50,418 nt of DNA from Clostridia bacterium (GTDB lineage: Bacteria; Bacillota; Clostridia; Oscillospirales; Acutalibacteraceae): the NCBI GenBank assembly GCA_017942105.1, contig JAGAVE010000074.1, positions 1 through 50,418 of the forward strand. Reading direction: 5' to 3'. The position numbers and the translations under genes were made by a program. Positions 1 through 50,418 of this stretch are shown here, piece after piece. The number at the start of each line of letters is the position of its first letter. Positions within the stretch are counted from its first letter, which is position 1. The notes under the pieces are model-generated. The model made no database searches, was not told where the DNA came from, and was given only the letters and a program-made list of their open reading frames with translations.

Positions 1-14
1 AACCCATCCCCTAC
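1..14. repeat. Probable end of a further palindromic repeat copy
   Basis: The bases CCCCTAC at 8-14 match the right-hand terminus of the two repeat copies that follow at 36-105 and 127-200. The rest of this copy would lie outside the window, so this is only a suggestion. Confidence 0.3.
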
Positions 15-35
15 TTGCTTATATTAAGTCGTGTT

Positions 36-105
36 CGTAGGGGCAGATATTATCTGCCCGTGGTTTTCGAATTATTTTAACGGGAACATAATATGTTCCC
101 CTACG
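36..105. repeat. Nested-palindrome intergenic repeat, copy 1
   Basis: The element of about 70 bp is bounded by inverted termini CGTAGGGG (36-43) and CCCCTACG (98-105). Inside are two perfect 19-base hairpins, one at 41-59 (arms GGGCAGATA/TATCTGCCC) and one at 82-100 (arms GGGAACATA/TATGTTCCC), so each terminus is also part of a hairpin. No coding capacity is visible. This resembles a MITE or REP-type intergenic element; GTAGGG-ended palindromes recur in intergenic DNA of gut Firmicutes to my knowledge, but I cannot name the family. Confidence 0.75.
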
Positions 106-126
106 GAGTCGATCGAATCGTGGTTC

Positions 127-200
127 GTAGGGTTCGACGCTTTACGACGAACCGTTAATTCTGCGATATTTTATGGCGTGTCGCAAGCGTCACGCCCTAC
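127..200. repeat. Nested-palindrome intergenic repeat, copy 2
   Basis: This element has the same design as the copy at 36-105: outer termini GTAGGG (127-132) and CCCTAC (195-200), and two internal hairpins. The first is roughly GGTTCG...CGAACC at 131-153. The second is GGCGTG...CACGCC at 175-196. The internal sequence differs from copy 1 while the layout is kept, which suggests selection or a replication mechanism acting on structure. Its right terminus supplies the stop codon of the minus-strand lipoprotein at 197-1186. Confidence 0.7.
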
Positions 201-1186
201 TTTATGTTGTTCCAATTTTCGACATCACACTGACCGAAGTCTGTAGAACCACCACCGGGTCCTTGTGGAACATCAAAATGATGAGCAACTACGATTCCGT
301 CAGATTTAACACCTACTATGTGATACTTTCCTGCCGCTATAGCTACTATGTCAGTCCATTTTTCTCCGCCTTCAAAATCTTCCGCGCGGTAGCCCGCAGT
401 AACTATAGTTCCATCCTTCTTCAACCCTACTATTATCTCGTCACCGCCCGAAACAACAGTAGCTATATCAGTCCAGCTTGATAAATCTTCACGACACCGG
501 CAATCTTCAGTCGCTACTACCTTTCCGTCCGAACGAACACCTATAATATAGTCTTCCCCTGCGCAAACAGCAACAATGTCAGTCCACTTTTCAGCTTCGA
601 TCTTAACTTCATCGTTAATCTCCGCCTCAAAAGGATCTACAACAACCGTACCGTCTGATTTCAGACCTACGGCAAGATAGTATCCTGCCGAAATTGCAAC
701 TATATCTGTCCATTCTTCTACATCGACCTTATAATCGTAAATTGTTGTAGCAACAACCGTACCGTCTGATTTGAGACCTAAAGTATGAGTACCCCCTGTA
801 GAAATCGCAATAATATCCGTCCATCCTTCAACCTCACACTGACCATAGGAATTACCGCCGGTTGCAACAACTGTGCCGTCCGACTTAAGTCCTACAGTAT
901 GATTATAACTCGCAGAAACAGCTACTATATCCGACCAACCGGATACATCACTGAATCCTTCCCCTTCCGGGGCAGCAACTACCGTTCCGTCAGACTTAAG
1001 CGCAACAGTGTGCCCATACCCCGCAGCAATCAGTTTATTATTAGCAACAATTTTTCCGTTACTTGCTCCTGCTTGAGCATCGCTGTCCGATTTTTCCTCT
1101 TCGCTTTCTCCGCAAGCCGCAAGGCTCAGGAGCATTACAAATGAAAGTAACAGCGCCAACAATTTTTTCGTTTTCTCTTTTTTCAT
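197..1186 (-). CDS. RCC1-repeat lipoprotein, C-terminus ended by a repeat element
   Basis: The protein is predicted to be exported and lipid-anchored. The start at 1186 gives 329 residues and has a GGAGG box eight bases upstream; an upstream in-frame ATG at 1201 overlaps that box and is less likely. A hydrophobic segment is followed by the lipobox LSLAAC. The rest is a series of about seven repeats of roughly 40 residues around WTDIVAIS and GLKSDGTVVA, as in RCC1/BNR-type beta-propellers. The function is unknown; such propellers usually bind proteins or glycans. The last repeat stops after WNNIK, just where the next blade should begin, and its TAG stop lies in the terminus of the palindromic repeat. 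The family call is firm; the idea of truncation is inference. Confidence 0.8.
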   Translation of the reverse strand: MKKEKTKKLLALLLSFVMLLSLAACGESEEEKSDSDAQAGASNGKIVANNKLIAAGYGHTVALKSDGTVVAAPEGEGFSDVSGWSDIVAVSASYNHTVGLKSDGTVVATGGNSYGQCEVEGWTDIIAISTGGTHTLGLKSDGTVVATTIYDYKVDVEEWTDIVAISAGYYLAVGLKSDGTVVVDPFEAEINDEVKIEAEKWTDIVAVCAGEDYIIGVRSDGKVVATEDCRCREDLSSWTDIATVVSGGDEIIVGLKKDGTIVTAGYRAEDFEGGEKWTDIVAIAAGKYHIVGVKSDGIVVAHHFDVPQGPGGGSTDFGQCDVENWNNIK

Positions 1187-1200
1187 CTTTTTTACCTCCA

Positions 1201-1233
1201 TAAAATAAAAAGTGCGCAGCCGAAGCTACGCAC
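1201..1233 (-). terminator. Intrinsic terminator in front of the RCC1 lipoprotein
   Basis: A nine-pair stem GTGCGTAGC/GCTGCGCAC (one G-U pair) with a TTCG tetraloop is followed on the minus strand by TTTTTATTTT. It ends about fifteen bases before the lipoprotein start codon, so it acts either as an attenuator or as the end of the small RNA. Confidence 0.85.
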
Positions 1234-1373
1234 GAAAAACACATAGCCCCAACTGTCGCCAAACAACATCTGTATACCACGCAAAGTATATGCAGAAGCA
1301 GAGCATCTGTGTTTTTACCTGTTACGATAAAAACACACATACCTTACGCAGTATTATTAAAATGTTGTTTGGC
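1203..1373 (-). ncRNA. Candidate structured RNA: leader attenuator or independent small RNA
   Basis: The predicted transcript begins about 1373, seven bases after a -10 box. It opens with GCCAAACAACAT (1373-1362), which pairs perfectly with ATGTTGTTTGGC (1269-1258), closing a multi-branched domain. Inside I see four hairpins: AUACU/GGUAU at about 1354-1339, a nine-pair stem AAAAACACA with UGUGUUUUU (1337-1308), AUGC/GCAU at about 1306-1290, and a second AUACU/GGUAU at about 1289-1274. The RNA ends in an intrinsic terminator (1233-1201) placed just before the ribosome binding site of the RCC1 lipoprotein gene. A second UGUGUUUUU at 1243-1235 could compete for the same partner, as in a switch. 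I do not recognise a known riboswitch or sRNA class. Confidence 0.55.
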
Positions 1374-1379
1374 AAATTT

Positions 1380-1408
1380 ATTTTATCATAACGCAGTCTG
1401 ATTTGCAA
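1380..1408 (-). promoter_or_regulatory. Promoter of the structured RNA / RCC1 lipoprotein leader
   Basis: On the minus strand a TTGCAA -35 (1408-1403), 17-base spacer and TAAAAT -10 (1385-1380) place the start near 1373, exactly at the first base of the closing stem of the RNA. Confidence 0.65.
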
Positions 1409-1499
1409 CAAAAACAGCAAGGTTTGTTTATGTTTTGAGTTAAAGTACCGGCTTCGAACAAATCTGCCGTATGTTTAAATCCCGTTAAAATTGAATTTA

Positions 1500-1533
1500 T
1501 AAAGTAAAAAGAGCGATGGTCAACCACCGCCCT
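1500..1533 (-). terminator. Terminator after ligA
   Basis: A ten-pair stem with two G-U pairs (arms 1533-1524 and 1519-1510, loop of four) is followed on the minus strand by UUUUUACUUU. It closes the dgt-dnaG-rpoD-yunB-ligA gene series. Confidence 0.75.
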
Positions 1534-1548
1534 GCTATCAAAATCAAA

Positions 1549-3570
<2,022 letters not shown>

Positions 3571-3603
3571 TTATTATACCAAATTCACGATTGATTTACA
3601 ACA

Positions 3604-4221
3604 TTAAAAATCAGCAAATGTTGACGGAATTTCACCCACGATAATACTCTCTGCTATGCACACATCCGAGTTATATTCAACAACGGTTACCTCGCCGCGA
3701 AAGACAATATTCATCCTCACTGTCACATCCAGAAAAATCTGATGCCTTGTCTGATTAACGCCGTCATCCTCAAAGTGATTTTCAAACTTAGTAGAGGTAA
3801 TACCTCTCATCGTTACATAAAAAGAGATATCGGGTCCCATTCCTGCAAAAAGCTGACTGCCGAAAAGCGAAGTTACCGGGAGTGAAACCTTATAAGCCTC
3901 TACCGAATTTATGTATTCATCTGTTTTTGAACCAATCTCGTTACCGATTGTATTGAGAATGACCGTATTTATCGAAAGTGATTTTATATTACCTTCAGAA
4001 TCATATGTGAAGCTGACAACATCATCATAATTCAGCTTACGGTCAACAAGTGTTTTTTCGAGACCTTCGGACAATGCAGATGAGGCTATGCTCTTTGCTT
4101 CGAGGGACGAAAACTCATCCCTTACACCATCTATTCTCAGCTCTAAAAAGACAAAAAGCCCGACTGCCGCGAGCAAAATCACTGCAACAGTCGGGAGTAT
4201 TATTTTTCTGCGCCGTTTCAT
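3604..4221 (-). CDS. yunB: Sporulation protein YunB family
   Basis: This is a membrane-anchored protein of 205 residues. A basic start (MKRRRK) is followed by one transmembrane segment at about residues 7-27, and the rest is predicted outside the membrane. The order of conserved stretches, ending in a region rich in short beta strands (VTVRMNIVF, EVTVVEYNSDVCIAESIIVGE), fits the YunB family. In Bacillus that family is expressed in the mother cell under SigE and is needed for proper spore formation. It lies 44 bases behind rpoD and in front of ligA, an order I take as cotranscription, although a sporulation promoter inside rpoD is possible. The family match is by pattern recognition only. Confidence 0.8.
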   Translation of the reverse strand: MKRRRKIILPTVAVILLAAVGLFVFLELRIDGVRDEFSSLEAKSIASSALSEGLEKTLVDRKLNYDDVVSFTYDSEGNIKSLSINTVILNTIGNEIGSKTDEYINSVEAYKVSLPVTSLFGSQLFAGMGPDISFYVTMRGITSTKFENHFEDDGVNQTRHQIFLDVTVRMNIVFRGEVTVVEYNSDVCIAESIIVGEIPSTFADF

Positions 4222-4265
4222 TTTTTCACCTCATAGTATTCTATGCGGCGAAACGGCATTTGTTA

Positions 4266-5381
4266 TCAATCAAGGAAATCCTTGAGTTTCTTGCTTCTGC
4301 TGGGATGGCGAAGCTTACGAAGAGCCTTTGCTTCAATCTGACGGATACGCTCACGGGTAACATCAAACTCCTTGCCGACCTCTTCAAGAGTATGCGGATG
4401 ACCGCCTTCAAGACCGAAGCGAAGCATAAGAACCTTTGCTTCTCTCGGAGTAAGCGTTTTGAGAACCTCGTCAAGCTGTTCCTTAAGAAGAAGGATCGAT
4501 GCTGCATCTGCCGGTGCCGGAGCGTCATCATCGGGGATGAAATCGCCAAGATGGCTATCTTCCTCTTCACCGATAGGTGTTTCAAGAGAAACAGGCTCCT
4601 GAGCAACACGAAGAATTTCTCTTACCTTTGCAACGGGCATTCCAAGCTCAGCCGCAATTTCTTCGGCGCTCGGGTCTCTGCCGTTTTTATGAAGAAGCTG
4701 GCTGTTTGTCTTTTTAACTTTATTGATGGTTTCGACCATATGAACAGGAATACGAATTGTTCTTGCCTGGTCAGCGATAGCTCTTGTTATAGCCTGTCTT
4801 ATCCACCATGTTGCATATGTCGAGAACTTGAAGCCTTTTGTATAGTCAAACTTATCAACAGCCTTGATAAGACCGAGGTTACCCTCCTGAATAAGGTCAA
4901 GGAAGTGCATACCTCTGCCGACATATCTCTTTGCGATTGAAACAACAAGACGAAGGTTAGCCTCCGCAAGTCTCTTCTTTGCGCTCTCGTCATCATCAAC
5001 AATACGGACAGCAAGCTCGATTTCTTCCTCCGCTGTAAGAAGAGGGATACGGCCGATTTCCTTAAGGTAAACTTTAACGGGGTCATCATTACCCTGACCC
5101 TTATCATCAACATCCTCAGTTGAAAGCTCAGCAGATTTTGGCATATCCATATTGAAATCTACGCTTTCAAGGTCGATGTTCGAAAGGTCATCTATAAGCT
5201 CAATATTCTGATTTTCAAGAGTTTCATAGAATTTGTCAAGCTCTTCAATATCGATATCCATATCGATAAGAGCCTGGTCAATTTCCTGAGAAGTGAGCTT
5301 TCCTGTCACCTTTCCTTTTTCAAGCAAGAGCTTAAGGGGTGACTTTTTTTCATTTGTCGGTGTTGGTGTTACTTTTTCCAT
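4266..5381 (-). CDS. rpoD: RNA polymerase primary sigma factor RpoD/SigA
   Basis: This is the housekeeping sigma factor that directs RNA polymerase to -10/-35 promoters. The start at 5381 gives 371 residues and follows an AAGGAG box; a longer frame would run into dnaG. Visible parts are an acidic region 1.1, region 1.2 ([17 protein letters not shown]), region 2 with the -10-reading helix ([19 protein letters not shown]), region 3, and region 4 with the -35-reading helix-turn-helix ([17 protein letters not shown]) at the end. It starts 16 bases after dnaG, the classic macromolecular synthesis order. The consensus promoters elsewhere in the window are presumably its targets. Confidence 0.97.
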
Positions 5382-5397
5382 GAACAGTTCTCCTTTA

Positions 5398-7152
5398 TTA
5401 ATCGTCCGTTTTTTTAAACAGTTTTCTGAATTCATCATCGCTGAGCTCTGCGGCATTGACTGCCGAACTCTTTGATTTTTCTTGTTTTAAAACTTTTATA
5501 CAATCGTTACACTCGGCAACGGTGTTGCTTATAGTTCCTCCCATCGCTTCAAACTGGGCGATTCTGCCCATTTCTTCGGGAGTGAATTCCGCACAGAACA
5601 TTGAAAGCTCAATACTTCTGCCATCGTCAAGACGGGATGACAACGCCTTGTAAACCCGTTTATTAAAATCCGTCACAAACAAGTCTTCGCTCAGCTCGTC
5701 TTTGATTTTCCTGTAAAAATCAGGATTGAGCATAAGGCTTGAAAGCAAGGTTTCCTCTGCCTTTGCGGCTCTGAAATGCTTTGCTTTATCGGGATTTATA
5801 TTATCCTTAGGCATCACGGTCTCTTTTACAATTTCATTAAAACGGAGCTTCTTCTCCGCTTCCGTTTTCCGTTTATACGCACGCTTGATTTCGAGCATAA
5901 TCGCGTCCTTGCTTATCTGCATTTCCGAAGCAAGCTTTGACGCATAGGCATCCTGCTCAATAGGATTTGCTGAAGCGAGCGTTGCCGCTATAGCGGTAAG
6001 AAATTTCGTTTTGCCGTCAATTGAATCGAGATCGTATTTATCGCGTTCACGAAGAATACTGTATTCAATATCATTTGCAGCGCCTTCAATCAGGCTTCTG
6101 AATTTTTCTTTACCGAATTTCTTTATTATCTCGTCAGGATCCTTGCCGCCCGTCAGCTTCAGAACACGAATTTTAACTCCGGTTTTACTGAAGATTTCAA
6201 TTGCTCTCTTCGTCGCTTTCTGACCTGCTTCGTCAGAGTCATAGGAAAGCACGACCTCATCAGCATACCGCGCAACAAGCCTCGCCTGCTCCTGTGTAAG
6301 AGCCGTTCCCAGGCAAGCAATCGCATTCGTAAACCCTGCCTGGTGAAGAGCTATAACATCCATATAGCCCTCTGCGACAATTATCTGCGACGGATTTCCG
6401 TTTTTTGCAAAATTCAGAGCAAAAACGCCGTTGCTTTTTTTATAAACCATTGTATCTGAGGTATTTATATACTTCGGCTTTGAATCATCAAGAACTCGTC
6501 CGCCGAAAGCAATTACATTTCCCCTAAGGTCAATGATAGGAACCATTGCCCTGTTTTTAAAATTATCGTAATAATGCGTTCTGTCGCCCTTATTACTCAT
6601 TCTTACGAGGTTGGCATCATAGAGCTCCTGATTTGTGAAACCCTTTGAACGCATATGTTTCAAAAGTGCATCCCATTCATCAGGCGCATAGCCGAGGCCA
6701 AAATGCTTTATCGTCTGCATTGAAAGACCTCTGCCTAGGAAATAATCCAAACCTATCTTGCCTTTTTGAGACATCATCGTGCTGTGAAAGAACTTTGCGG
6801 CTTCTCTGTTTGCTGCAAGGATCCTCTGCCTGTGCTTTGCAAGAGAATCATCGTAGCCATCCTCGGGCATTTTCATTCCCGCCCTTTCGGCAAGCACTTT
6901 TACAGCCTCAACATAATCGAGATTTTCTATCCTACGGACAAAGGTTATCGCATCTCCGCCTGCACCGCAACCAAAACAAAAGAACGACTGGCTGTCCGTA
7001 TAAATCGTAAACGAAGGTGTTTTCTCATTATGAAAAGGACAGAGACCTTTAACAAGTCTGCCTCTTTTAGAAAGATTCACATAGGGAGAAATAACACTTT
7101 CGATATCCGTCCTAGCTCTTAATTCAGAGAGGAATTCATCACTTATCGCCAT
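5398..7152 (-). CDS. dnaG: DNA primase DnaG
   Basis: Primase makes the RNA primers for lagging-strand replication. The protein has 584 residues. The N-terminal CHC2 zinc finger is complete (C38, H41, C59, C62, in [11 protein letters not shown] and FFCFGCG). A central TOPRIM domain shows [10 protein letters not shown] near residue 255 and the metal-binding acidic motif SYDSDEAG downstream. The C-terminal third should hold the helicase-binding domain but is less conserved. The start codon lies one base after the stop of dgt (TGAaATG), which implies translational coupling, and rpoD follows after 16 bases. Confidence 0.96.
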
Positions 7153-7153
7153 T

Positions 7154-8170
7154 TCAATCCCCCTTTAATACTACCCATGAACGGGGAACAAAAAGACTTT
7201 CGAAGGTGTGCACAGCGTATCTGTCCGTCATACCTGCGATATAATCGCAAGCTGCACGCTCAACGCCTTCTTTTTCTCGGATGATTTTATATTCTGAGGG
7301 CATTTCGTCCGGATTGGACAAGAAATATTCATAAAGCCACTTGACCATTTCAACAGCTCTGACTTCCTCGCCCTTGCATACTGGATTGGTATACACTCTT
7401 TCGAACATAAAGCTATGCAGCGTTGCAAAAGCATCCGCACAGTCCTCGCCGAGGATAATATCGTTTTTACTGTTATTGACTGCAGAAAGAACAAGCTTGT
7501 TGATTCTTTGAGACTTATTCTGACCGAGAGCTTCACGGATATCTGCAGGGATATCCGATTCCTTCAGCACACGGGCATGAACAGCGTCGTCAATATCGTG
7601 GTTTATGTATGCAATACGGTCTGCAAGGCGGACTATTCGTCCCTCAAGAGTAAAGGCTTCTTTACCTGAAGTATGTCTTTCGATACCGTCGCGCACTTCA
7701 AGAGTAAGATTAAGACCTCTTCCTTCTTTTTCAATAACATCTGCAACTCTCAGGCTCTGCTCATAGTGGCGGAATCCGCCGTCACAAACGCTGTTGAGCG
7801 CTCTTTCACCTGCATGGCCGAATGGTGTATGTCCCAGATCATGGCCGAGAGAAATTGCTTCCGTCAGTGTTTCATTCAGGCCGAGGGCAATTGCGATTGT
7901 CCTTGCAATCTGCGCAACCTCAAGGGTATGCGTCAATCTTGTGCGGTAATAGTCTCCCTGTGGAGAAAGGAATACCTGCGTTTTGTGTTTAAGTCTGCGG
8001 AAGGAGTTTGAATGAATAACACGGTCGCGGTCACGCTGGAAGCAGGTACGAAGGTCGCACTCAGGCTCAGGTCGCAATCTTCCGCGGCTTTCATCTGCAA
8101 AAGACGCATTTGCGCTCAGAATTTTATGCTCATTTTCGCAAGTGATTTCTCTTACCGTTTTCACTTTCAT
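7154..8170 (-). CDS. dgt: dGTP triphosphohydrolase-like HD protein
   Basis: The protein belongs to the HD-domain deoxynucleotide triphosphohydrolases, which split dGTP (or other dNTPs) into deoxynucleoside and triphosphate. It has 338 residues. The family motif RDRDRVIHSNSFRRLKHKTQ is near residue 47. The metal site shows as RLTHTLEV, then the HD pair in LGHDLGHTPFGH, and a distal aspartate in RLADRIAYINHD. It is the first gene of the dgt-dnaG-rpoD-yunB-ligA series, an order common in Clostridia and consistent with a link between dNTP supply and replication. A ribosome binding site (GGAGGG) precedes the ATG. Substrate preference cannot be read from the sequence. Confidence 0.92.
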   Translation of the reverse strand: MKVKTVREITCENEHKILSANASFADESRGRLRPEPECDLRTCFQRDRDRVIHSNSFRRLKHKTQVFLSPQGDYYRTRLTHTLEVAQIARTIAIALGLNETLTEAISLGHDLGHTPFGHAGERALNSVCDGGFRHYEQSLRVADVIEKEGRGLNLTLEVRDGIERHTSGKEAFTLEGRIVRLADRIAYINHDIDDAVHARVLKESDIPADIREALGQNKSQRINKLVLSAVNNSKNDIILGEDCADAFATLHSFMFERVYTNPVCKGEEVRAVEMVKWLYEYFLSNPDEMPSEYKIIREKEGVERAACDYIAGMTDRYAVHTFESLFVPRSWVVLKGD

Positions 8171-8243
8171 CCCTCCTGTTTTACTTCTCTATTTATTATA
8201 TACTCCAAAAAAGTTGTTTTTCCTTTAAAAAATTTGAAAAATT

Positions 8244-8861
8244 TTAAAAACATTTAAATTCTTCGCCAATTTCTTCCGTATGGAACCTTCCGAAGCTCAT
8301 ATCAACAAGTTTTGCGTCGAAAGTTGCAACATCATCGACGGGCAATTTAAAGGTGACGGTTACATTATCGGCGAACTGAGTATCATCAATCACGCCACCC
8401 ATTTCAGGGATAAATGAATTAAGCCTGCCGTAAAAATTATAATCGCAGGTAACTTTAAGCACCTTGCAGAACTTCATCGTTATAACCTGACCTGCATCAA
8501 CAGCAATCTTTGCAGTATGCGAATAAGCTCTGACAAGACCGCCTGCGCCGAGGAGGGTTCCGCCGAAATATCTTGTTGCAACAACTACACAGTCAGTAAC
8601 ATTCTCTTTAAGAAGAACATCGAGAACAGGAATACCTGCAGTGCCCTGAGGCTCACCGTCATCTGAATAACGGCGCACCTGACCTTCACGAAGTACATAA
8701 GCATAGACATTATGAGTTGCATCCCAGTGCTTTGACTTGATCTCATTTATAAAGCTGACCGCCTCTTCCTGAGTTGTTACGGGCTTTATATAGCCTATAA
8801 ACCTTGATTTTCTTTCGATGAATTCATCGCTCGCCTGATTGAGAATCGTTTTATACTCCAA
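8244..8861 (-). CDS. YigZ/IMPACT (UPF0029) family protein
   Basis: This is a 205-residue protein of the YigZ family, related to eukaryotic IMPACT. The biochemical role in bacteria is not settled; ribosome or nucleic-acid binding has been proposed. The signature motifs are clear: KSRFIGYI, YSDDGEPQGTAGIPVLDVL, and RYFGGTLLGAGGLVRAY, followed by a smaller C-terminal domain. I chose a TTG start at 8861 because the AGGTGG box sits eight bases upstream; the GTG at 8873 would overlap that box. The ribosome binding site directly follows the U-tract of the rpmE terminator, so expression depends on read-through or on a promoter I cannot see. Confidence 0.9.
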   Translation of the reverse strand: MEYKTILNQASDEFIERKSRFIGYIKPVTTQEEAVSFINEIKSKHWDATHNVYAYVLREGQVRRYSDDGEPQGTAGIPVLDVLLKENVTDCVVVATRYFGGTLLGAGGLVRAYSHTAKIAVDAGQVITMKFCKVLKVTCDYNFYGRLNSFIPEMGGVIDDTQFADNVTVTFKLPVDDVATFDAKLVDMSFGRFHTEEIGEEFKCF

Positions 8862-8873
8862 CTGTGTCACCAC

Positions 8874-8908
8874 CTAAAAAATACGGCGGTGCGCAAAAGC
8901 ACCGCCTT
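8874..8908 (-). terminator. Terminator between rpmE and yigZ
   Basis: The stem GGCGGTGC/GCACCGCC (8906-8899 with 8892-8885) is followed on the minus strand by GTATTTTTT. The T-run runs straight into the yigZ ribosome binding site. Confidence 0.85.
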
Positions 8909-8920
8909 ATCTTCATCAAA

Positions 8921-9124
8921 TTATTTTGACAAATTGAAACGCTTATTGAAGCGGTCAACACGTCCGCCTGTATCAACAAGCTTCTGCTTACCAGTAAAGA
9001 ACGGATGACATTTTGAGCAAATATCAACACGCAAATTCTCCTTGGTAGAACGAGTTTCTATCTCATTACCGCAAGCACAACGAATAACTGTCTTTTCGTA
9101 CTTAGGATGGATTCCTTCCTTCAT
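8921..9124 (-). CDS. rpmE: Large ribosomal subunit protein bL31
   Basis: This is a 67-residue ribosomal protein of the zinc-binding type. The start [12 protein letters not shown] is typical, and the cysteines of the zinc ribbon are present ([11 protein letters not shown] then [12 protein letters not shown]). The ending [11 protein letters not shown] is also typical. The start at 9124 follows AAAGAGGTG; an upstream ATG at 9151 lacks such a box. The gene has its own promoter (9161-9189) and its own terminator (8874-8908), so it is probably transcribed alone. In Bacillus the zinc-binding form is replaced by a zinc-free paralogue when zinc is scarce; no paralogue is in the window. Confidence 0.97.
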
Positions 9125-9160
9125 TAGTGTCACCTCTTTCGTAATATTCACGCAGAAGCT

Positions 9161-9189
9161 ATTTTATCACATAATATTCAAAAATGCAA
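9161..9189 (-). promoter_or_regulatory. Promoter of rpmE
   Basis: On the minus strand TTGCAT (9189-9184), a 17-base spacer and TAAAAT (9166-9161) lie about 30 bases before the rpmE start codon. Confidence 0.6.
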
Positions 9190-9205
9190 CTGTTTTTTTA
9201 TTTTT

Positions 9206-12200
9206 TTATAGAGCAATATATTCTGCATTTTCAAAAGAATAAATCAGTGTACCCTTTACCTTCATTCCCGTACACTCAGAAAGTGCATATTCGTACATTT
9301 TAAGCTGACTTCTGTAGCGCTCGCAAAGCTCCTGCATTGTAACACCCCTGTCCGTTTTATAGTCAACGATGATAAGCTCACCGTTTTCAACAAACGCACA
9401 ATCAACATAGCCCTGAACAACAACTAGCTCATCATAAAGATTATGAGGCAATTCGGGATAAAGCTCACCGGCCTTTATACCTACAGTAACCTTCTTCTCT
9501 CTTAAAAGCTTTGAAGAATTTTTTATTCTTTTCGCAATATCACTTTCAAAGAATTTTTTCAGTTTTCCTCTTTCGAGAGCCTCAGCCTCAGCTTTTGTAA
9601 GGTGCCTTTCAGAAACCATACGGTCCGCCTGCTCATCAACATCGAACGGTGCACTATAATCAAAAAACTCCATAAACTTATGCGTCGCTGTACCTCTGGA
9701 TGCCGGGTTAAGGCCTGATTTGCTGAGAAACTGCGGCTTTCGGGTTGCAAAATACCGTGTGCTGAAATCCTGAGCATCAAGAGTTGACGGGCTGCTCTTT
9801 GCCGGCACATACGCCAGCTCAGAATAAGGATACTTATACTCCAGCCTTTCCCGTATCTCTTCAAGCAAAGCCTCGTCAGCCTTGATTTTTTCTTCAGCCT
9901 CAGCTATTTTATCAGGTTCACTGACAGAATTGATAACATTTACAAAAAGGCGTTGCGAGCAAGGTAAGGTTTTCATCTCATCGCATCCCGCCATAACACG
10001 AAGCTTTGATGCATCAGGATGACGAAGATAAGCCATAACAAGCCAATCTGCCATAGATGTTTTCTCCGTTACATCAAATGAATTTATCCTTTCCTTATCG
10101 TCATCTATACAAAGAGAGATATCCTCAAGCTTGCTCTCAATGTTATCGTAACGAGTCACGCAAATAAGCCTTTCCTTTGCTCTCGTCATCGCAACATAGA
10201 GCACGCGCATTTCTTCTGATACGGATGAATTTTTTTCAGCTATATTCAGAGCATAGCTTCCTGCCGTTTTATATGTACACATTTTTTCAGAATCACGGCG
10301 CACAAAACACACTCCGTAATCAGGATGATAAGCAGAAATGCTCGATCTGTTATCGTTTATAAACTTCGCATTAAGATCTGCAAGAATACAAACAGGGAAT
10401 TCCAAGCCCTTACTTTTATGTATCGTCATAATTTTAACGACATCTGCCGCCTCTGAGATATCCGATGCGCTTTCAAGGTCAGCTTTCTGACGCTGAACGG
10501 TATCAATAAAACGAACAAATCCTGAAAGCCCTCTTTTACCTGATTCTTCATATTTCAGCGCATAATCAAGGAGCATATTGAGATTAGCATTACGCTGAGA
10601 TCCGTTTTTCAGCGCCGATGCTATCGCCTTGAACCCCGTAACATCATAAAGCTCACGCAAAAATTCTGTACAGGAAAGAGTTGACGCAAGCATCCTGAGA
10701 TTATCAAGCTTTTGAATAAAATCAACACACTTTTTGTTGCCGTTTGCCGCAGCATTCAACACGCAATGATAAATCGGCTTTTTTCGTTCATCAACCCTCA
10801 TCGCGGCAAGCTCATCGGGCGTAAAGCCGTAAATCGGAGAAAGCATTACCGTAAGAAGAGGAATATCCTGAATGGGATTATCCGTAACCCTCATCAGGTT
10901 GATAACCGTACTCACCTCCGATGAAGCGAAAAATCCCGTTTTATTTGAAACATATGCAGGGATATTGTTGCGGGCAAGAACCTCAGCGTACAAATCAGCT
11001 TTTGACGATCCCGTTGACCTCATCAGAATACAAAAATCTTTATAGCTTGCCGGGCGGGTTCCGTTTTTATCGCTGACAGCCATACCCTCTTTTATAATCG
11101 AATTGATTGTTTCGGCAATATGCTGAGCTTCAATTTCACGGGTGATGTGCGTTCCGTCGTCAAACGAGCCGATTACATGAAGCTCCGCCTGAGGAAAGGA
11201 GCACTCTTCATAGCTCGCCGCCGCAACAAGAGACTCTTTTTCATCATATTCAAGTCCGCCTGCATCCTCTGACATAAGCTGATTGAAAACAAAATTTATA
11301 TTTTCAGTAACTCCCGCTCTGCTTCGGAAGTTTCTGTCAAGAGTTATCTTTGCAGGATAATTATCATCTATGTAATCTTCAAGAGCTTCTCTTCGTTTTA
11401 GAAAAATTTCGGGCATAGCCTGACGGAAACGATATATACTTTGCTTGACATCGCCAACCATAAACATATTGCCATCGTTCTTTGAAACGGCACTGAAAAG
11501 CGTACTCTGCAATTCATTAATATCCTGAAATTCATCGACTAAGATTTCATCAAATCTTTCGGAAAATTCTCTTGCAAGATCAGTTTTTACGGCATTTCCG
11601 TTTTCGTCGAACGAAACGAGAAGCTTCAATGCAAGATGAGTAATATCTGAAAAATCAACACTATTGATTTTCTTCTTTTCCTCCCAAAGAATTTCATCGT
11701 AACGCCTGACCAGTCCGATTAGTTTTTCGACGATCGGTTTAAAATACCTCATATCATCCTTATGCTCATTTTCGGTTACGCAAAAAAACGGCAACAGTTT
11801 TTTTGAAAGCTGTTCGGAGATATTCTTTTTCTGTTTTTTGATAAACTCAGCCTCAGGCGAATCATATCCCCTCGGCAGCCTTCCGAGCGACGGAAATTTA
11901 AGCGAATACAAAGCTTCTCTGAGCGAATCCCACTCTCTTTTTTCCGCAAGCTGTCCGAGTTCACCAACCTGACTTGCCATATCACGAACGCAGGCGCCGT
12001 ACTTTTCGTTGACGATTTCATCTCGCTCGAGACAAGCCGTCATATTCGAAATCAAAGACCCGCATTTCACCATAACATCAGCGGCATACTTTAGAATAAT
12101 CCTGCCCCACGGGCTTTCACTCAATGGTTCATTGTTGCGGTACGGCAAAGCAAATGAATCAATACACATTTCCGGCCTTGCAAACGCTTTCGAATGATTA

Positions 12201-12733
12201 TGCAAGGTTTTGATAAGCCCTGCAAGCAACGAATCATCCGTTCCCTTAACAAGAATGTTGATAAGCTCGCAAAATTCGGGAGAGTTTTCCGCATAAAACT
12301 CATCGAGCGTTTTGTTTACCGCATCATTTTTGAGAAGTTCAAGCTGAACACCCTCAATGAGCTTATAATCAGGAGAGATTTCAAGCTCGTGAAAATTCGA
12401 CCTGACAATATCATTACAGAAGCTGTCTATCGTACTGATTTTTGCAAAAGGAAGCAGCATTAGCTGGCGTTTAAGATGCTCATCCGAAGGATTTTTACGA
12501 AGCTCATCGCTGATAGCTTTAAATATCCTCTCTCTCATCTGCTGAGTTGCCGCGCGCGTAAAGGTAACGATAAGAAGCTTATCTGCCGTACACGGCTTTT
12601 CCTTGTCCATAAGACGGCGTATTACTCTTTCGACCAGAACCGCCGTCTTACCTGAGCCTGCGGCGGCCGAAACGAGGATTGTTCCGTTCCGCGAATCTAT
12701 TGCTTTTTTCTGTTCAGGCGTCCATTCAGGCAT
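9206..12733 (-). CDS. addA: ATP-dependent helicase/nuclease subunit AddA
   Basis: AddA is the helicase-nuclease subunit of AddAB, which resects double-strand breaks up to Chi sites for RecA loading. It has 1175 residues. UvrD-type motifs run in order: SAAAGSGKTAVL (Walker A, about residue 22), VDEFQDIN, FMVGDVKQSIYRFR, IMTIHKSKGLEFP, and VAMTRAKERL. The C-terminal RecB-like nuclease domain has GTATHKFMEF and the catalytic IIVDYKTDRG. Two ATGs in tandem (12736 and 12733) lie inside the end of addB, eight bases overlapping; the second is better spaced from GGAGG. The overlap implies coupled translation of the two subunits. Confidence 0.96.
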   Translation of the reverse strand: MPEWTPEQKKAIDSRNGTILVSAAAGSGKTAVLVERVIRRLMDKEKPCTADKLLIVTFTRAATQQMRERIFKAISDELRKNPSDEHLKRQLMLLPFAKISTIDSFCNDIVRSNFHELEISPDYKLIEGVQLELLKNDAVNKTLDEFYAENSPEFCELINILVKGTDDSLLAGLIKTLHNHSKAFARPEMCIDSFALPYRNNEPLSESPWGRIILKYAADVMVKCGSLISNMTACLERDEIVNEKYGACVRDMASQVGELGQLAEKREWDSLREALYSLKFPSLGRLPRGYDSPEAEFIKKQKKNISEQLSKKLLPFFCVTENEHKDDMRYFKPIVEKLIGLVRRYDEILWEEKKKINSVDFSDITHLALKLLVSFDENGNAVKTDLAREFSERFDEILVDEFQDINELQSTLFSAVSKNDGNMFMVGDVKQSIYRFRQAMPEIFLKRREALEDYIDDNYPAKITLDRNFRSRAGVTENINFVFNQLMSEDAGGLEYDEKESLVAAASYEECSFPQAELHVIGSFDDGTHITREIEAQHIAETINSIIKEGMAVSDKNGTRPASYKDFCILMRSTGSSKADLYAEVLARNNIPAYVSNKTGFFASSEVSTVINLMRVTDNPIQDIPLLTVMLSPIYGFTPDELAAMRVDERKKPIYHCVLNAAANGNKKCVDFIQKLDNLRMLASTLSCTEFLRELYDVTGFKAIASALKNGSQRNANLNMLLDYALKYEESGKRGLSGFVRFIDTVQRQKADLESASDISEAADVVKIMTIHKSKGLEFPVCILADLNAKFINDNRSSISAYHPDYGVCFVRRDSEKMCTYKTAGSYALNIAEKNSSVSEEMRVLYVAMTRAKERLICVTRYDNIESKLEDISLCIDDDKERINSFDVTEKTSMADWLVMAYLRHPDASKLRVMAGCDEMKTLPCSQRLFVNVINSVSEPDKIAEAEEKIKADEALLEEIRERLEYKYPYSELAYVPAKSSPSTLDAQDFSTRYFATRKPQFLSKSGLNPASRGTATHKFMEFFDYSAPFDVDEQADRMVSERHLTKAEAEALERGKLKKFFESDIAKRIKNSSKLLREKKVTVGIKAGELYPELPHNLYDELVVVQGYVDCAFVENGELIIVDYKTDRGVTMQELCERYRSQLKMYEYALSECTGMKVKGTLIYSFENAEYIAL

Positions 12734-15700
12734 CATCCTCACCTCCAAGCTCAGCAAGACTTTCCTCATGCTTTAATTTATCGATTTCATTTTTCTTTGT
12801 ATCGTCATCAAGACCGCAAACTTCCTTATAATCGCAATATTGGCAAACATCGTTATACGGGCTTGCCGTTGACTTTGAATAAGACGGGCGGACACAAATC
12901 TCACCGTTATGAAGGCTGAGTGCCATATCTTCGAGAATTTTTTCCACCTTTTTCATAAGCAGACCCATTTGCTTAAGAGAAATAAGTGTACCCGAATTTT
13001 CTCCGTCTTTCTTCACATAAGCAGGGACAATATTACCAGAAAGTCGGCTGTCCATAGCGTAAATGACACGGCTGTCATCAAGAATCATTCCGCTCATTTT
13101 GGCACTTTTCTGCTTTTCAGCTTTGATATCGACTTCATCCTCATCGCGCCCGGCATTTACAAAAGGTGCATTTACGGGCATATATAAAACACCTGCGGGC
13201 TTTATATTTTTATAATCCCTGAATCCGCTTCGCCATATAGCAAAGAGGTAAATCAACATCTGCATATTAAGTCCGCTGAAAACCTCATTAAGATCAAACT
13301 TTTTACCGCCCGACTTATAATCAACAACTCTCACGAAGGATTCATCCCCCTGAGTCATAACATCAACTCTGTCTATCGAACCTTTTATTTTAAGTATTCC
13401 TCCGTCGCTGAGAGGGATTTCATAAGCGGGAATTTCAGCATCATTGTCTATTTTCAATTCAAATGCAACAGGCTCAAATTCACTTACCGAAAACTCCTCG
13501 ACAAGCCTGTCCACGACCTCACAGATAACAAACCCGAGCCGACGGTAAAGATACACGAATCTTTCGCCCATATTCTCTCCCGGAACGAGAAATTCATTAA
13601 AATAATCTTCAAGCATATCGACAACGCATTTGTCTCTCTGCTCCTTAGACATAGCGCAAATGCCTTCGCTTCCGTATATCGATATCAGATTTTCAAGTAT
13701 ATAATGAATTGCCGTTCCCTTCTGCATAGGGTCAAGCTCCGCAACCTTTCGCGGCTTCGCATTCAGACCGTATTTACAAAAATACTGAAACGGACATTTA
13801 TGAAAAACCTCTACCCTGGAAGCGGACATATACATATTCATCCCAAAAAGCTTCTTCGCTATATTCTTATCTTCTATTATAAAATCCTCTTTTTTCACTG
13901 CCCTTTTCAAGGATGAAAGCCTATCCTTATAATCATCTCTTGAAGAAAAATATTTTTCAAGAGTTTTTTTCATAACGCCGCCTTTAGGAGTAAGCTTAGC
14001 CATAAGCTCAAAAGCCGAAGCGTCACCCTCAACAAAGTCGATTTCAGGAGTAACAACCGTATCAACAAAAGTTACTTTCGGAAAAATTCGCATAATCTGC
14101 GTAACGAGCTCAGACTGAGAGAGCTGAGCACCCGTAACATCTTTTCTTGAAAAAGTTACAAAAAGCTTGTCTGACGGACTGCAAAGAGTGTTATAAGCAA
14201 TAAAACGCTCTTCCATCATCTTTTCTTCAAAGTTATCGTCCATTTTAAGCTCTAACTCAGAAAGAATTTTGCGGTCATCATCCGAAAGAATTCCATTCGC
14301 CGCAGGTATCATAGGAAACAATCCATCATTAACTCCGACGGCAAAAACCACCTTCGGAGCAGTCGTCTTAACCCTATCCGCACTGCCGATTACTATTTCA
14401 TCAATTCCCTGAGGCACATTGCCTATTGAATACATTGAGACAACAAGACTGAGGAGTTCGCTGAATCTCTTCGGCTGAAGCGTAACCTCTTCAAGTGAGG
14501 ATGCAATTCTGTCAAGAATCTCTATAACGACATCCCAGATTCTTTCCTGCTCATTCGCAAGGTCCGTCTCGCCCTTTTCATAAAGCTGTTGAGCAAGGCA
14601 CTTGAGGTTTTCAGGTACATTCATTCTTACAAACAGATTGTAAACAGCTTCGGCGGCTGAAAGACCGTTGCAAGCTTTGAGCGCAAGCCTCAGCCTTTGC
14701 AGCTCTTCAACAGCAGCTTTTCTTGAAAGATTAATTTTATCCAGCTTGACAAAATCTTTTTCGAGCATCTTTTCGCCGAGACCTTCGGGATGCGCCGTCC
14801 ATTCCTCCAGCCACTTATTTCCGTTTATCTGCCACATAAGGGCGTAGTTTTCAAGCTCTGAAATTTCTTCGACAGAAAGGTTAGTGAGACCTGTTTTGAG
14901 CAGGCGCATAACACTGTCGCAAGAGAAACCGTTGACAGCAATATCAACAGCACTGAGCAGAAATTCAACGAGAGGTTGAGTTGCGATAGGCTGGCGTCTG
15001 TCATCAAAAACAGGAACTCCGTTCTTCTTAAGCGCCGCGCGAAGCTGACGGGTATAATTATTCTCACTTCGGCTGATAATCGCAATATCCCTGCACCTCA
15101 GGCCTTCAGTTCTGATAAGCTTTTTGACCGTATGAGCTACGAAATCGCACTCGCTCTCAAAATCCTCAGCGGAGCAGATAGTAATATTTTTTGTCTGCTC
15201 ATTATAGGGCTCATATTCATCCTCAAAAAGACTCTTTTCAAGAGCAGACAGTTCAGGATTGGTATATCTTTTTTCAACAAAATCATCTGCAAGTTCAAAC
15301 GGTGCGACCGCGACATCAGCTTCATTCGCAAGCCTCAAAATCTTACGCAGAGTCCTTTTGGTATGAGCAAAAGACGAAAAATCATTGCCTCCGGAATCTC
15401 TATCCACGCAAAGAGTTATATACACTTCCTCAGACTGCACAATGATACGCTTCATAACATTCAACTGCTGGCTCGTAAAGCCGCGGAATCCGTCAAAGAA
15501 AACCGTCTTACCCTTAAACTCCTTGTATTCATCGGCAACATCACAAAGAGCATCAAGAGCACATTCTTCGTCAAAATAGCTCCTTTCAACAATAGATGTA
15601 TATGCCTCCATAATCAAAGAAAGCTCATCAACCTTTGATTTAAGAATCCCGTTTTCAAGTTTAAGCGATGCGTCTCTGAGCATCTGTGCAGAGACCGAGC

Positions 15701-16085
15701 ACTGTCTGAGTTCCTTAACTGTTTTAACCATTCCCGTTATAACGGCGGCAGAGTACCTATGCTTTCCGTAGATATTCAGCGAATCTTTTACGCCCTCCAG
15801 CGCAAGGCTCATCATAAGAGCTCTCGTACTGTCGTCAAGACGAGGTTGGGAGTTCAGCCCGTATTTTTTCAAAAGCTTTTCCGCAAGGAAAGAGAAGCTC
15901 TGCACCTCGACCTTGTCCGCACCTTGCGGGCCGAGCATTTCGAGCATCATTTTTTCCGTTTTAAAAGAATACTGCTCCGGGACGATAAGCATTACACTTT
16001 CATCCTTATTGACCATAGATTTAATTTTCTCATAAATCCTCGTTGTTTTACCGCCTGAAATGCGTCCCGTTATAAGTCTGAGCAT
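12726..16085 (-). CDS. addB: ATP-dependent helicase/nuclease subunit AddB
   Basis: AddB is the partner of AddA. It has 1119 residues, and its N-terminal P-loop (GRISGGKTTR, residues 7-16) matches AddB of Firmicutes. The C-terminal nuclease domain shows VVDYKSGGKKF. The four cysteines of the iron-sulfur staple are visible, one in CPFQYFCKYGL before the nuclease motif and three in CQYCDYKEVCG near the end. In characterised AddB this subunit recognises Chi. The gene starts at 16085 after a GGAGG box and has its own promoter (16116-16144), back to back with that of the GH29 gene. Confidence 0.95.
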   Translation of the reverse strand: MLRLITGRISGGKTTRIYEKIKSMVNKDESVMLIVPEQYSFKTEKMMLEMLGPQGADKVEVQSFSFLAEKLLKKYGLNSQPRLDDSTRALMMSLALEGVKDSLNIYGKHRYSAAVITGMVKTVKELRQCSVSAQMLRDASLKLENGILKSKVDELSLIMEAYTSIVERSYFDEECALDALCDVADEYKEFKGKTVFFDGFRGFTSQQLNVMKRIIVQSEEVYITLCVDRDSGGNDFSSFAHTKRTLRKILRLANEADVAVAPFELADDFVEKRYTNPELSALEKSLFEDEYEPYNEQTKNITICSAEDFESECDFVAHTVKKLIRTEGLRCRDIAIISRSENNYTRQLRAALKKNGVPVFDDRRQPIATQPLVEFLLSAVDIAVNGFSCDSVMRLLKTGLTNLSVEEISELENYALMWQINGNKWLEEWTAHPEGLGEKMLEKDFVKLDKINLSRKAAVEELQRLRLALKACNGLSAAEAVYNLFVRMNVPENLKCLAQQLYEKGETDLANEQERIWDVVIEILDRIASSLEEVTLQPKRFSELLSLVVSMYSIGNVPQGIDEIVIGSADRVKTTAPKVVFAVGVNDGLFPMIPAANGILSDDDRKILSELELKMDDNFEEKMMEERFIAYNTLCSPSDKLFVTFSRKDVTGAQLSQSELVTQIMRIFPKVTFVDTVVTPEIDFVEGDASAFELMAKLTPKGGVMKKTLEKYFSSRDDYKDRLSSLKRAVKKEDFIIEDKNIAKKLFGMNMYMSASRVEVFHKCPFQYFCKYGLNAKPRKVAELDPMQKGTAIHYILENLISIYGSEGICAMSKEQRDKCVVDMLEDYFNEFLVPGENMGERFVYLYRRLGFVICEVVDRLVEEFSVSEFEPVAFELKIDNDAEIPAYEIPLSDGGILKIKGSIDRVDVMTQGDESFVRVVDYKSGGKKFDLNEVFSGLNMQMLIYLFAIWRSGFRDYKNIKPAGVLYMPVNAPFVNAGRDEDEVDIKAEKQKSAKMSGMILDDSRVIYAMDSRLSGNIVPAYVKKDGENSGTLISLKQMGLLMKKVEKILEDMALSLHNGEICVRPSYSKSTASPYNDVCQYCDYKEVCGLDDDTKKNEIDKLKHEESLAELGGEDDA

Positions 16086-16115
16086 AAAATCCTCCGAAGC
16101 TGAATTTATGATTAA

Positions 16116-16144
16116 AGTATACTATAAAAATACCCGTTTTGCAA
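16116..16144 (-). promoter_or_regulatory. Promoter of addBA
   Basis: On the minus strand TTGCAA (16144-16139), a 17-base spacer and TATACT (16121-16116) precede addB by about 30 bases. Confidence 0.65.
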
Positions 16145-16154
16145 CAAGTGCATA

Positions 16155-16183
16155 TTGCAATTGAGTACGAATAATGGTACAAT
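16155..16183 (+). promoter_or_regulatory. Promoter of the GH29 gene
   Basis: TTGCAA (16155-16160), a 17-base spacer and TACAAT (16178-16183). Its -35 is ten bases from the -35 of addB, pointing the other way. Confidence 0.6.
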
Positions 16184-16217
16184 AACTGTACTTTACTATC
16201 TTTTGGGAGTTATCGTC

Positions 16218-17570
16218 ATGGCAGTTAAAAGCTACATAAAAAAAGCTAACGCAGTCGTTCCTTCGAAGGCACAGCTCGATTTTATGGATACAGAGTTCAT
16301 AGCCTTCATCCATTACGGAATGAACACTTTTACAAATAACGAGTGGGGTTCGGGACGCGAGCCTGAAAAATATTTCAAGCCGGCTGATTTTTCAGCAAAG
16401 CAGTGGGTAAAGGGTATTAAGTCTGCAGGAATGAGAGGACTTGTTCTAACCTGTAAATTCTCAGACGGTTTCTGCCTTTGGCCGAGCTCATATACTGAGC
16501 ACAGCGTAAAGAATTCACCCTGGCGCGACGGTGAAGGAGATATGGTCAAGGAGCTGAGCGAGGAATGCAGAAAAGAGGGCATTAAGTTCGGCATCTATAT
16601 CTCCCCTTACGATATGTTTGAACCGACTTTCGGAACAGAAAAATACAACGATTTTTTTGTCGCCCAGCTCACTGAGCTTTGCACAAACTACGGCGATATT
16701 TTCTGCGTATGGTTTGAACGCGACGAAAGCGGAAAGCAGAAATATGATTGGGACAGATATTACAAAACTATCCGCGAGCTTCAGCCTGACGCAATGATAT
16801 GCAACTGCGGACCAGATATCCGTTGGTGCGGAAATCATTCGGGAATCGGAAGAGCAAGCGAATGGAGCGTTGTCCCCAAGGAGCTTATAAACGACGCTCC
16901 TGCGGCCTTACTTGTTCAGCCTGACCTCGGCAGCCGCAAAAAAATCAAAAAAGCAAAAGAGCTTGTGTGGTATCCCGCGATTATGGATATGAAGATGCGT
17001 CCGGGTTGGTTTTTCCACGACCACGAAACACCAAATCTGAAGGTTCTGTCAACCGCAGTTATGAGCTATTTCAAATCCGTCGGAAACAACGGGACATTCA
17101 TCCTCAATGTCTCCCCTTCTCACAGTGGCCGCATTGACAAGCGCGACCTTGAGCAGCTTATCACTCTCGGCGCTCAACTCGAGCTTGAATTCAAGCAGAA
17201 CTTCACTGAAGGCGCCGAATTCAAGGCAAATGTCTGCAGTGACGAGCTTCACTCAGAAAAATTCATTAATTCCGGCAAATCATATTTTAAATCTTCCCCG
17301 AACAGCAGAAAAACGGTAATCACTGTTGATATGAAAGAGGTTCATTCGATTGACAAAATCGTTCTTGCCGAAAACATCGCAACAGGTCAGCAGATTGAAA
17401 AGTTTTCTCTTTATTATTACTACAACAAGCGTTGGCACAAAATTTTCAAAGGTACGACAATCGGAAGAAAAAAAATATGCCTTGTTCATCCTATGGAAGC
17501 GAGAAGAATTAAACTCGTAATTGAAAAAACCAGAGAATTTGCTACAATTTCTGAATTTAAAGTTTATTAA
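16218..17570 (+). CDS. GH29 alpha-L-fucosidase-like protein
   Basis: The protein of 450 residues matches family GH29, which releases alpha-linked L-fucose by a retaining mechanism. Typical parts are FIHYGMNTF with EWGSG, the region GMRGLVLTCKFSDGFCLWPS, and KFGIYISPYDM; a beta-sandwich follows in the last 120 residues. There is no signal peptide, so action on imported oligosaccharides is likely. The stretch where most GH29 enzymes carry the nucleophile aspartate (W-F-D-G) reads CVWFERDES here, with glutamate in that place, so activity or specificity may differ. The start at 16218 follows GGGAG. A promoter and an 11-pair terminator make it a single-gene unit. Confidence 0.82.
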   Translation: MAVKSYIKKANAVVPSKAQLDFMDTEFIAFIHYGMNTFTNNEWGSGREPEKYFKPADFSAKQWVKGIKSAGMRGLVLTCKFSDGFCLWPSSYTEHSVKNSPWRDGEGDMVKELSEECRKEGIKFGIYISPYDMFEPTFGTEKYNDFFVAQLTELCTNYGDIFCVWFERDESGKQKYDWDRYYKTIRELQPDAMICNCGPDIRWCGNHSGIGRASEWSVVPKELINDAPAALLVQPDLGSRKKIKKAKELVWYPAIMDMKMRPGWFFHDHETPNLKVLSTAVMSYFKSVGNNGTFILNVSPSHSGRIDKRDLEQLITLGAQLELEFKQNFTEGAEFKANVCSDELHSEKFINSGKSYFKSSPNSRKTVITVDMKEVHSIDKIVLAENIATGQQIEKFSLYYYYNKRWHKIFKGTTIGRKKICLVHPMEARRIKLVIEKTREFATISEFKVY

Positions 17571-17583
17571 TTATCAAAAATCA

Positions 17584-17622
17584 ACAGTCTTCGCCTAAAA
17601 AAGCGAAGACTGTTTTATTTTT
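17584..17622 (+). terminator. Terminator of the GH29 gene
   Basis: An 11-pair perfect stem, ACAGTCTTCGC (17584-17594) with GCGAAGACTGT (17603-17613), is followed by TTTATTTTTG. Confidence 0.9.
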
Positions 17623-17623
17623 G

Positions 17624-17716
17624 TTCGTTATTATTAACAATAAATAACCATATAACTAACTTATTTTATTGATATTATTCACATCATTTAACACCTTATT
17701 TCGTTATTATTTACAA
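17624..17716 (+). repeat. Direct repeat pair upstream of the small ORF
   Basis: Two 17-base copies, TTCGTTATTATT-A/T-ACAA, lie at 17624-17640 and 17700-17716 with one mismatch, 76 bases apart. The second ends 30 bases before the -35 of the promoter at 17746. The stretch between is very AT-rich. They could be activator sites or an UP-like region; no protein partner can be named. Confidence 0.45.
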
Positions 17717-17745
17717 ACAATTAATATTTTCTTTGTGCAAAACGC

Positions 17746-17774
17746 TTGACAAGCAGATTTATTGGTGCTATAAT
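17746..17774 (+). promoter_or_regulatory. Perfect consensus promoter of the 43-residue ORF
   Basis: TTGACA (17746-17751), a 17-base spacer and TATAAT (17769-17774) match the SigA consensus at every position. A hairpin CGGTAA/TTACCG (17782-17798) lies at the predicted 5' end of the transcript and may protect it from decay. Confidence 0.85.
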
Positions 17775-17821
17775 AAGGCCACGGTAAGAAAATTACCGAA
17801 TTAAAGAAAGGAATGAATTAT

Positions 17822-17953
17822 ATGTCACAGGAAAAAATGTATTATGAGGCTGAAGAAGCAATACTCAGCGAAATCGCGAAAGAAAAGTCTCTCTTTTCAT
17901 TCCGCACATTTATCAGACTTATCACAGCTAACTCAATCGCAAGAAAGTTCTGA
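17822..17953 (+). CDS. Small protein of 43 residues, unknown function
   Basis: I do not recognise this protein. The ORF starts with MSQEKMYYEAEEAIL and ends ITANSIARKF; the first half is acidic and probably helical, the second half basic and amphipathic. Support for a real gene is unusually strong for its size: a perfect consensus promoter, a hairpin at the 5' end of the mRNA, a ribosome binding site (AAAGGA) at good distance, and a ten-pair terminator 33 bases after the stop. It stands alone between the GH29 gene and the ceramidase-like gene. The alternative is a highly expressed regulatory RNA of about 230 bases that happens to contain the frame. Confidence 0.65.
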   Translation: MSQEKMYYEAEEAILSEIAKEKSLFSFRTFIRLITANSIARKF

Positions 17954-17985
17954 TAAACGGCCTTTCGGCCCTCATAATAAAAATC

Positions 17986-18017
17986 AGGGATTGTCAAAAC
18001 GACAATCCCTTAATTTT
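17986..18017. terminator. Bidirectional terminator
   Basis: The stem AGGGATTGTC (17986-17995) with GACAATCCCT (18001-18010) is followed by TAATTTTTTA on the plus strand and by GATTTTTATT on the minus strand. It serves the small ORF and the converging ceramidase-like gene. Confidence 0.88.
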
Positions 18018-18029
18018 TTATATCAATAT

Positions 18030-19781
18030 TTATTTGATTTCATCCATAAGGCTGATGAAAGCTTCAATCGTGCTTGAACCTGCCTTATTACCTGATGCAA
18101 CGATTTCTTCATTCTCACCTGCAAGAAGGCTCTTGAACTCGTTATCGGGAAGGATATATCCTACCTGGTCATTCATAAGACCGAAGACGATAAGCTTCTT
18201 ATCCTCGCCTACTACTTCCTGCATTGAAGGATAGTCAAAATCTTCATATGTCCATGAGTTCTCTGCATCAAGGCAACCGCCGAATGCAATAGCAGCCTCA
18301 AGCTCACCCGGAACAAGAACAACCGCAAGATCTGTACCTAACTCAAGATAACCGATCTCCGTAAGAATTTCAGCTTCACGGTCACTTGCATCAAGGCCGA
18401 CAACCGTATTTGAAATCGCGCCAAGCTTGCCTGCGAAGAGAAGAATCTGATTTGTTACGGGAACATAATACTGAGCCATCTTATAGTTAAGGAGCGGAGC
18501 AACCTCAACCTCAGGAGTTGAATCCTCAATAAGGCGGTTTGCAAGCTCTGTACCGTAAGCATTGATTCCGTCAATGCTTGATGTTTCCTCAGGAAGTTCA
18601 AGAGGACTGTAATCAGATGAAAGTGCAAGCTCCGCACCAAGAACCATCATAAAGTTAGCATTCTCTCGCTCATTGATGACCTGCTCCATATAGTAAGGAT
18701 AGTCACCTGTAATCTCAGTACCTGCAGCGCCGTTACCTACACAATGAATTGAAGAGTTAACAATCCAGGTTTCCTTGCTGCCATCAAACGGAACAAAACG
18801 GAAACGGTGAAGATCTGAGTCAACAACATAAGGATCTCTCTTTTCTCTGATAAGGTCCTCAACATCTGTTGAAGAATAATACATCTTACCTTCTGTCATT
18901 GAATTAACAGCCTGCTCGATTGCATCTTCCGTTACATTATAAAGATTCTCCATAAACTCAGGATTACGACCGTCAAGGAGCTTTACATCTGCACCAAAGA
19001 GATTGTTTGCAATATTAGCCGCAGGGTTGGTGAAAACCATTTTGAGAAGATCGCCGTTCATACCGAATGTATCTACACAGCTATGCTGATGAAGAACAGA
19101 AATGTTGATACCAACAATATTGTTTGCCTTTGCAAAATCCTCAAGCTGTGCACGGATACCTGCAACATCAGTATTTGAAATGCCGAAGCCATCAACAACT
19201 GCAATAACAACAGTACCTCTGCCGCTACCGTCATTAAGAGCCACACAACGAACACGCTGATCGTCATAAATTGCTGTTGCTGATTTCGGGTCAGGGAAAG
19301 AAAGGCTACCGCCGACATAATGCTTACCATCAAGCTCATTGCCCGTCTGAATTGAGCCGCTACCATAGCCGAGGCTCCATACTGCACCCTGCGCAGGTGT
19401 TTCGAGATACTCGTCCATACCTGCATAGAACTGATCGTTTACATATGTATCCTTATCAGCAAAATCTACCGAAGGAATAATCGAGTTGATAGCCTTAAGC
19501 ACTACATCGATCACCAGGTCAACAATGCCGTAAAGGAACTTAAGACACATATCGCCGAACTGCTCTGCCGACGAAGGGAATTTCATACTGTCCAGACCGA
19601 GAGTACCGAACCAGAAAGCAAATTCATCCATAATGAAGCCTAAATCAGCTTCGTTGATACCGTCAGGAATTACAACCGTTTCGGGAGCTTCAACCTCTGC
19701 GTCTGCAGGAGCTGCAAAAGCCGCAGTGCCGACCGAAAAGACCATAACTACTGAAAGAATGAGTGAAATTATTTTTTTCAT
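18030..19781 (-). CDS. Secreted neutral ceramidase-like protein
   Basis: This exported protein has 583 residues. The signal peptide (MKKIISLILSVVMVFSVGTAAFA) is clear. The core fits the neutral/alkaline non-lysosomal ceramidase family, zinc amidases that cut the acyl chain from ceramide. It shows the pattern VVIAVVDGFG and then SVLHQHSCVDTFG, which takes the place of the family's zinc-binding THTHSG motif, and later a histidine in NSSIHCVGNG. A paralogue without a signal peptide lies at 33123-34556. No Gram-positive anchor is visible. The true substrate may be another N-acyl amide. The terminator at 17986-18017 closes the gene. Confidence 0.72.
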   Translation of the reverse strand: MKKIISLILSVVMVFSVGTAAFAAPADAEVEAPETVVIPDGINEADLGFIMDEFAFWFGTLGLDSMKFPSSAEQFGDMCLKFLYGIVDLVIDVVLKAINSIIPSVDFADKDTYVNDQFYAGMDEYLETPAQGAVWSLGYGSGSIQTGNELDGKHYVGGSLSFPDPKSATAIYDDQRVRCVALNDGSGRGTVVIAVVDGFGISNTDVAGIRAQLEDFAKANNIVGINISVLHQHSCVDTFGMNGDLLKMVFTNPAANIANNLFGADVKLLDGRNPEFMENLYNVTEDAIEQAVNSMTEGKMYYSSTDVEDLIREKRDPYVVDSDLHRFRFVPFDGSKETWIVNSSIHCVGNGAAGTEITGDYPYYMEQVINERENANFMMVLGAELALSSDYSPLELPEETSSIDGINAYGTELANRLIEDSTPEVEVAPLLNYKMAQYYVPVTNQILLFAGKLGAISNTVVGLDASDREAEILTEIGYLELGTDLAVVLVPGELEAAIAFGGCLDAENSWTYEDFDYPSMQEVVGEDKKLIVFGLMNDQVGYILPDNEFKSLLAGENEEIVASGNKAGSSTIEAFISLMDEIK

Positions 19782-19894
19782 AATCGCACACCTTTCATAA
19801 TATTATTGTACAGATACATTCTAACACAAAAATAAACAATTTACAATAATTATGCCCTTATAAATAACAAACAAAATGAAAGGTTGATTTTTGT

Positions 19895-20170
19895 ATGAGT
19901 TGCTGTATTGCTGAATTAAGAAACAAAGAAGTTATCTGCAAAACCAACGGTGCAAGACTGGGAAATGTTGATGATGTTGAAATAGACATCGCAAACGGCA
20001 AGCTCGTCTCACTTGTAATATACGGAAAAGCCAGAATGATTGGTTTTTTCGGAAAATGCGAAGACATTATCATCCCCTGGTGTGATATAGATATAATCGG
20101 CGAGGATACAATACTCGTTAACTGTCCATGTCCGCCTCAGTATCACCAGTCGCACAGCCGTTGGCAATGA
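19895..20170 (+). CDS. YlmC/YmxH family sporulation protein (PRC-barrel)
   Basis: The 91-residue protein has a single PRC-barrel-like fold: ELRNKEVICKTNGARLGNVDD, IDIANGKLVSLVIYG, and the ending DIIIPWCDIDIIGEDTILVN. This pattern matches the YlmC/YmxH group found in spore formers. The function is poorly known; a Bacillus member is made during sporulation. The ATG at 19895 follows GAAAGG. The last 15 residues are rich in Cys, Pro and His (CPCPPQYHQSHSRW), which could bind metal, but that is speculation. It stands alone between convergent and parallel neighbours, and I see no clear SigA promoter, which would fit a sporulation sigma factor. Confidence 0.85.
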   Translation: MSCCIAELRNKEVICKTNGARLGNVDDVEIDIANGKLVSLVIYGKARMIGFFGKCEDIIIPWCDIDIIGEDTILVNCPCPPQYHQSHSRWQ

Positions 20171-20257
20171 AAGCTGACGATAAACCTGCATAAGCATATA
20201 TGTAGATATTATTGATATGAAAAAGTTGCAAAAACATAAAAGTAAAAGCAATATTAA

Positions 20258-20290
20258 AAGTGGGTGATACATCGAATATCACCCACTTTC
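20258..20290. terminator. Strong hairpin downstream of ymxH
   Basis: A 13-pair stem AAAGTGGGTGATA/TATCACCCACTTT with a seven-base loop. There is no clear T-run on the plus strand, and only a broken one on the minus strand, so its role as a terminator is uncertain. Confidence 0.5.
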
Positions 20291-20326
20291 ATTCGCCATT
20301 CTTCAGATTTCTCGCAATCTCCAAAT

Positions 20327-20470
20327 TATTTTATCAAAGAAAAAATATTATCGTAATTCCTCTTCGCAAGCTTGATTTGTTCTTTGGCAGAATCAAAAAG
20401 TGCTTTGCGTGTTTTTTCATTATCAATTTCATTGACAGCTATTTTCTGTAATGGTATAATAAATAAAACA
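20327..20470 (-). pseudogene. Possible C-terminal remnant of a lost gene
   Basis: A minus-strand open stretch of more than 40 codons without a start reads IAVNEIDNEKTRKALFDSAK, continues IKLAKRNYDNIFSLIK and ends in a stop at 20327-20329. The composition is protein-like, and a second short piece in another frame just beyond reads LEIARNLKNGE. The aquaporin promoter and ribosome binding site overlap the place where its upstream part should be. It could be the decayed tail of a gene or a chance frame. Confidence 0.3.
20432..20460 (+). promoter_or_regulatory. Perfect consensus promoter of the aquaporin gene
   Basis: TTGACA (20432-20437), 17 bases, TATAAT (20455-20460), followed by an AGGAGGT ribosome binding site. 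Confidence 0.85.
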
Positions 20471-20492
20471 CATTTTAATAGGAGGTAATTTT

Positions 20493-21194
20493 ATGAACAT
20501 CAAAAAGTATCTTGCCGAATTTTTCGGCACAATGGTTCTTGTTCTTTTCGGATGCGGTACTGCAGTCGTCACGGGAGGTCTTTCCGGCGGTGCAGGAAGC
20601 GGAACTCTCGGCGTCGTTGCAATCGCTCTCGCTTTCGGTCTTTCAATCGTAGCAGCAGCCTATGCAATTGGTCACATTTCAGGTTGCCATGTTAACCCGG
20701 CCGTTTCTCTTGCCGTTCTTATCAACGGCGGTCTCAGCTTTGCAGACTTCGTAGGTTATGTAATCGCACAGATTGCAGGTGCGTTTGCAGGAAGCGGTAT
20801 CCTTCTTTTCATCACAAAAAATTCAAACCTTTCAGGCTTTGGTTCAAACGGTTACGGTGAACTCAGCGCAGTCGGCCTTTCAATGACAGGAGCAGTTGTT
20901 GTTGAAATTATTCTTACATTTGTTTTCGTTATGACCATCCTCGGCGTTACATCAAGTAAGAAGACATCACACATTGCCGGCATTGTAATCGGTCTTACTC
21001 TTACATTCGTTCACATTATCGGTATTCCCCTTACAGGAACATCCGTTAACCCTGCAAGAAGCCTTGCTCCCGCAGTTCTCGAAGGCGGACTTGCTTTGAG
21101 CCATGTCTGGGCATTTATCATCGCTCCTCTCGTTGGCGCAGCACTTGCAGCTCTTGTGTTCAAATATGTTTTCGCACCTAAAGCAGAAGAATAA
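20493..21194 (+). CDS. Aquaporin Z-like MIP channel
   Basis: The protein of 233 residues is a six-helix membrane channel of the major intrinsic protein family. Both pore motifs are present: GCHVNPAVS (first NPA) and GTSVNPARS (second NPA, followed by the selectivity-filter arginine). The residue after NPAR is serine instead of the aspartate typical of glycerol facilitators, so a water channel of the AqpZ type is more likely than GlpF. The first helix starts LAEFFGTMVLVLFGCG, as usual. A strong promoter and an AGGAGGT box suggest high expression. It is a single-gene unit with a terminator directly behind. Confidence 0.93.
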   Translation: MNIKKYLAEFFGTMVLVLFGCGTAVVTGGLSGGAGSGTLGVVAIALAFGLSIVAAAYAIGHISGCHVNPAVSLAVLINGGLSFADFVGYVIAQIAGAFAGSGILLFITKNSNLSGFGSNGYGELSAVGLSMTGAVVVEIILTFVFVMTILGVTSSKKTSHIAGIVIGLTLTFVHIIGIPLTGTSVNPARSLAPAVLEGGLALSHVWAFIIAPLVGAALAALVFKYVFAPKAEE

Positions 21195-21214
21195 TTCGAA
21201 ACCTTAAAAAGCTC

Positions 21215-21253
21215 AACCCTGAAACAATTAATCGTTGTTTCAGGGTTATTTTT
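21215..21253. terminator. Bidirectional terminator of aquaporin and sugar isomerase
   Basis: A 13-pair perfect stem AACCCTGAAACAA (21215-21227) with TTGTTTCAGGGTT (21235-21247) is followed by ATTTTTATA on the plus strand and GAGCTTTTT on the minus strand. Confidence 0.9.
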
Positions 21254-22103
21254 ATATTGACTTTAAGATATCACGGAACTCCACTGCTTTTGAATAAGCC
21301 TTATTGACATACTCCTGCGCCGTAAGACCTTTATAAATATCGTTATCAGTCCGTGTAGGTCTGCCTTTCGAAATAACCTCGAAAGAAAGCGTGCCGCTAT
21401 AATTGCCGTTTTTTATCCTTTTTGCGATACCGTCCCAATCGGCAATTCCATCAAAAGGAAGAAGATGCGAGTCATCATAAAAAGTCAGCTCACCGCCTGT
21501 CATTCCTCTGTTGTCGTTAAGATGCGTAACAAATAATCTGTCGCAATATTTTGAAAGGATATCCTTACCATAGTTATAGCAAAGCTCGTGGCCTGAATCA
21601 AAACAGAATCCGACATTTGACACATCCTTATAACGATCCATAACAGCTTCGAGGTACATCTCGCCCTCAGTATTTTCAAAGGCTAGATATACATTCTTTT
21701 TAACAGCATAATCAACAACATCATCAAGGCGTTCAAGACCAAGCTGCGTCGGCGTGAAGTTATCCATTCCGATTATTGCGTGAAAAACTGCATATTTCAC
21801 GGAATAATTACTGCAATCGTCAATCGTCGCATACAGATCTCGGAGCATAATCTCTGCAAGCTCGCCGCTCTCATCGTGCCAGATATCATCCATCCCGTAA
21901 AAAGGCGCATGGATATATTCACAGGCAAGGTTTAATATCTCCGCCTTCTTCATAAGCAACTCAGTCAATTCTGAGGTACCTCTTTTTTCTCTGTCAAAGG
22001 CAAACCTGTCAAAGCCTGCATTCTTAAGAAGTTCAGGCTGGTCAGCAACAGGCACATCGAGCTGCATACCCAAAGCAAGACACAAAGATTTATTTTCTGC
22101 CAT
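21252..22103 (-). CDS. Sugar phosphate isomerase/epimerase (xylose isomerase-like TIM barrel)
   Basis: This is a 283-residue TIM-barrel protein of the AP-endonuclease-2 superfamily. Metal-ligand positions are visible in AFENTEGE, FCFDSGHE, THLNDN and LSFEVISKG. Family members isomerise or epimerise sugars or inositols; the substrate cannot be told from sequence. It is the last gene of a minus-strand series with GH78 and Gfo/Idh genes. Its start is three bases after the GH78 stop and its GAGG box lies inside that gene, so the two are translationally coupled. A role on the sugar freed by GH78, or on a derivative made by the oxidoreductase, is plausible. Confidence 0.85.
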   Translation of the reverse strand: MAENKSLCLALGMQLDVPVADQPELLKNAGFDRFAFDREKRGTSELTELLMKKAEILNLACEYIHAPFYGMDDIWHDESGELAEIMLRDLYATIDDCSNYSVKYAVFHAIIGMDNFTPTQLGLERLDDVVDYAVKKNVYLAFENTEGEMYLEAVMDRYKDVSNVGFCFDSGHELCYNYGKDILSKYCDRLFVTHLNDNRGMTGGELTFYDDSHLLPFDGIADWDGIAKRIKNGNYSGTLSFEVISKGRPTRTDNDIYKGLTAQEYVNKAYSKAVEFRDILKSI

Positions 22104-22106
22104 TTA

Positions 22107-24590
22107 TCACACTTCCTCAAAAACATAGCTGCCTGAGCCGAGCTTGATTACAGCGCAACCGTCCTGCTTTTCAAAATCTTCGAAGCTATGTTCAACACCG
22201 TTTATAATAACGGAATTAGTAAACACGGGCAAAAGAAGGGTTGCCGCAGAGCCTTCGGGAATTGTGCACTCATACACAAAACTTTCATCGTTTGACCAGT
22301 TGCTTTCGATAAGACCTGCAACCGAATCATACGAGCAACGAACCCACTTCATTCTCTTCTGACCTTCCGGAAGCTCGTCACCCGTTCTTGTATCAACTCT
22401 GGGCTGAAGAAGAATGTTTTTAAACGCAACGCCGTCTGTTTCAATACCTGCCATATAGCGATACATCCATTCCTGAACGGAACCGTAAGCATAATGGTTA
22501 AAAGAATTCATTCCTACATCGCCGAAGCCTTTATCAAGCGTGTATGAATTCCAGCGTTCCCAGATTGTCGTCGCTCCCTGATCAACACTGTAAAGCCACG
22601 AGGGTTCATTTCTCTGCATAAGAAGGGTGTATGCAAGGTTATCCTCACCAATCTTTGAAAGAGCCGGACAGAGATTATATGTGCCGACAAAGCCCGTTGA
22701 AAGTCTGTTGCCGTTATCCTTGATTTTTTGAACCAGCTCCTTCGATGCTTTTTTGAGATACTCTCCGTCGATAAGATCAAATGCAATAGCGATAACATAA
22801 TCCGTCTGCGTTTTATCGATAAGCTCGCCATCCTTCATAAATGTATCAACGAAATACTTATGAGCCTCTTTTCTCAACGCTCTGTAATGCTCAGCTCTGT
22901 CTTCCTTGCCGAGCTCTTCGCTCATAAATGCCATCATATCAAGATCACGGATAAGGAAAGCTGATGAAAGATATTCGTTCTTACAATAATCATACGCCAG
23001 CCAGTCGCCGTAGCGGGGAATCGGGCCTTCAAAGCCGTAATTTTCAATAAGCTGAGCAATATACTTCTCCATTGAATGATAGTGTTCTTTGATAAAATCT
23101 TTATCGCCATAGAGCTTATAGAGATTATACGGAATTATAACACCTGCATCTCCCCAGGCTGTCGCATTATCTGCACTGCAGTATGATACGCGCGGTGCGA
23201 TATCACCGTAAGCGCCTTCATCGCTCTGAGCATCACGCATATCCTGCATCCACTTTTTGAAAAAGCCGAGCACATCAGCATTATAAGCCGCCGTAACACT
23301 GAAAGCCTGAGCATCACCCGTCCAGCCAAGTCTTTCATCGCGTTGCGGACAATCCGTCGGGATAAAGAGATAATTGCTTCTCTGACCCCAGATTATATTC
23401 GAAATAAGCTTGTTAACAAGCTCGTCGGAGGTTTCCATATGGCCTATTTCTTTTGTATCAGAACCAACAACCTCAGCTACAAATGAAGAAAGCTCAATAT
23501 CATTATCGGCCGAAATTTCAACATAGCGGAAGCCAAAGAAAGTAAAGGTCGGTCTGTATGTTTCCACTCCTTCTCCTGAGAGAATATAGTGAGCCTTACC
23601 CTTTGCGGAACGGAAATTAACAGTATAGACACTTCCCTTCGGACCGTCATTTCCTCTTTCTTCATCACCTGAGTCGTTGATAAACTCCGCATAACGGATT
23701 TTAACAGCAGTGCCCTTTGCACCCTTAACGCCGATTTTTGCCCAACCTACGATTTCCTGCTCAAGGTCAACAACGAGCTTCTGACCTGCTTTTAATGTTA
23801 ACGGAAGGTTTTCGGGTGTTGCGATAACATCGATTTCACCATACTTTGTACCGTTATCCTTGGTTGTTTCATAGACCGTCAGCTTCTTTGCATTTAAACT
23901 AAGACCGTCCCTTACCTTTACCGTCGGACCTACAAATTCGGTTATTTCACCATCAAAATAATCGCAGATATCCGCCTGCTTCCATCCTGAGATATCGTAA
24001 TCAGCGCAGGAAATTTTTTCATAACCGTCAAATCTGCCGTCACGGTATTCACCGTCCCAAATATCTGCAGTACGAATCTGACCGCCGCAGGTTGCCTTCC
24101 AGCCTTCATCCGTTATAATAACATTCTTCGTCTTATCATTCTCTACTGCTATGCAAGCCATAACTGCAGGCATATGCACTCCGTAGTATCCTCCTGAAAT
24201 TCTGCCCTGATACCAACCCGGAGCGGCAACGAGAAGAATTCTGTTTTTTCCGCTCGATATATATGAAGTTATATCATATTCATAGTAAAGAGCTCTTTTG
24301 TTATAATTCGTCCATCCGGGTTTGAGCTCATCATAGCCTACTCTTTTACCGTTGATATAGATATCCACACAACCAAGAGCCGTAAAGCTGAGCTTTGCCG
24401 TTGAAAAGCTTTCAACATCAAAATCAGTTACAAACATCGGCATACCGTCATCACACCGAACATCGGAAAACTGAAACTTTGCTTTTTCTGCATCATCGCA
24501 CCAAGGCGAATTTTCAAAATCCGCATATGGCTTCATCTGCGTTGCAATTAATTTTGCGTTATTCCAATAAGTACTGTCATATTTATACAT
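22107..24590 (-). CDS. GH78 alpha-L-rhamnosidase
   Basis: The enzyme is an inverting glycosidase that removes terminal alpha-L-rhamnose. It has 827 residues from the start at 24590, which follows TAGGAGA; an upstream ATG at 24632 would begin before the terminator and is unlikely. After N-terminal beta-sandwich domains, the (alpha/alpha)6 barrel has the active-site block DCPQRDERLGWTGDAQAF with the general acid region, and TTIWERWNSY with the second carboxylate. There is no signal peptide. It sits between the Gfo/Idh oxidoreductase and the coupled sugar isomerase, which suggests breakdown of rhamnosylated plant glycosides or glycans inside the cell. Confidence 0.93.
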   Translation of the reverse strand: MYKYDSTYWNNAKLIATQMKPYADFENSPWCDDAEKAKFQFSDVRCDDGMPMFVTDFDVESFSTAKLSFTALGCVDIYINGKRVGYDELKPGWTNYNKRALYYEYDITSYISSGKNRILLVAAPGWYQGRISGGYYGVHMPAVMACIAVENDKTKNVIITDEGWKATCGGQIRTADIWDGEYRDGRFDGYEKISCADYDISGWKQADICDYFDGEITEFVGPTVKVRDGLSLNAKKLTVYETTKDNGTKYGEIDVIATPENLPLTLKAGQKLVVDLEQEIVGWAKIGVKGAKGTAVKIRYAEFINDSGDEERGNDGPKGSVYTVNFRSAKGKAHYILSGEGVETYRPTFTFFGFRYVEISADNDIELSSFVAEVVGSDTKEIGHMETSDELVNKLISNIIWGQRSNYLFIPTDCPQRDERLGWTGDAQAFSVTAAYNADVLGFFKKWMQDMRDAQSDEGAYGDIAPRVSYCSADNATAWGDAGVIIPYNLYKLYGDKDFIKEHYHSMEKYIAQLIENYGFEGPIPRYGDWLAYDYCKNEYLSSAFLIRDLDMMAFMSEELGKEDRAEHYRALRKEAHKYFVDTFMKDGELIDKTQTDYVIAIAFDLIDGEYLKKASKELVQKIKDNGNRLSTGFVGTYNLCPALSKIGEDNLAYTLLMQRNEPSWLYSVDQGATTIWERWNSYTLDKGFGDVGMNSFNHYAYGSVQEWMYRYMAGIETDGVAFKNILLQPRVDTRTGDELPEGQKRMKWVRCSYDSVAGLIESNWSNDESFVYECTIPEGSAATLLLPVFTNSVIINGVEHSFEDFEKQDGCAVIKLGSGSYVFEEV

Positions 24591-24602
24591 AATTATATCT
24601 CC

Positions 24603-24650
24603 TAAAAAAGACGGCCGACTCAAAGAATACATCCGTTAAGTCTGACCGTC
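24603..24650 (-). terminator. Terminator between Gfo/Idh and GH78 genes
   Basis: On the minus strand an 11-pair stem with one bulged A (24650-24639 with 24620-24610, loop of 18) is followed by six U and then directly by the GH78 ribosome binding site. It may reduce expression of the distal genes. Confidence 0.65.
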
Positions 24651-24662
24651 CTTAAAAATTAT

Positions 24663-25754
24663 TTAATCAAAATATACGGGTTTTCCTGTCTTTGCGGATT
24701 CATAAATCGCTTCGAGAATCTGAGTAACGACCAATGATTGCTCAGGCTTTGTCGGAACTTCTGTGTCATTCATAATCGCCTGATAGAAGCCGTTTGCTTC
24801 AAGAACCTCAGGGTCAGTGCTGTCACCGTCATAGAAAGCAACACCTCCGCAATCGAAACTGGGCGTTTCAATAACCTGACGGCCGTTCTTGACAAAGTTG
24901 ATTCGAAGATCATCCTCGCCCATTGTATCTGCACCGCCCTTGTCGCCGCAAATCATAACTGTTGCTTCCATCGGGTCGGCGATATTAAGAGCCCAGCTTG
25001 ATTCAACTGAAACGGTCGCACCGTTTTTCATAACGACAAAGCCGAATGCAGAATCTTCAACCGTGAACTTTTCCGTATCCCAATCGCCCCAGGCGTTAGC
25101 TGTGCCGACCTGCTTGCCGAGCTTTTTATAGGATGTGCCGACTACCATCTTCGGCTCATGGTTATCCATAAGCCAGAGGGTGAGGTCGAGAGCGTGGGTT
25201 CCGATATCGATAAGCGGACCGCCGCCCTGCTCATATTCATTGAGGAAAACACCCCAAGTGGGAACTGCGCGTCTACGAAGAGCGATCGCTCTGCCGTAAT
25301 AAATATCACCGAGTTCACCGTCTTCACAAGCCTTTTTGAGATAGAGATATTCATCTCTCCAACGGCTCTGATAACCAATCGTAAGCTTCTTGCCCGTTCT
25401 CTTCGAAGCTTCAAGCATTGCCTGAGCCTCAGCCGCAGTTTTCGCCATCGGTTTTTCACACATAACATGCTTTCCCGCTTCAAGCGCATCGATTGTTATA
25501 AAGCTGTGCGAACGGTTGGGTGTAAGAACATGAACAACCTCGATGCTTTCATCCTTGAGAAGTTCTTTATAGTCTTCATAAATTGCAACATTTTCGCCGA
25601 GATTAAACTTATCTCTCGTTTCATAAGCTCTTTCAACAATGATATCGCAAAGAGCAACAATCTCAACATAGCTGAGCTTTGTAAGCGCATTCATATGCTT
25701 GCCGTTACAAATACCGCCACAGCCGATGATACCGACTTTGACTTTTCTTTCCAT
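24663..25754 (-). CDS. Gfo/Idh/MocA family oxidoreductase
   Basis: This 363-residue NAD(P)-dependent sugar dehydrogenase-like protein has the Rossmann motif GIIGCGGICNGKH at its start, the family motif GKHVMCEKPM near residue 95, and the conserved IDIGTHALDLTLWLMD with the catalytic histidine. It probably oxidises or reduces a ring carbon of a sugar or inositol, or acts in a redox-type glycosidase pathway. It lies in the series PHP protein, Gfo/Idh, GH78, isomerase on the minus strand. A terminator stands between it and GH78. The exact substrate is unknown. Confidence 0.92.
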   Translation of the reverse strand: MERKVKVGIIGCGGICNGKHMNALTKLSYVEIVALCDIIVERAYETRDKFNLGENVAIYEDYKELLKDESIEVVHVLTPNRSHSFITIDALEAGKHVMCEKPMAKTAAEAQAMLEASKRTGKKLTIGYQSRWRDEYLYLKKACEDGELGDIYYGRAIALRRRAVPTWGVFLNEYEQGGGPLIDIGTHALDLTLWLMDNHEPKMVVGTSYKKLGKQVGTANAWGDWDTEKFTVEDSAFGFVVMKNGATVSVESSWALNIADPMEATVMICGDKGGADTMGEDDLRINFVKNGRQVIETPSFDCGGVAFYDGDSTDPEVLEANGFYQAIMNDTEVPTKPEQSLVVTQILEAIYESAKTGKPVYFD

Positions 25755-25777
25755 TTTTACACCGCCTGAATTAATAA

Positions 25778-27283
25778 TTATTTAAGAAAAAGGTTACCCA
25801 AAGAAATGATTCCCGTAACTCTGAGAACAAGCGCGAGAAGCTTAACAATCGTATCGCAGATAAGAGTTGCAGGCAAGCCGAGATCAATAAAGAACTCATC
25901 TTCAGCTTCGGGAGCACCTTCATAATCAAGAGTAAACGCCTGAGTATAGATAACTCCGCCTTCACCGATAACCTCAGCTCTTACATATGAACCGATTTTA
26001 TCTGAATAATCGTCAAGGTCGATTGAATTACCTGTTGCGATAAACTCACCGTCAGCAATCCAATGAACAAGATAAGCGTCTTTTGTGCCGATTGTGATAG
26101 TATCATCATTTTCATTAACAGAAACGCTCGTTACCATCGGGACTGCTGCATTCTGGTCAAACTCAAACCTTGTATCCTGACCGCCGTTCTTTTCTTCCTC
26201 AACGATAGTTTCATAAGTTGACTGAAGCTCTGCCGCAAACTCAGGAGCGATGCCTGCCGCAGAAAGCTCCGCTGCCCAAGCCTTGATCTCCTCACGGCTA
26301 CCCATATAATAGCTTGCTGCGAAGAATTCGCCATTTTCCATACAAGCTCTCAGTGCTTCATTTGTAAGCTCCGGCATACACATCCAGGTATAGCCTGAAT
26401 TAACGATATCCGGATTGTGTGCATCAGATGTTGCGATAGCATAGACATTTCTGCCGTGAGGAACAACCTTCTGCAAAAGGATATCCCAAAGCTTTCTGTC
26501 AAAACGCGTTCTGCCGTCGCCCTTACTGTTGATATCGATACCGATGCAGGAATCAAAATCAAGAAGAAGGTTTGCAAACTTATTCACGACATAGCGATAG
26601 TGAATATTATCCATATCGTATGCATCCTCGTAGCATTCCTCATCCCTTGCATTCGAATACTCACCCGGATGATTGATAACTGAAAGACCGCCGAGCTTAT
26701 CTACATTTTTGATAGGGGTTCTGTAATCGCTCGTGCCGCCGACAACATCATTGCCGTAATCAACAAACCAAGTGTTAACATGAGCGTTGTTGAACGATGT
26801 CGGGTTCTGCTCATTTGCAAAAGGAACTCTCATCATCGTATGAAGAGCATTTCCGTTTTCATCGTACTGATTATAATAATCATCTGCATAAGTATATTTT
26901 AAGCCTGCATCCGTAACACCTGAAGCATTAAGGAAATCAATAGGACGGTTTCCTTCCTTGATTGAGAGAACAACGCGGATAGTTTTAGCCTGAGTATCCT
27001 TATCCCAACCGTAATCAACCGTTCCGTGGTCGCTCAGAGCCATAATATCAAAGCCGTGCTCATAGTGCTTTTCAACCTGCTGCCTGATCGTCTGATCGCC
27101 GTCAGAAACAGTTGAATGGCTGTGAAGGTCAGCCTTATACTGATTATAAGTTGACCAATCAACATTCGCATACGGGCTGTTGATGGTATAGTCAACATCG
27201 TTCGCAGCGTAAGCACCTACAGCGGTACCCGTTGCAAGAATCACCATTGACAGCATTACCGCCACCGCTTTTTTGAATTTCAT
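25778..27283 (-). CDS. Secreted PHP-domain metal-dependent hydrolase
   Basis: A signal peptide (MKFKKAVAVMLSMVILATGTA, cleaved near AYA-AN) is followed by a PHP domain. Its metal ligands show in KADLHSHSTVSDGD, MALSDHG, VINHPGEY and IATSDAHNPD. PHP proteins are phosphoesterases or related hydrolases; an exported one acts outside the membrane on an unknown substrate. After the catalytic part come a small beta domain and a hydrophobic C-terminal segment of about 30 residues that could hold it in the membrane. It has 501 residues. It heads the gene series with Gfo/Idh, GH78 and the isomerase; the link in function is inferred from position only. Confidence 0.85.
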   Translation of the reverse strand: MKFKKAVAVMLSMVILATGTAVGAYAANDVDYTINSPYANVDWSTYNQYKADLHSHSTVSDGDQTIRQQVEKHYEHGFDIMALSDHGTVDYGWDKDTQAKTIRVVLSIKEGNRPIDFLNASGVTDAGLKYTYADDYYNQYDENGNALHTMMRVPFANEQNPTSFNNAHVNTWFVDYGNDVVGGTSDYRTPIKNVDKLGGLSVINHPGEYSNARDEECYEDAYDMDNIHYRYVVNKFANLLLDFDSCIGIDINSKGDGRTRFDRKLWDILLQKVVPHGRNVYAIATSDAHNPDIVNSGYTWMCMPELTNEALRACMENGEFFAASYYMGSREEIKAWAAELSAAGIAPEFAAELQSTYETIVEEEKNGGQDTRFEFDQNAAVPMVTSVSVNENDDTITIGTKDAYLVHWIADGEFIATGNSIDLDDYSDKIGSYVRAEVIGEGGVIYTQAFTLDYEGAPEAEDEFFIDLGLPATLICDTIVKLLALVLRVTGIISLGNLFLK

Positions 27284-27409
27284 AAAAATACCTCCTGAAT
27301 TATCAAAAATTACATTGTAATTTTAGCACAGTAAACAGATGAATTCCAGCAAAAAATGGTCGATTTTTCAAAACTATCAAATTGCACTAAATGCGACTTT
27401 GATTTTGAT

Positions 27410-27447
27410 AAAAATGACGAAAAGGCAGAGAATGTCTCTACCTTTTC
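27410..27447 (-). terminator. Terminator after the LCAT-like gene
   Basis: A 13-pair stem with one G-U pair (27447-27435 with 27431-27419, loop of three) is followed on the minus strand by GTCATTTTTAT. Confidence 0.82.
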
Positions 27448-27453
27448 ACTGTT

Positions 27454-28947
27454 TTATTTTTCAGTTTTTTCAATTAACAATTTCAAAAGAGCAATGAAAT
27501 CAACATCAGTGCTTTGAGTATCCGAATTTTCTTTAGTCAATGGTTCAAGAGCCTCCGTCTGCTGATTATTGAGAAGAAACTGCGGATACTGCGGATATGT
27601 ATGTATCGTTTCCTGACCGGGCGTGTAAATAAGTGTATAAGCAAACTCGTTATAGCCGTCAGAGTACCAGGTATGCATCATATCCTTGACAAACCAGGTG
27701 ATTTCAGGGAAAGCGCAGGTTGAGGCATCAATCACATTATCGGGAGAAAGATGATTATGTCCGTCGTCAAATTTCTGTTCATAGCCTTCGCCAAGATTTT
27801 CACCATACGGTGCACAGGTTGCACCGAAGGAGGTGTGCTTGGTATCGATAAGAAAATCGCTCTGGTTTTTACTCTCATCGCCGAGAGGAACGGCAGCCTT
27901 ACCGTAATTTGAAATAATCGCAAAGTTGACGCCATTTGCCATCGCTTCCTCTATTATTTCTTCCTTGCGGTTCATAACCTCGTAATGATATTTATCAATC
28001 TTCTTTATCAGTTCTTTATTTACCTCTTCATCAAGCATAAAAGCTTTTGCCTCTTCGTATGAATCCTCTGCAACAAACACCCAGATTCCCGGGATATAGC
28101 CAAACAGGGACTTTATGCAATCTTCATAGACAACATCTTCAATATTCCCGATAAGACCGCCGAGAAGCTTTACAACCGGATGATAAACGAGCATTGAAAG
28201 GGTATTGTAAAGTGCACGGTAAAAGACCATTTCGGGCGAATTGCCTTCAAGGAAATTGCCGACATAATTCATAACAGACTTCGCATCAAGTGAAAGATCG
28301 CCTACGAAAAGAGAAGTCATCATTTCAATTCCGTCGAAAGCCGATGACTGCATAATTACAGTTTCAACGCTGTCATAGCCGTATGTATACAGATAAGCCA
28401 TTGTTACGGCTCCGCCCATACTTTCAGCTCTGAGAGCGACCTTATCGTGCCCCGTCAGGCGTTTTGTTTCTTCAATGTAATCATTAAGCTCAGCAGCTAT
28501 ATCAAAAACATCCTTACGCCAATCGTAACGGAAGGTTGATTTTGTATTTCTGTAGTGATAAGGTGACGGCGGCTCGTAGATTTCGATATCAACCGTAGGA
28601 TTTTTAGGATTTCCGTTTTCGTCACAGCTTGCATCATAAAAAAGGTTATTGACTTCAGCGCTGAGCTTATGAGCAAATTTATCGTAGTTACCCGTAAAGA
28701 TAAGCTCAACCAAAGGCAGAACCAGCCTTTTTATCATATCGGTTATAGCTTCGGTTTCAACGCCGAATGCTCCGTATTCATCCGGTGTGCCTGCATTCGC
28801 AACAAGTTCAGTATAAGCAAATCCCGTTACAAATATCACAGGAATGTTTCCGCAATCGCATTTTTCATCATCTGTCTGCGCGAAGATCTGCAGGCTTAAA
28901 GAAAAGGCTATTACAACTGAAAGAAAAACAGCTAAAAGTTTTTTCAT
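27454..28947 (-). CDS. Secreted alpha/beta hydrolase, LCAT-like acyltransferase/lipase
   Basis: This exported protein of 497 residues has a signal peptide (MKKLLAVFLSVVIAFSLSL, ending near FAQ). The order NIPVIFVTGFAYTEL, TFRYDWRKDVFDIAAEL and KVALRAESMGGAVTMAYL fits the lecithin:cholesterol acyltransferase branch of lipases. The nucleophile serine is in A-E-S-M-G, where alanine replaces the first glycine of GxSxG. A late FDDGHNHLSPDNVID carries candidate Asp and His of the triad. Such enzymes act on acyl esters of lipids. It has its own promoter (28969-28997) and terminator, next to other lipid-related genes downstream in the window. Confidence 0.78.
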   Translation of the reverse strand: MKKLLAVFLSVVIAFSLSLQIFAQTDDEKCDCGNIPVIFVTGFAYTELVANAGTPDEYGAFGVETEAITDMIKRLVLPLVELIFTGNYDKFAHKLSAEVNNLFYDASCDENGNPKNPTVDIEIYEPPSPYHYRNTKSTFRYDWRKDVFDIAAELNDYIEETKRLTGHDKVALRAESMGGAVTMAYLYTYGYDSVETVIMQSSAFDGIEMMTSLFVGDLSLDAKSVMNYVGNFLEGNSPEMVFYRALYNTLSMLVYHPVVKLLGGLIGNIEDVVYEDCIKSLFGYIPGIWVFVAEDSYEEAKAFMLDEEVNKELIKKIDKYHYEVMNRKEEIIEEAMANGVNFAIISNYGKAAVPLGDESKNQSDFLIDTKHTSFGATCAPYGENLGEGYEQKFDDGHNHLSPDNVIDASTCAFPEITWFVKDMMHTWYSDGYNEFAYTLIYTPGQETIHTYPQYPQFLLNNQQTEALEPLTKENSDTQSTDVDFIALLKLLIEKTEK

Positions 28948-28968
28948 AAAAGCGCCCCCTTTTCGTGA

Positions 28969-28997
28969 ATTATATCACATAAGAAATTCATTTTCAA
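28969..28997 (-). promoter_or_regulatory. Promoter of the LCAT-like gene
   Basis: On the minus strand TTGAAA (28997-28992), 17 bases, TATAAT (28974-28969). Confidence 0.72.
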
Positions 28998-29043
28998 TTC
29001 TTAAAACACAATTGAAAGCATATAATTTTCTCGGAGTGATTAT

Positions 29044-30585
29044 ATGTCCGGTGCGAAAAAGCTTTTACATAACACATTACTTCTGACTGCAACATCATTT
29101 ATTATGAGGACGGTTGCCGTCAGCTTCAACGCATATCTTACGGATAAAATAGGTTCAGACGGAATAGGTCTTTTTCAACTGATAAGCACGGTTTACGCTA
29201 TGGCAATTACATTTGCATCAGGAGGAATCAAGCTCGCGTCAATGCGTCTTGTTGCCGACAATATTTCTGAAAGCAGATTATCAGAAAGGCGTATTATGAA
29301 GAGTTGCCTTTTATACGCTCTTATCTGCGGTACAATTTTTGCAATTATACTTTTCGTTTTTTCTCCGTTTATAGGAACAAAATGGATATGTGACGAAAGA
29401 AGCGTATCGTCTCTCAAAATTCTCAGCCTTAGCCTTCCGTTTATTTCGGCATCTTCTGCACTTAACGGATATTTCACGGCAATCAGCAAGGTTTTTCGTT
29501 ACACCTTCGTACAGCTATGCGAGCAGATTTTTAAAATAACCATAACAGTTTTCGCCCTGAAAAGCTCTGTGAATTACGGTTTGGAAGCTTCCTGCGTCGC
29601 GATCGTTTTCGGCATAACAAGCGCTGAGATTTTTTCAATGCTGTCATCATATACCCTTTACAGGATAACAAGCAAAAACGGTAAAAACGGAAGGTTTACG
29701 GATATCGCAAAAAAACTGCTTCGCATTGCCGTCCCCGATGCCGTCGGCTCGCAGATGCGCTCAATTCTTATGACCGTCGAGCATCTGCTCATCCCCGTCG
29801 GTTTCAGAAAATCCGGAATAAATCCTCAGGGAGCAATGGCAACATACGGAATAATTCACGGAATGAGCTTGCCACTGATTTTGTATCCTTCCGCTTTGCT
29901 TTCATCGCTTTCAGGACTGCTTGTGCCTGAAATTTCTACACAGTATGCAGCAAAGAATCACACTCGCATAAGCTATATGACAGCGAGAGTTATTCACATC
30001 GCCCTTCTGTTTTCAATAGGCACTGCAGGAATTCTTTTTTTCAACGCAGAGGAAATTTCGCTCGCAGTTTATTCGGAAGAACGGGTAGCCTTTTACACCC
30101 GTCTGCTTTCGCCTCTTATTCCCATAATGTATATGGATATGACCATCGACGGAATCTTAAAAGGGCTTGACCAGCAGATGAGCTATATGCGATACAATAT
30201 TATTGACGCCGGCATCTGCGTTGTCTTTGTTTATATTCTCGTTCCCATACTTTCAGTCAAGGGATATATTTTTGTCGTCTTTCTCAGCGAAATAATCAAC
30301 TTTGCGCTAAGCTTCAGGCGGCTTACGATAGTCAGCGAAGTAAGAATTGACCTTTTCAAGGATATCGTTATCCCCGTCGGTTGCATAATCAGCTCCGGTG
30401 CTTTAAAAGATATTACTTTTTCTGCCGTTGTCGGAATCAGCGATAAAGCTTATGCAGTTTCCTCAACTGCTTTCTGCATAATTATATACCTTGTACTTCT
30501 GAAAATTTTCGACTCAATCGAGAACGAAGAAATATCCTGGATAAAAAATATCACACTCAGAAAAATGCAAAACCGCGGAGCTTAA
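29044..30585 (+). CDS. SpoVB-like MOP-superfamily flippase
   Basis: The protein of 513 residues has about 14 membrane helices and belongs to the MATE/MOP group of lipid-linked precursor flippases. The start GAKKLLHNTLLLTATSFIMR and the segment KIGSDGIGLFQLISTVYA match stage V sporulation protein B, which acts in spore cortex peptidoglycan synthesis in Bacillus. A short form of a SigE-like -10 (CATATAAT) lies about 20 bases before the start codon, but no clear -35 is visible, so control by a sporulation sigma factor is only a suggestion. The ribosome binding site is GGAGTG. Its 3' end overlaps a terminator shared with the converging lipase-like gene. Confidence 0.85.
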   Translation: MSGAKKLLHNTLLLTATSFIMRTVAVSFNAYLTDKIGSDGIGLFQLISTVYAMAITFASGGIKLASMRLVADNISESRLSERRIMKSCLLYALICGTIFAIILFVFSPFIGTKWICDERSVSSLKILSLSLPFISASSALNGYFTAISKVFRYTFVQLCEQIFKITITVFALKSSVNYGLEASCVAIVFGITSAEIFSMLSSYTLYRITSKNGKNGRFTDIAKKLLRIAVPDAVGSQMRSILMTVEHLLIPVGFRKSGINPQGAMATYGIIHGMSLPLILYPSALLSSLSGLLVPEISTQYAAKNHTRISYMTARVIHIALLFSIGTAGILFFNAEEISLAVYSEERVAFYTRLLSPLIPIMYMDMTIDGILKGLDQQMSYMRYNIIDAGICVVFVYILVPILSVKGYIFVVFLSEIINFALSFRRLTIVSEVRIDLFKDIVIPVGCIISSGALKDITFSAVVGISDKAYAVSSTAFCIIIYLVLLKIFDSIENEEISWIKNITLRKMQNRGA

Positions 30586-30594
30586 GCCCGCGGT
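30572..30594. terminator. Hairpin shared by converging genes
   Basis: ACCGCGG (30572-30578) pairs with CCGCGGT (30588-30594) around GCTTAAGC. On the minus strand it is followed by TTTGCATTTTT, a better tail than on the plus strand. It includes the stop codon of the SpoVB-like gene. Confidence 0.6.
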
Positions 30595-30601
30595 CTTAAT
30601 A

Positions 30602-32419
30602 TTATCTTACTTCAATATCAACATATTTTGTTGCGACTTCCCTGCCGTCAGAATCGCAGAGCACAGCTTTTAACCTGGTTGTGCCTTTGACTTTTGCAAC
30701 GATCACGCCGTCTTTATCAACACCTGCAATCGCTTCATTTTCGCTTGACCATTTAACCTCAGCATCGGGAAGACTGTATTCAAAGTCTATTTTCCCCTTA
30801 CTGCCTTTATCCAACGAGAGGATATAGCAATTCAGACGCAGCGGAGCATCTATATCGCTGTTATATTCAAGCATCTGCTCCTCAGTCAGCAATCTCATCC
30901 AGGTCATCTGAACATATGGCTGATGAATATTAGCAACCGTATTTAACTGCGACATAAGGGATTTTACGCTTCCGAAATTGATTTCAATATAATTAAGAAG
31001 CTTATCAATTATTTCAAAGAAGCCTTCAATTTCTTCGTCCGTTAAGTCTGCTCCCGCTTCGCTTGCCTCAACACAATCCGCAAGATAAACGATATAGCCG
31101 TTATTCTTAATCTGATTGTATTTTGAAGGCAAAACACACTGAAGAGTTGAATAAGACATTACGCCGACCGTTTCAAGAAAGTCGCCCGCATCTCTCTTCT
31201 TACCAAGATACTGACCGCCGAAGAAAATCATCGGCTTTTCAAGATTTTCAGCATAATACTCCCTGCTTATCATAACATCATTCGCAAGAGAATAGAAAAG
31301 ATGATTGAATATAGCCTCGCAGGAAAGAGATTCCTCTTCAGAATAGAAAAACTTATTCGGCTTTTTGCCCGTATGAGACATAAACGAGCTGAACTCATCA
31401 CACGCCGCCGTATATAATTCATCGTAATTCTCGCATCGGGATGCGGACGGAAGATAATACTTTCTTCCGTAGAATGTGAAATCAAAATTATCCATAACAA
31501 ACATCGGAACATAATCGCTCGGGTTTATTATATTGATAATATTTGAATAAATCTCATCCCCCGCCTTCGGGTCGCTCGTGCATTGCGGAATTTCATAAAG
31601 ATAAGAATAGATATTCTCATTTTCAAGCTGAGCCTTTGCAATATAGTCCTCTTCATCACCGAGAGTTTCCTTATATCTGCCGTCAATAAGCTCAGCGGCA
31701 AAAAGATTGCCTATAGAGGAACCGCGGCTGTATCCGGGAATAAGAAGCTTGACCGTACCGTAGGGTTCAAAATCCTTGAAATATTCATTAAAATAAAGCA
31801 TCAGCTTATCTTTTGAAATTTCAAATCCTTCGTGATTAACCCCCGTTCCTATACGGACATTTCCGCCCCACTCCATACCATAGTTACCGCTTCGTATTGC
31901 CGCGATGAGAATGGTCGTTTTTTCACCGTTGAGTTCAAGGTCCTTTCTGCCGACAGCAAGAGCGATTTCATCGTATCCCTCGGAGCCGTAAGCGAATGAT
32001 TCAACCTCATAGCCGCATTCATTGAGCATCTTACGGATGTGCTCATCCGGAACAGAGCTGTCAAAGGATTTAAAAGATGCCATTGATACGCAAAGAGCAT
32101 ATAAAGCAAGCTCGTGGTTATACTCATAGGCGCTTCGTTCGAAATAAGAATCGGAATAGGTATACGAATAAACCAAGGATTCATCAAACCAGTCGCACTG
32201 AAACTGCCCTTCCTTCACAACGGGGCGAATTTCTTTTTGAGACATTGAACCCGTCTGCAGGGAGAGTACAAAAAACAAAACAGCAAGCACAACGGCAAAT
32301 CTTTTTCTTCTCACCTTTGCACGGATTTTCTTTTTTATTTTCTTTTCTGCTTTTTTCTGAATCTTAAGCTCTTTTTTCTCAGCTTTTTCTTCAGGCGTTA
32401 CAGAATTTCTGCGTTTCAT
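30602..32419 (-). CDS. Membrane-anchored lipase-like protein with Big_2 domain
   Basis: The protein of 605 residues begins with a lysine-rich cytoplasmic tail of about 40 residues, then one membrane segment (FAVVLAVLFFVLSLQTG), then a large outer part. The outer part resembles class 3-type lipases: a nucleophile elbow in LLIPGYSRGSSIGNLFAAEL, after long alpha/beta stretches. The C-terminal 60 residues form a bacterial Ig-like (Big_2) domain (VKWSSENEAIAGVDKDG, GTTRLKAVLCD). The length of the charged tail is unusual. It is the last gene of a series with a PHP phosphoesterase and a ceramidase-like protein, which points to lipid or acyl-amide handling at the cell surface. Substrate unknown. Confidence 0.68.
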   Translation of the reverse strand: MKRRNSVTPEEKAEKKELKIQKKAEKKIKKKIRAKVRRKRFAVVLAVLFFVLSLQTGSMSQKEIRPVVKEGQFQCDWFDESLVYSYTYSDSYFERSAYEYNHELALYALCVSMASFKSFDSSVPDEHIRKMLNECGYEVESFAYGSEGYDEIALAVGRKDLELNGEKTTILIAAIRSGNYGMEWGGNVRIGTGVNHEGFEISKDKLMLYFNEYFKDFEPYGTVKLLIPGYSRGSSIGNLFAAELIDGRYKETLGDEEDYIAKAQLENENIYSYLYEIPQCTSDPKAGDEIYSNIINIINPSDYVPMFVMDNFDFTFYGRKYYLPSASRCENYDELYTAACDEFSSFMSHTGKKPNKFFYSEEESLSCEAIFNHLFYSLANDVMISREYYAENLEKPMIFFGGQYLGKKRDAGDFLETVGVMSYSTLQCVLPSKYNQIKNNGYIVYLADCVEASEAGADLTDEEIEGFFEIIDKLLNYIEINFGSVKSLMSQLNTVANIHQPYVQMTWMRLLTEEQMLEYNSDIDAPLRLNCYILSLDKGSKGKIDFEYSLPDAEVKWSSENEAIAGVDKDGVIVAKVKGTTRLKAVLCDSDGREVATKYVDIEVR

Positions 32420-32442
32420 CCTCTTTCCCCATCTCTTTAAAC

Positions 32443-33111
32443 TTACTTTATGATTTCGAATTCACCGCTTCTGAGAACACGCAGTAAATCCTCATTCGAG
32501 CTTATTTTTTCATCTGTGACGATACCGCTCAGATGTTCAGCGTGTGCCTCTCTGTGAAAATCCGTTCCGCCGACGCGAATTCTCATATTATTTTTTTCTG
32601 CCCAGGCTTCGGCTTTTTTGTTGATATCAGAATCGCCTGCTTTGGCATTGTATATTTCACAACCGTCAAGATATTTTGGATTTGTTCTGAAAATATACGG
32701 TCTGAACGGATGAGCCTGAAGAAAAATCATATCATTTTCTTTGCAAAGCTCATAAAACCTGCGAGGATAATATGTCATAAGATTTCCGTATTTTCTTATG
32801 AATTCGGGTGTCATACCGTAAACGAGATAATCGTTTCCGTTACCGTAAAAACGAACCTCCATTCCCAGCAGAACGGTAAAATCATCACCTGCTGCTTCCA
32901 GAGCTTTCTCATAACCCCTCAAATAGAAATCCGTTTCCTTCTGAGGCGCGAAAAGATGTCTGTCGAGAAAAGTCAGCGGCGAATAATGGTCTGTTATGAC
33001 CATTCCGCTGTATCCGTTAGCCTTATAAATCTCAACAGCTTTTTCCGCAGGGCAGGCGGCGCAACGGCTGACCTCCCCCGTATGACAATGCAATTCATAC
33101 TTATATTTCAT
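32443..33111 (-). CDS. PHP-domain phosphoesterase (histidinol phosphatase-like)
   Basis: This cytoplasmic protein of 222 residues is built almost only of a PHP domain. Metal ligands are seen in YELHCHTGEVS, MVITDHYSP, FLQAHPFRP and RVGGTDFHREAH. PHP proteins of this size hydrolyse phosphate esters such as histidinol phosphate, nucleotides or sugar phosphates. No his genes are near, so a role in histidine synthesis is not supported. It lies between the ceramidase-like gene (11 bases upstream) and the lipase-like gene (23 bases downstream), evidently in one transcript. Its function there is unknown. Confidence 0.85.
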   Translation of the reverse strand: MKYKYELHCHTGEVSRCAACPAEKAVEIYKANGYSGMVITDHYSPLTFLDRHLFAPQKETDFYLRGYEKALEAAGDDFTVLLGMEVRFYGNGNDYLVYGMTPEFIRKYGNLMTYYPRRFYELCKENDMIFLQAHPFRPYIFRTNPKYLDGCEIYNAKAGDSDINKKAEAWAEKNNMRIRVGGTDFHREAHAEHLSGIVTDEKISSNEDLLRVLRSGEFEIIK

Positions 33112-33122
33112 AAAAACCTCGT

Positions 33123-34556
33123 TTATTTCACTCTCTTCATTATGTCTGCAAAAGTATTTGAAAGAGTTTTTGCCGCTGAATAGCCGAGTGAATTTGTTTC
33201 GTGATAATGACCGCGGTCAAATTTATCCTTAGCTGTACTGAGATACGGCTCAGTCTTATGAAGAATAAAATCATTCGGCGGAACAACATAACCCGTAAAG
33301 TCATTACTTACGCCAAATACAAGAAGATTCTCATCTCCTGCGACTTCAACGAATGACGGAGGATTAATTTCCGGGCCTCTGCCCGTCGGAGACTCCTCTG
33401 CAGAGGCAGCACCGCCGTAAGCAATCTCAGGGAATGCTTCGCCGGGAATAATGAGCACCTGCTGAGAGCCTATCTTCATATATGTCATTTCTGAAACGAG
33501 AGCCATTCCAAGCTCTGACTCATCGCTTGCGACCATCTTTGAGCTCATAACCTTAAGCATTGCAAGGAAAGCAAGAACACCGTTATCTGCGTGATAATAG
33601 AACGGCTGCTGAAGGACTGTTATCTCTGCAGGCATTTTTTCATCGTTATCAATTCTGAGCGCTCCTGCGGCAAGTGCCTTACCCTGTTTTTCAGTTCTTA
33701 CCCATCTGTCTTCCTCATCATCAAATTCGCCCGGGTCAACAGCGCCGATCGCGCCGATACCGAAGAGAATATTTACATCCTTCTCAGCATAGATTGCTTC
33801 ACGAAGGAAATAGGGATAGTCTGCACTGCAAAGAGTGTTACCGCCGCCAAGGGTATTGGGATGAGCGGCAAAATTAAGAAGCCATGTTTCTTTTGAACCG
33901 TCATCGGGTACAAAGCGGAATCTCGTAAGCACATCGTGAAGAACGAAAGGAGGTCTTCTGTCATTCTGCGCCTCCGGAACATGAGTTGTGCCGAGGTAGA
34001 GGTCGCCCGACTTTCTGTTTTCATAAGCTTCGATGCAGATTTCCTTAATTGTTGCGAAAATCTTATTCATATAAGTATCGACCTTACCCGTAAACGGAAG
34101 CCTGCCCCAATAACCAACAGTATCGAAGCCTGCGTGCTGATGAGTACAGCAGATATTGATTGCCTTACACTTTACCTTCTCGCAGAAATCTGCAAGGCTT
34201 GCGCGGATAAGAGACACCTCAGTATTGGTAAGACCGATAATGTCAGCAGTTACCATAATGATACCGCCCTCTTCACCTACGCCAAGCCACATTGCGCTTG
34301 CCGTAAGATTATCGTGAATACCTGTCATATCCTGAGCCATTTTATGACCTGCTATGTAATACTTTTTCTTGCCGAAATCATCGGGCATAATTTCGCGCAT
34401 AGCGAAGCCGACATCGTACTTTGAATCCTTATTATTCTTAATTGTCGTCGGCATTACTTTTTCAAGTTCGGGAGCCGGACCCTTCTTTTTGAGCTTATTG
34501 CCCTTGCGCGTAGCAATCTTTTTAACAGCCGAAGCCGCTAACTTTCCTATATCCAT
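33123..34556 (-). CDS. Neutral ceramidase-like protein without signal peptide
   Basis: This protein of 477 residues is a paralogue of the secreted protein at 18030-19781. Shared features are KYDVGFAMREIMPDD at the start of the domain, MVTADIIGLTNTEVSLIRA, and ICCTHQHAGFDTVGYWG in the place of the family's zinc-binding motif, then LLNFAAHPNTLGGG. The N-terminus is basic and has no export signal, so this copy should act inside the cell. I chose the start at 34556, which has GGAGG seven bases upstream. It leads a three-gene unit with a PHP phosphoesterase and a lipase-like protein. Ceramide itself as substrate is not proven. Confidence 0.72.
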   Translation of the reverse strand: MDIGKLAASAVKKIATRKGNKLKKKGPAPELEKVMPTTIKNNKDSKYDVGFAMREIMPDDFGKKKYYIAGHKMAQDMTGIHDNLTASAMWLGVGEEGGIIMVTADIIGLTNTEVSLIRASLADFCEKVKCKAINICCTHQHAGFDTVGYWGRLPFTGKVDTYMNKIFATIKEICIEAYENRKSGDLYLGTTHVPEAQNDRRPPFVLHDVLTRFRFVPDDGSKETWLLNFAAHPNTLGGGNTLCSADYPYFLREAIYAEKDVNILFGIGAIGAVDPGEFDDEEDRWVRTEKQGKALAAGALRIDNDEKMPAEITVLQQPFYYHADNGVLAFLAMLKVMSSKMVASDESELGMALVSEMTYMKIGSQQVLIIPGEAFPEIAYGGAASAEESPTGRGPEINPPSFVEVAGDENLLVFGVSNDFTGYVVPPNDFILHKTEPYLSTAKDKFDRGHYHETNSLGYSAAKTLSNTFADIMKRVK

Positions 34557-34597
34557 AAAACATCCTCCAATCTTAAACTGCAAAAATTTCCGTTTAC

Positions 34598-34626
34598 ATT
34601 ATATCACAATACATCCGATCATACAA
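34598..34626 (-). promoter_or_regulatory. Promoter of the ceramidase-like operon
   Basis: On the minus strand TTGTAT (34626-34621), 17 bases, TATAAT (34603-34598). It diverges from the M20 peptidase promoter 35 bases away. Confidence 0.68.
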
Positions 34627-34660
34627 GTGAAATTTATGTTAACAAATATAACGAATAAGA

Positions 34661-34689
34661 TTGAAAGCGAGATTTATTTCTGCTATAAT
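34661..34689 (+). promoter_or_regulatory. Promoter of the M20 peptidase gene
   Basis: TTGAAA (34661-34666), 17 bases, TATAAT (34684-34689). The start codon used (34721) lies 31 bases downstream, which rules out the upstream in-frame ATG at 34661. Confidence 0.72.
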
Positions 34690-34720
34690 CATTGTTATCA
34701 TATCAAAAAGAGGCGATATT

Positions 34721-36163
34721 ATGAACTATGTTCTTTATGCCGTACTTGCAGTTATAGCAATACTTGTCCTTTTACTCCTTGTTGCGGTACTCAGAACAGC
34801 ACTGATGAAAACTAAAAAAGCGGACTATGTGCCGAACCCCGACCCGAAACGCACCGATGAATATGTTAAAAAGCTTTCTGAAATGGTGCAGTATGAAACT
34901 ATTTCAAAACGCGGCGAGGTTAACACAGACAAATTCCTCGGCTTTCATAAGGTACTTGAAAAGCTTTTCCCGACAGTTCACGAGAAACTTGAGAAAACTG
35001 AAATTGACGGCAACCTTCTCTTTAAATGGAAGGGAAAGTCAAGCGAAAAACCGATTCTTATTATGAGCCACCAGGATGTTGTTGAGGCTACGGGCGACTG
35101 GAAGTACCCTCCGTTCAGCGGTGAAGTTGCCGAGGGCAAGGTCTGGGGACGCGGAACATCGGACACGAAGTGTACCGTTATGGCTTTCCTTCAGGCTGCC
35201 GAGGAGCTGCTTAAGGAAGGCTACACACCTGACTGCGATGTTTACATTGCAAGCAGTTGTACGGAAGAAATCGGCGGCGACGGCGCTCCTAAAATCGTCG
35301 ATTATCTCGATAAACAAGGTGTCAAGCTTTTCCTCGTATGTGACGAGGGCGGCGGAATCATTCAGGATCCGATAGCTGGAATCAAGGGCAACTTTGCTAT
35401 GGTCGGCGTTTTTGAAAAAGGTTACGGCGATGTTAAATTTATCGCCCGTTCAACCGGCGGACACGCAAGTGCACCTCCAAAAAACACGCCCATCGCAAGA
35501 CTTTCGAAATTCGTTGCTCAGGTTGATAAGAAAAACCCGTTCAATGTTGAATTTATGCCCGAAGTTGAAGCAATGTTTTCAAAGCTTTCCCCATACGCAG
35601 GCTTTGGTTTAAGACTTATTTTCGGAAACCTTTGGCTGTTCAAGCCGCTTATGAAGAAGCTTCTTCCGATGATAAGCGCTCAGGCCGGCGCAATGCTTTC
35701 AACTACAATTGCATTCACTATGTCTGAAGGCTCAAACGGTTATAATGTTATTCCGCAAGAGGCTTCAATCTGTGCAAATATGAGATACATTCCTCATCAA
35801 GGAACCGACGAAAGCCTTGAGGTTATCACAAACCTTGCTAAGAAATACAATATTGAGACCGAGGTTGTTTATAAGGGTTATCCCTCACCTTGCGTTGATA
35901 TCAACGGCGAGGCATTTAAAATGGTTGAAACAGCTATCAATGAATGTTTCCCCGGTGTTGGTTGCAGCCCATATGTTGTAACAGGCGCAACTGATGCCCG
36001 TTTCTATTCCAAAATCTGCGACAGTTGCGTTCGCTTTGCCCCAGTTGTTTACGGTCCCGAGCAAATGAAAGGTATGCATGGACTTAACGAAAACATTGAA
36101 TGTAACACCCTTCAGGGCGCAGTTGATTTCTACAAAAAAATCATCACGATGCAAAAAAGATAA
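34721..36163 (+). CDS. Membrane-anchored M20 family peptidase/amidohydrolase
   Basis: The protein of 480 residues has one N-terminal membrane helix (residues 3-27) and then a di-zinc M20 domain. The metal and catalytic motifs are LIMSHQDVVEATG, WGRGTSDTKCT and SSCTEEIGGDGA, and a later ATDARFY region carries further ligands. The resemblance is closest to the Cps1/PM20D1 type of carboxypeptidase, whose animal member acts on N-acyl amino acids. That would fit the lipid-amide theme of the neighbouring ceramidase-like gene, but a dipeptidase is equally possible. It has its own promoter and a 13-pair terminator. Confidence 0.87.
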   Translation: MNYVLYAVLAVIAILVLLLLVAVLRTALMKTKKADYVPNPDPKRTDEYVKKLSEMVQYETISKRGEVNTDKFLGFHKVLEKLFPTVHEKLEKTEIDGNLLFKWKGKSSEKPILIMSHQDVVEATGDWKYPPFSGEVAEGKVWGRGTSDTKCTVMAFLQAAEELLKEGYTPDCDVYIASSCTEEIGGDGAPKIVDYLDKQGVKLFLVCDEGGGIIQDPIAGIKGNFAMVGVFEKGYGDVKFIARSTGGHASAPPKNTPIARLSKFVAQVDKKNPFNVEFMPEVEAMFSKLSPYAGFGLRLIFGNLWLFKPLMKKLLPMISAQAGAMLSTTIAFTMSEGSNGYNVIPQEASICANMRYIPHQGTDESLEVITNLAKKYNIETEVVYKGYPSPCVDINGEAFKMVETAINECFPGVGCSPYVVTGATDARFYSKICDSCVRFAPVVYGPEQMKGMHGLNENIECNTLQGAVDFYKKIITMQKR

Positions 36164-36169
36164 AAATTT

Positions 36170-36212
36170 AAGCAGTATTGAGTTTCATTCTCAATACTGC
36201 TTGTTTTATTTT
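36170..36212. terminator. Bidirectional terminator of M20 and acyl-CoA synthetase genes
   Basis: A 13-pair perfect stem AAGCAGTATTGAG (36170-36182) with CTCAATACTGCTT (36190-36202) is followed by GTTTTATTTT on the plus strand and by AAATTTTTA on the minus strand. Confidence 0.9.
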
Positions 36213-37801
36213 ACAGATGCATGCGTTCGCTTAATCTTTTTAGTTGTCGTTTTAGGGAATTCCGTATCGGTAAACTTTACCTTTTCCACTCTTTTGAACA
36301 GCGGACGGTTCTGATTTATTTCATTTACCTTTTCCTTGATGATTCCCTGAACATTTTCGATTTCAATATCAGGATATATTTCAGCAACGATTTTATCATC
36401 CTCACCGTAAACAACAACTTCTTTAACTTCGGGAATACTGTTCATAATAAGAGTTTCAATCTCTTCGGGCACAACATTCTTTCCGTTTGAAAGGATGATG
36501 AGATTTTTCTTTCTGCCTTCAATATAAAGCAAACCATCCCCATCAATACTTCCAAGGTCACCCGTTTTGAACCATTCGCCGTCAAAAGCCTCTTTAGTTG
36601 CTTCTTCGTTCTTATAATATCCGAGAAAGACCGTCGGTCCTTTTATCTGAATCTCGCCTTCAACAACTCTTGCTTCAAGCTCAGGCTGGATTGCGCCTAC
36701 ACTTTGCGGTGCAAAGTGTTCATTTCTCATCGTCGCAACAATCGGTGAACATTCCGTTATTCCGTAGCCGTTTGTAACCGTTATACCGATATCTCTGAAG
36801 CCCTTGATATATTTTTCATCAATCGACGAGCCACCGGTGATAAGCATTTCAAGATTACCGCCGAAGGCATCAAAAACCTGTTTGAACGCTTTGCGTCTGA
36901 TATCGATTCCGACCTTAAGAAGACCGTTGCTGACCTTTATCATCGTTTTAAAAAGCTTCTCTTTTCCCGTTGAGCGGACATTGCTCCATATCTTATTGTA
37001 AATAACGATAAGAAGCATCGGCACAACAGAAAGGTGCTTCGGCTGTGCATACTTTATATCGTCAAAAGCTCTTTTTAAGCTTGTATTGATATAAACCTTA
37101 AAACCTCTGAGCATCTGACAAAGCACACAAGCCATAAATCCGAAGGTATGGTAAAACGGCAACAAAGAAACCGTTCCCTCGGGAATATAAAGATTTTTAG
37201 AGCTGATAACCGCATCCTTTGCAAGTCCGTAATGGCTGAGCATTACGCCCTTTGGCGCGGAGGTCGTTCCTGAAGTGAAAACAATTGCACATTCTTTCTT
37301 GTTGTCTATTTCGACATTATCAAAGCTTTCGTCTCCGTCTTCAATAAGCTTGTTTCCTTGCGCAATTAAATCCTTATAAGAGTTAAAATTGATACATTCT
37401 GCGCCACAATATTCAGCAATATCCGAATAAGTATCCGAATAAATGAAAAGCTCCGCGTCGCTCTGCCTAAGCTGAAATTTAACATCCTCAGCGACATTCT
37501 CTTTATCAATCGGCACTACAACATTTCCGCTGTTCACAACAGCGAAATAAGAAATCATCCATTCATAGCTATTCTCGCCCATAAGCGCGATATGCTTGTT
37601 CTTACAGCCTATGCTGAGAAGATATGTACCCAGAGCTCTTACATCTTTCTGAACATCAATATAAGACTTTTTGATCTCCTGCTTTTTCTCTCTGTACCAA
37701 AAGGCTGTTTTTTCGCCGTATTCATCAGCGCAAAAGCTAACCAACTCTCTCAGGCTCTCAGGCTCTGCTACTTTATAATAGGGATATGCTTTATTTGACA
37801 T
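36206..37801 (-). CDS. Acyl-CoA synthetase (AMP-forming), long-chain fatty acid type
   Basis: The protein of 531 residues activates a carboxylic acid with ATP and, typically, transfers it to CoA. The family motifs are in order: IVFTSGTTSAPKGVMLSH (phosphate loop), TNGYGITECSPIV, WFKTGDLGSIDGDGLLYI and GRKKNLIILSNGKNVVPEE, and the C-terminal lysine region near TTKKIKRT. The overall pattern is that of fatty-acid CoA ligases. It lies 20 bases behind the ICMT-like membrane protein gene and probably shares its promoter at 38660-38688. A role in recycling fatty acids freed by nearby lipase-like or ceramidase-like proteins is attractive but inferred. Confidence 0.9.
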   Translation of the reverse strand: MSNKAYPYYKVAEPESLRELVSFCADEYGEKTAFWYREKKQEIKKSYIDVQKDVRALGTYLLSIGCKNKHIALMGENSYEWMISYFAVVNSGNVVVPIDKENVAEDVKFQLRQSDAELFIYSDTYSDIAEYCGAECINFNSYKDLIAQGNKLIEDGDESFDNVEIDNKKECAIVFTSGTTSAPKGVMLSHYGLAKDAVISSKNLYIPEGTVSLLPFYHTFGFMACVLCQMLRGFKVYINTSLKRAFDDIKYAQPKHLSVVPMLLIVIYNKIWSNVRSTGKEKLFKTMIKVSNGLLKVGIDIRRKAFKQVFDAFGGNLEMLITGGSSIDEKYIKGFRDIGITVTNGYGITECSPIVATMRNEHFAPQSVGAIQPELEARVVEGEIQIKGPTVFLGYYKNEEATKEAFDGEWFKTGDLGSIDGDGLLYIEGRKKNLIILSNGKNVVPEEIETLIMNSIPEVKEVVVYGEDDKIVAEIYPDIEIENVQGIIKEKVNEINQNRPLFKRVEKVKFTDTEFPKTTTKKIKRTHASVK

Positions 37802-37821
37802 TTACTTTCCTCCGGAAACAA

Positions 37822-38622
37822 TCAGGCTACTAACCATTTATACTTTTCCACGCTGTAAAGCGGAATAAACGGAACCATAATGGGAACTGTTTTAACATAT
37901 TTCTGATATTCAGGGTCGCTGCCGTAATTCTTATTCTGACGAATTTCAAGCCTTCTTGCGCCGCTGAACATAACGAAAATGATGCCGATATATCCAATCG
38001 CAACAATCACCCACTGCCAACCCGACACTGCACCGATACCTGAAAGCAGAACTCCCGTCCAGAATATCATTTCGCCGAGATAATTCGGGCAACGAACAAA
38101 CTTATAAAGTCCCGTATCAACAAAGCGCTTGGGATTGACTTTCTTCGCCTTGTTTTTCTGAATATCAGAAACAGACTCCATAACGAGACCGAGAAGCATA
38201 ACTGCCGCGCCGACATATGCCCATACATTTGAAGGTGCGTTGTTTGCAAAACGGTAGAAAACACCTGAAACCTGAGTAACATAAAGCAATGCGCAAGTAA
38301 CCCATATTGCGATTTTTACGCCAAACGGAACCGATGAACCCTCCTTGATTTCGCCCTTCATATTCTTTTTATACGAAGAGCTTTTCATTTCACGGAAAGC
38401 AAGGTAACCGCCGAGGCGAAGACCGTAGATAATAAGAAGAGCGCTGCAGATCACCGTTGCGATACTCAGAGAATCACGATAGAGAATAAGCATCAACGCT
38501 CCCTCTCCTGCGATAGAAAGACCGTATCCGATTGAAATGAACCATACATAGTTTTTAAAGCCAATCGATGAAATTACCATTGCGGCAATGAAAAGAAAAA
38601 GCAAATTCAAAGAAAAAACCAT
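37822..38622 (-). CDS. ICMT/DUF1295-type integral membrane methyltransferase-like protein
   Basis: The protein of 266 residues has about seven membrane helices. The C-terminal part, with VRCPNYLGEMIFWTGVLLSG and a late EIRQNKNYGSDPEYQKY, matches the isoprenylcysteine methyltransferase / steroid reductase-like (DUF1295) group, which methylates or reduces lipid-like substrates. The bacterial function is unknown. The start is set by AAGGAG before two adjacent ATGs (38625, 38622). A longer frame to 38688 is excluded because the promoter TTGACA-17-TAGAAT lies over it. It is followed by the acyl-CoA synthetase gene. Confidence 0.78.
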   Translation of the reverse strand: MVFSLNLLFLFIAAMVISSIGFKNYVWFISIGYGLSIAGEGALMLILYRDSLSIATVICSALLIIYGLRLGGYLAFREMKSSSYKKNMKGEIKEGSSVPFGVKIAIWVTCALLYVTQVSGVFYRFANNAPSNVWAYVGAAVMLLGLVMESVSDIQKNKAKKVNPKRFVDTGLYKFVRCPNYLGEMIFWTGVLLSGIGAVSGWQWVIVAIGYIGIIFVMFSGARRLEIRQNKNYGSDPEYQKYVKTVPIMVPFIPLYSVEKYKWLVA

Positions 38623-38659
38623 CATTAGTCTCCTTAACATTTTGTAAACACTGTATAAC

Positions 38660-38688
38660 ATTCTATCACTCAAATTTTGCGATGTCAA
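38660..38688 (-). promoter_or_regulatory. Promoter of the ICMT-like and acyl-CoA synthetase genes
   Basis: On the minus strand TTGACA (38688-38683), 17 bases, TAGAAT (38665-38660), about 35 bases before the start codon. Confidence 0.72.
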
Positions 38689-38792
38689 TTGTCATAATAC
38701 TGATTTTAATACAGCTTTCGCAACACTTTTGCAACATCTTTCGAATTAGTAAAGTTAAATTTTACTTATAAAAGATTCATATGCTCATCAGC

Positions 38793-38831
38793 TAAATAAA
38801 ATGCACCATCGGAACAAAGCCGACAGTGCAT
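38793..38831 (-). terminator. Terminator of the 34-residue peptide gene
   Basis: On the minus strand a 12-pair stem with two G-U pairs (38831-38820 with 38812-38801, loop of seven) is followed by TTTTATTT. It comes 20 bases after the stop codon. Confidence 0.85.
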
Positions 38832-38851
38832 CACATTATGTAACAAATCTT

Positions 38852-38956
38852 TTAATAAAATAAACTCGTGATAATGAATCCTAAACCAATACCTGACATA
38901 AGGAAAAAATTCATAATCATTTCAAGAACATTGTATATTGCCTCAAAAATGAACAT
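38852..38956 (-). CDS. 34-residue hydrophobic peptide, XRE-controlled
   Basis: I do not recognise a family. The peptide starts MFIFEAIYNVLEMIMNFFLM and ends in a second hydrophobic run, GIGLGFIITSLFY; together they can span the membrane once or lie in it. It has only two acidic residues and no basic one. The ribosome binding site is AAAGGGGG. It has a perfect consensus promoter (39014-39042) carrying an operator in its spacer, and a 12-pair terminator. The divergent XRE gene is the obvious repressor. Size and hydrophobicity recall type I toxins, small membrane regulators or leaderless bacteriocins; none of these can be chosen from sequence alone. Confidence 0.75.
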   Translation of the reverse strand: MFIFEAIYNVLEMIMNFFLMSGIGLGFIITSLFY

Positions 38957-39013
38957 ACCTTATCCCCCTTTCAAATTTGAACCATTGAATAAACAATGAT
39001 TTCTTTCATAAAC

Positions 39014-39042
39014 ATTATATGACAAACTGTCATAATTGTCAA
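39014..39042 (-). promoter_or_regulatory. Consensus promoter with operator in its spacer
   Basis: On the minus strand TTGACA (39042-39037), 17 bases, TATAAT (39019-39014) drive the 34-residue peptide. The palindrome TATGACA-AAC-TGTCATA (39018-39034) fills most of the spacer and touches the -10, so a bound repressor would block RNA polymerase. Confidence 0.88.
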
Positions 39043-39050
39043 CCACAAAT

Positions 39051-39067
39051 TATGACACAATGTCATA
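39051..39067. promoter_or_regulatory. Second XRE operator copy
   Basis: TATGACA-CAA-TGTCATA repeats the first operator with identical arms and a different centre, 33 bp away centre to centre (about three helical turns). It ends two bases before the ribosome binding site region of the XRE gene and should give autoregulation. Confidence 0.85.
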
Positions 39068-39077
39068 GGGTGATATT

Positions 39078-39290
39078 GTGAATACAAGATTAAGCGAATT
39101 AAGAAAAAGCAAAGGAATTACGCAAATTTCCTTGCAAATGCAGACAGGCATTGAACAAGCACTGATATCCAAATTTGAAAACGGAGAAAGAGTACCTCCG
39201 ACCGAAACGCTTGTTACTTTAGCCGATTTTTATAATGTAAGTATTGATTATATTCTCTGCCGCACCGATAAACCTGAAATAAACAGATAA
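39078..39290 (+). CDS. XRE-family transcriptional regulator (70 residues)
   Basis: This is a single helix-turn-helix domain with almost nothing else. MNTRLSELRKSKGITQISLQ leads into the recognition region EQALISKFENGERVPP and the typical ending LADFYNVSIDYILCRTDKPE. It starts with GTG after AGGGTGAT. The two identical-arm palindromes upstream (39018-39034, 39051-39067) are very probably its own binding sites, so it should repress the divergent hydrophobic peptide and itself. No sensor domain is present; release may need an antirepressor, proteolysis or a small ligand. A 12-pair terminator follows two bases after the stop. Confidence 0.93.
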   Translation: MNTRLSELRKSKGITQISLQMQTGIEQALISKFENGERVPPTETLVTLADFYNVSIDYILCRTDKPEINR

Positions 39291-39291
39291 A

Positions 39292-39330
39292 AAGAGTGAG
39301 GAATTGTTTCCTCACTCTTGATTTTTATTG
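39292..39330. terminator. Bidirectional terminator of XRE and ispH-rpsA genes
   Basis: The 12-pair perfect stem AAGAGTGAGGAA (39292-39303) with TTCCTCACTCTT (39308-39319) is followed by GATTTTTATTG on the plus strand. Confidence 0.88.
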
Positions 39331-39331
39331 A

Positions 39332-41377
39332 TTATTCCTCAACGGGAGCTTCTTCAACTTCTTCAACTGCTTCTGCAGCTTCTTCAGCAACTGCCTCTTC
39401 CTCTGCCTTAGGAGCAAGGAGAGCACGGATTGAAAGGCTTACGCGGCTCTTGTCAAAATCAATAGCTGTGATCTTGCAAGTAACCTTCTCGCCTACCTTA
39501 AGAACATCCTGCGGCTTGCTGATGTGCTGGTCAGCAATCTGAGAAATGTGGATAAGACCGTCGATACCCGGGATAACTGTTGCGAATGCGCCGAATGTTG
39601 TCATACCAACGATTTCTGATTCGATAACAGTATCAACGGGATAGTTACGGCGAAGGATCTCCCAAGGATTGTCCTCAGCCTTCTTGTAGCCAAGAGAAAT
39701 CTTCTTGTTTTCCTTATCAAGTGCCTTAACAAATACCTCAATTTCCTGACCTACAGCAAGAACATCTGACGGATGCTTAATTCTCTTCCAGGAAAGCTCT
39801 GAGATATGTACCATACCGTCTACGCCGCCGATATCAACGAATGCACCGTAGTTAGTAAGAGACTTAACTGTACCCTGGTAAACCTGGCCTTCCTCAGCCT
39901 GAGCCCAGAATGCTTCTTCAGCAGCCTTGCGAGCTTCTCTGAGAACTGCCTTAATTGAGCCTACAGCCTTTTTGCGGCCACGATCAGCCTTAACTTCGAT
40001 AATCTTAAGGTCAACCTTCGTCTTAAGAAGATCATCAAGAGAATCACCTCTTGATGCTGTTGCAAGAGATGCGGGAACGAATACTCTTACGCCGTTTGTA
40101 ACAACGATAACGCCGCCCTTGATAACATCTGTAACTGTACCTGTAAGAACTTCGTCGTTCTCTTTAGCTGCTTCAATCTTGTCCCAAGCGCCCTGAGCAT
40201 CATATCTCTTCTTGGAAAGCATAATTGTGCCTTCCTGGTCATTAGTCTTCATAATGATGAGACCGATTTCATCGCCGATCTTGAGCTCCTTCATAGGATC
40301 AGCTGTAGGATCAGCACTGTACTCGTCAGCAGGAACATAGCCTGTCTGCTTTCTGCCGATATCAACCTGAATCTCGCTCGGAGAAATACCTGTTACGATA
40401 CCGCGGACCTTCTGGTCTGTGCTCATATTTTTAAGAGACTCTTCGAGTGCCTCCATAAAACTCATATCTTCAGCGTTAGAAGTAACTACCACCTCCTCTG
40501 CTGTTTCAATAACGTTTTCGATTGCGTTTGTGTTTTCCGACATTGTTGAAAGTACCTCCTTTATGATTGCCGCCGGAGTAGATGCTCCTGCGGTGACACC
40601 TACCTTTCTGCAACCGCTGAGGTCAATCGAAGGAAGTTCCTCTGCAGTTTCAATAAGATAGGTCGGACAACAGTTCTCACATACAGCCTTCAACTTCGCT
40701 GTATTTGAGCTTTGCCGTCCTCCTACTATAATCATAGCGTCGCAGGTTTGGGCTAAACGCATTGCTTCTTCCTGACGCTCGTTAGTAGCACTACATATTG
40801 TATCAAATATTCTCGCGTTTGTATAGTGTTTTTTTATTTTTTTTAAACATTTTTCGTATTCTACGGTGTTAAAAGTCGTCTGCCAGACAACAATTATTTC
40901 TTTTTCGAAATATTTTTCACCGTTTTCGGCAATTTTTTCCAAATCATCGCTGTTTCTGAACACTATACTTTCGCCCTTGCAATAGCTTCTTATGCCCTGC
41001 ACCTCAGGGTGGTTTTCATCCCCTGCAATCAGAACAAGCGTATTTTCATTAGAATTTTCGGTTATTATCTTATGAATTTTACGAACGAACGGGCAGGTTG
41101 CATCGCAGAAATCAACATTCTTTTCATTGAGTTTATCGATGACTTTTTTCTCGACACCGTGTGTACGGATGACGAGCTTTGTATCCTGCGGAACATCATT
41201 TTCATCCGATACTATTTTAACGCCCTTACTTTCAAGGTCTGAAATCACCTGCGGATTATGTATAATCGGTCCGAGGGTGCAGACCTTTTCGCCGTTTTCA
41301 ACCATTTTATAAAGCATATCGACAGCGCGGTTAACACCAAAGCAGAAGCCGGCTGTCTTTGCGAGTTTAATTTCCAT
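39332..41377 (-). CDS. Fused IspH (HMBPP reductase) and ribosomal protein S1
   Basis: The N-terminal 280 residues are IspH, the iron-sulfur enzyme that makes IPP and DMAPP in the MEP pathway. Its three cluster cysteines are in GFCFGV (C12), CDATCPFV and ICSATNERQ. The remainder carries four S1 RNA-binding domains, for example YGAFVDIGGVDGMVHISELS and FGAFATVIPGIDGLIHISQ, and ends in an acidic tail. Such fusions are known in Clostridia; why isoprenoid synthesis and translation are joined is not known. The start at 41377 follows GGGAG and overlaps the plsC end by 11 bases. It is the last gene after the BaiN-type gene, cmk and plsC. Confidence 0.95.
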   Translation of the reverse strand: MEIKLAKTAGFCFGVNRAVDMLYKMVENGEKVCTLGPIIHNPQVISDLESKGVKIVSDENDVPQDTKLVIRTHGVEKKVIDKLNEKNVDFCDATCPFVRKIHKIITENSNENTLVLIAGDENHPEVQGIRSYCKGESIVFRNSDDLEKIAENGEKYFEKEIIVVWQTTFNTVEYEKCLKKIKKHYTNARIFDTICSATNERQEEAMRLAQTCDAMIIVGGRQSSNTAKLKAVCENCCPTYLIETAEELPSIDLSGCRKVGVTAGASTPAAIIKEVLSTMSENTNAIENVIETAEEVVVTSNAEDMSFMEALEESLKNMSTDQKVRGIVTGISPSEIQVDIGRKQTGYVPADEYSADPTADPMKELKIGDEIGLIIMKTNDQEGTIMLSKKRYDAQGAWDKIEAAKENDEVLTGTVTDVIKGGVIVVTNGVRVFVPASLATASRGDSLDDLLKTKVDLKIIEVKADRGRKKAVGSIKAVLREARKAAEEAFWAQAEEGQVYQGTVKSLTNYGAFVDIGGVDGMVHISELSWKRIKHPSDVLAVGQEIEVFVKALDKENKKISLGYKKAEDNPWEILRRNYPVDTVIESEIVGMTTFGAFATVIPGIDGLIHISQIADQHISKPQDVLKVGEKVTCKITAIDFDKSRVSLSIRALLAPKAEEEAVAEEAAEAVEEVEEAPVEE

Positions 41378-42011
41378 GACCATTCTCCCAGAGTTCGGTT
41401 ATTTTTTGCATTATAAGGTTAGTCGCATAGCGTAAATCCTTCATCTTCATACTGTCCGGGTTAAATTTAAGATCCTCGTGAGGAATCGGCTTGCCGTATC
41501 TTACGGTAAGCTTCGTTCCGCTCTTCGCCTCGTCGCTTGTATAAATTGAAACGGGAACAACATCACACTTGCAGACCTTTGCTATGTAACAGGTGCCACC
41601 TTTACCCTTCTGCGGGGTAAAATCGGGAGATCGTGTACCCTCAGGAAAAATACCCAGAACATTCCCCTGATTGACAACCTCTATCGCATAGTTTATTGCC
41701 TCTTCGTCAAATTTGGTTCTGTCTACCGGGAAAGCGTTGAGACGGGTGAAAAACCAGCCTGCGATTTTATTTTTAAAAATTTCTTCCTTAGCCATAAAAT
41801 GCAACGGTCTTTTGCAGGCAATTGCAATAATGACCGGGTCAAGCGCCGTTATATGGTTTGAAGCCAGGATAAAGCCTCCCTTTTCGGGAAGATTTTCCGC
41901 ACCGATATATTCAACCTTATACTTTGACCTGACAATAATATTTGCTAACGGTCTTAATATTTTATAGGTAAAACGGGGTTTCGTTTTGCTGTAATCAAAA
42001 TTATAGGACAT
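41367..42011 (-). CDS. plsC: 1-acyl-sn-glycerol-3-phosphate acyltransferase PlsC
   Basis: The enzyme adds the second acyl chain in phosphatidic acid synthesis at the membrane. It has 214 residues, the usual length. The catalytic HX4D motif appears as SNHITALDPV, the substrate-binding motif as FPEGTRS, and a further block as GTCYIAKVCKCDVVPVSI. It is eight bases behind cmk and overlaps ispH-rpsA by 11 bases, so translation is coupled along the operon. The cmk-plsC-ispH-rpsA order is common in Clostridia. Confidence 0.94.
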   Translation of the reverse strand: MSYNFDYSKTKPRFTYKILRPLANIIVRSKYKVEYIGAENLPEKGGFILASNHITALDPVIIAIACKRPLHFMAKEEIFKNKIAGWFFTRLNAFPVDRTKFDEEAINYAIEVVNQGNVLGIFPEGTRSPDFTPQKGKGGTCYIAKVCKCDVVPVSIYTSDEAKSGTKLTVRYGKPIPHEDLKFNPDSMKMKDLRYATNLIMQKITELWENGHGN

Positions 42012-42019
42012 ATGCTACC

Positions 42020-42688
42020 TCAGTTAAGTTTATCTCTTATGATTGAAAGCAGGAGTTCCTTACCTTCTTCAAGGTTGCATCCGCTGTTATCGAGCAGAAT
42101 TGCATCCTCAGCCTGCTTAAGAGGAGCGATTTCACGATGAGAATCCTGATAGTCACGCTTGTTGATATCATCAAGAACATCCTGAAAATCGACTACCTCG
42201 CCCTTTTCGATGAGCTCCTTATATCTTCTCTCAGCTCTTGCCTCGGGCGATGCCGTAAGAAAAATCTTTATCTGAGCATCAGGGAGAACGACTGTACCGA
42301 TATCTCTGCCATCCATAATGCAGTTATTATTTTTCGCAATATCTCTCTGAAGGTCAAAGAGGAATGTTCTGACAGCGGGAATTGCCGAAACATTTGAAGC
42401 ACCCATTGAAGCTTCGGGTGTTCTGATTGCCTCTGAGACATCTTCACCGTTGAGAAAAACATGCTGTGCTCCGTCAACAAAACCGAGCTTTACCTCGATA
42501 TCGCCGAGAGTTGCCGTAACCGCCTCTGCATCTTTAGTATCTATGCCTTTGCGGATTGAATAAAGGCCCACAGTTCTGTAAAGCGCACCTGTATCAACAT
42601 AGATATATCCAAGTTCCTTTGAAGCAAGCTTTGCTATGCTGCTTTTTCCTGCACCTGCAGGTCCGTCGATCGCGATATTTATAGCCAT
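42020..42688 (-). CDS. cmk: Cytidylate kinase
   Basis: This 222-residue kinase phosphorylates CMP and dCMP with ATP. The P-loop is IAIDGPAGAGKSSIAKL at the very start, followed by the typical YIYVDTGALYRTVGL. The CMP-binding and lid regions are visible in MDGRDIGTVVLPDA and ASPEARAERRYKEL. It lies 17 bases behind the BaiN-type flavoprotein gene and eight bases before plsC, in an apparent four-gene operon. Confidence 0.96.
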   Translation of the reverse strand: MAINIAIDGPAGAGKSSIAKLASKELGYIYVDTGALYRTVGLYSIRKGIDTKDAEAVTATLGDIEVKLGFVDGAQHVFLNGEDVSEAIRTPEASMGASNVSAIPAVRTFLFDLQRDIAKNNNCIMDGRDIGTVVLPDAQIKIFLTASPEARAERRYKELIEKGEVVDFQDVLDDINKRDYQDSHREIAPLKQAEDAILLDNSGCNLEEGKELLLSIIRDKLN

Positions 42689-42705
42689 AATAAATCCTCC
42701 GTTAA

Positions 42706-43941
42706 TTATATATTCTCGCCTGCGAGTTTACCTGTTGAAAAAGCTATCTGCAGGTTAAAGCCACCCGTGTAAGCGTCAACATCGATAACCTCTCCTGCAA
42801 AATAGAGACCTTCAAGAAGCTTCGATTCCATTGTTTTCGGATTTATTTCCGAAACACTGACACCGCCAGAGGTTATTATTGCTTCATCAATCGGTCGGAA
42901 ACCCTTAACAGTAACTTTAAACTCCTTAAGAAGCTGAACGAGACGATGTCTTTCCTCTCTCGTTATCTGATTCACCTTAACCGTAGGCTTGATTCCGCTG
43001 AGCTTTGCTACTACGGGAATCAGTTTTCTGGGCAAAAGCGCACCCAGGGAGTTGATATAATTTTTATTAGTATTTTCTGAAAAATCTCTTAATATTCTAG
43101 CGTCGAGCTGTTCAAAGTCAAGTGCCGGTTTGAGGTCTATAAGGATATGATATCTGCCCTTTTCCATTTCGCGCAGATGAGAGCTTGCTGAAAGTACCAT
43201 CGGTCCTGATACGCCAAAATGAGTGAATAGCATCTCTCCGAAATCTTCATAGACAACCTTGTTGTTTTTCTTTGTATCAATAACCTTCATACCCACATTG
43301 CGAAGAGAAAGACCCATAAGCTCCGAGCAAAAGCCTTCATGCGCATTCAGAGGTACAAGCGAAGGCTTCGGTTCAACAATCGTATGCCCTGCCTGGCGAG
43401 CTAAATCATAACCGTCACCCGTTGAACCCGTCGCCTGATATGACATTCCTCCGGTTGCGATAAGAACGCTGTCCGCATAAAACTCTTCGTCATCAAAGGT
43501 GCGCACACCTTTGAGCTTGCCGCCCTCTATTATCAGCTCTTTTGCTCTTGCATTGACTATCTCGGCTCCGTCATCCGTACCGTAATGCACAAGAGCATCA
43601 ACTATATCAAGAGCCTTATCCGAAACAGGGAAAACACGGTTTCCCCTTTCGCATTTAAGAGGGACACCCATATCTTCGATAAGCTCGATTGTATCTGACG
43701 GCATAAAATTAGAAAAAGCGCTGTATAGGAAGCGACCGTTGACGGGAACATTTGCGATAAGCTCACTGAGCTCCTTGCAGTTGTTCGTAACATTACAACG
43801 ACCTTTACCTGTAATAACAACCTTTCTTGCAGGTCTTTCGTTGCGTTCAAGTATCGTAACATCCTTACCCATACCCGATGCCGTGCCGGCCGCAATAAGC
43901 CCTGCTGCGCCTGCTCCTATTATCAAAACCTTATCTGCCAT
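42706..43941 (-). CDS. BaiN/HI0933-type NAD(P)/FAD-dependent oxidoreductase
   Basis: This flavoprotein of 411 residues has the FAD dinucleotide motif VLIIGAGAAGLIAAG at its start, then the family blocks TGKGRCNVTN, LIATGGMSYQATGSTGDGY, and the ending YFAGEVIDVDAYTGGFNLQ. The family is often annotated as aminoacetone oxidase or BaiN; BaiN takes part in bile acid dehydroxylation in some gut Clostridia, but most members near cmk have no such link and no bai genes are here. The start at 43941 follows GGAGAAG; longer frames would include the promoter. It opens the operon to ispH-rpsA. Confidence 0.9.
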   Translation of the reverse strand: MADKVLIIGAGAAGLIAAGTASGMGKDVTILERNERPARKVVITGKGRCNVTNNCKELSELIANVPVNGRFLYSAFSNFMPSDTIELIEDMGVPLKCERGNRVFPVSDKALDIVDALVHYGTDDGAEIVNARAKELIIEGGKLKGVRTFDDEEFYADSVLIATGGMSYQATGSTGDGYDLARQAGHTIVEPKPSLVPLNAHEGFCSELMGLSLRNVGMKVIDTKKNNKVVYEDFGEMLFTHFGVSGPMVLSASSHLREMEKGRYHILIDLKPALDFEQLDARILRDFSENTNKNYINSLGALLPRKLIPVVAKLSGIKPTVKVNQITREERHRLVQLLKEFKVTVKGFRPIDEAIITSGGVSVSEINPKTMESKLLEGLYFAGEVIDVDAYTGGFNLQIAFSTGKLAGENI

Positions 43942-43976
43942 AACTTCTCCAATCCTGAACACAGTAATACTTATAT

Positions 43977-44005
43977 ATTCTATAATAAAAAAGCAAAAAT
44001 TGCAA
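43977..44005 (-). promoter_or_regulatory. Promoter of the BaiN-cmk-plsC-ispH/rpsA operon
   Basis: On the minus strand TTGCAA (44005-44000), 17 bases, TAGAAT (43982-43977). Confidence 0.6.
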
Positions 44006-44014
44006 GACAAGCAA

Positions 44015-44044
44015 TTGACTTTAATTATATACATAATGTATACT
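44015..44044 (+). promoter_or_regulatory. Promoter of the GH95-HAD operon
   Basis: TTGACT (44015-44020), 18 bases, TATACT (44039-44044), followed by CGGAGGT before the start codon. Confidence 0.6.
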
Positions 44045-44076
44045 TTATTCATACTTTAATTACGGAGGTAATTTTA

Positions 44077-46380
44077 ATGGGACTCGGTTCACACATTTTA
44101 TGGTACAATCATCCTGCTAAGGAGTGGGTTGAGGCGCTTCCTCTTGGTAACGGCAGCCTCGGTGCAATGGTTTTCGGCGGTGCAGACAAAGAAACAATCG
44201 GTCTGAACCTTGACACACTCTGGTCAGGTTATTCACATAAATACACTGTTGAAAACAAAGCTGAGCATTTCTTCAAAGCCCGCGAGCTTGCTCTTGACGG
44301 AAAAATGATCGAATCAAGAGATTATATCGAAGAAAACTTCACCGGAGATGACTGCGAATGGTATGTCCAGCTCGGCAAGCTCATCATCACATCAAACATT
44401 CATATGTGCGCCAAGAAGTACAGGCGAGAGCTTGACATCGCAACAGCGGTTACGAAGGCTCAGTTCACAGCCAACGATACAGAGTACACAAGAGAAGGCT
44501 TTATCAGCAACCCCGATAAAGTCCTTGTTTATTCAATGACTGCACAAGGAAAGAAAAAGCTTGATTTCAACGCAATGATAAAGTGCGACCTTAAATATGA
44601 TGTTGAAGTATGCGGTGATACATACATTCTTCGCGGTGTCTGCCCCTCACAAATCGGCTTTTCAAGAGATCCGATCCCCGATCCCGAATACTATGAGGGT
44701 GAGAAAAAGGGTATCGAATTCTGCTGTATGTTCAAGGTAATAACCGACGGTCAGTGCAAAGCTACGAAGAAATATCTCAATGTCTCTGACGCTACATATG
44801 CACATATCATCCTTACCGCTGAAAGCAACTTTGAAGCCTGGGATAAGCCGCTTTACGAGTCAACCAAGGATTACGAGGGCATCTGCCGCAAGAACATTGC
44901 TTCTGCTGCAGAAAAAGGCGTTCAGGAGCTTAAAGCCAGACACATTGCCGATCATAAGGAATATTATGACCGAGTTTCAATTGATCTCGGAAACAGCAAG
45001 AAAGACGGTACTCCTACAAACCGCAGACTTCACGAATTTCTTCGCAACAAGGATAATGACAATGATCTTTACTGTCTTCTTTTTAACTACGGTCGTTATC
45101 TTACTATTGCAGGTTCAAGAAAAGGCTCTCAGGCTATGACTCTTCAGGGTATCTGGACATTTAAAATGTGCTCACCCTGGCGTTCTAACTACACAACAAA
45201 CATCAACACTGAAATGAACTACTGGCCGACTATGCCTTGTTCACTTCCCGAAATGAACGCTCCTCTTATTGATTTCATCAAAGAGCTTTCCGTTTCAGGT
45301 AAAGAGGTTGCAAAAAATTACTATAATGCAGGCGGCTTCTGCGTTCATCATAATGTTGACCTCTGGAGAATTCCGACACCTTCAAAAGGTAACCCCGTAT
45401 GGTCATTCTGGCCGATGGCAGGTGCTTGGTTCTGCCGTCACCTCTACGAGCAGTATGAATACACTCTTGACAAGGAATATCTCAAAGAAACGGCTTTGCC
45501 GATAATGGAATCTGCCGCAAGATTCTGCCTCGATCTTCTCATTGAAGATAAGGACGGATATCTCATTTTCGCTCCTTCAACATCACCTGAAAACGAATAC
45601 AAAATCGGCAGAGAGGATTGTTCAGTCAGCGAAACAACTTATATGACAATGGGCATCATCCGTGACCTTTTCAAAAACATTCTTAAATCAGCTGAAATCC
45701 TCGGAGCAGACAGCGATGTTATTGCTGAAATCAAAGAGAAAAACGATAAGCTTCTCCCGTTCAGAACAGGCTCAAAGGGTCAGCTTCTTGAATGGTACAA
45801 GGATGAGATAGGATTTGACCAGTATCACCGTCATGTTTCTCATCTCTATTCACTCTTCCCTGCAGACCTCATTTCAGTTGATGAAACCCCTGAACTCGCT
45901 CAGGCAGCAAGAAGAACACTTGAACTGCGTGGAGACAACGGTACCGGCTGGAGCCTTGGATGGAAAATCAATTTCTGGGCAAGACTTCGCGACAAAGAAA
46001 AGGTTATCAAGCTTATCGACAACCAGTTGAGATATATCAACCCGAGATACCCCAGCGGCAGAGGCGGCACATTCCCGAATATGTTTGACGCCCATCCCCC
46101 GTTCCAGATTGACGGTAACTTCGGTGCTACAAGCGGTATCGCTCAGGCTCTTATGCAGTCTTTTGAAAACAGAATCCTTATCCTCCCTGCGCTTCCCGAT
46201 AAGTGGGCAGACGGTCATATTCACGGTCTTACTGCAAAGGGCGGAGTAAAGGTTGACATCGATTGGGCAAACAACAAGCTCACAAAGCTCACTCTTGAAG
46301 GCAAGGGTGATTATGAAATCGTTTACGACGGAAAGACTGTCAATGTTACTCTTGACGGCAAAAAGGATGTTGAATTTTAA
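44077..46380 (+). CDS. GH95 alpha-L-fucosidase
   Basis: The enzyme of 767 residues belongs to family GH95, inverting enzymes that mostly cut alpha-1,2-linked L-fucose (some cut galactose). The N-terminal beta domain begins LWYNHPAKEWVEALPLGNG and IGLNLDTLWSG, as is typical. In the (alpha/alpha)6 barrel, TTNINTEMNYWPTMP carries the paired asparagines of the active site, and FQIDGNFGATSGIAQAL the catalytic aspartate. There is no signal peptide, so it should act on imported oligosaccharides, as expected also for the GH29 and GH78 proteins in the window. The HAD gene starts on its last base (TAATG), so both are coupled. Confidence 0.95.
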   Translation: MGLGSHILWYNHPAKEWVEALPLGNGSLGAMVFGGADKETIGLNLDTLWSGYSHKYTVENKAEHFFKARELALDGKMIESRDYIEENFTGDDCEWYVQLGKLIITSNIHMCAKKYRRELDIATAVTKAQFTANDTEYTREGFISNPDKVLVYSMTAQGKKKLDFNAMIKCDLKYDVEVCGDTYILRGVCPSQIGFSRDPIPDPEYYEGEKKGIEFCCMFKVITDGQCKATKKYLNVSDATYAHIILTAESNFEAWDKPLYESTKDYEGICRKNIASAAEKGVQELKARHIADHKEYYDRVSIDLGNSKKDGTPTNRRLHEFLRNKDNDNDLYCLLFNYGRYLTIAGSRKGSQAMTLQGIWTFKMCSPWRSNYTTNINTEMNYWPTMPCSLPEMNAPLIDFIKELSVSGKEVAKNYYNAGGFCVHHNVDLWRIPTPSKGNPVWSFWPMAGAWFCRHLYEQYEYTLDKEYLKETALPIMESAARFCLDLLIEDKDGYLIFAPSTSPENEYKIGREDCSVSETTYMTMGIIRDLFKNILKSAEILGADSDVIAEIKEKNDKLLPFRTGSKGQLLEWYKDEIGFDQYHRHVSHLYSLFPADLISVDETPELAQAARRTLELRGDNGTGWSLGWKINFWARLRDKEKVIKLIDNQLRYINPRYPSGRGGTFPNMFDAHPPFQIDGNFGATSGIAQALMQSFENRILILPALPDKWADGHIHGLTAKGGVKVDIDWANNKLTKLTLEGKGDYEIVYDGKTVNVTLDGKKDVEF

Positions 46381-46949
46381 TGATTGCTGATCTTTACGAT
46401 TTTGATAGAACAATATTCAACGGCGAATCAGGTACATATTTTTATCTTTTCGAGTTGAGAAGACATCCCCGTTTCCTGCTAAATCTCCCCGGTCACATTA
46501 TAACGCTTATCAAGTTCAGTCTCGGAAAAATATCCACCGAAAAATTCAAGGAAACTTTTTATGGACCCTTGAAAAGTGTTGACTGCGAGAAAGAAACAAA
46601 GCTTTTCTGGGAAAAATACGAGCATAAAATCAACCCGTATTTTCTCAACAGAGATAAGAGTGTAAAAACCATCGTCTGCTCAGCTTCTCCCGTTTTTCAG
46701 ATAAAACCGATTTGCGATAAACTCGGTGTCGATCTGATCGTTGCAACTGAATTTGACCCAAAGACCGGCAAAGCAATCGGTCTTAACTGCAAGGACGGAG
46801 AAAAAATCGAGCGTATGAAAAAGGATGCCGCAGGATATACAATCAGAGATGTTTATACGGACAATCTCAAGTCCGACGGTCCTCTTCTTACTCTTGCAAC
46901 GAGAGATAAATATCATGTTGTAAAGGGCAAAACAACTAAAATCAATTAA
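46380..46949 (+). CDS. HAD-family phosphatase (SerB-like)
   Basis: This 189-residue haloacid dehalogenase-type hydrolase has motif I as YDFDRTIF (nucleophile and acid aspartates), motif II as VCSASP, and motif IV near VYTDNLKSDGPLL. The layout is that of the phosphoserine phosphatase-like subgroup with a small helical cap. It may release phosphate from a sugar phosphate or a lipid-like phosphate; the substrate is unknown. Its ATG overlaps the GH95 stop by one base, so it is made together with the fucosidase. A ten-pair hairpin follows. Confidence 0.85.
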   Translation: MIADLYDFDRTIFNGESGTYFYLFELRRHPRFLLNLPGHIITLIKFSLGKISTEKFKETFYGPLKSVDCEKETKLFWEKYEHKINPYFLNRDKSVKTIVCSASPVFQIKPICDKLGVDLIVATEFDPKTGKAIGLNCKDGEKIERMKKDAAGYTIRDVYTDNLKSDGPLLTLATRDKYHVVKGKTTKIN

Positions 46950-46958
46950 AAAAATAAT

Positions 46959-46994
46959 GCTGTGTGCCAAAATTCGGCGCACAGCATTTGTTCT
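46959..46994. terminator. Terminator between HAD and lipoprotein genes
   Basis: The stem GCTGTGTGCC (46959-46968) with GGCGCACAGC (46976-46985) has one G-T pair and is followed by ATTTGTTCTTT on the plus strand; AATTAAAAAAATAATGC on the other side gives an imperfect T-run for the minus strand. Confidence 0.72.
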
Positions 46995-47438
46995 TTAAAG
47001 TCCCAGTCTGTTTTCAAATTCAGTTTCACTCATTTGCTTGCCGGAGGCATCGTAAAAGCATCCGTCCTTCTGCGTTGCGACAAATTTGCCGCCGGGTGTA
47101 TAATAATCGATTTGTTTAGCATTTCCCATTATATCAGCTAGAGCAACCGTAAAATAATACACCATCCTACCGTTTTCATAAACCGCCGTCTTCGTGACCA
47201 AGCCGTCTTCATCGTAATATTCAATATAATAATCTTTATCTCCGCCGTACTTTTCACTCGTCTGAACACTGCCGACAGTACGGTCCTCAAAGTCGGGATC
47301 AACTGCAATCGGAGCTTTCTGCGTTGTTGCTGCAGTTCCTGCTTCAGTTGCATCACCTTCTGCCGGCGTACTGTTGCAGGCAGAAAAAACTGAAATAATT
47401 ATTAATATAATTGAAAGGCAAACGCTAAATTTCTTCAT
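46995..47438 (-). CDS. Small lipoprotein of unknown function
   Basis: The protein of 147 residues has a lipoprotein signal: MKKFSVCLSIILIIISVFSAC with the modified cysteine at about residue 21. After a linker rich in Thr, Ala and Glu comes a compact domain with repeats of the MORN/YwqK-like type (YYIEYYDEDGLVTKTAVYENG, continuing to a similar YYTPGGKFVA). Such repeats are common in surface proteins, but no function can be assigned. It has its own promoter at 47480-47508. It lies between the HAD gene and perR, on the opposite strand from both. Confidence 0.75.
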   Translation of the reverse strand: MKKFSVCLSIILIIISVFSACNSTPAEGDATEAGTAATTQKAPIAVDPDFEDRTVGSVQTSEKYGGDKDYYIEYYDEDGLVTKTAVYENGRMVYYFTVALADIMGNAKQIDYYTPGGKFVATQKDGCFYDASGKQMSETEFENRLGL

Positions 47439-47479
47439 TTATTTTCATCCTTTTGCTATAAAATTGATATTACTGATAC

Positions 47480-47508
47480 ATATTAACTTAGAAAAGAAAA
47501 AAAGTCAA
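47480..47508 (-). promoter_or_regulatory. Promoter of the small lipoprotein gene
   Basis: On the minus strand TTGACT (47508-47503), 17 bases, TAATAT (47485-47480). Confidence 0.6.
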
Positions 47509-47527
47509 AAATTTTTTCAAAAAAGTA

Positions 47528-47555
47528 TTGACAAATCTCTTAAATCAATTATAAT
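47528..47555 (+). promoter_or_regulatory. Promoter of perR-rubrerythrin
   Basis: TTGACA (47528-47533), 16 bases, TATAAT (47550-47555). Confidence 0.75.
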
Positions 47556-47563
47556 AATAGTAA

Positions 47564-47578
47564 CAATTATCATTATTG
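47564..47578. promoter_or_regulatory. Fur/PerR-type operator
   Basis: CAATTAT-C-ATTATTG is a 7-1-7 inverted repeat with six of seven arm positions matching, the layout of a PerR/Fur box. It starts eight bases after the -10, so bound regulator would block the start of transcription of its own gene and of the rubrerythrin. Confidence 0.7.
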
Positions 47579-47593
47579 ATTGGAGGTCATACA

Positions 47594-47974
47594 ATGGCAG
47601 TAACGAAACACAGCAAGCAACGCGATGCAATTATGGATGAGTTGTGCCAAAGGCATGACCACCCGACAGCCGAGGAGCTTTACCTGGCTCTTAAAATGAA
47701 GATGCCTAATCTCAGCCTCGGAACGGTTTACAGAAATCTGAATATGCTTTCCGATGACGGAACGATTCAGAAAATCTCGGTCGGCGGTGCTGATCACTTT
47801 GACGGCAACGCAAATAATCATTATCATATGCTCTGCTCGGAGTGCAAAAGACTTTACGATGTCACCTACCCCTTGCTGGAGGATATTGAGAAAAAAGCAG
47901 TAAACTTTGTAGACGGAAAGATTACATCACATACGATAACATTCATCGGTGTATGTAACGGATGTCTGCATTGA
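47594..47974 (+). CDS. perR: PerR-like Fur-family peroxide regulator
   Basis: The protein of 126 residues has the Fur winged-helix domain (HDHPTAEELYLAL, LSLGTVYRNLNML) and the dimerisation domain with structural zinc cysteines (CSECKRLYD and VCNGCLH). Residues that bind the regulatory metal in PerR are in place: His in RHDHP, Asp in HFDGN, the pair in NHYHMLC and Asp in LYDVTYP. The aspartates favour PerR over Fur. In PerR, iron-catalysed oxidation of the histidines by peroxide causes release from DNA. The start at 47594 follows TGGAGGT. The operator in front and the rubrerythrin 44 bases behind support a peroxide-response unit. Confidence 0.9.
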   Translation: MAVTKHSKQRDAIMDELCQRHDHPTAEELYLALKMKMPNLSLGTVYRNLNMLSDDGTIQKISVGGADHFDGNANNHYHMLCSECKRLYDVTYPLLEDIEKKAVNFVDGKITSHTITFIGVCNGCLH

Positions 47975-48018
47975 ATATAAAAAATTAATTATTTAAATTT
48001 ATTTGGAGGTAAATTATT

Positions 48019-48564
48019 ATGGCAAAATGGGTATGTAGCGTATGCGGTTATGTTCACGAGGGAGATTCAGCACCTGAATTCTGCCCGCAGTGCAAGGTTC
48101 CTGCAGAGAAGTTCACAAAGCAGGAAGAAAACAATCTTTCATGGGCAGCAGAGCACGTTGTAGGCGTAGCACAGGGTGTTTCTGAAGACATCATTATGGA
48201 CCTTCGTGCAAACTTTGAAGGTGAATGTTCAGAGGTTGGTATGTACCTTGCAATGGCAAGAGTTGCTCACCGTGAAGGCTATCCTGAAATCGGTCTTTAC
48301 TGGGAGAAGGCAGCTTATGAAGAGGCTGAGCATGCAGCTAAGTTTGCAGAGCTCCTCGGTGAAGTTGTAACAGACTCAACAAAGAAGAACCTTGAGCTCA
48401 GAGTTGCTGCTGAGAACGGCGCAACAGCAGGTAAATTTGACCTTGCTAAGAGAGCTAAGGCAGCTAACCTTGACGCTATCCACGATACAGTTCACGAAAT
48501 GGCTCGTGACGAAGCAAGACACGGCAAGGCATTCCAGGGTCTTCTTGAGAGATATTTTGGTTAA
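48019..48564 (+). CDS. Reverse rubrerythrin
   Basis: This 181-residue iron protein reduces hydrogen peroxide, and often oxygen, in anaerobes. The rubredoxin-like domain is at the N-terminus (KWVCSVCGYVHEGD, EFCPQCKVPAEKF), in front of the ferritin-like di-iron domain (ANFEGECSEVGMYLAMAR, YEEAEHAAKFAELLGE, MARDEARHGKAFQGLL). This order is the opposite of classical rubrerythrin and marks the oxygen-induced reverse type described in Clostridium acetobutylicum. It follows the perR-like gene by 44 bases with a TGGAGGT box and is likely repressed by it. A ten-pair terminator follows. Confidence 0.95.
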   Translation: MAKWVCSVCGYVHEGDSAPEFCPQCKVPAEKFTKQEENNLSWAAEHVVGVAQGVSEDIIMDLRANFEGECSEVGMYLAMARVAHREGYPEIGLYWEKAAYEEAEHAAKFAELLGEVVTDSTKKNLELRVAAENGATAGKFDLAKRAKAANLDAIHDTVHEMARDEARHGKAFQGLLERYFG

Positions 48565-48585
48565 TTAAACCCCAATAAATAAACG

Positions 48586-48615
48586 AAGAGTGGCTGAAAA
48601 GCCACTCTTTTTTTG
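48586..48615 (+). terminator. Terminator of perR-rubrerythrin
   Basis: The stem AAGAGTGGCT (48586-48595), loop GAAA, AGCCACTCTT (48600-48609) is followed by TTTTTG. Confidence 0.92.
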
Positions 48616-48698
48616 ATTAAGTCTTCAGGACACAGAACTGTATAAAACATTAGTCCATTTACATAAAAGCAAGATGCGATATTGAGTATTAATCAGAA

Positions 48699-49247
48699 TC
48701 ATTCATCAACAGTAACTGAACCAGATACCTTGATAATTTCAACCTTGATATCAGTATCGGATAACTCGTCATAAATCGGCATATTGTCGCTCCATTCACC
48801 CTTATAGTTTTCCCATTCAAGGTTCGCTGTTGTTGACCATTTTCCGTCGCTTGAAAGATCAAAAGTAATTTCTTTGTAATTAGCTGACATATTGTATTCT
48901 ACTTCGCTGCGTTTATTTCCGCTTGTGAATTCCCAACCGCAATTCAAACCACCACCGACCCAAATCTGACAAGTGATTGATACATTTTTAAACTCAGAAC
49001 CACTCTTATTTACTGTTTCAACAAGTATACTTGCAGCACCCTTTGCACCGAAATAACCACCTGAAAAACCATAACCTTCATAGAATTCACATTCTTTAAC
49101 CTTTGAAGAAAAGCTCAGATAGGAGCCAATGTTTTCGGCAGTAAGGTCAACCTGATTTGCTTTAGCTTCCTCACTCTTATCCTCGCCACAGGCAACAAAA
49201 GACAAACACATCACCATCGCCAGAAATAAAGCTAAAAATTTTTTCAT
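48699..49247 (-). CDS. Lipoprotein of unknown function (182 residues)
   Basis: The protein starts MKKFLALFLAMVMCLSFVAC with a lipobox whose cysteine is at about residue 20. The mature part is acidic and rich in beta strands (ASILVETVNKSGSEFKNVSI, KVEIIKVSGSVTV), resembling FxLYD or immunoglobulin-like domains found in secreted Firmicute proteins. I cannot assign a function. The start at 49247 has GGAGG upstream; an in-frame ATG at 49262 overlaps it. A promoter with a leader of about 110 bases lies at 49366-49394. It is divergent from an XRE regulator. Confidence 0.75.
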   Translation of the reverse strand: MKKFLALFLAMVMCLSFVACGEDKSEEAKANQVDLTAENIGSYLSFSSKVKECEFYEGYGFSGGYFGAKGAASILVETVNKSGSEFKNVSITCQIWVGGGLNCGWEFTSGNKRSEVEYNMSANYKEITFDLSSDGKWSTTANLEWENYKGEWSDNMPIYDELSDTDIKVEIIKVSGSVTVDE

Positions 49248-49365
49248 CGATTTTTCCTCCATTTACATTTTAAAATCAGTGTAAAACGATAGCAAGAACA
49301 TATAAATACAACCGGATTTAAAATCAAAAACCGACATATTCTCTGCATTTCGTCTCGCAATTGTC

Positions 49366-49394
49366 ATTATAACTCAACTTTTGACTTGTGTCAG
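49366..49394 (-). promoter_or_regulatory. Promoter of the 182-residue lipoprotein
   Basis: On the minus strand CTGACA (49394-49389), 17 bases, TATAAT (49371-49366). It leaves a leader of about 110 bases in which I see no clear structure. Confidence 0.6.
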
Positions 49395-49478
49395 TAGCAT
49401 TATGCGATTGTGACAAGGTTTATTATTTGTGTTAATGTCCATAAAATATAAATATTAAGTATTTTAGGTGGGATAGTT

Positions 49479-49703
49479 TTGAAACAGGAATACAAAGAAC
49501 TTTACGAAAAATTCGGTTTGAATGTTGTGTTTTACCGCAAAAAGAAAAAATTGACCCAACTTCAGTTAGCAGAACTCGCCGATATAGACAGAAGCCATAT
49601 AAGCGCAATCGAACTTGGAAAGGTCGGAGTGTCCTTTGATGTTATCTTCAAGCTTTGCGAGGTTCTCGAAATAACACCTAAGGAATTATTTGATTTCAGG
49701 TAG
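49479..49703 (+). CDS. XRE-family transcriptional regulator (74 residues)
   Basis: This is a single helix-turn-helix domain: VVFYRKKKKLTQLQLAELAD, recognition helix DRSHISAIELGKVGVSF, and ending CEVLEITPKELFDFR. It begins with TTG after an AGGTGGGA box. No sensor domain is present. A weak promoter may be TTGTGA-17-GTTAAT at about 49410-49440. It lies divergent from the 182-residue lipoprotein gene and convergent with a 69-residue hydrophobic ORF, whose promoter carries a perfect palindrome in its spacer. Either neighbour could be its target. Confidence 0.92.
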   Translation: MKQEYKELYEKFGLNVVFYRKKKKLTQLQLAELADIDRSHISAIELGKVGVSFDVIFKLCEVLEITPKELFDFR

Positions 49704-49711
49704 TAACATAA

Positions 49712-49743
49712 AAAACGGAGCAGACGAAAATCTGCTCCGTTTT
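49712..49743. terminator. Bidirectional terminator between XRE and hydrophobic ORF
   Basis: A 13-pair perfect stem AAAACGGAGCAGA (49712-49724) with TCTGCTCCGTTTT (49731-49743) has A- and T-rich flanks on both sides. Confidence 0.88.
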
Positions 49744-49773
49744 GAACTATAAAGAAATTAAAGAAGAATTTGT

Positions 49774-49983
49774 TCAGCTAAGAAATTGAGCAAAAAACTC
49801 AAGGACAGGTGCAAATGCCTGAACAATTGTTTCACTTTTAAAAGCATTTTCCCAATCAACAGAACCGAGTAATGCATTCAAAGCTTCAGTATCTATTCCT
49901 AATAAACTTCCAATTCCTGTAAATACATATTCCAAGGCTAATAAAGGTAATATAAAAATAAGAACCATAGGTGAACCCATCAT
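49774..49983 (-). CDS. 69-residue hydrophobic protein beside the rRNA operon
   Basis: I do not recognise this protein. It starts MMGSPMVLIFILPLLALEYV, one membrane-type segment, and continues with an amphipathic acidic half (TEALNALLGSVDWENAF, then VQAFAPVLEFFAQFLS). It carries only one basic residue. The ribosome binding site AGGAGGT is close to ideal. Its promoter, TTGACA-17-TACAAT, contains a 14-bp perfect palindrome. A terminator shared with the XRE gene lies downstream. The layout repeats that of the 34-residue peptide at 38852: strong promoter, operator in the spacer, small hydrophobic product, XRE regulator next door. Confidence 0.68.
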   Translation of the reverse strand: MMGSPMVLIFILPLLALEYVFTGIGSLLGIDTEALNALLGSVDWENAFKSETIVQAFAPVLEFFAQFLS

Positions 49984-50014
49984 AATAAACTACCTCCTAA
50001 CTTTTAATAAATCT

Positions 50015-50043
50015 ATTGTATATATGTATACATATGTTGTCAA
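50015..50043 (-). promoter_or_regulatory. Promoter with palindromic operator in its spacer
   Basis: On the minus strand TTGACA (50043-50038), 17 bases, TACAAT (50020-50015) drive the 69-residue ORF. ATATGTATACATAT (50022-50035) is a perfect palindrome lying wholly inside the spacer. Confidence 0.75.
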
Positions 50044-50052
50044 GTGTTTTGC

Positions 50053-50084
50053 AAAAAAGAAACCGTAGCTAGATGCTACGGTTT
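50053..50084 (-). terminator. Terminator of the rRNA operon
   Basis: On the minus strand the stem AAACCGTAGC/GCTACGGTTT (50084-50075 with 50069-50060) is followed by CTTTTTTGC. It comes about 100 bases after the 23S rRNA end. Confidence 0.88.
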
Positions 50085-50182
50085 TAAGTCTATATTGGTT
50101 ACGCACCTTCAAAACTGAACAAAGACATGTAGTAAAGTGAGTTTAGCTTTTCGCTTATTCGTACCTGAACCAATAATTCCTT
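50085..50182 (-). other. Spacer after 23S rRNA, no 5S rRNA or tRNA seen
   Basis: About 98 bases lie between the 23S end and the terminator. They contain TTGTTCAGTTTTGAAGG (minus strand), a motif frequent in Firmicute rRNA spacers and probably part of processing or antitermination. A 5S gene of about 117 bases does not fit, and none of its conserved blocks is present. Confidence 0.7.
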
Positions 50183-50418
50183 ATGGTCAAGCCCTCGACC
50201 TATTAGTACTGCCCAGCTGAAAGTATCACTACTCTTACACCTGCAGCCTATCAACCTCATAGTCCTTGAGGGGTCTTACTAGCTTATGCTATGGGATATC
50301 TTATCTTGGAGGGGGCTTCACGCTTAGATGCTTTCAGCGTTTATCCCGTCCGCACTTAGCTGCCCAGCCGTGCCATTGGCATGACAACTGGTGCACCAGC
50401 GGTGCGTCCATCCCGGTC
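50183..50418 (-). rRNA. 23S ribosomal RNA, 3' end (partial)
   Basis: Read on the minus strand, the segment is the last roughly 235 bases of 23S rRNA. Recognisable conserved blocks are GACCGGGATGGACGCACC at the window edge, GGTGCACCAGTTGTCATGCC, GCTAAGTGCGGACGGGATAA, GAAAGCATCTAAGCGTGAAG, and the end block TACTAATAGGTCGAGGGCTT. The 3' end is placed just after GACC at about 50183. The remainder of the gene lies beyond the window. Confidence 0.97.

Follow-up and report, generated by a model that had tools for sequence, protein, structure and literature searches.

Two small divergent genes were identified in the window, the 50,418-nt stretch of clostridial DNA (contig JAGAVE010000074.1) analysed here (Table 1). 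One encodes a 70-aa protein of the XRE type, presumed to be a repressor, and the other, on the opposite strand, a 34-aa hydrophobic peptide, with TTGAAAGGGGGATAAGGT preceding the ATG of its 34-codon open reading frame (ORF) and a terminator-like hairpin behind it. The description of this region in an earlier note on the DNA was borne out: two 17-bp palindromes with exactly identical arms lie between the genes, their centres 33 bp or about three helical turns apart, one of them (operator 1) over a perfect TTGACA-17-TATAAT promoter and the other (operator 2) before the GTG start of the XRE gene. Operator 1 lies in the promoter spacer and also takes in the first two -10 bases, and operator 2 may be read as containing the extended -10 of the XRE gene. 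We refer to the gene behind the perfect promoter as the cargo and to that promoter as the cargo promoter.

Table 1. Features of the XRE and peptide genes and of the region between and around them, in window coordinates.
Feature	Position	Strand	Basis or remark
XRE gene, 70 aa (HTH_3), presumed repressor	39078-39290	+	ORF with GTG start; Pfam HTH_3, 9.9e-14
Operator 1, TATGACA-AAC-TGTCATA	39018-39034		Over spacer and first -10 bases of cargo promoter
Operator 2, TATGACA-CAA-TGTCATA	39051-39067		Over presumed XRE extended -10
Cargo promoter, TTGACA-17-TATAAT	39014-39042	-	-35 at 39042-39037, -10 at 39019-39014; 12/12
Presumed XRE extended -10, TGACACAAT	39053-39061	+	Putative, read from the sequence
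34-aa hydrophobic peptide (cargo of the window copy)	38852-38956	-	ORF; 55% homologue in genome G275
Peptide ribosome-binding site, AAAGGGGG	38964-38971	-	Sequence
Terminator-like hairpin of cargo transcript	38800-38832	-	Also forms in fold of presumed transcript
Two-sided terminator-like hairpin directly after XRE stop	39292-39319		Terminator scan

Exact matches to the palindrome in the window were limited to operators 1 and 2; three other matches need 3 mismatches, a laxity at which shuffled sequences gave a mean of 2.19 matches. No further exact copy was found in the draft genome (2.30 Mb, 79.7% complete), in which a single site with 1 mismatch (C67) precedes a 390-aa ORF that we take to be transporter-like; no XRE gene was recognised nearby. 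A wider operator regulon in this genome was thus rejected, there being no other exact operator and the C67 site looking like chance. Elsewhere in the window, a second strong promoter-like site (TTGACA-17-TAGAAT, 11/12; 38688-38660, minus strand) lies at the start of the 288-aa ORF to the left of the peptide gene, and the end of a bacterial 23S rRNA gene (50183-50418, minus strand; Rfam LSU, 208.8 bits) lies at the contig edge.

The XRE protein and its two-way promoter among relatives

The XRE protein scored 51.6 bits against Pfam HTH_3, above the gathering score of 23, and consists of the DNA-binding domain only, without a sensor domain. Its relatives are 67-88% identical to it, and 29 of the 70 alignment columns are invariant in 19 spread sequences. 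The model of the RstR family (NF041951) matched 19 of 19 members at E <= 0.001 (best, 1.1e-16), the window protein reaching 54.5 bits, below the curated cut-off of 80; the nearest PDB sequence by profile was 7t8i, an ICEBs1-type Xre. Residue 61, a cysteine (ILCRTD), is nearly invariant in the 19 spread sequences and is replaced by glycine or another residue in several loci; a role as redox or metal contact is possible.

Related loci were collected in two ways. In a scan of genome contigs from 84,980 species with the XRE protein, 115 related stretches were found and the 80 best of them retained. Independently of the protein, a pattern consisting only of the cargo promoter and operator 1 was run on 398 genomes of the family; it matched in 16 of them, the window's included, as compared to 1 match for a reversed control pattern. 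An XRE relative lay just beyond the pattern in each of the 15 foreign promoter matches and the switch pattern is thus beyond chance. The resulting 96 loci contained 10 duplicates, namely L041 and nine of the 15 promoter matches; without them, 86 non-redundant loci remained, the window among them.

Both operators, with at most 3 mismatches each, are present in 81 of the 86 loci; one locus has a single operator (L078) and four have none (L025, L048, L070 and L074). Of the 81 loci with both, 48 have operators spaced at 32 bp, 32 at 33 bp and one at 19 bp. The central triplet of operator 1 takes 26 forms in these loci, and that of operator 2 is nearly fixed (TAA in 57, CAA in 11 and AAA in 8), which would be because operator 2 contains the presumed extended -10 of the XRE gene; at this position most relatives have TGACATAAT. 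The cargo promoter has a -35 of TTGACA in 68 loci and TTGACT in 7, and its -10 reads TATAAT in 47 and departs from this by one base in most of the rest. Information content falls from 2.0 bits at the base that ends the cargo -10 to 0.22 bits one base further on, as computed from 78 rows that were matches to the promoter pattern, so that conservation inside the pattern is partly a matter of selection and the drop beyond it is not. Likewise, when the 96 loci, including duplicates, were aligned in pairs across the XRE gene, 2945 of 4218 alignments began at -70 to -61. The conserved unit is hence the XRE gene plus about 64 bp of two-way promoter. In many relatives a different hairpin was found, by eye, at the place of the one that follows the XRE stop codon.

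Individual loci depart from this arrangement. In L034 the cargo is missing and the cargo promoter is degraded, with operator 2 and the XRE gene intact (2870-3000). L048 carries two XRE copies in the same direction (2537-3210), only the upstream one of which aligns with an operator-bearing switch. Identical 5.2-kb stretches lie in opposite orientation near both ends of the contig that holds L040 and L041 (JAFUKG010000032.1), possibly an assembly duplication.

Changing cargo genes and chromosomal neighbours

Conservation in relatives, on which the earlier note had made its proposal depend, was thus found for both palindromes; the peptide was found again only in genome G275, beside a different XRE gene. 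The G275 homologue is full length and 55% identical over 33 residues (E 2.9e-5 per genome in a search of 398 family genomes), has the same start as the window peptide and is nearly equal in length; its local alignment score of 91 compares to a maximum of 57 in 20,000 shuffles. Its gene is the third of five same-strand ORFs that run away from the XRE gene and encode proteins of 336 aa (with an N-terminal hydrophobic stretch), 53 aa, 35 aa (the homologue), 274 aa (BspA-LRR) and 556 aa; the 53-aa product, directly before the homologue (L172, 2697-2858), is also a hydrophobic peptide with a ribosome site. The XRE protein encoded beside this row is 47% identical to that of the window over 58 residues. 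A two-row profile run on 384 genomes of the order recovered only the window copy of the peptide, and a six-frame profile search of the stretches examined around the other 85 loci of the window XRE found none. Of five weak matches (E 0.12-0.58), the four inspected were rejected as lying inside longer, unrelated-looking frames; the fifth lies in a 405-aa frame. No match to the peptide was obtained in Pfam, PADLOC, NCBIfam or PHROG, in agreement with the earlier remark that the peptide has no named family. The peptide is probably a real hydrophobic gene product.

Cargo was compared among 76 loci; 10 of the 86 were omitted as having, by judgement, no credible or complete cargo ORF (L018, L019, L025, L034, L048, L060, L064, L070, L074 and L086), and of the 76 cargos kept, five extend past the end of the compared DNA and some are weak (L015 and L061). 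The 76 cargos fell into 54 groups, including 43 singletons (blastp, E 1e-4, single linkage), and a ribosome-site-like word precedes 74 of them. Elsewhere, the genes behind this switch encode, among others, lipoproteins, zinc-ribbon membrane proteins and proteins of the LRR, dockerin or WG-repeat type. Family scans covered 74 cargos, among them that of the window, with the near-copies L022 and L093 omitted. At E 0.001, a zinc-ribbon model matched 10 of these, including at least two that fall short of the Pfam cut-off; other Pfam matches comprised BspA-LRR with dockerin (L013), dockerin (L023), WG repeats (L084), Ltp lipoprotein (L069), DUF5067 (L036), DUF4352 (L072), DUF4190 (L076), SLOG/YAcAr (L062), DUF2130 (L054), ABC transporter ATPase (L037), collagen repeats (L096) and an Arc-like protein (L050), and several cargos (e.g., L010, L046 and L049) had no Pfam match. 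By a simple hydropathy measure, a membrane segment was predicted in 64 of 76 cargos and in 48 of 136 flanking ORFs, the latter being raw ORFs of at least 150 aa, some of which are possibly not genes; cargo products usually carry a predicted membrane segment or export signal and may thus be located at the membrane. GC content was 0.407 for cargo, 0.405 for XRE genes and 0.479 for the right flank in the 71 of 76 loci with enough flank, a gap of about 7 points, and was below that of the right flank for cargo in 62 and for XRE in 64 of these 71 loci.

Among the 74 cargo-bearing pairs of loci with XRE proteins at least 90% identical, the cargo is shared in 15 by direct match and in 16 by group. All three pairs with XRE proteins at least 95% identical keep the same cargo group; exchange would therefore not be very recent in these closest pairs. 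Three pairs share the XRE gene and downstream flank up to -64/-62 and carry different cargo: L058/L082 (77.7% over 2180 bp), L040/L084 (78.6% over 630 bp) and L011/L023 (88.9% over 1509 bp). The shared flank gene is presumably endonuclease III-like in L058/L082 and EF-Ts in L011/L023, which fits the counts of HhH-GPD and EF_TS among the right neighbours. Since blastp matches the cargos of L011 and L023 to one another and both fall into a group with dockerin-bearing proteins, this pair represents a change of architecture and not of every domain. Right-flank genes are common, and cargo is not, in L058/L082, in L040/L084 and also in L014/L024, where the common flank begins 374 and 1043 bp downstream of the start of the XRE gene; at homologous sites, a gene that stays constant was thus found next to unrelated ones, as in a hypervariable island. 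L018 shares its left flank with L013 and lacks a recognisable cargo. Two small ORFs just beyond the XRE gene of L024 (3262-3927), between cassette and conserved flank, are presumably a toxin-antitoxin-like pair. One zinc-ribbon cargo group mostly keeps its own XRE subgroup, which counts against free exchange.

The chromosomal setting changes as well. The right neighbour is common to 6 of 87 pairs with XRE proteins at least 90% identical. The window cassette sits between the 288-aa ORF and a 683-aa ORF; according to a reading of the ORF lists of L126 and L127, the congener G003 has a 433-aa ORF, with about 100 bp on each side, between the counterparts of these two ORFs, and in G013 a counterpart of the 433-aa ORF occupies this place alongside two more ORFs, one of 259 aa (HTH-type) and one of 315 aa. 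We take the 433-aa ORF of G003 to be thymidine phosphorylase-like. Within the genus, just 4 of 18 genomes have a match to the 288-aa ORF, which in one of them is partial. Right neighbours were scanned with 74 of 146 ORFs, one per locus, six loci with an ORF being omitted and the second, more gene-like ORF being used in L012, L020, L021, L032 and L037. Their commonest Pfam families, with at most two members each, were of the kind of tRNA synthetases, SAM synthetase, EF-Ts and SSB; no integrase or transposase was found in the right neighbours of the 74 loci among the matches listed (25 of 114 Pfam families).

Three further switch families were examined. Families A and B derive from two (L110 and L111) of three other XRE loci of the window genome, out of nine, that were followed up; they were chosen since their divergent genes looked exported and hence provide no unbiased estimate of generality, and for the third locus (L117), meant as a negative control, one relative was found. 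Family C derives from the XRE gene beside the peptide homologue, and two of its four loci come from one genus. A divergent promoter of the family's own was recognisable in 8 of 11 (A), 11 of 16 (B) and 4 of 4 (C) loci, counts that are only descriptive, as the patterns are loose and were derived from the same loci; a four-locus alignment in family B stands outside these counts. In all three families the divergent genes differ between loci, with exceptions such as L167 and L170 in family B (41% alike), and some loci lack a clear divergent gene. Cargo common across families comprised that of L026 with L147 of family A (38%, 1.2e-51), those of L036 and L047 with L144 of family A (DUF5067), LRR proteins with L163 of family B, and the window peptide with family C. 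The window genome holds all four XRE switch families.

A proposed portable switch with exchangeable cargo and its alternatives

Across these loci we observed a conserved switch, turnover of cargo, changing chromosomal neighbours, lower GC content and some cargo types that occur across families. Because relatives vary the cargo, the interpretation given in the earlier note was reversed, the switch being taken as the conserved entity and the peptide as one of many cargos. We consider it probable, at roughly 0.7, that the locus represents a portable, autorepressed bidirectional switch whose cargo is exchanged. The 70-aa XRE protein would bind both palindromes, shutting its own extended -10 promoter from operator 2 and the consensus-strength divergent promoter from operator 1, and the gene behind the cargo promoter would stay off until the XRE protein is lost, titrated or inactivated. 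Autorepression combined with cargo repression appears the natural reading because operators lie over both promoters and the protein is HTH only; two like and conserved operators over both promoters, the XRE promoter being read from the sequence, are what an autorepressed divergent switch has, and the state of L034 fits this reading. Cargo would be swapped with a junction at or just beyond the -10 box, and the same mode of action seems to apply to several XRE families that differ in promoter sequence and overlap in cargo.

That XRE and peptide form a dedicated two-gene module (toxin-antitoxin, lysis or signalling), in which the regulator evolved to control the peptide, would agree with a strong promoter that holds an operator, with the peptide's own ribosome site and terminator and with a small, hydrophobic product. 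However, the peptide was found only in the window genome and G275, in none of the stretches examined around the other 85 XRE loci, and in G275 in a multi-gene row by a different XRE gene, so that a dedicated pair, whose peptide does not travel with the XRE gene, was rejected as the main reading and is distinctly improbable. Of the XRE-peptide system put forward earlier, the operators over a strong divergent promoter were retained and the peptide as dedicated partner was not. No positive evidence emerged for a toxin, lysis or stress-regulator product, which had also been suggested, nor was a toxin partner recognisable as in type II toxin-antitoxin systems: the peptide has no match to a toxin family, and PADLOC scattered the 74 cargos over 8 families with at most two members each. 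A short regulatory RNA made from the cargo promoter, with the ORF incidental, is very improbable; the presumed 213-nt cargo transcript has a better fold than its shuffled versions (z -2.97), an advantage due in part to the terminator, but the region has no Rfam match at the gathering threshold, and both the ribosome site and a full-length peptide homologue that scores far above shuffles argue for a translated product.

Two other alternatives were weighed. A prophage remnant or moron, i.e., a lysogeny repressor left in the chromosome with a conversion or superinfection-exclusion gene, would account for the resemblance of the XRE protein to phage and ICE repressors (RstR and 7t8i), for the Ltp lipoprotein cargo of L069 and for superinfection-exclusion PHROG matches in 2 of 74 cargos. 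The 15 relatives on viral contigs, found by a scan with two conserved peptide patterns, are only 32-38% identical, though, and phage and plasmid matches are all below 60%, the best among those listed being about 50%; the commonest families of right neighbours are those given above, with no integrase or transposase among the matches listed (25 of 114 families). We rejected a phage or plasmid origin for lack of a close relative in phages, plasmids or viral contigs, and regard this account as unlikely. Also unlikely is an account by ordinary mobile accessory genes, with fast turnover and loose pairing, for which the divergent gene would often be no regulated target at all. Location and cargo do both change, right neighbours at least as much as cargo, and clostridial hypervariable islands with one constant gene have been described (PMC8545432). 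Against this stand a cargo promoter and operator kept nearly base for base, the ribosome-site-like word before 74 of 76 cargos and the locus without cargo (L034), in which the cargo promoter is degraded and operator 2 remains.

The proposed portable switch shares features with several known systems. ImmR of ICEBs1 and RstR of the CTX phage are autorepressing switches of the XRE/CI type; the present switch is like them in its small HTH_3 repressor, in operators over a divergent and its own promoter and in sequence similarity to the RstR and Xre models, and differs in its chromosomal settings, in being tied to no element, in having no fixed target gene and in an XRE protein that comprises only the DNA-binding domain; its score against the RstR model, 54.5 bits, is below the cut-off of 80. 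Integrons place exchangeable gene cassettes behind an invariant promoter and encode an integrase; here, an invariant promoter likewise precedes exchangeable genes, but a repressor stands in the integrase's place and no integrase was seen next to it among the matches listed (25 of 114 families). Phage morons are autonomous units with their own promoter and terminator between unrelated genes, a property shared by the switch, which unlike them is chromosomal and has a private repressor and changing cargo. Type II toxin-antitoxin systems undergo partner swapping, and one regulator-like gene with many different neighbours is seen in both cases; the genes described here are divergent, however, and not co-transcribed, and their cargo is mostly not toxin-like by PADLOC or Pfam. 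The nearest published situation we have met is that of the AcrIIA22 hypervariable islands of gut clostridia, in which a constant anti-CRISPR gene has changing neighbours between conserved chromosomal flanks and no recombinase is reported to have been found (PMC8545432). One constant small gene with changing neighbours between conserved chromosomal genes is common to both, whereas here the constant gene is a repressor with a conserved bidirectional promoter and occupies many chromosomal sites. Among the open-access papers listed in searches for an XRE switch with changing cargo, none appeared, from title and abstract start, to describe one.

A broader reading, which we hold tentatively and at somewhat less than even odds, is that gut Clostridia have combinatorial expression cassettes, in which at least four XRE families, all with an invariant bidirectional operator-promoter of their own, would act as interchangeable switches at which envelope genes from one shared pool dock. 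This pool would comprise BspA-LRR, DUF5067/DUF4352 and zinc-ribbon membrane proteins as well as small membrane peptides, and cargo would move between switches, so that new genes may arrive silenced, privately repressed and switchable one by one. A local regulator is usually expected to stay with its target; here, regulator and operators persist and the neighbouring gene changes, even among relatives with repressors more than 90% identical. If the switches work as read, their promoter signatures would provide probes for silenced envelope genes of uncultured gut Clostridia and for small membrane peptides, and would make it possible to test how genes, once acquired, are brought under immediate control.
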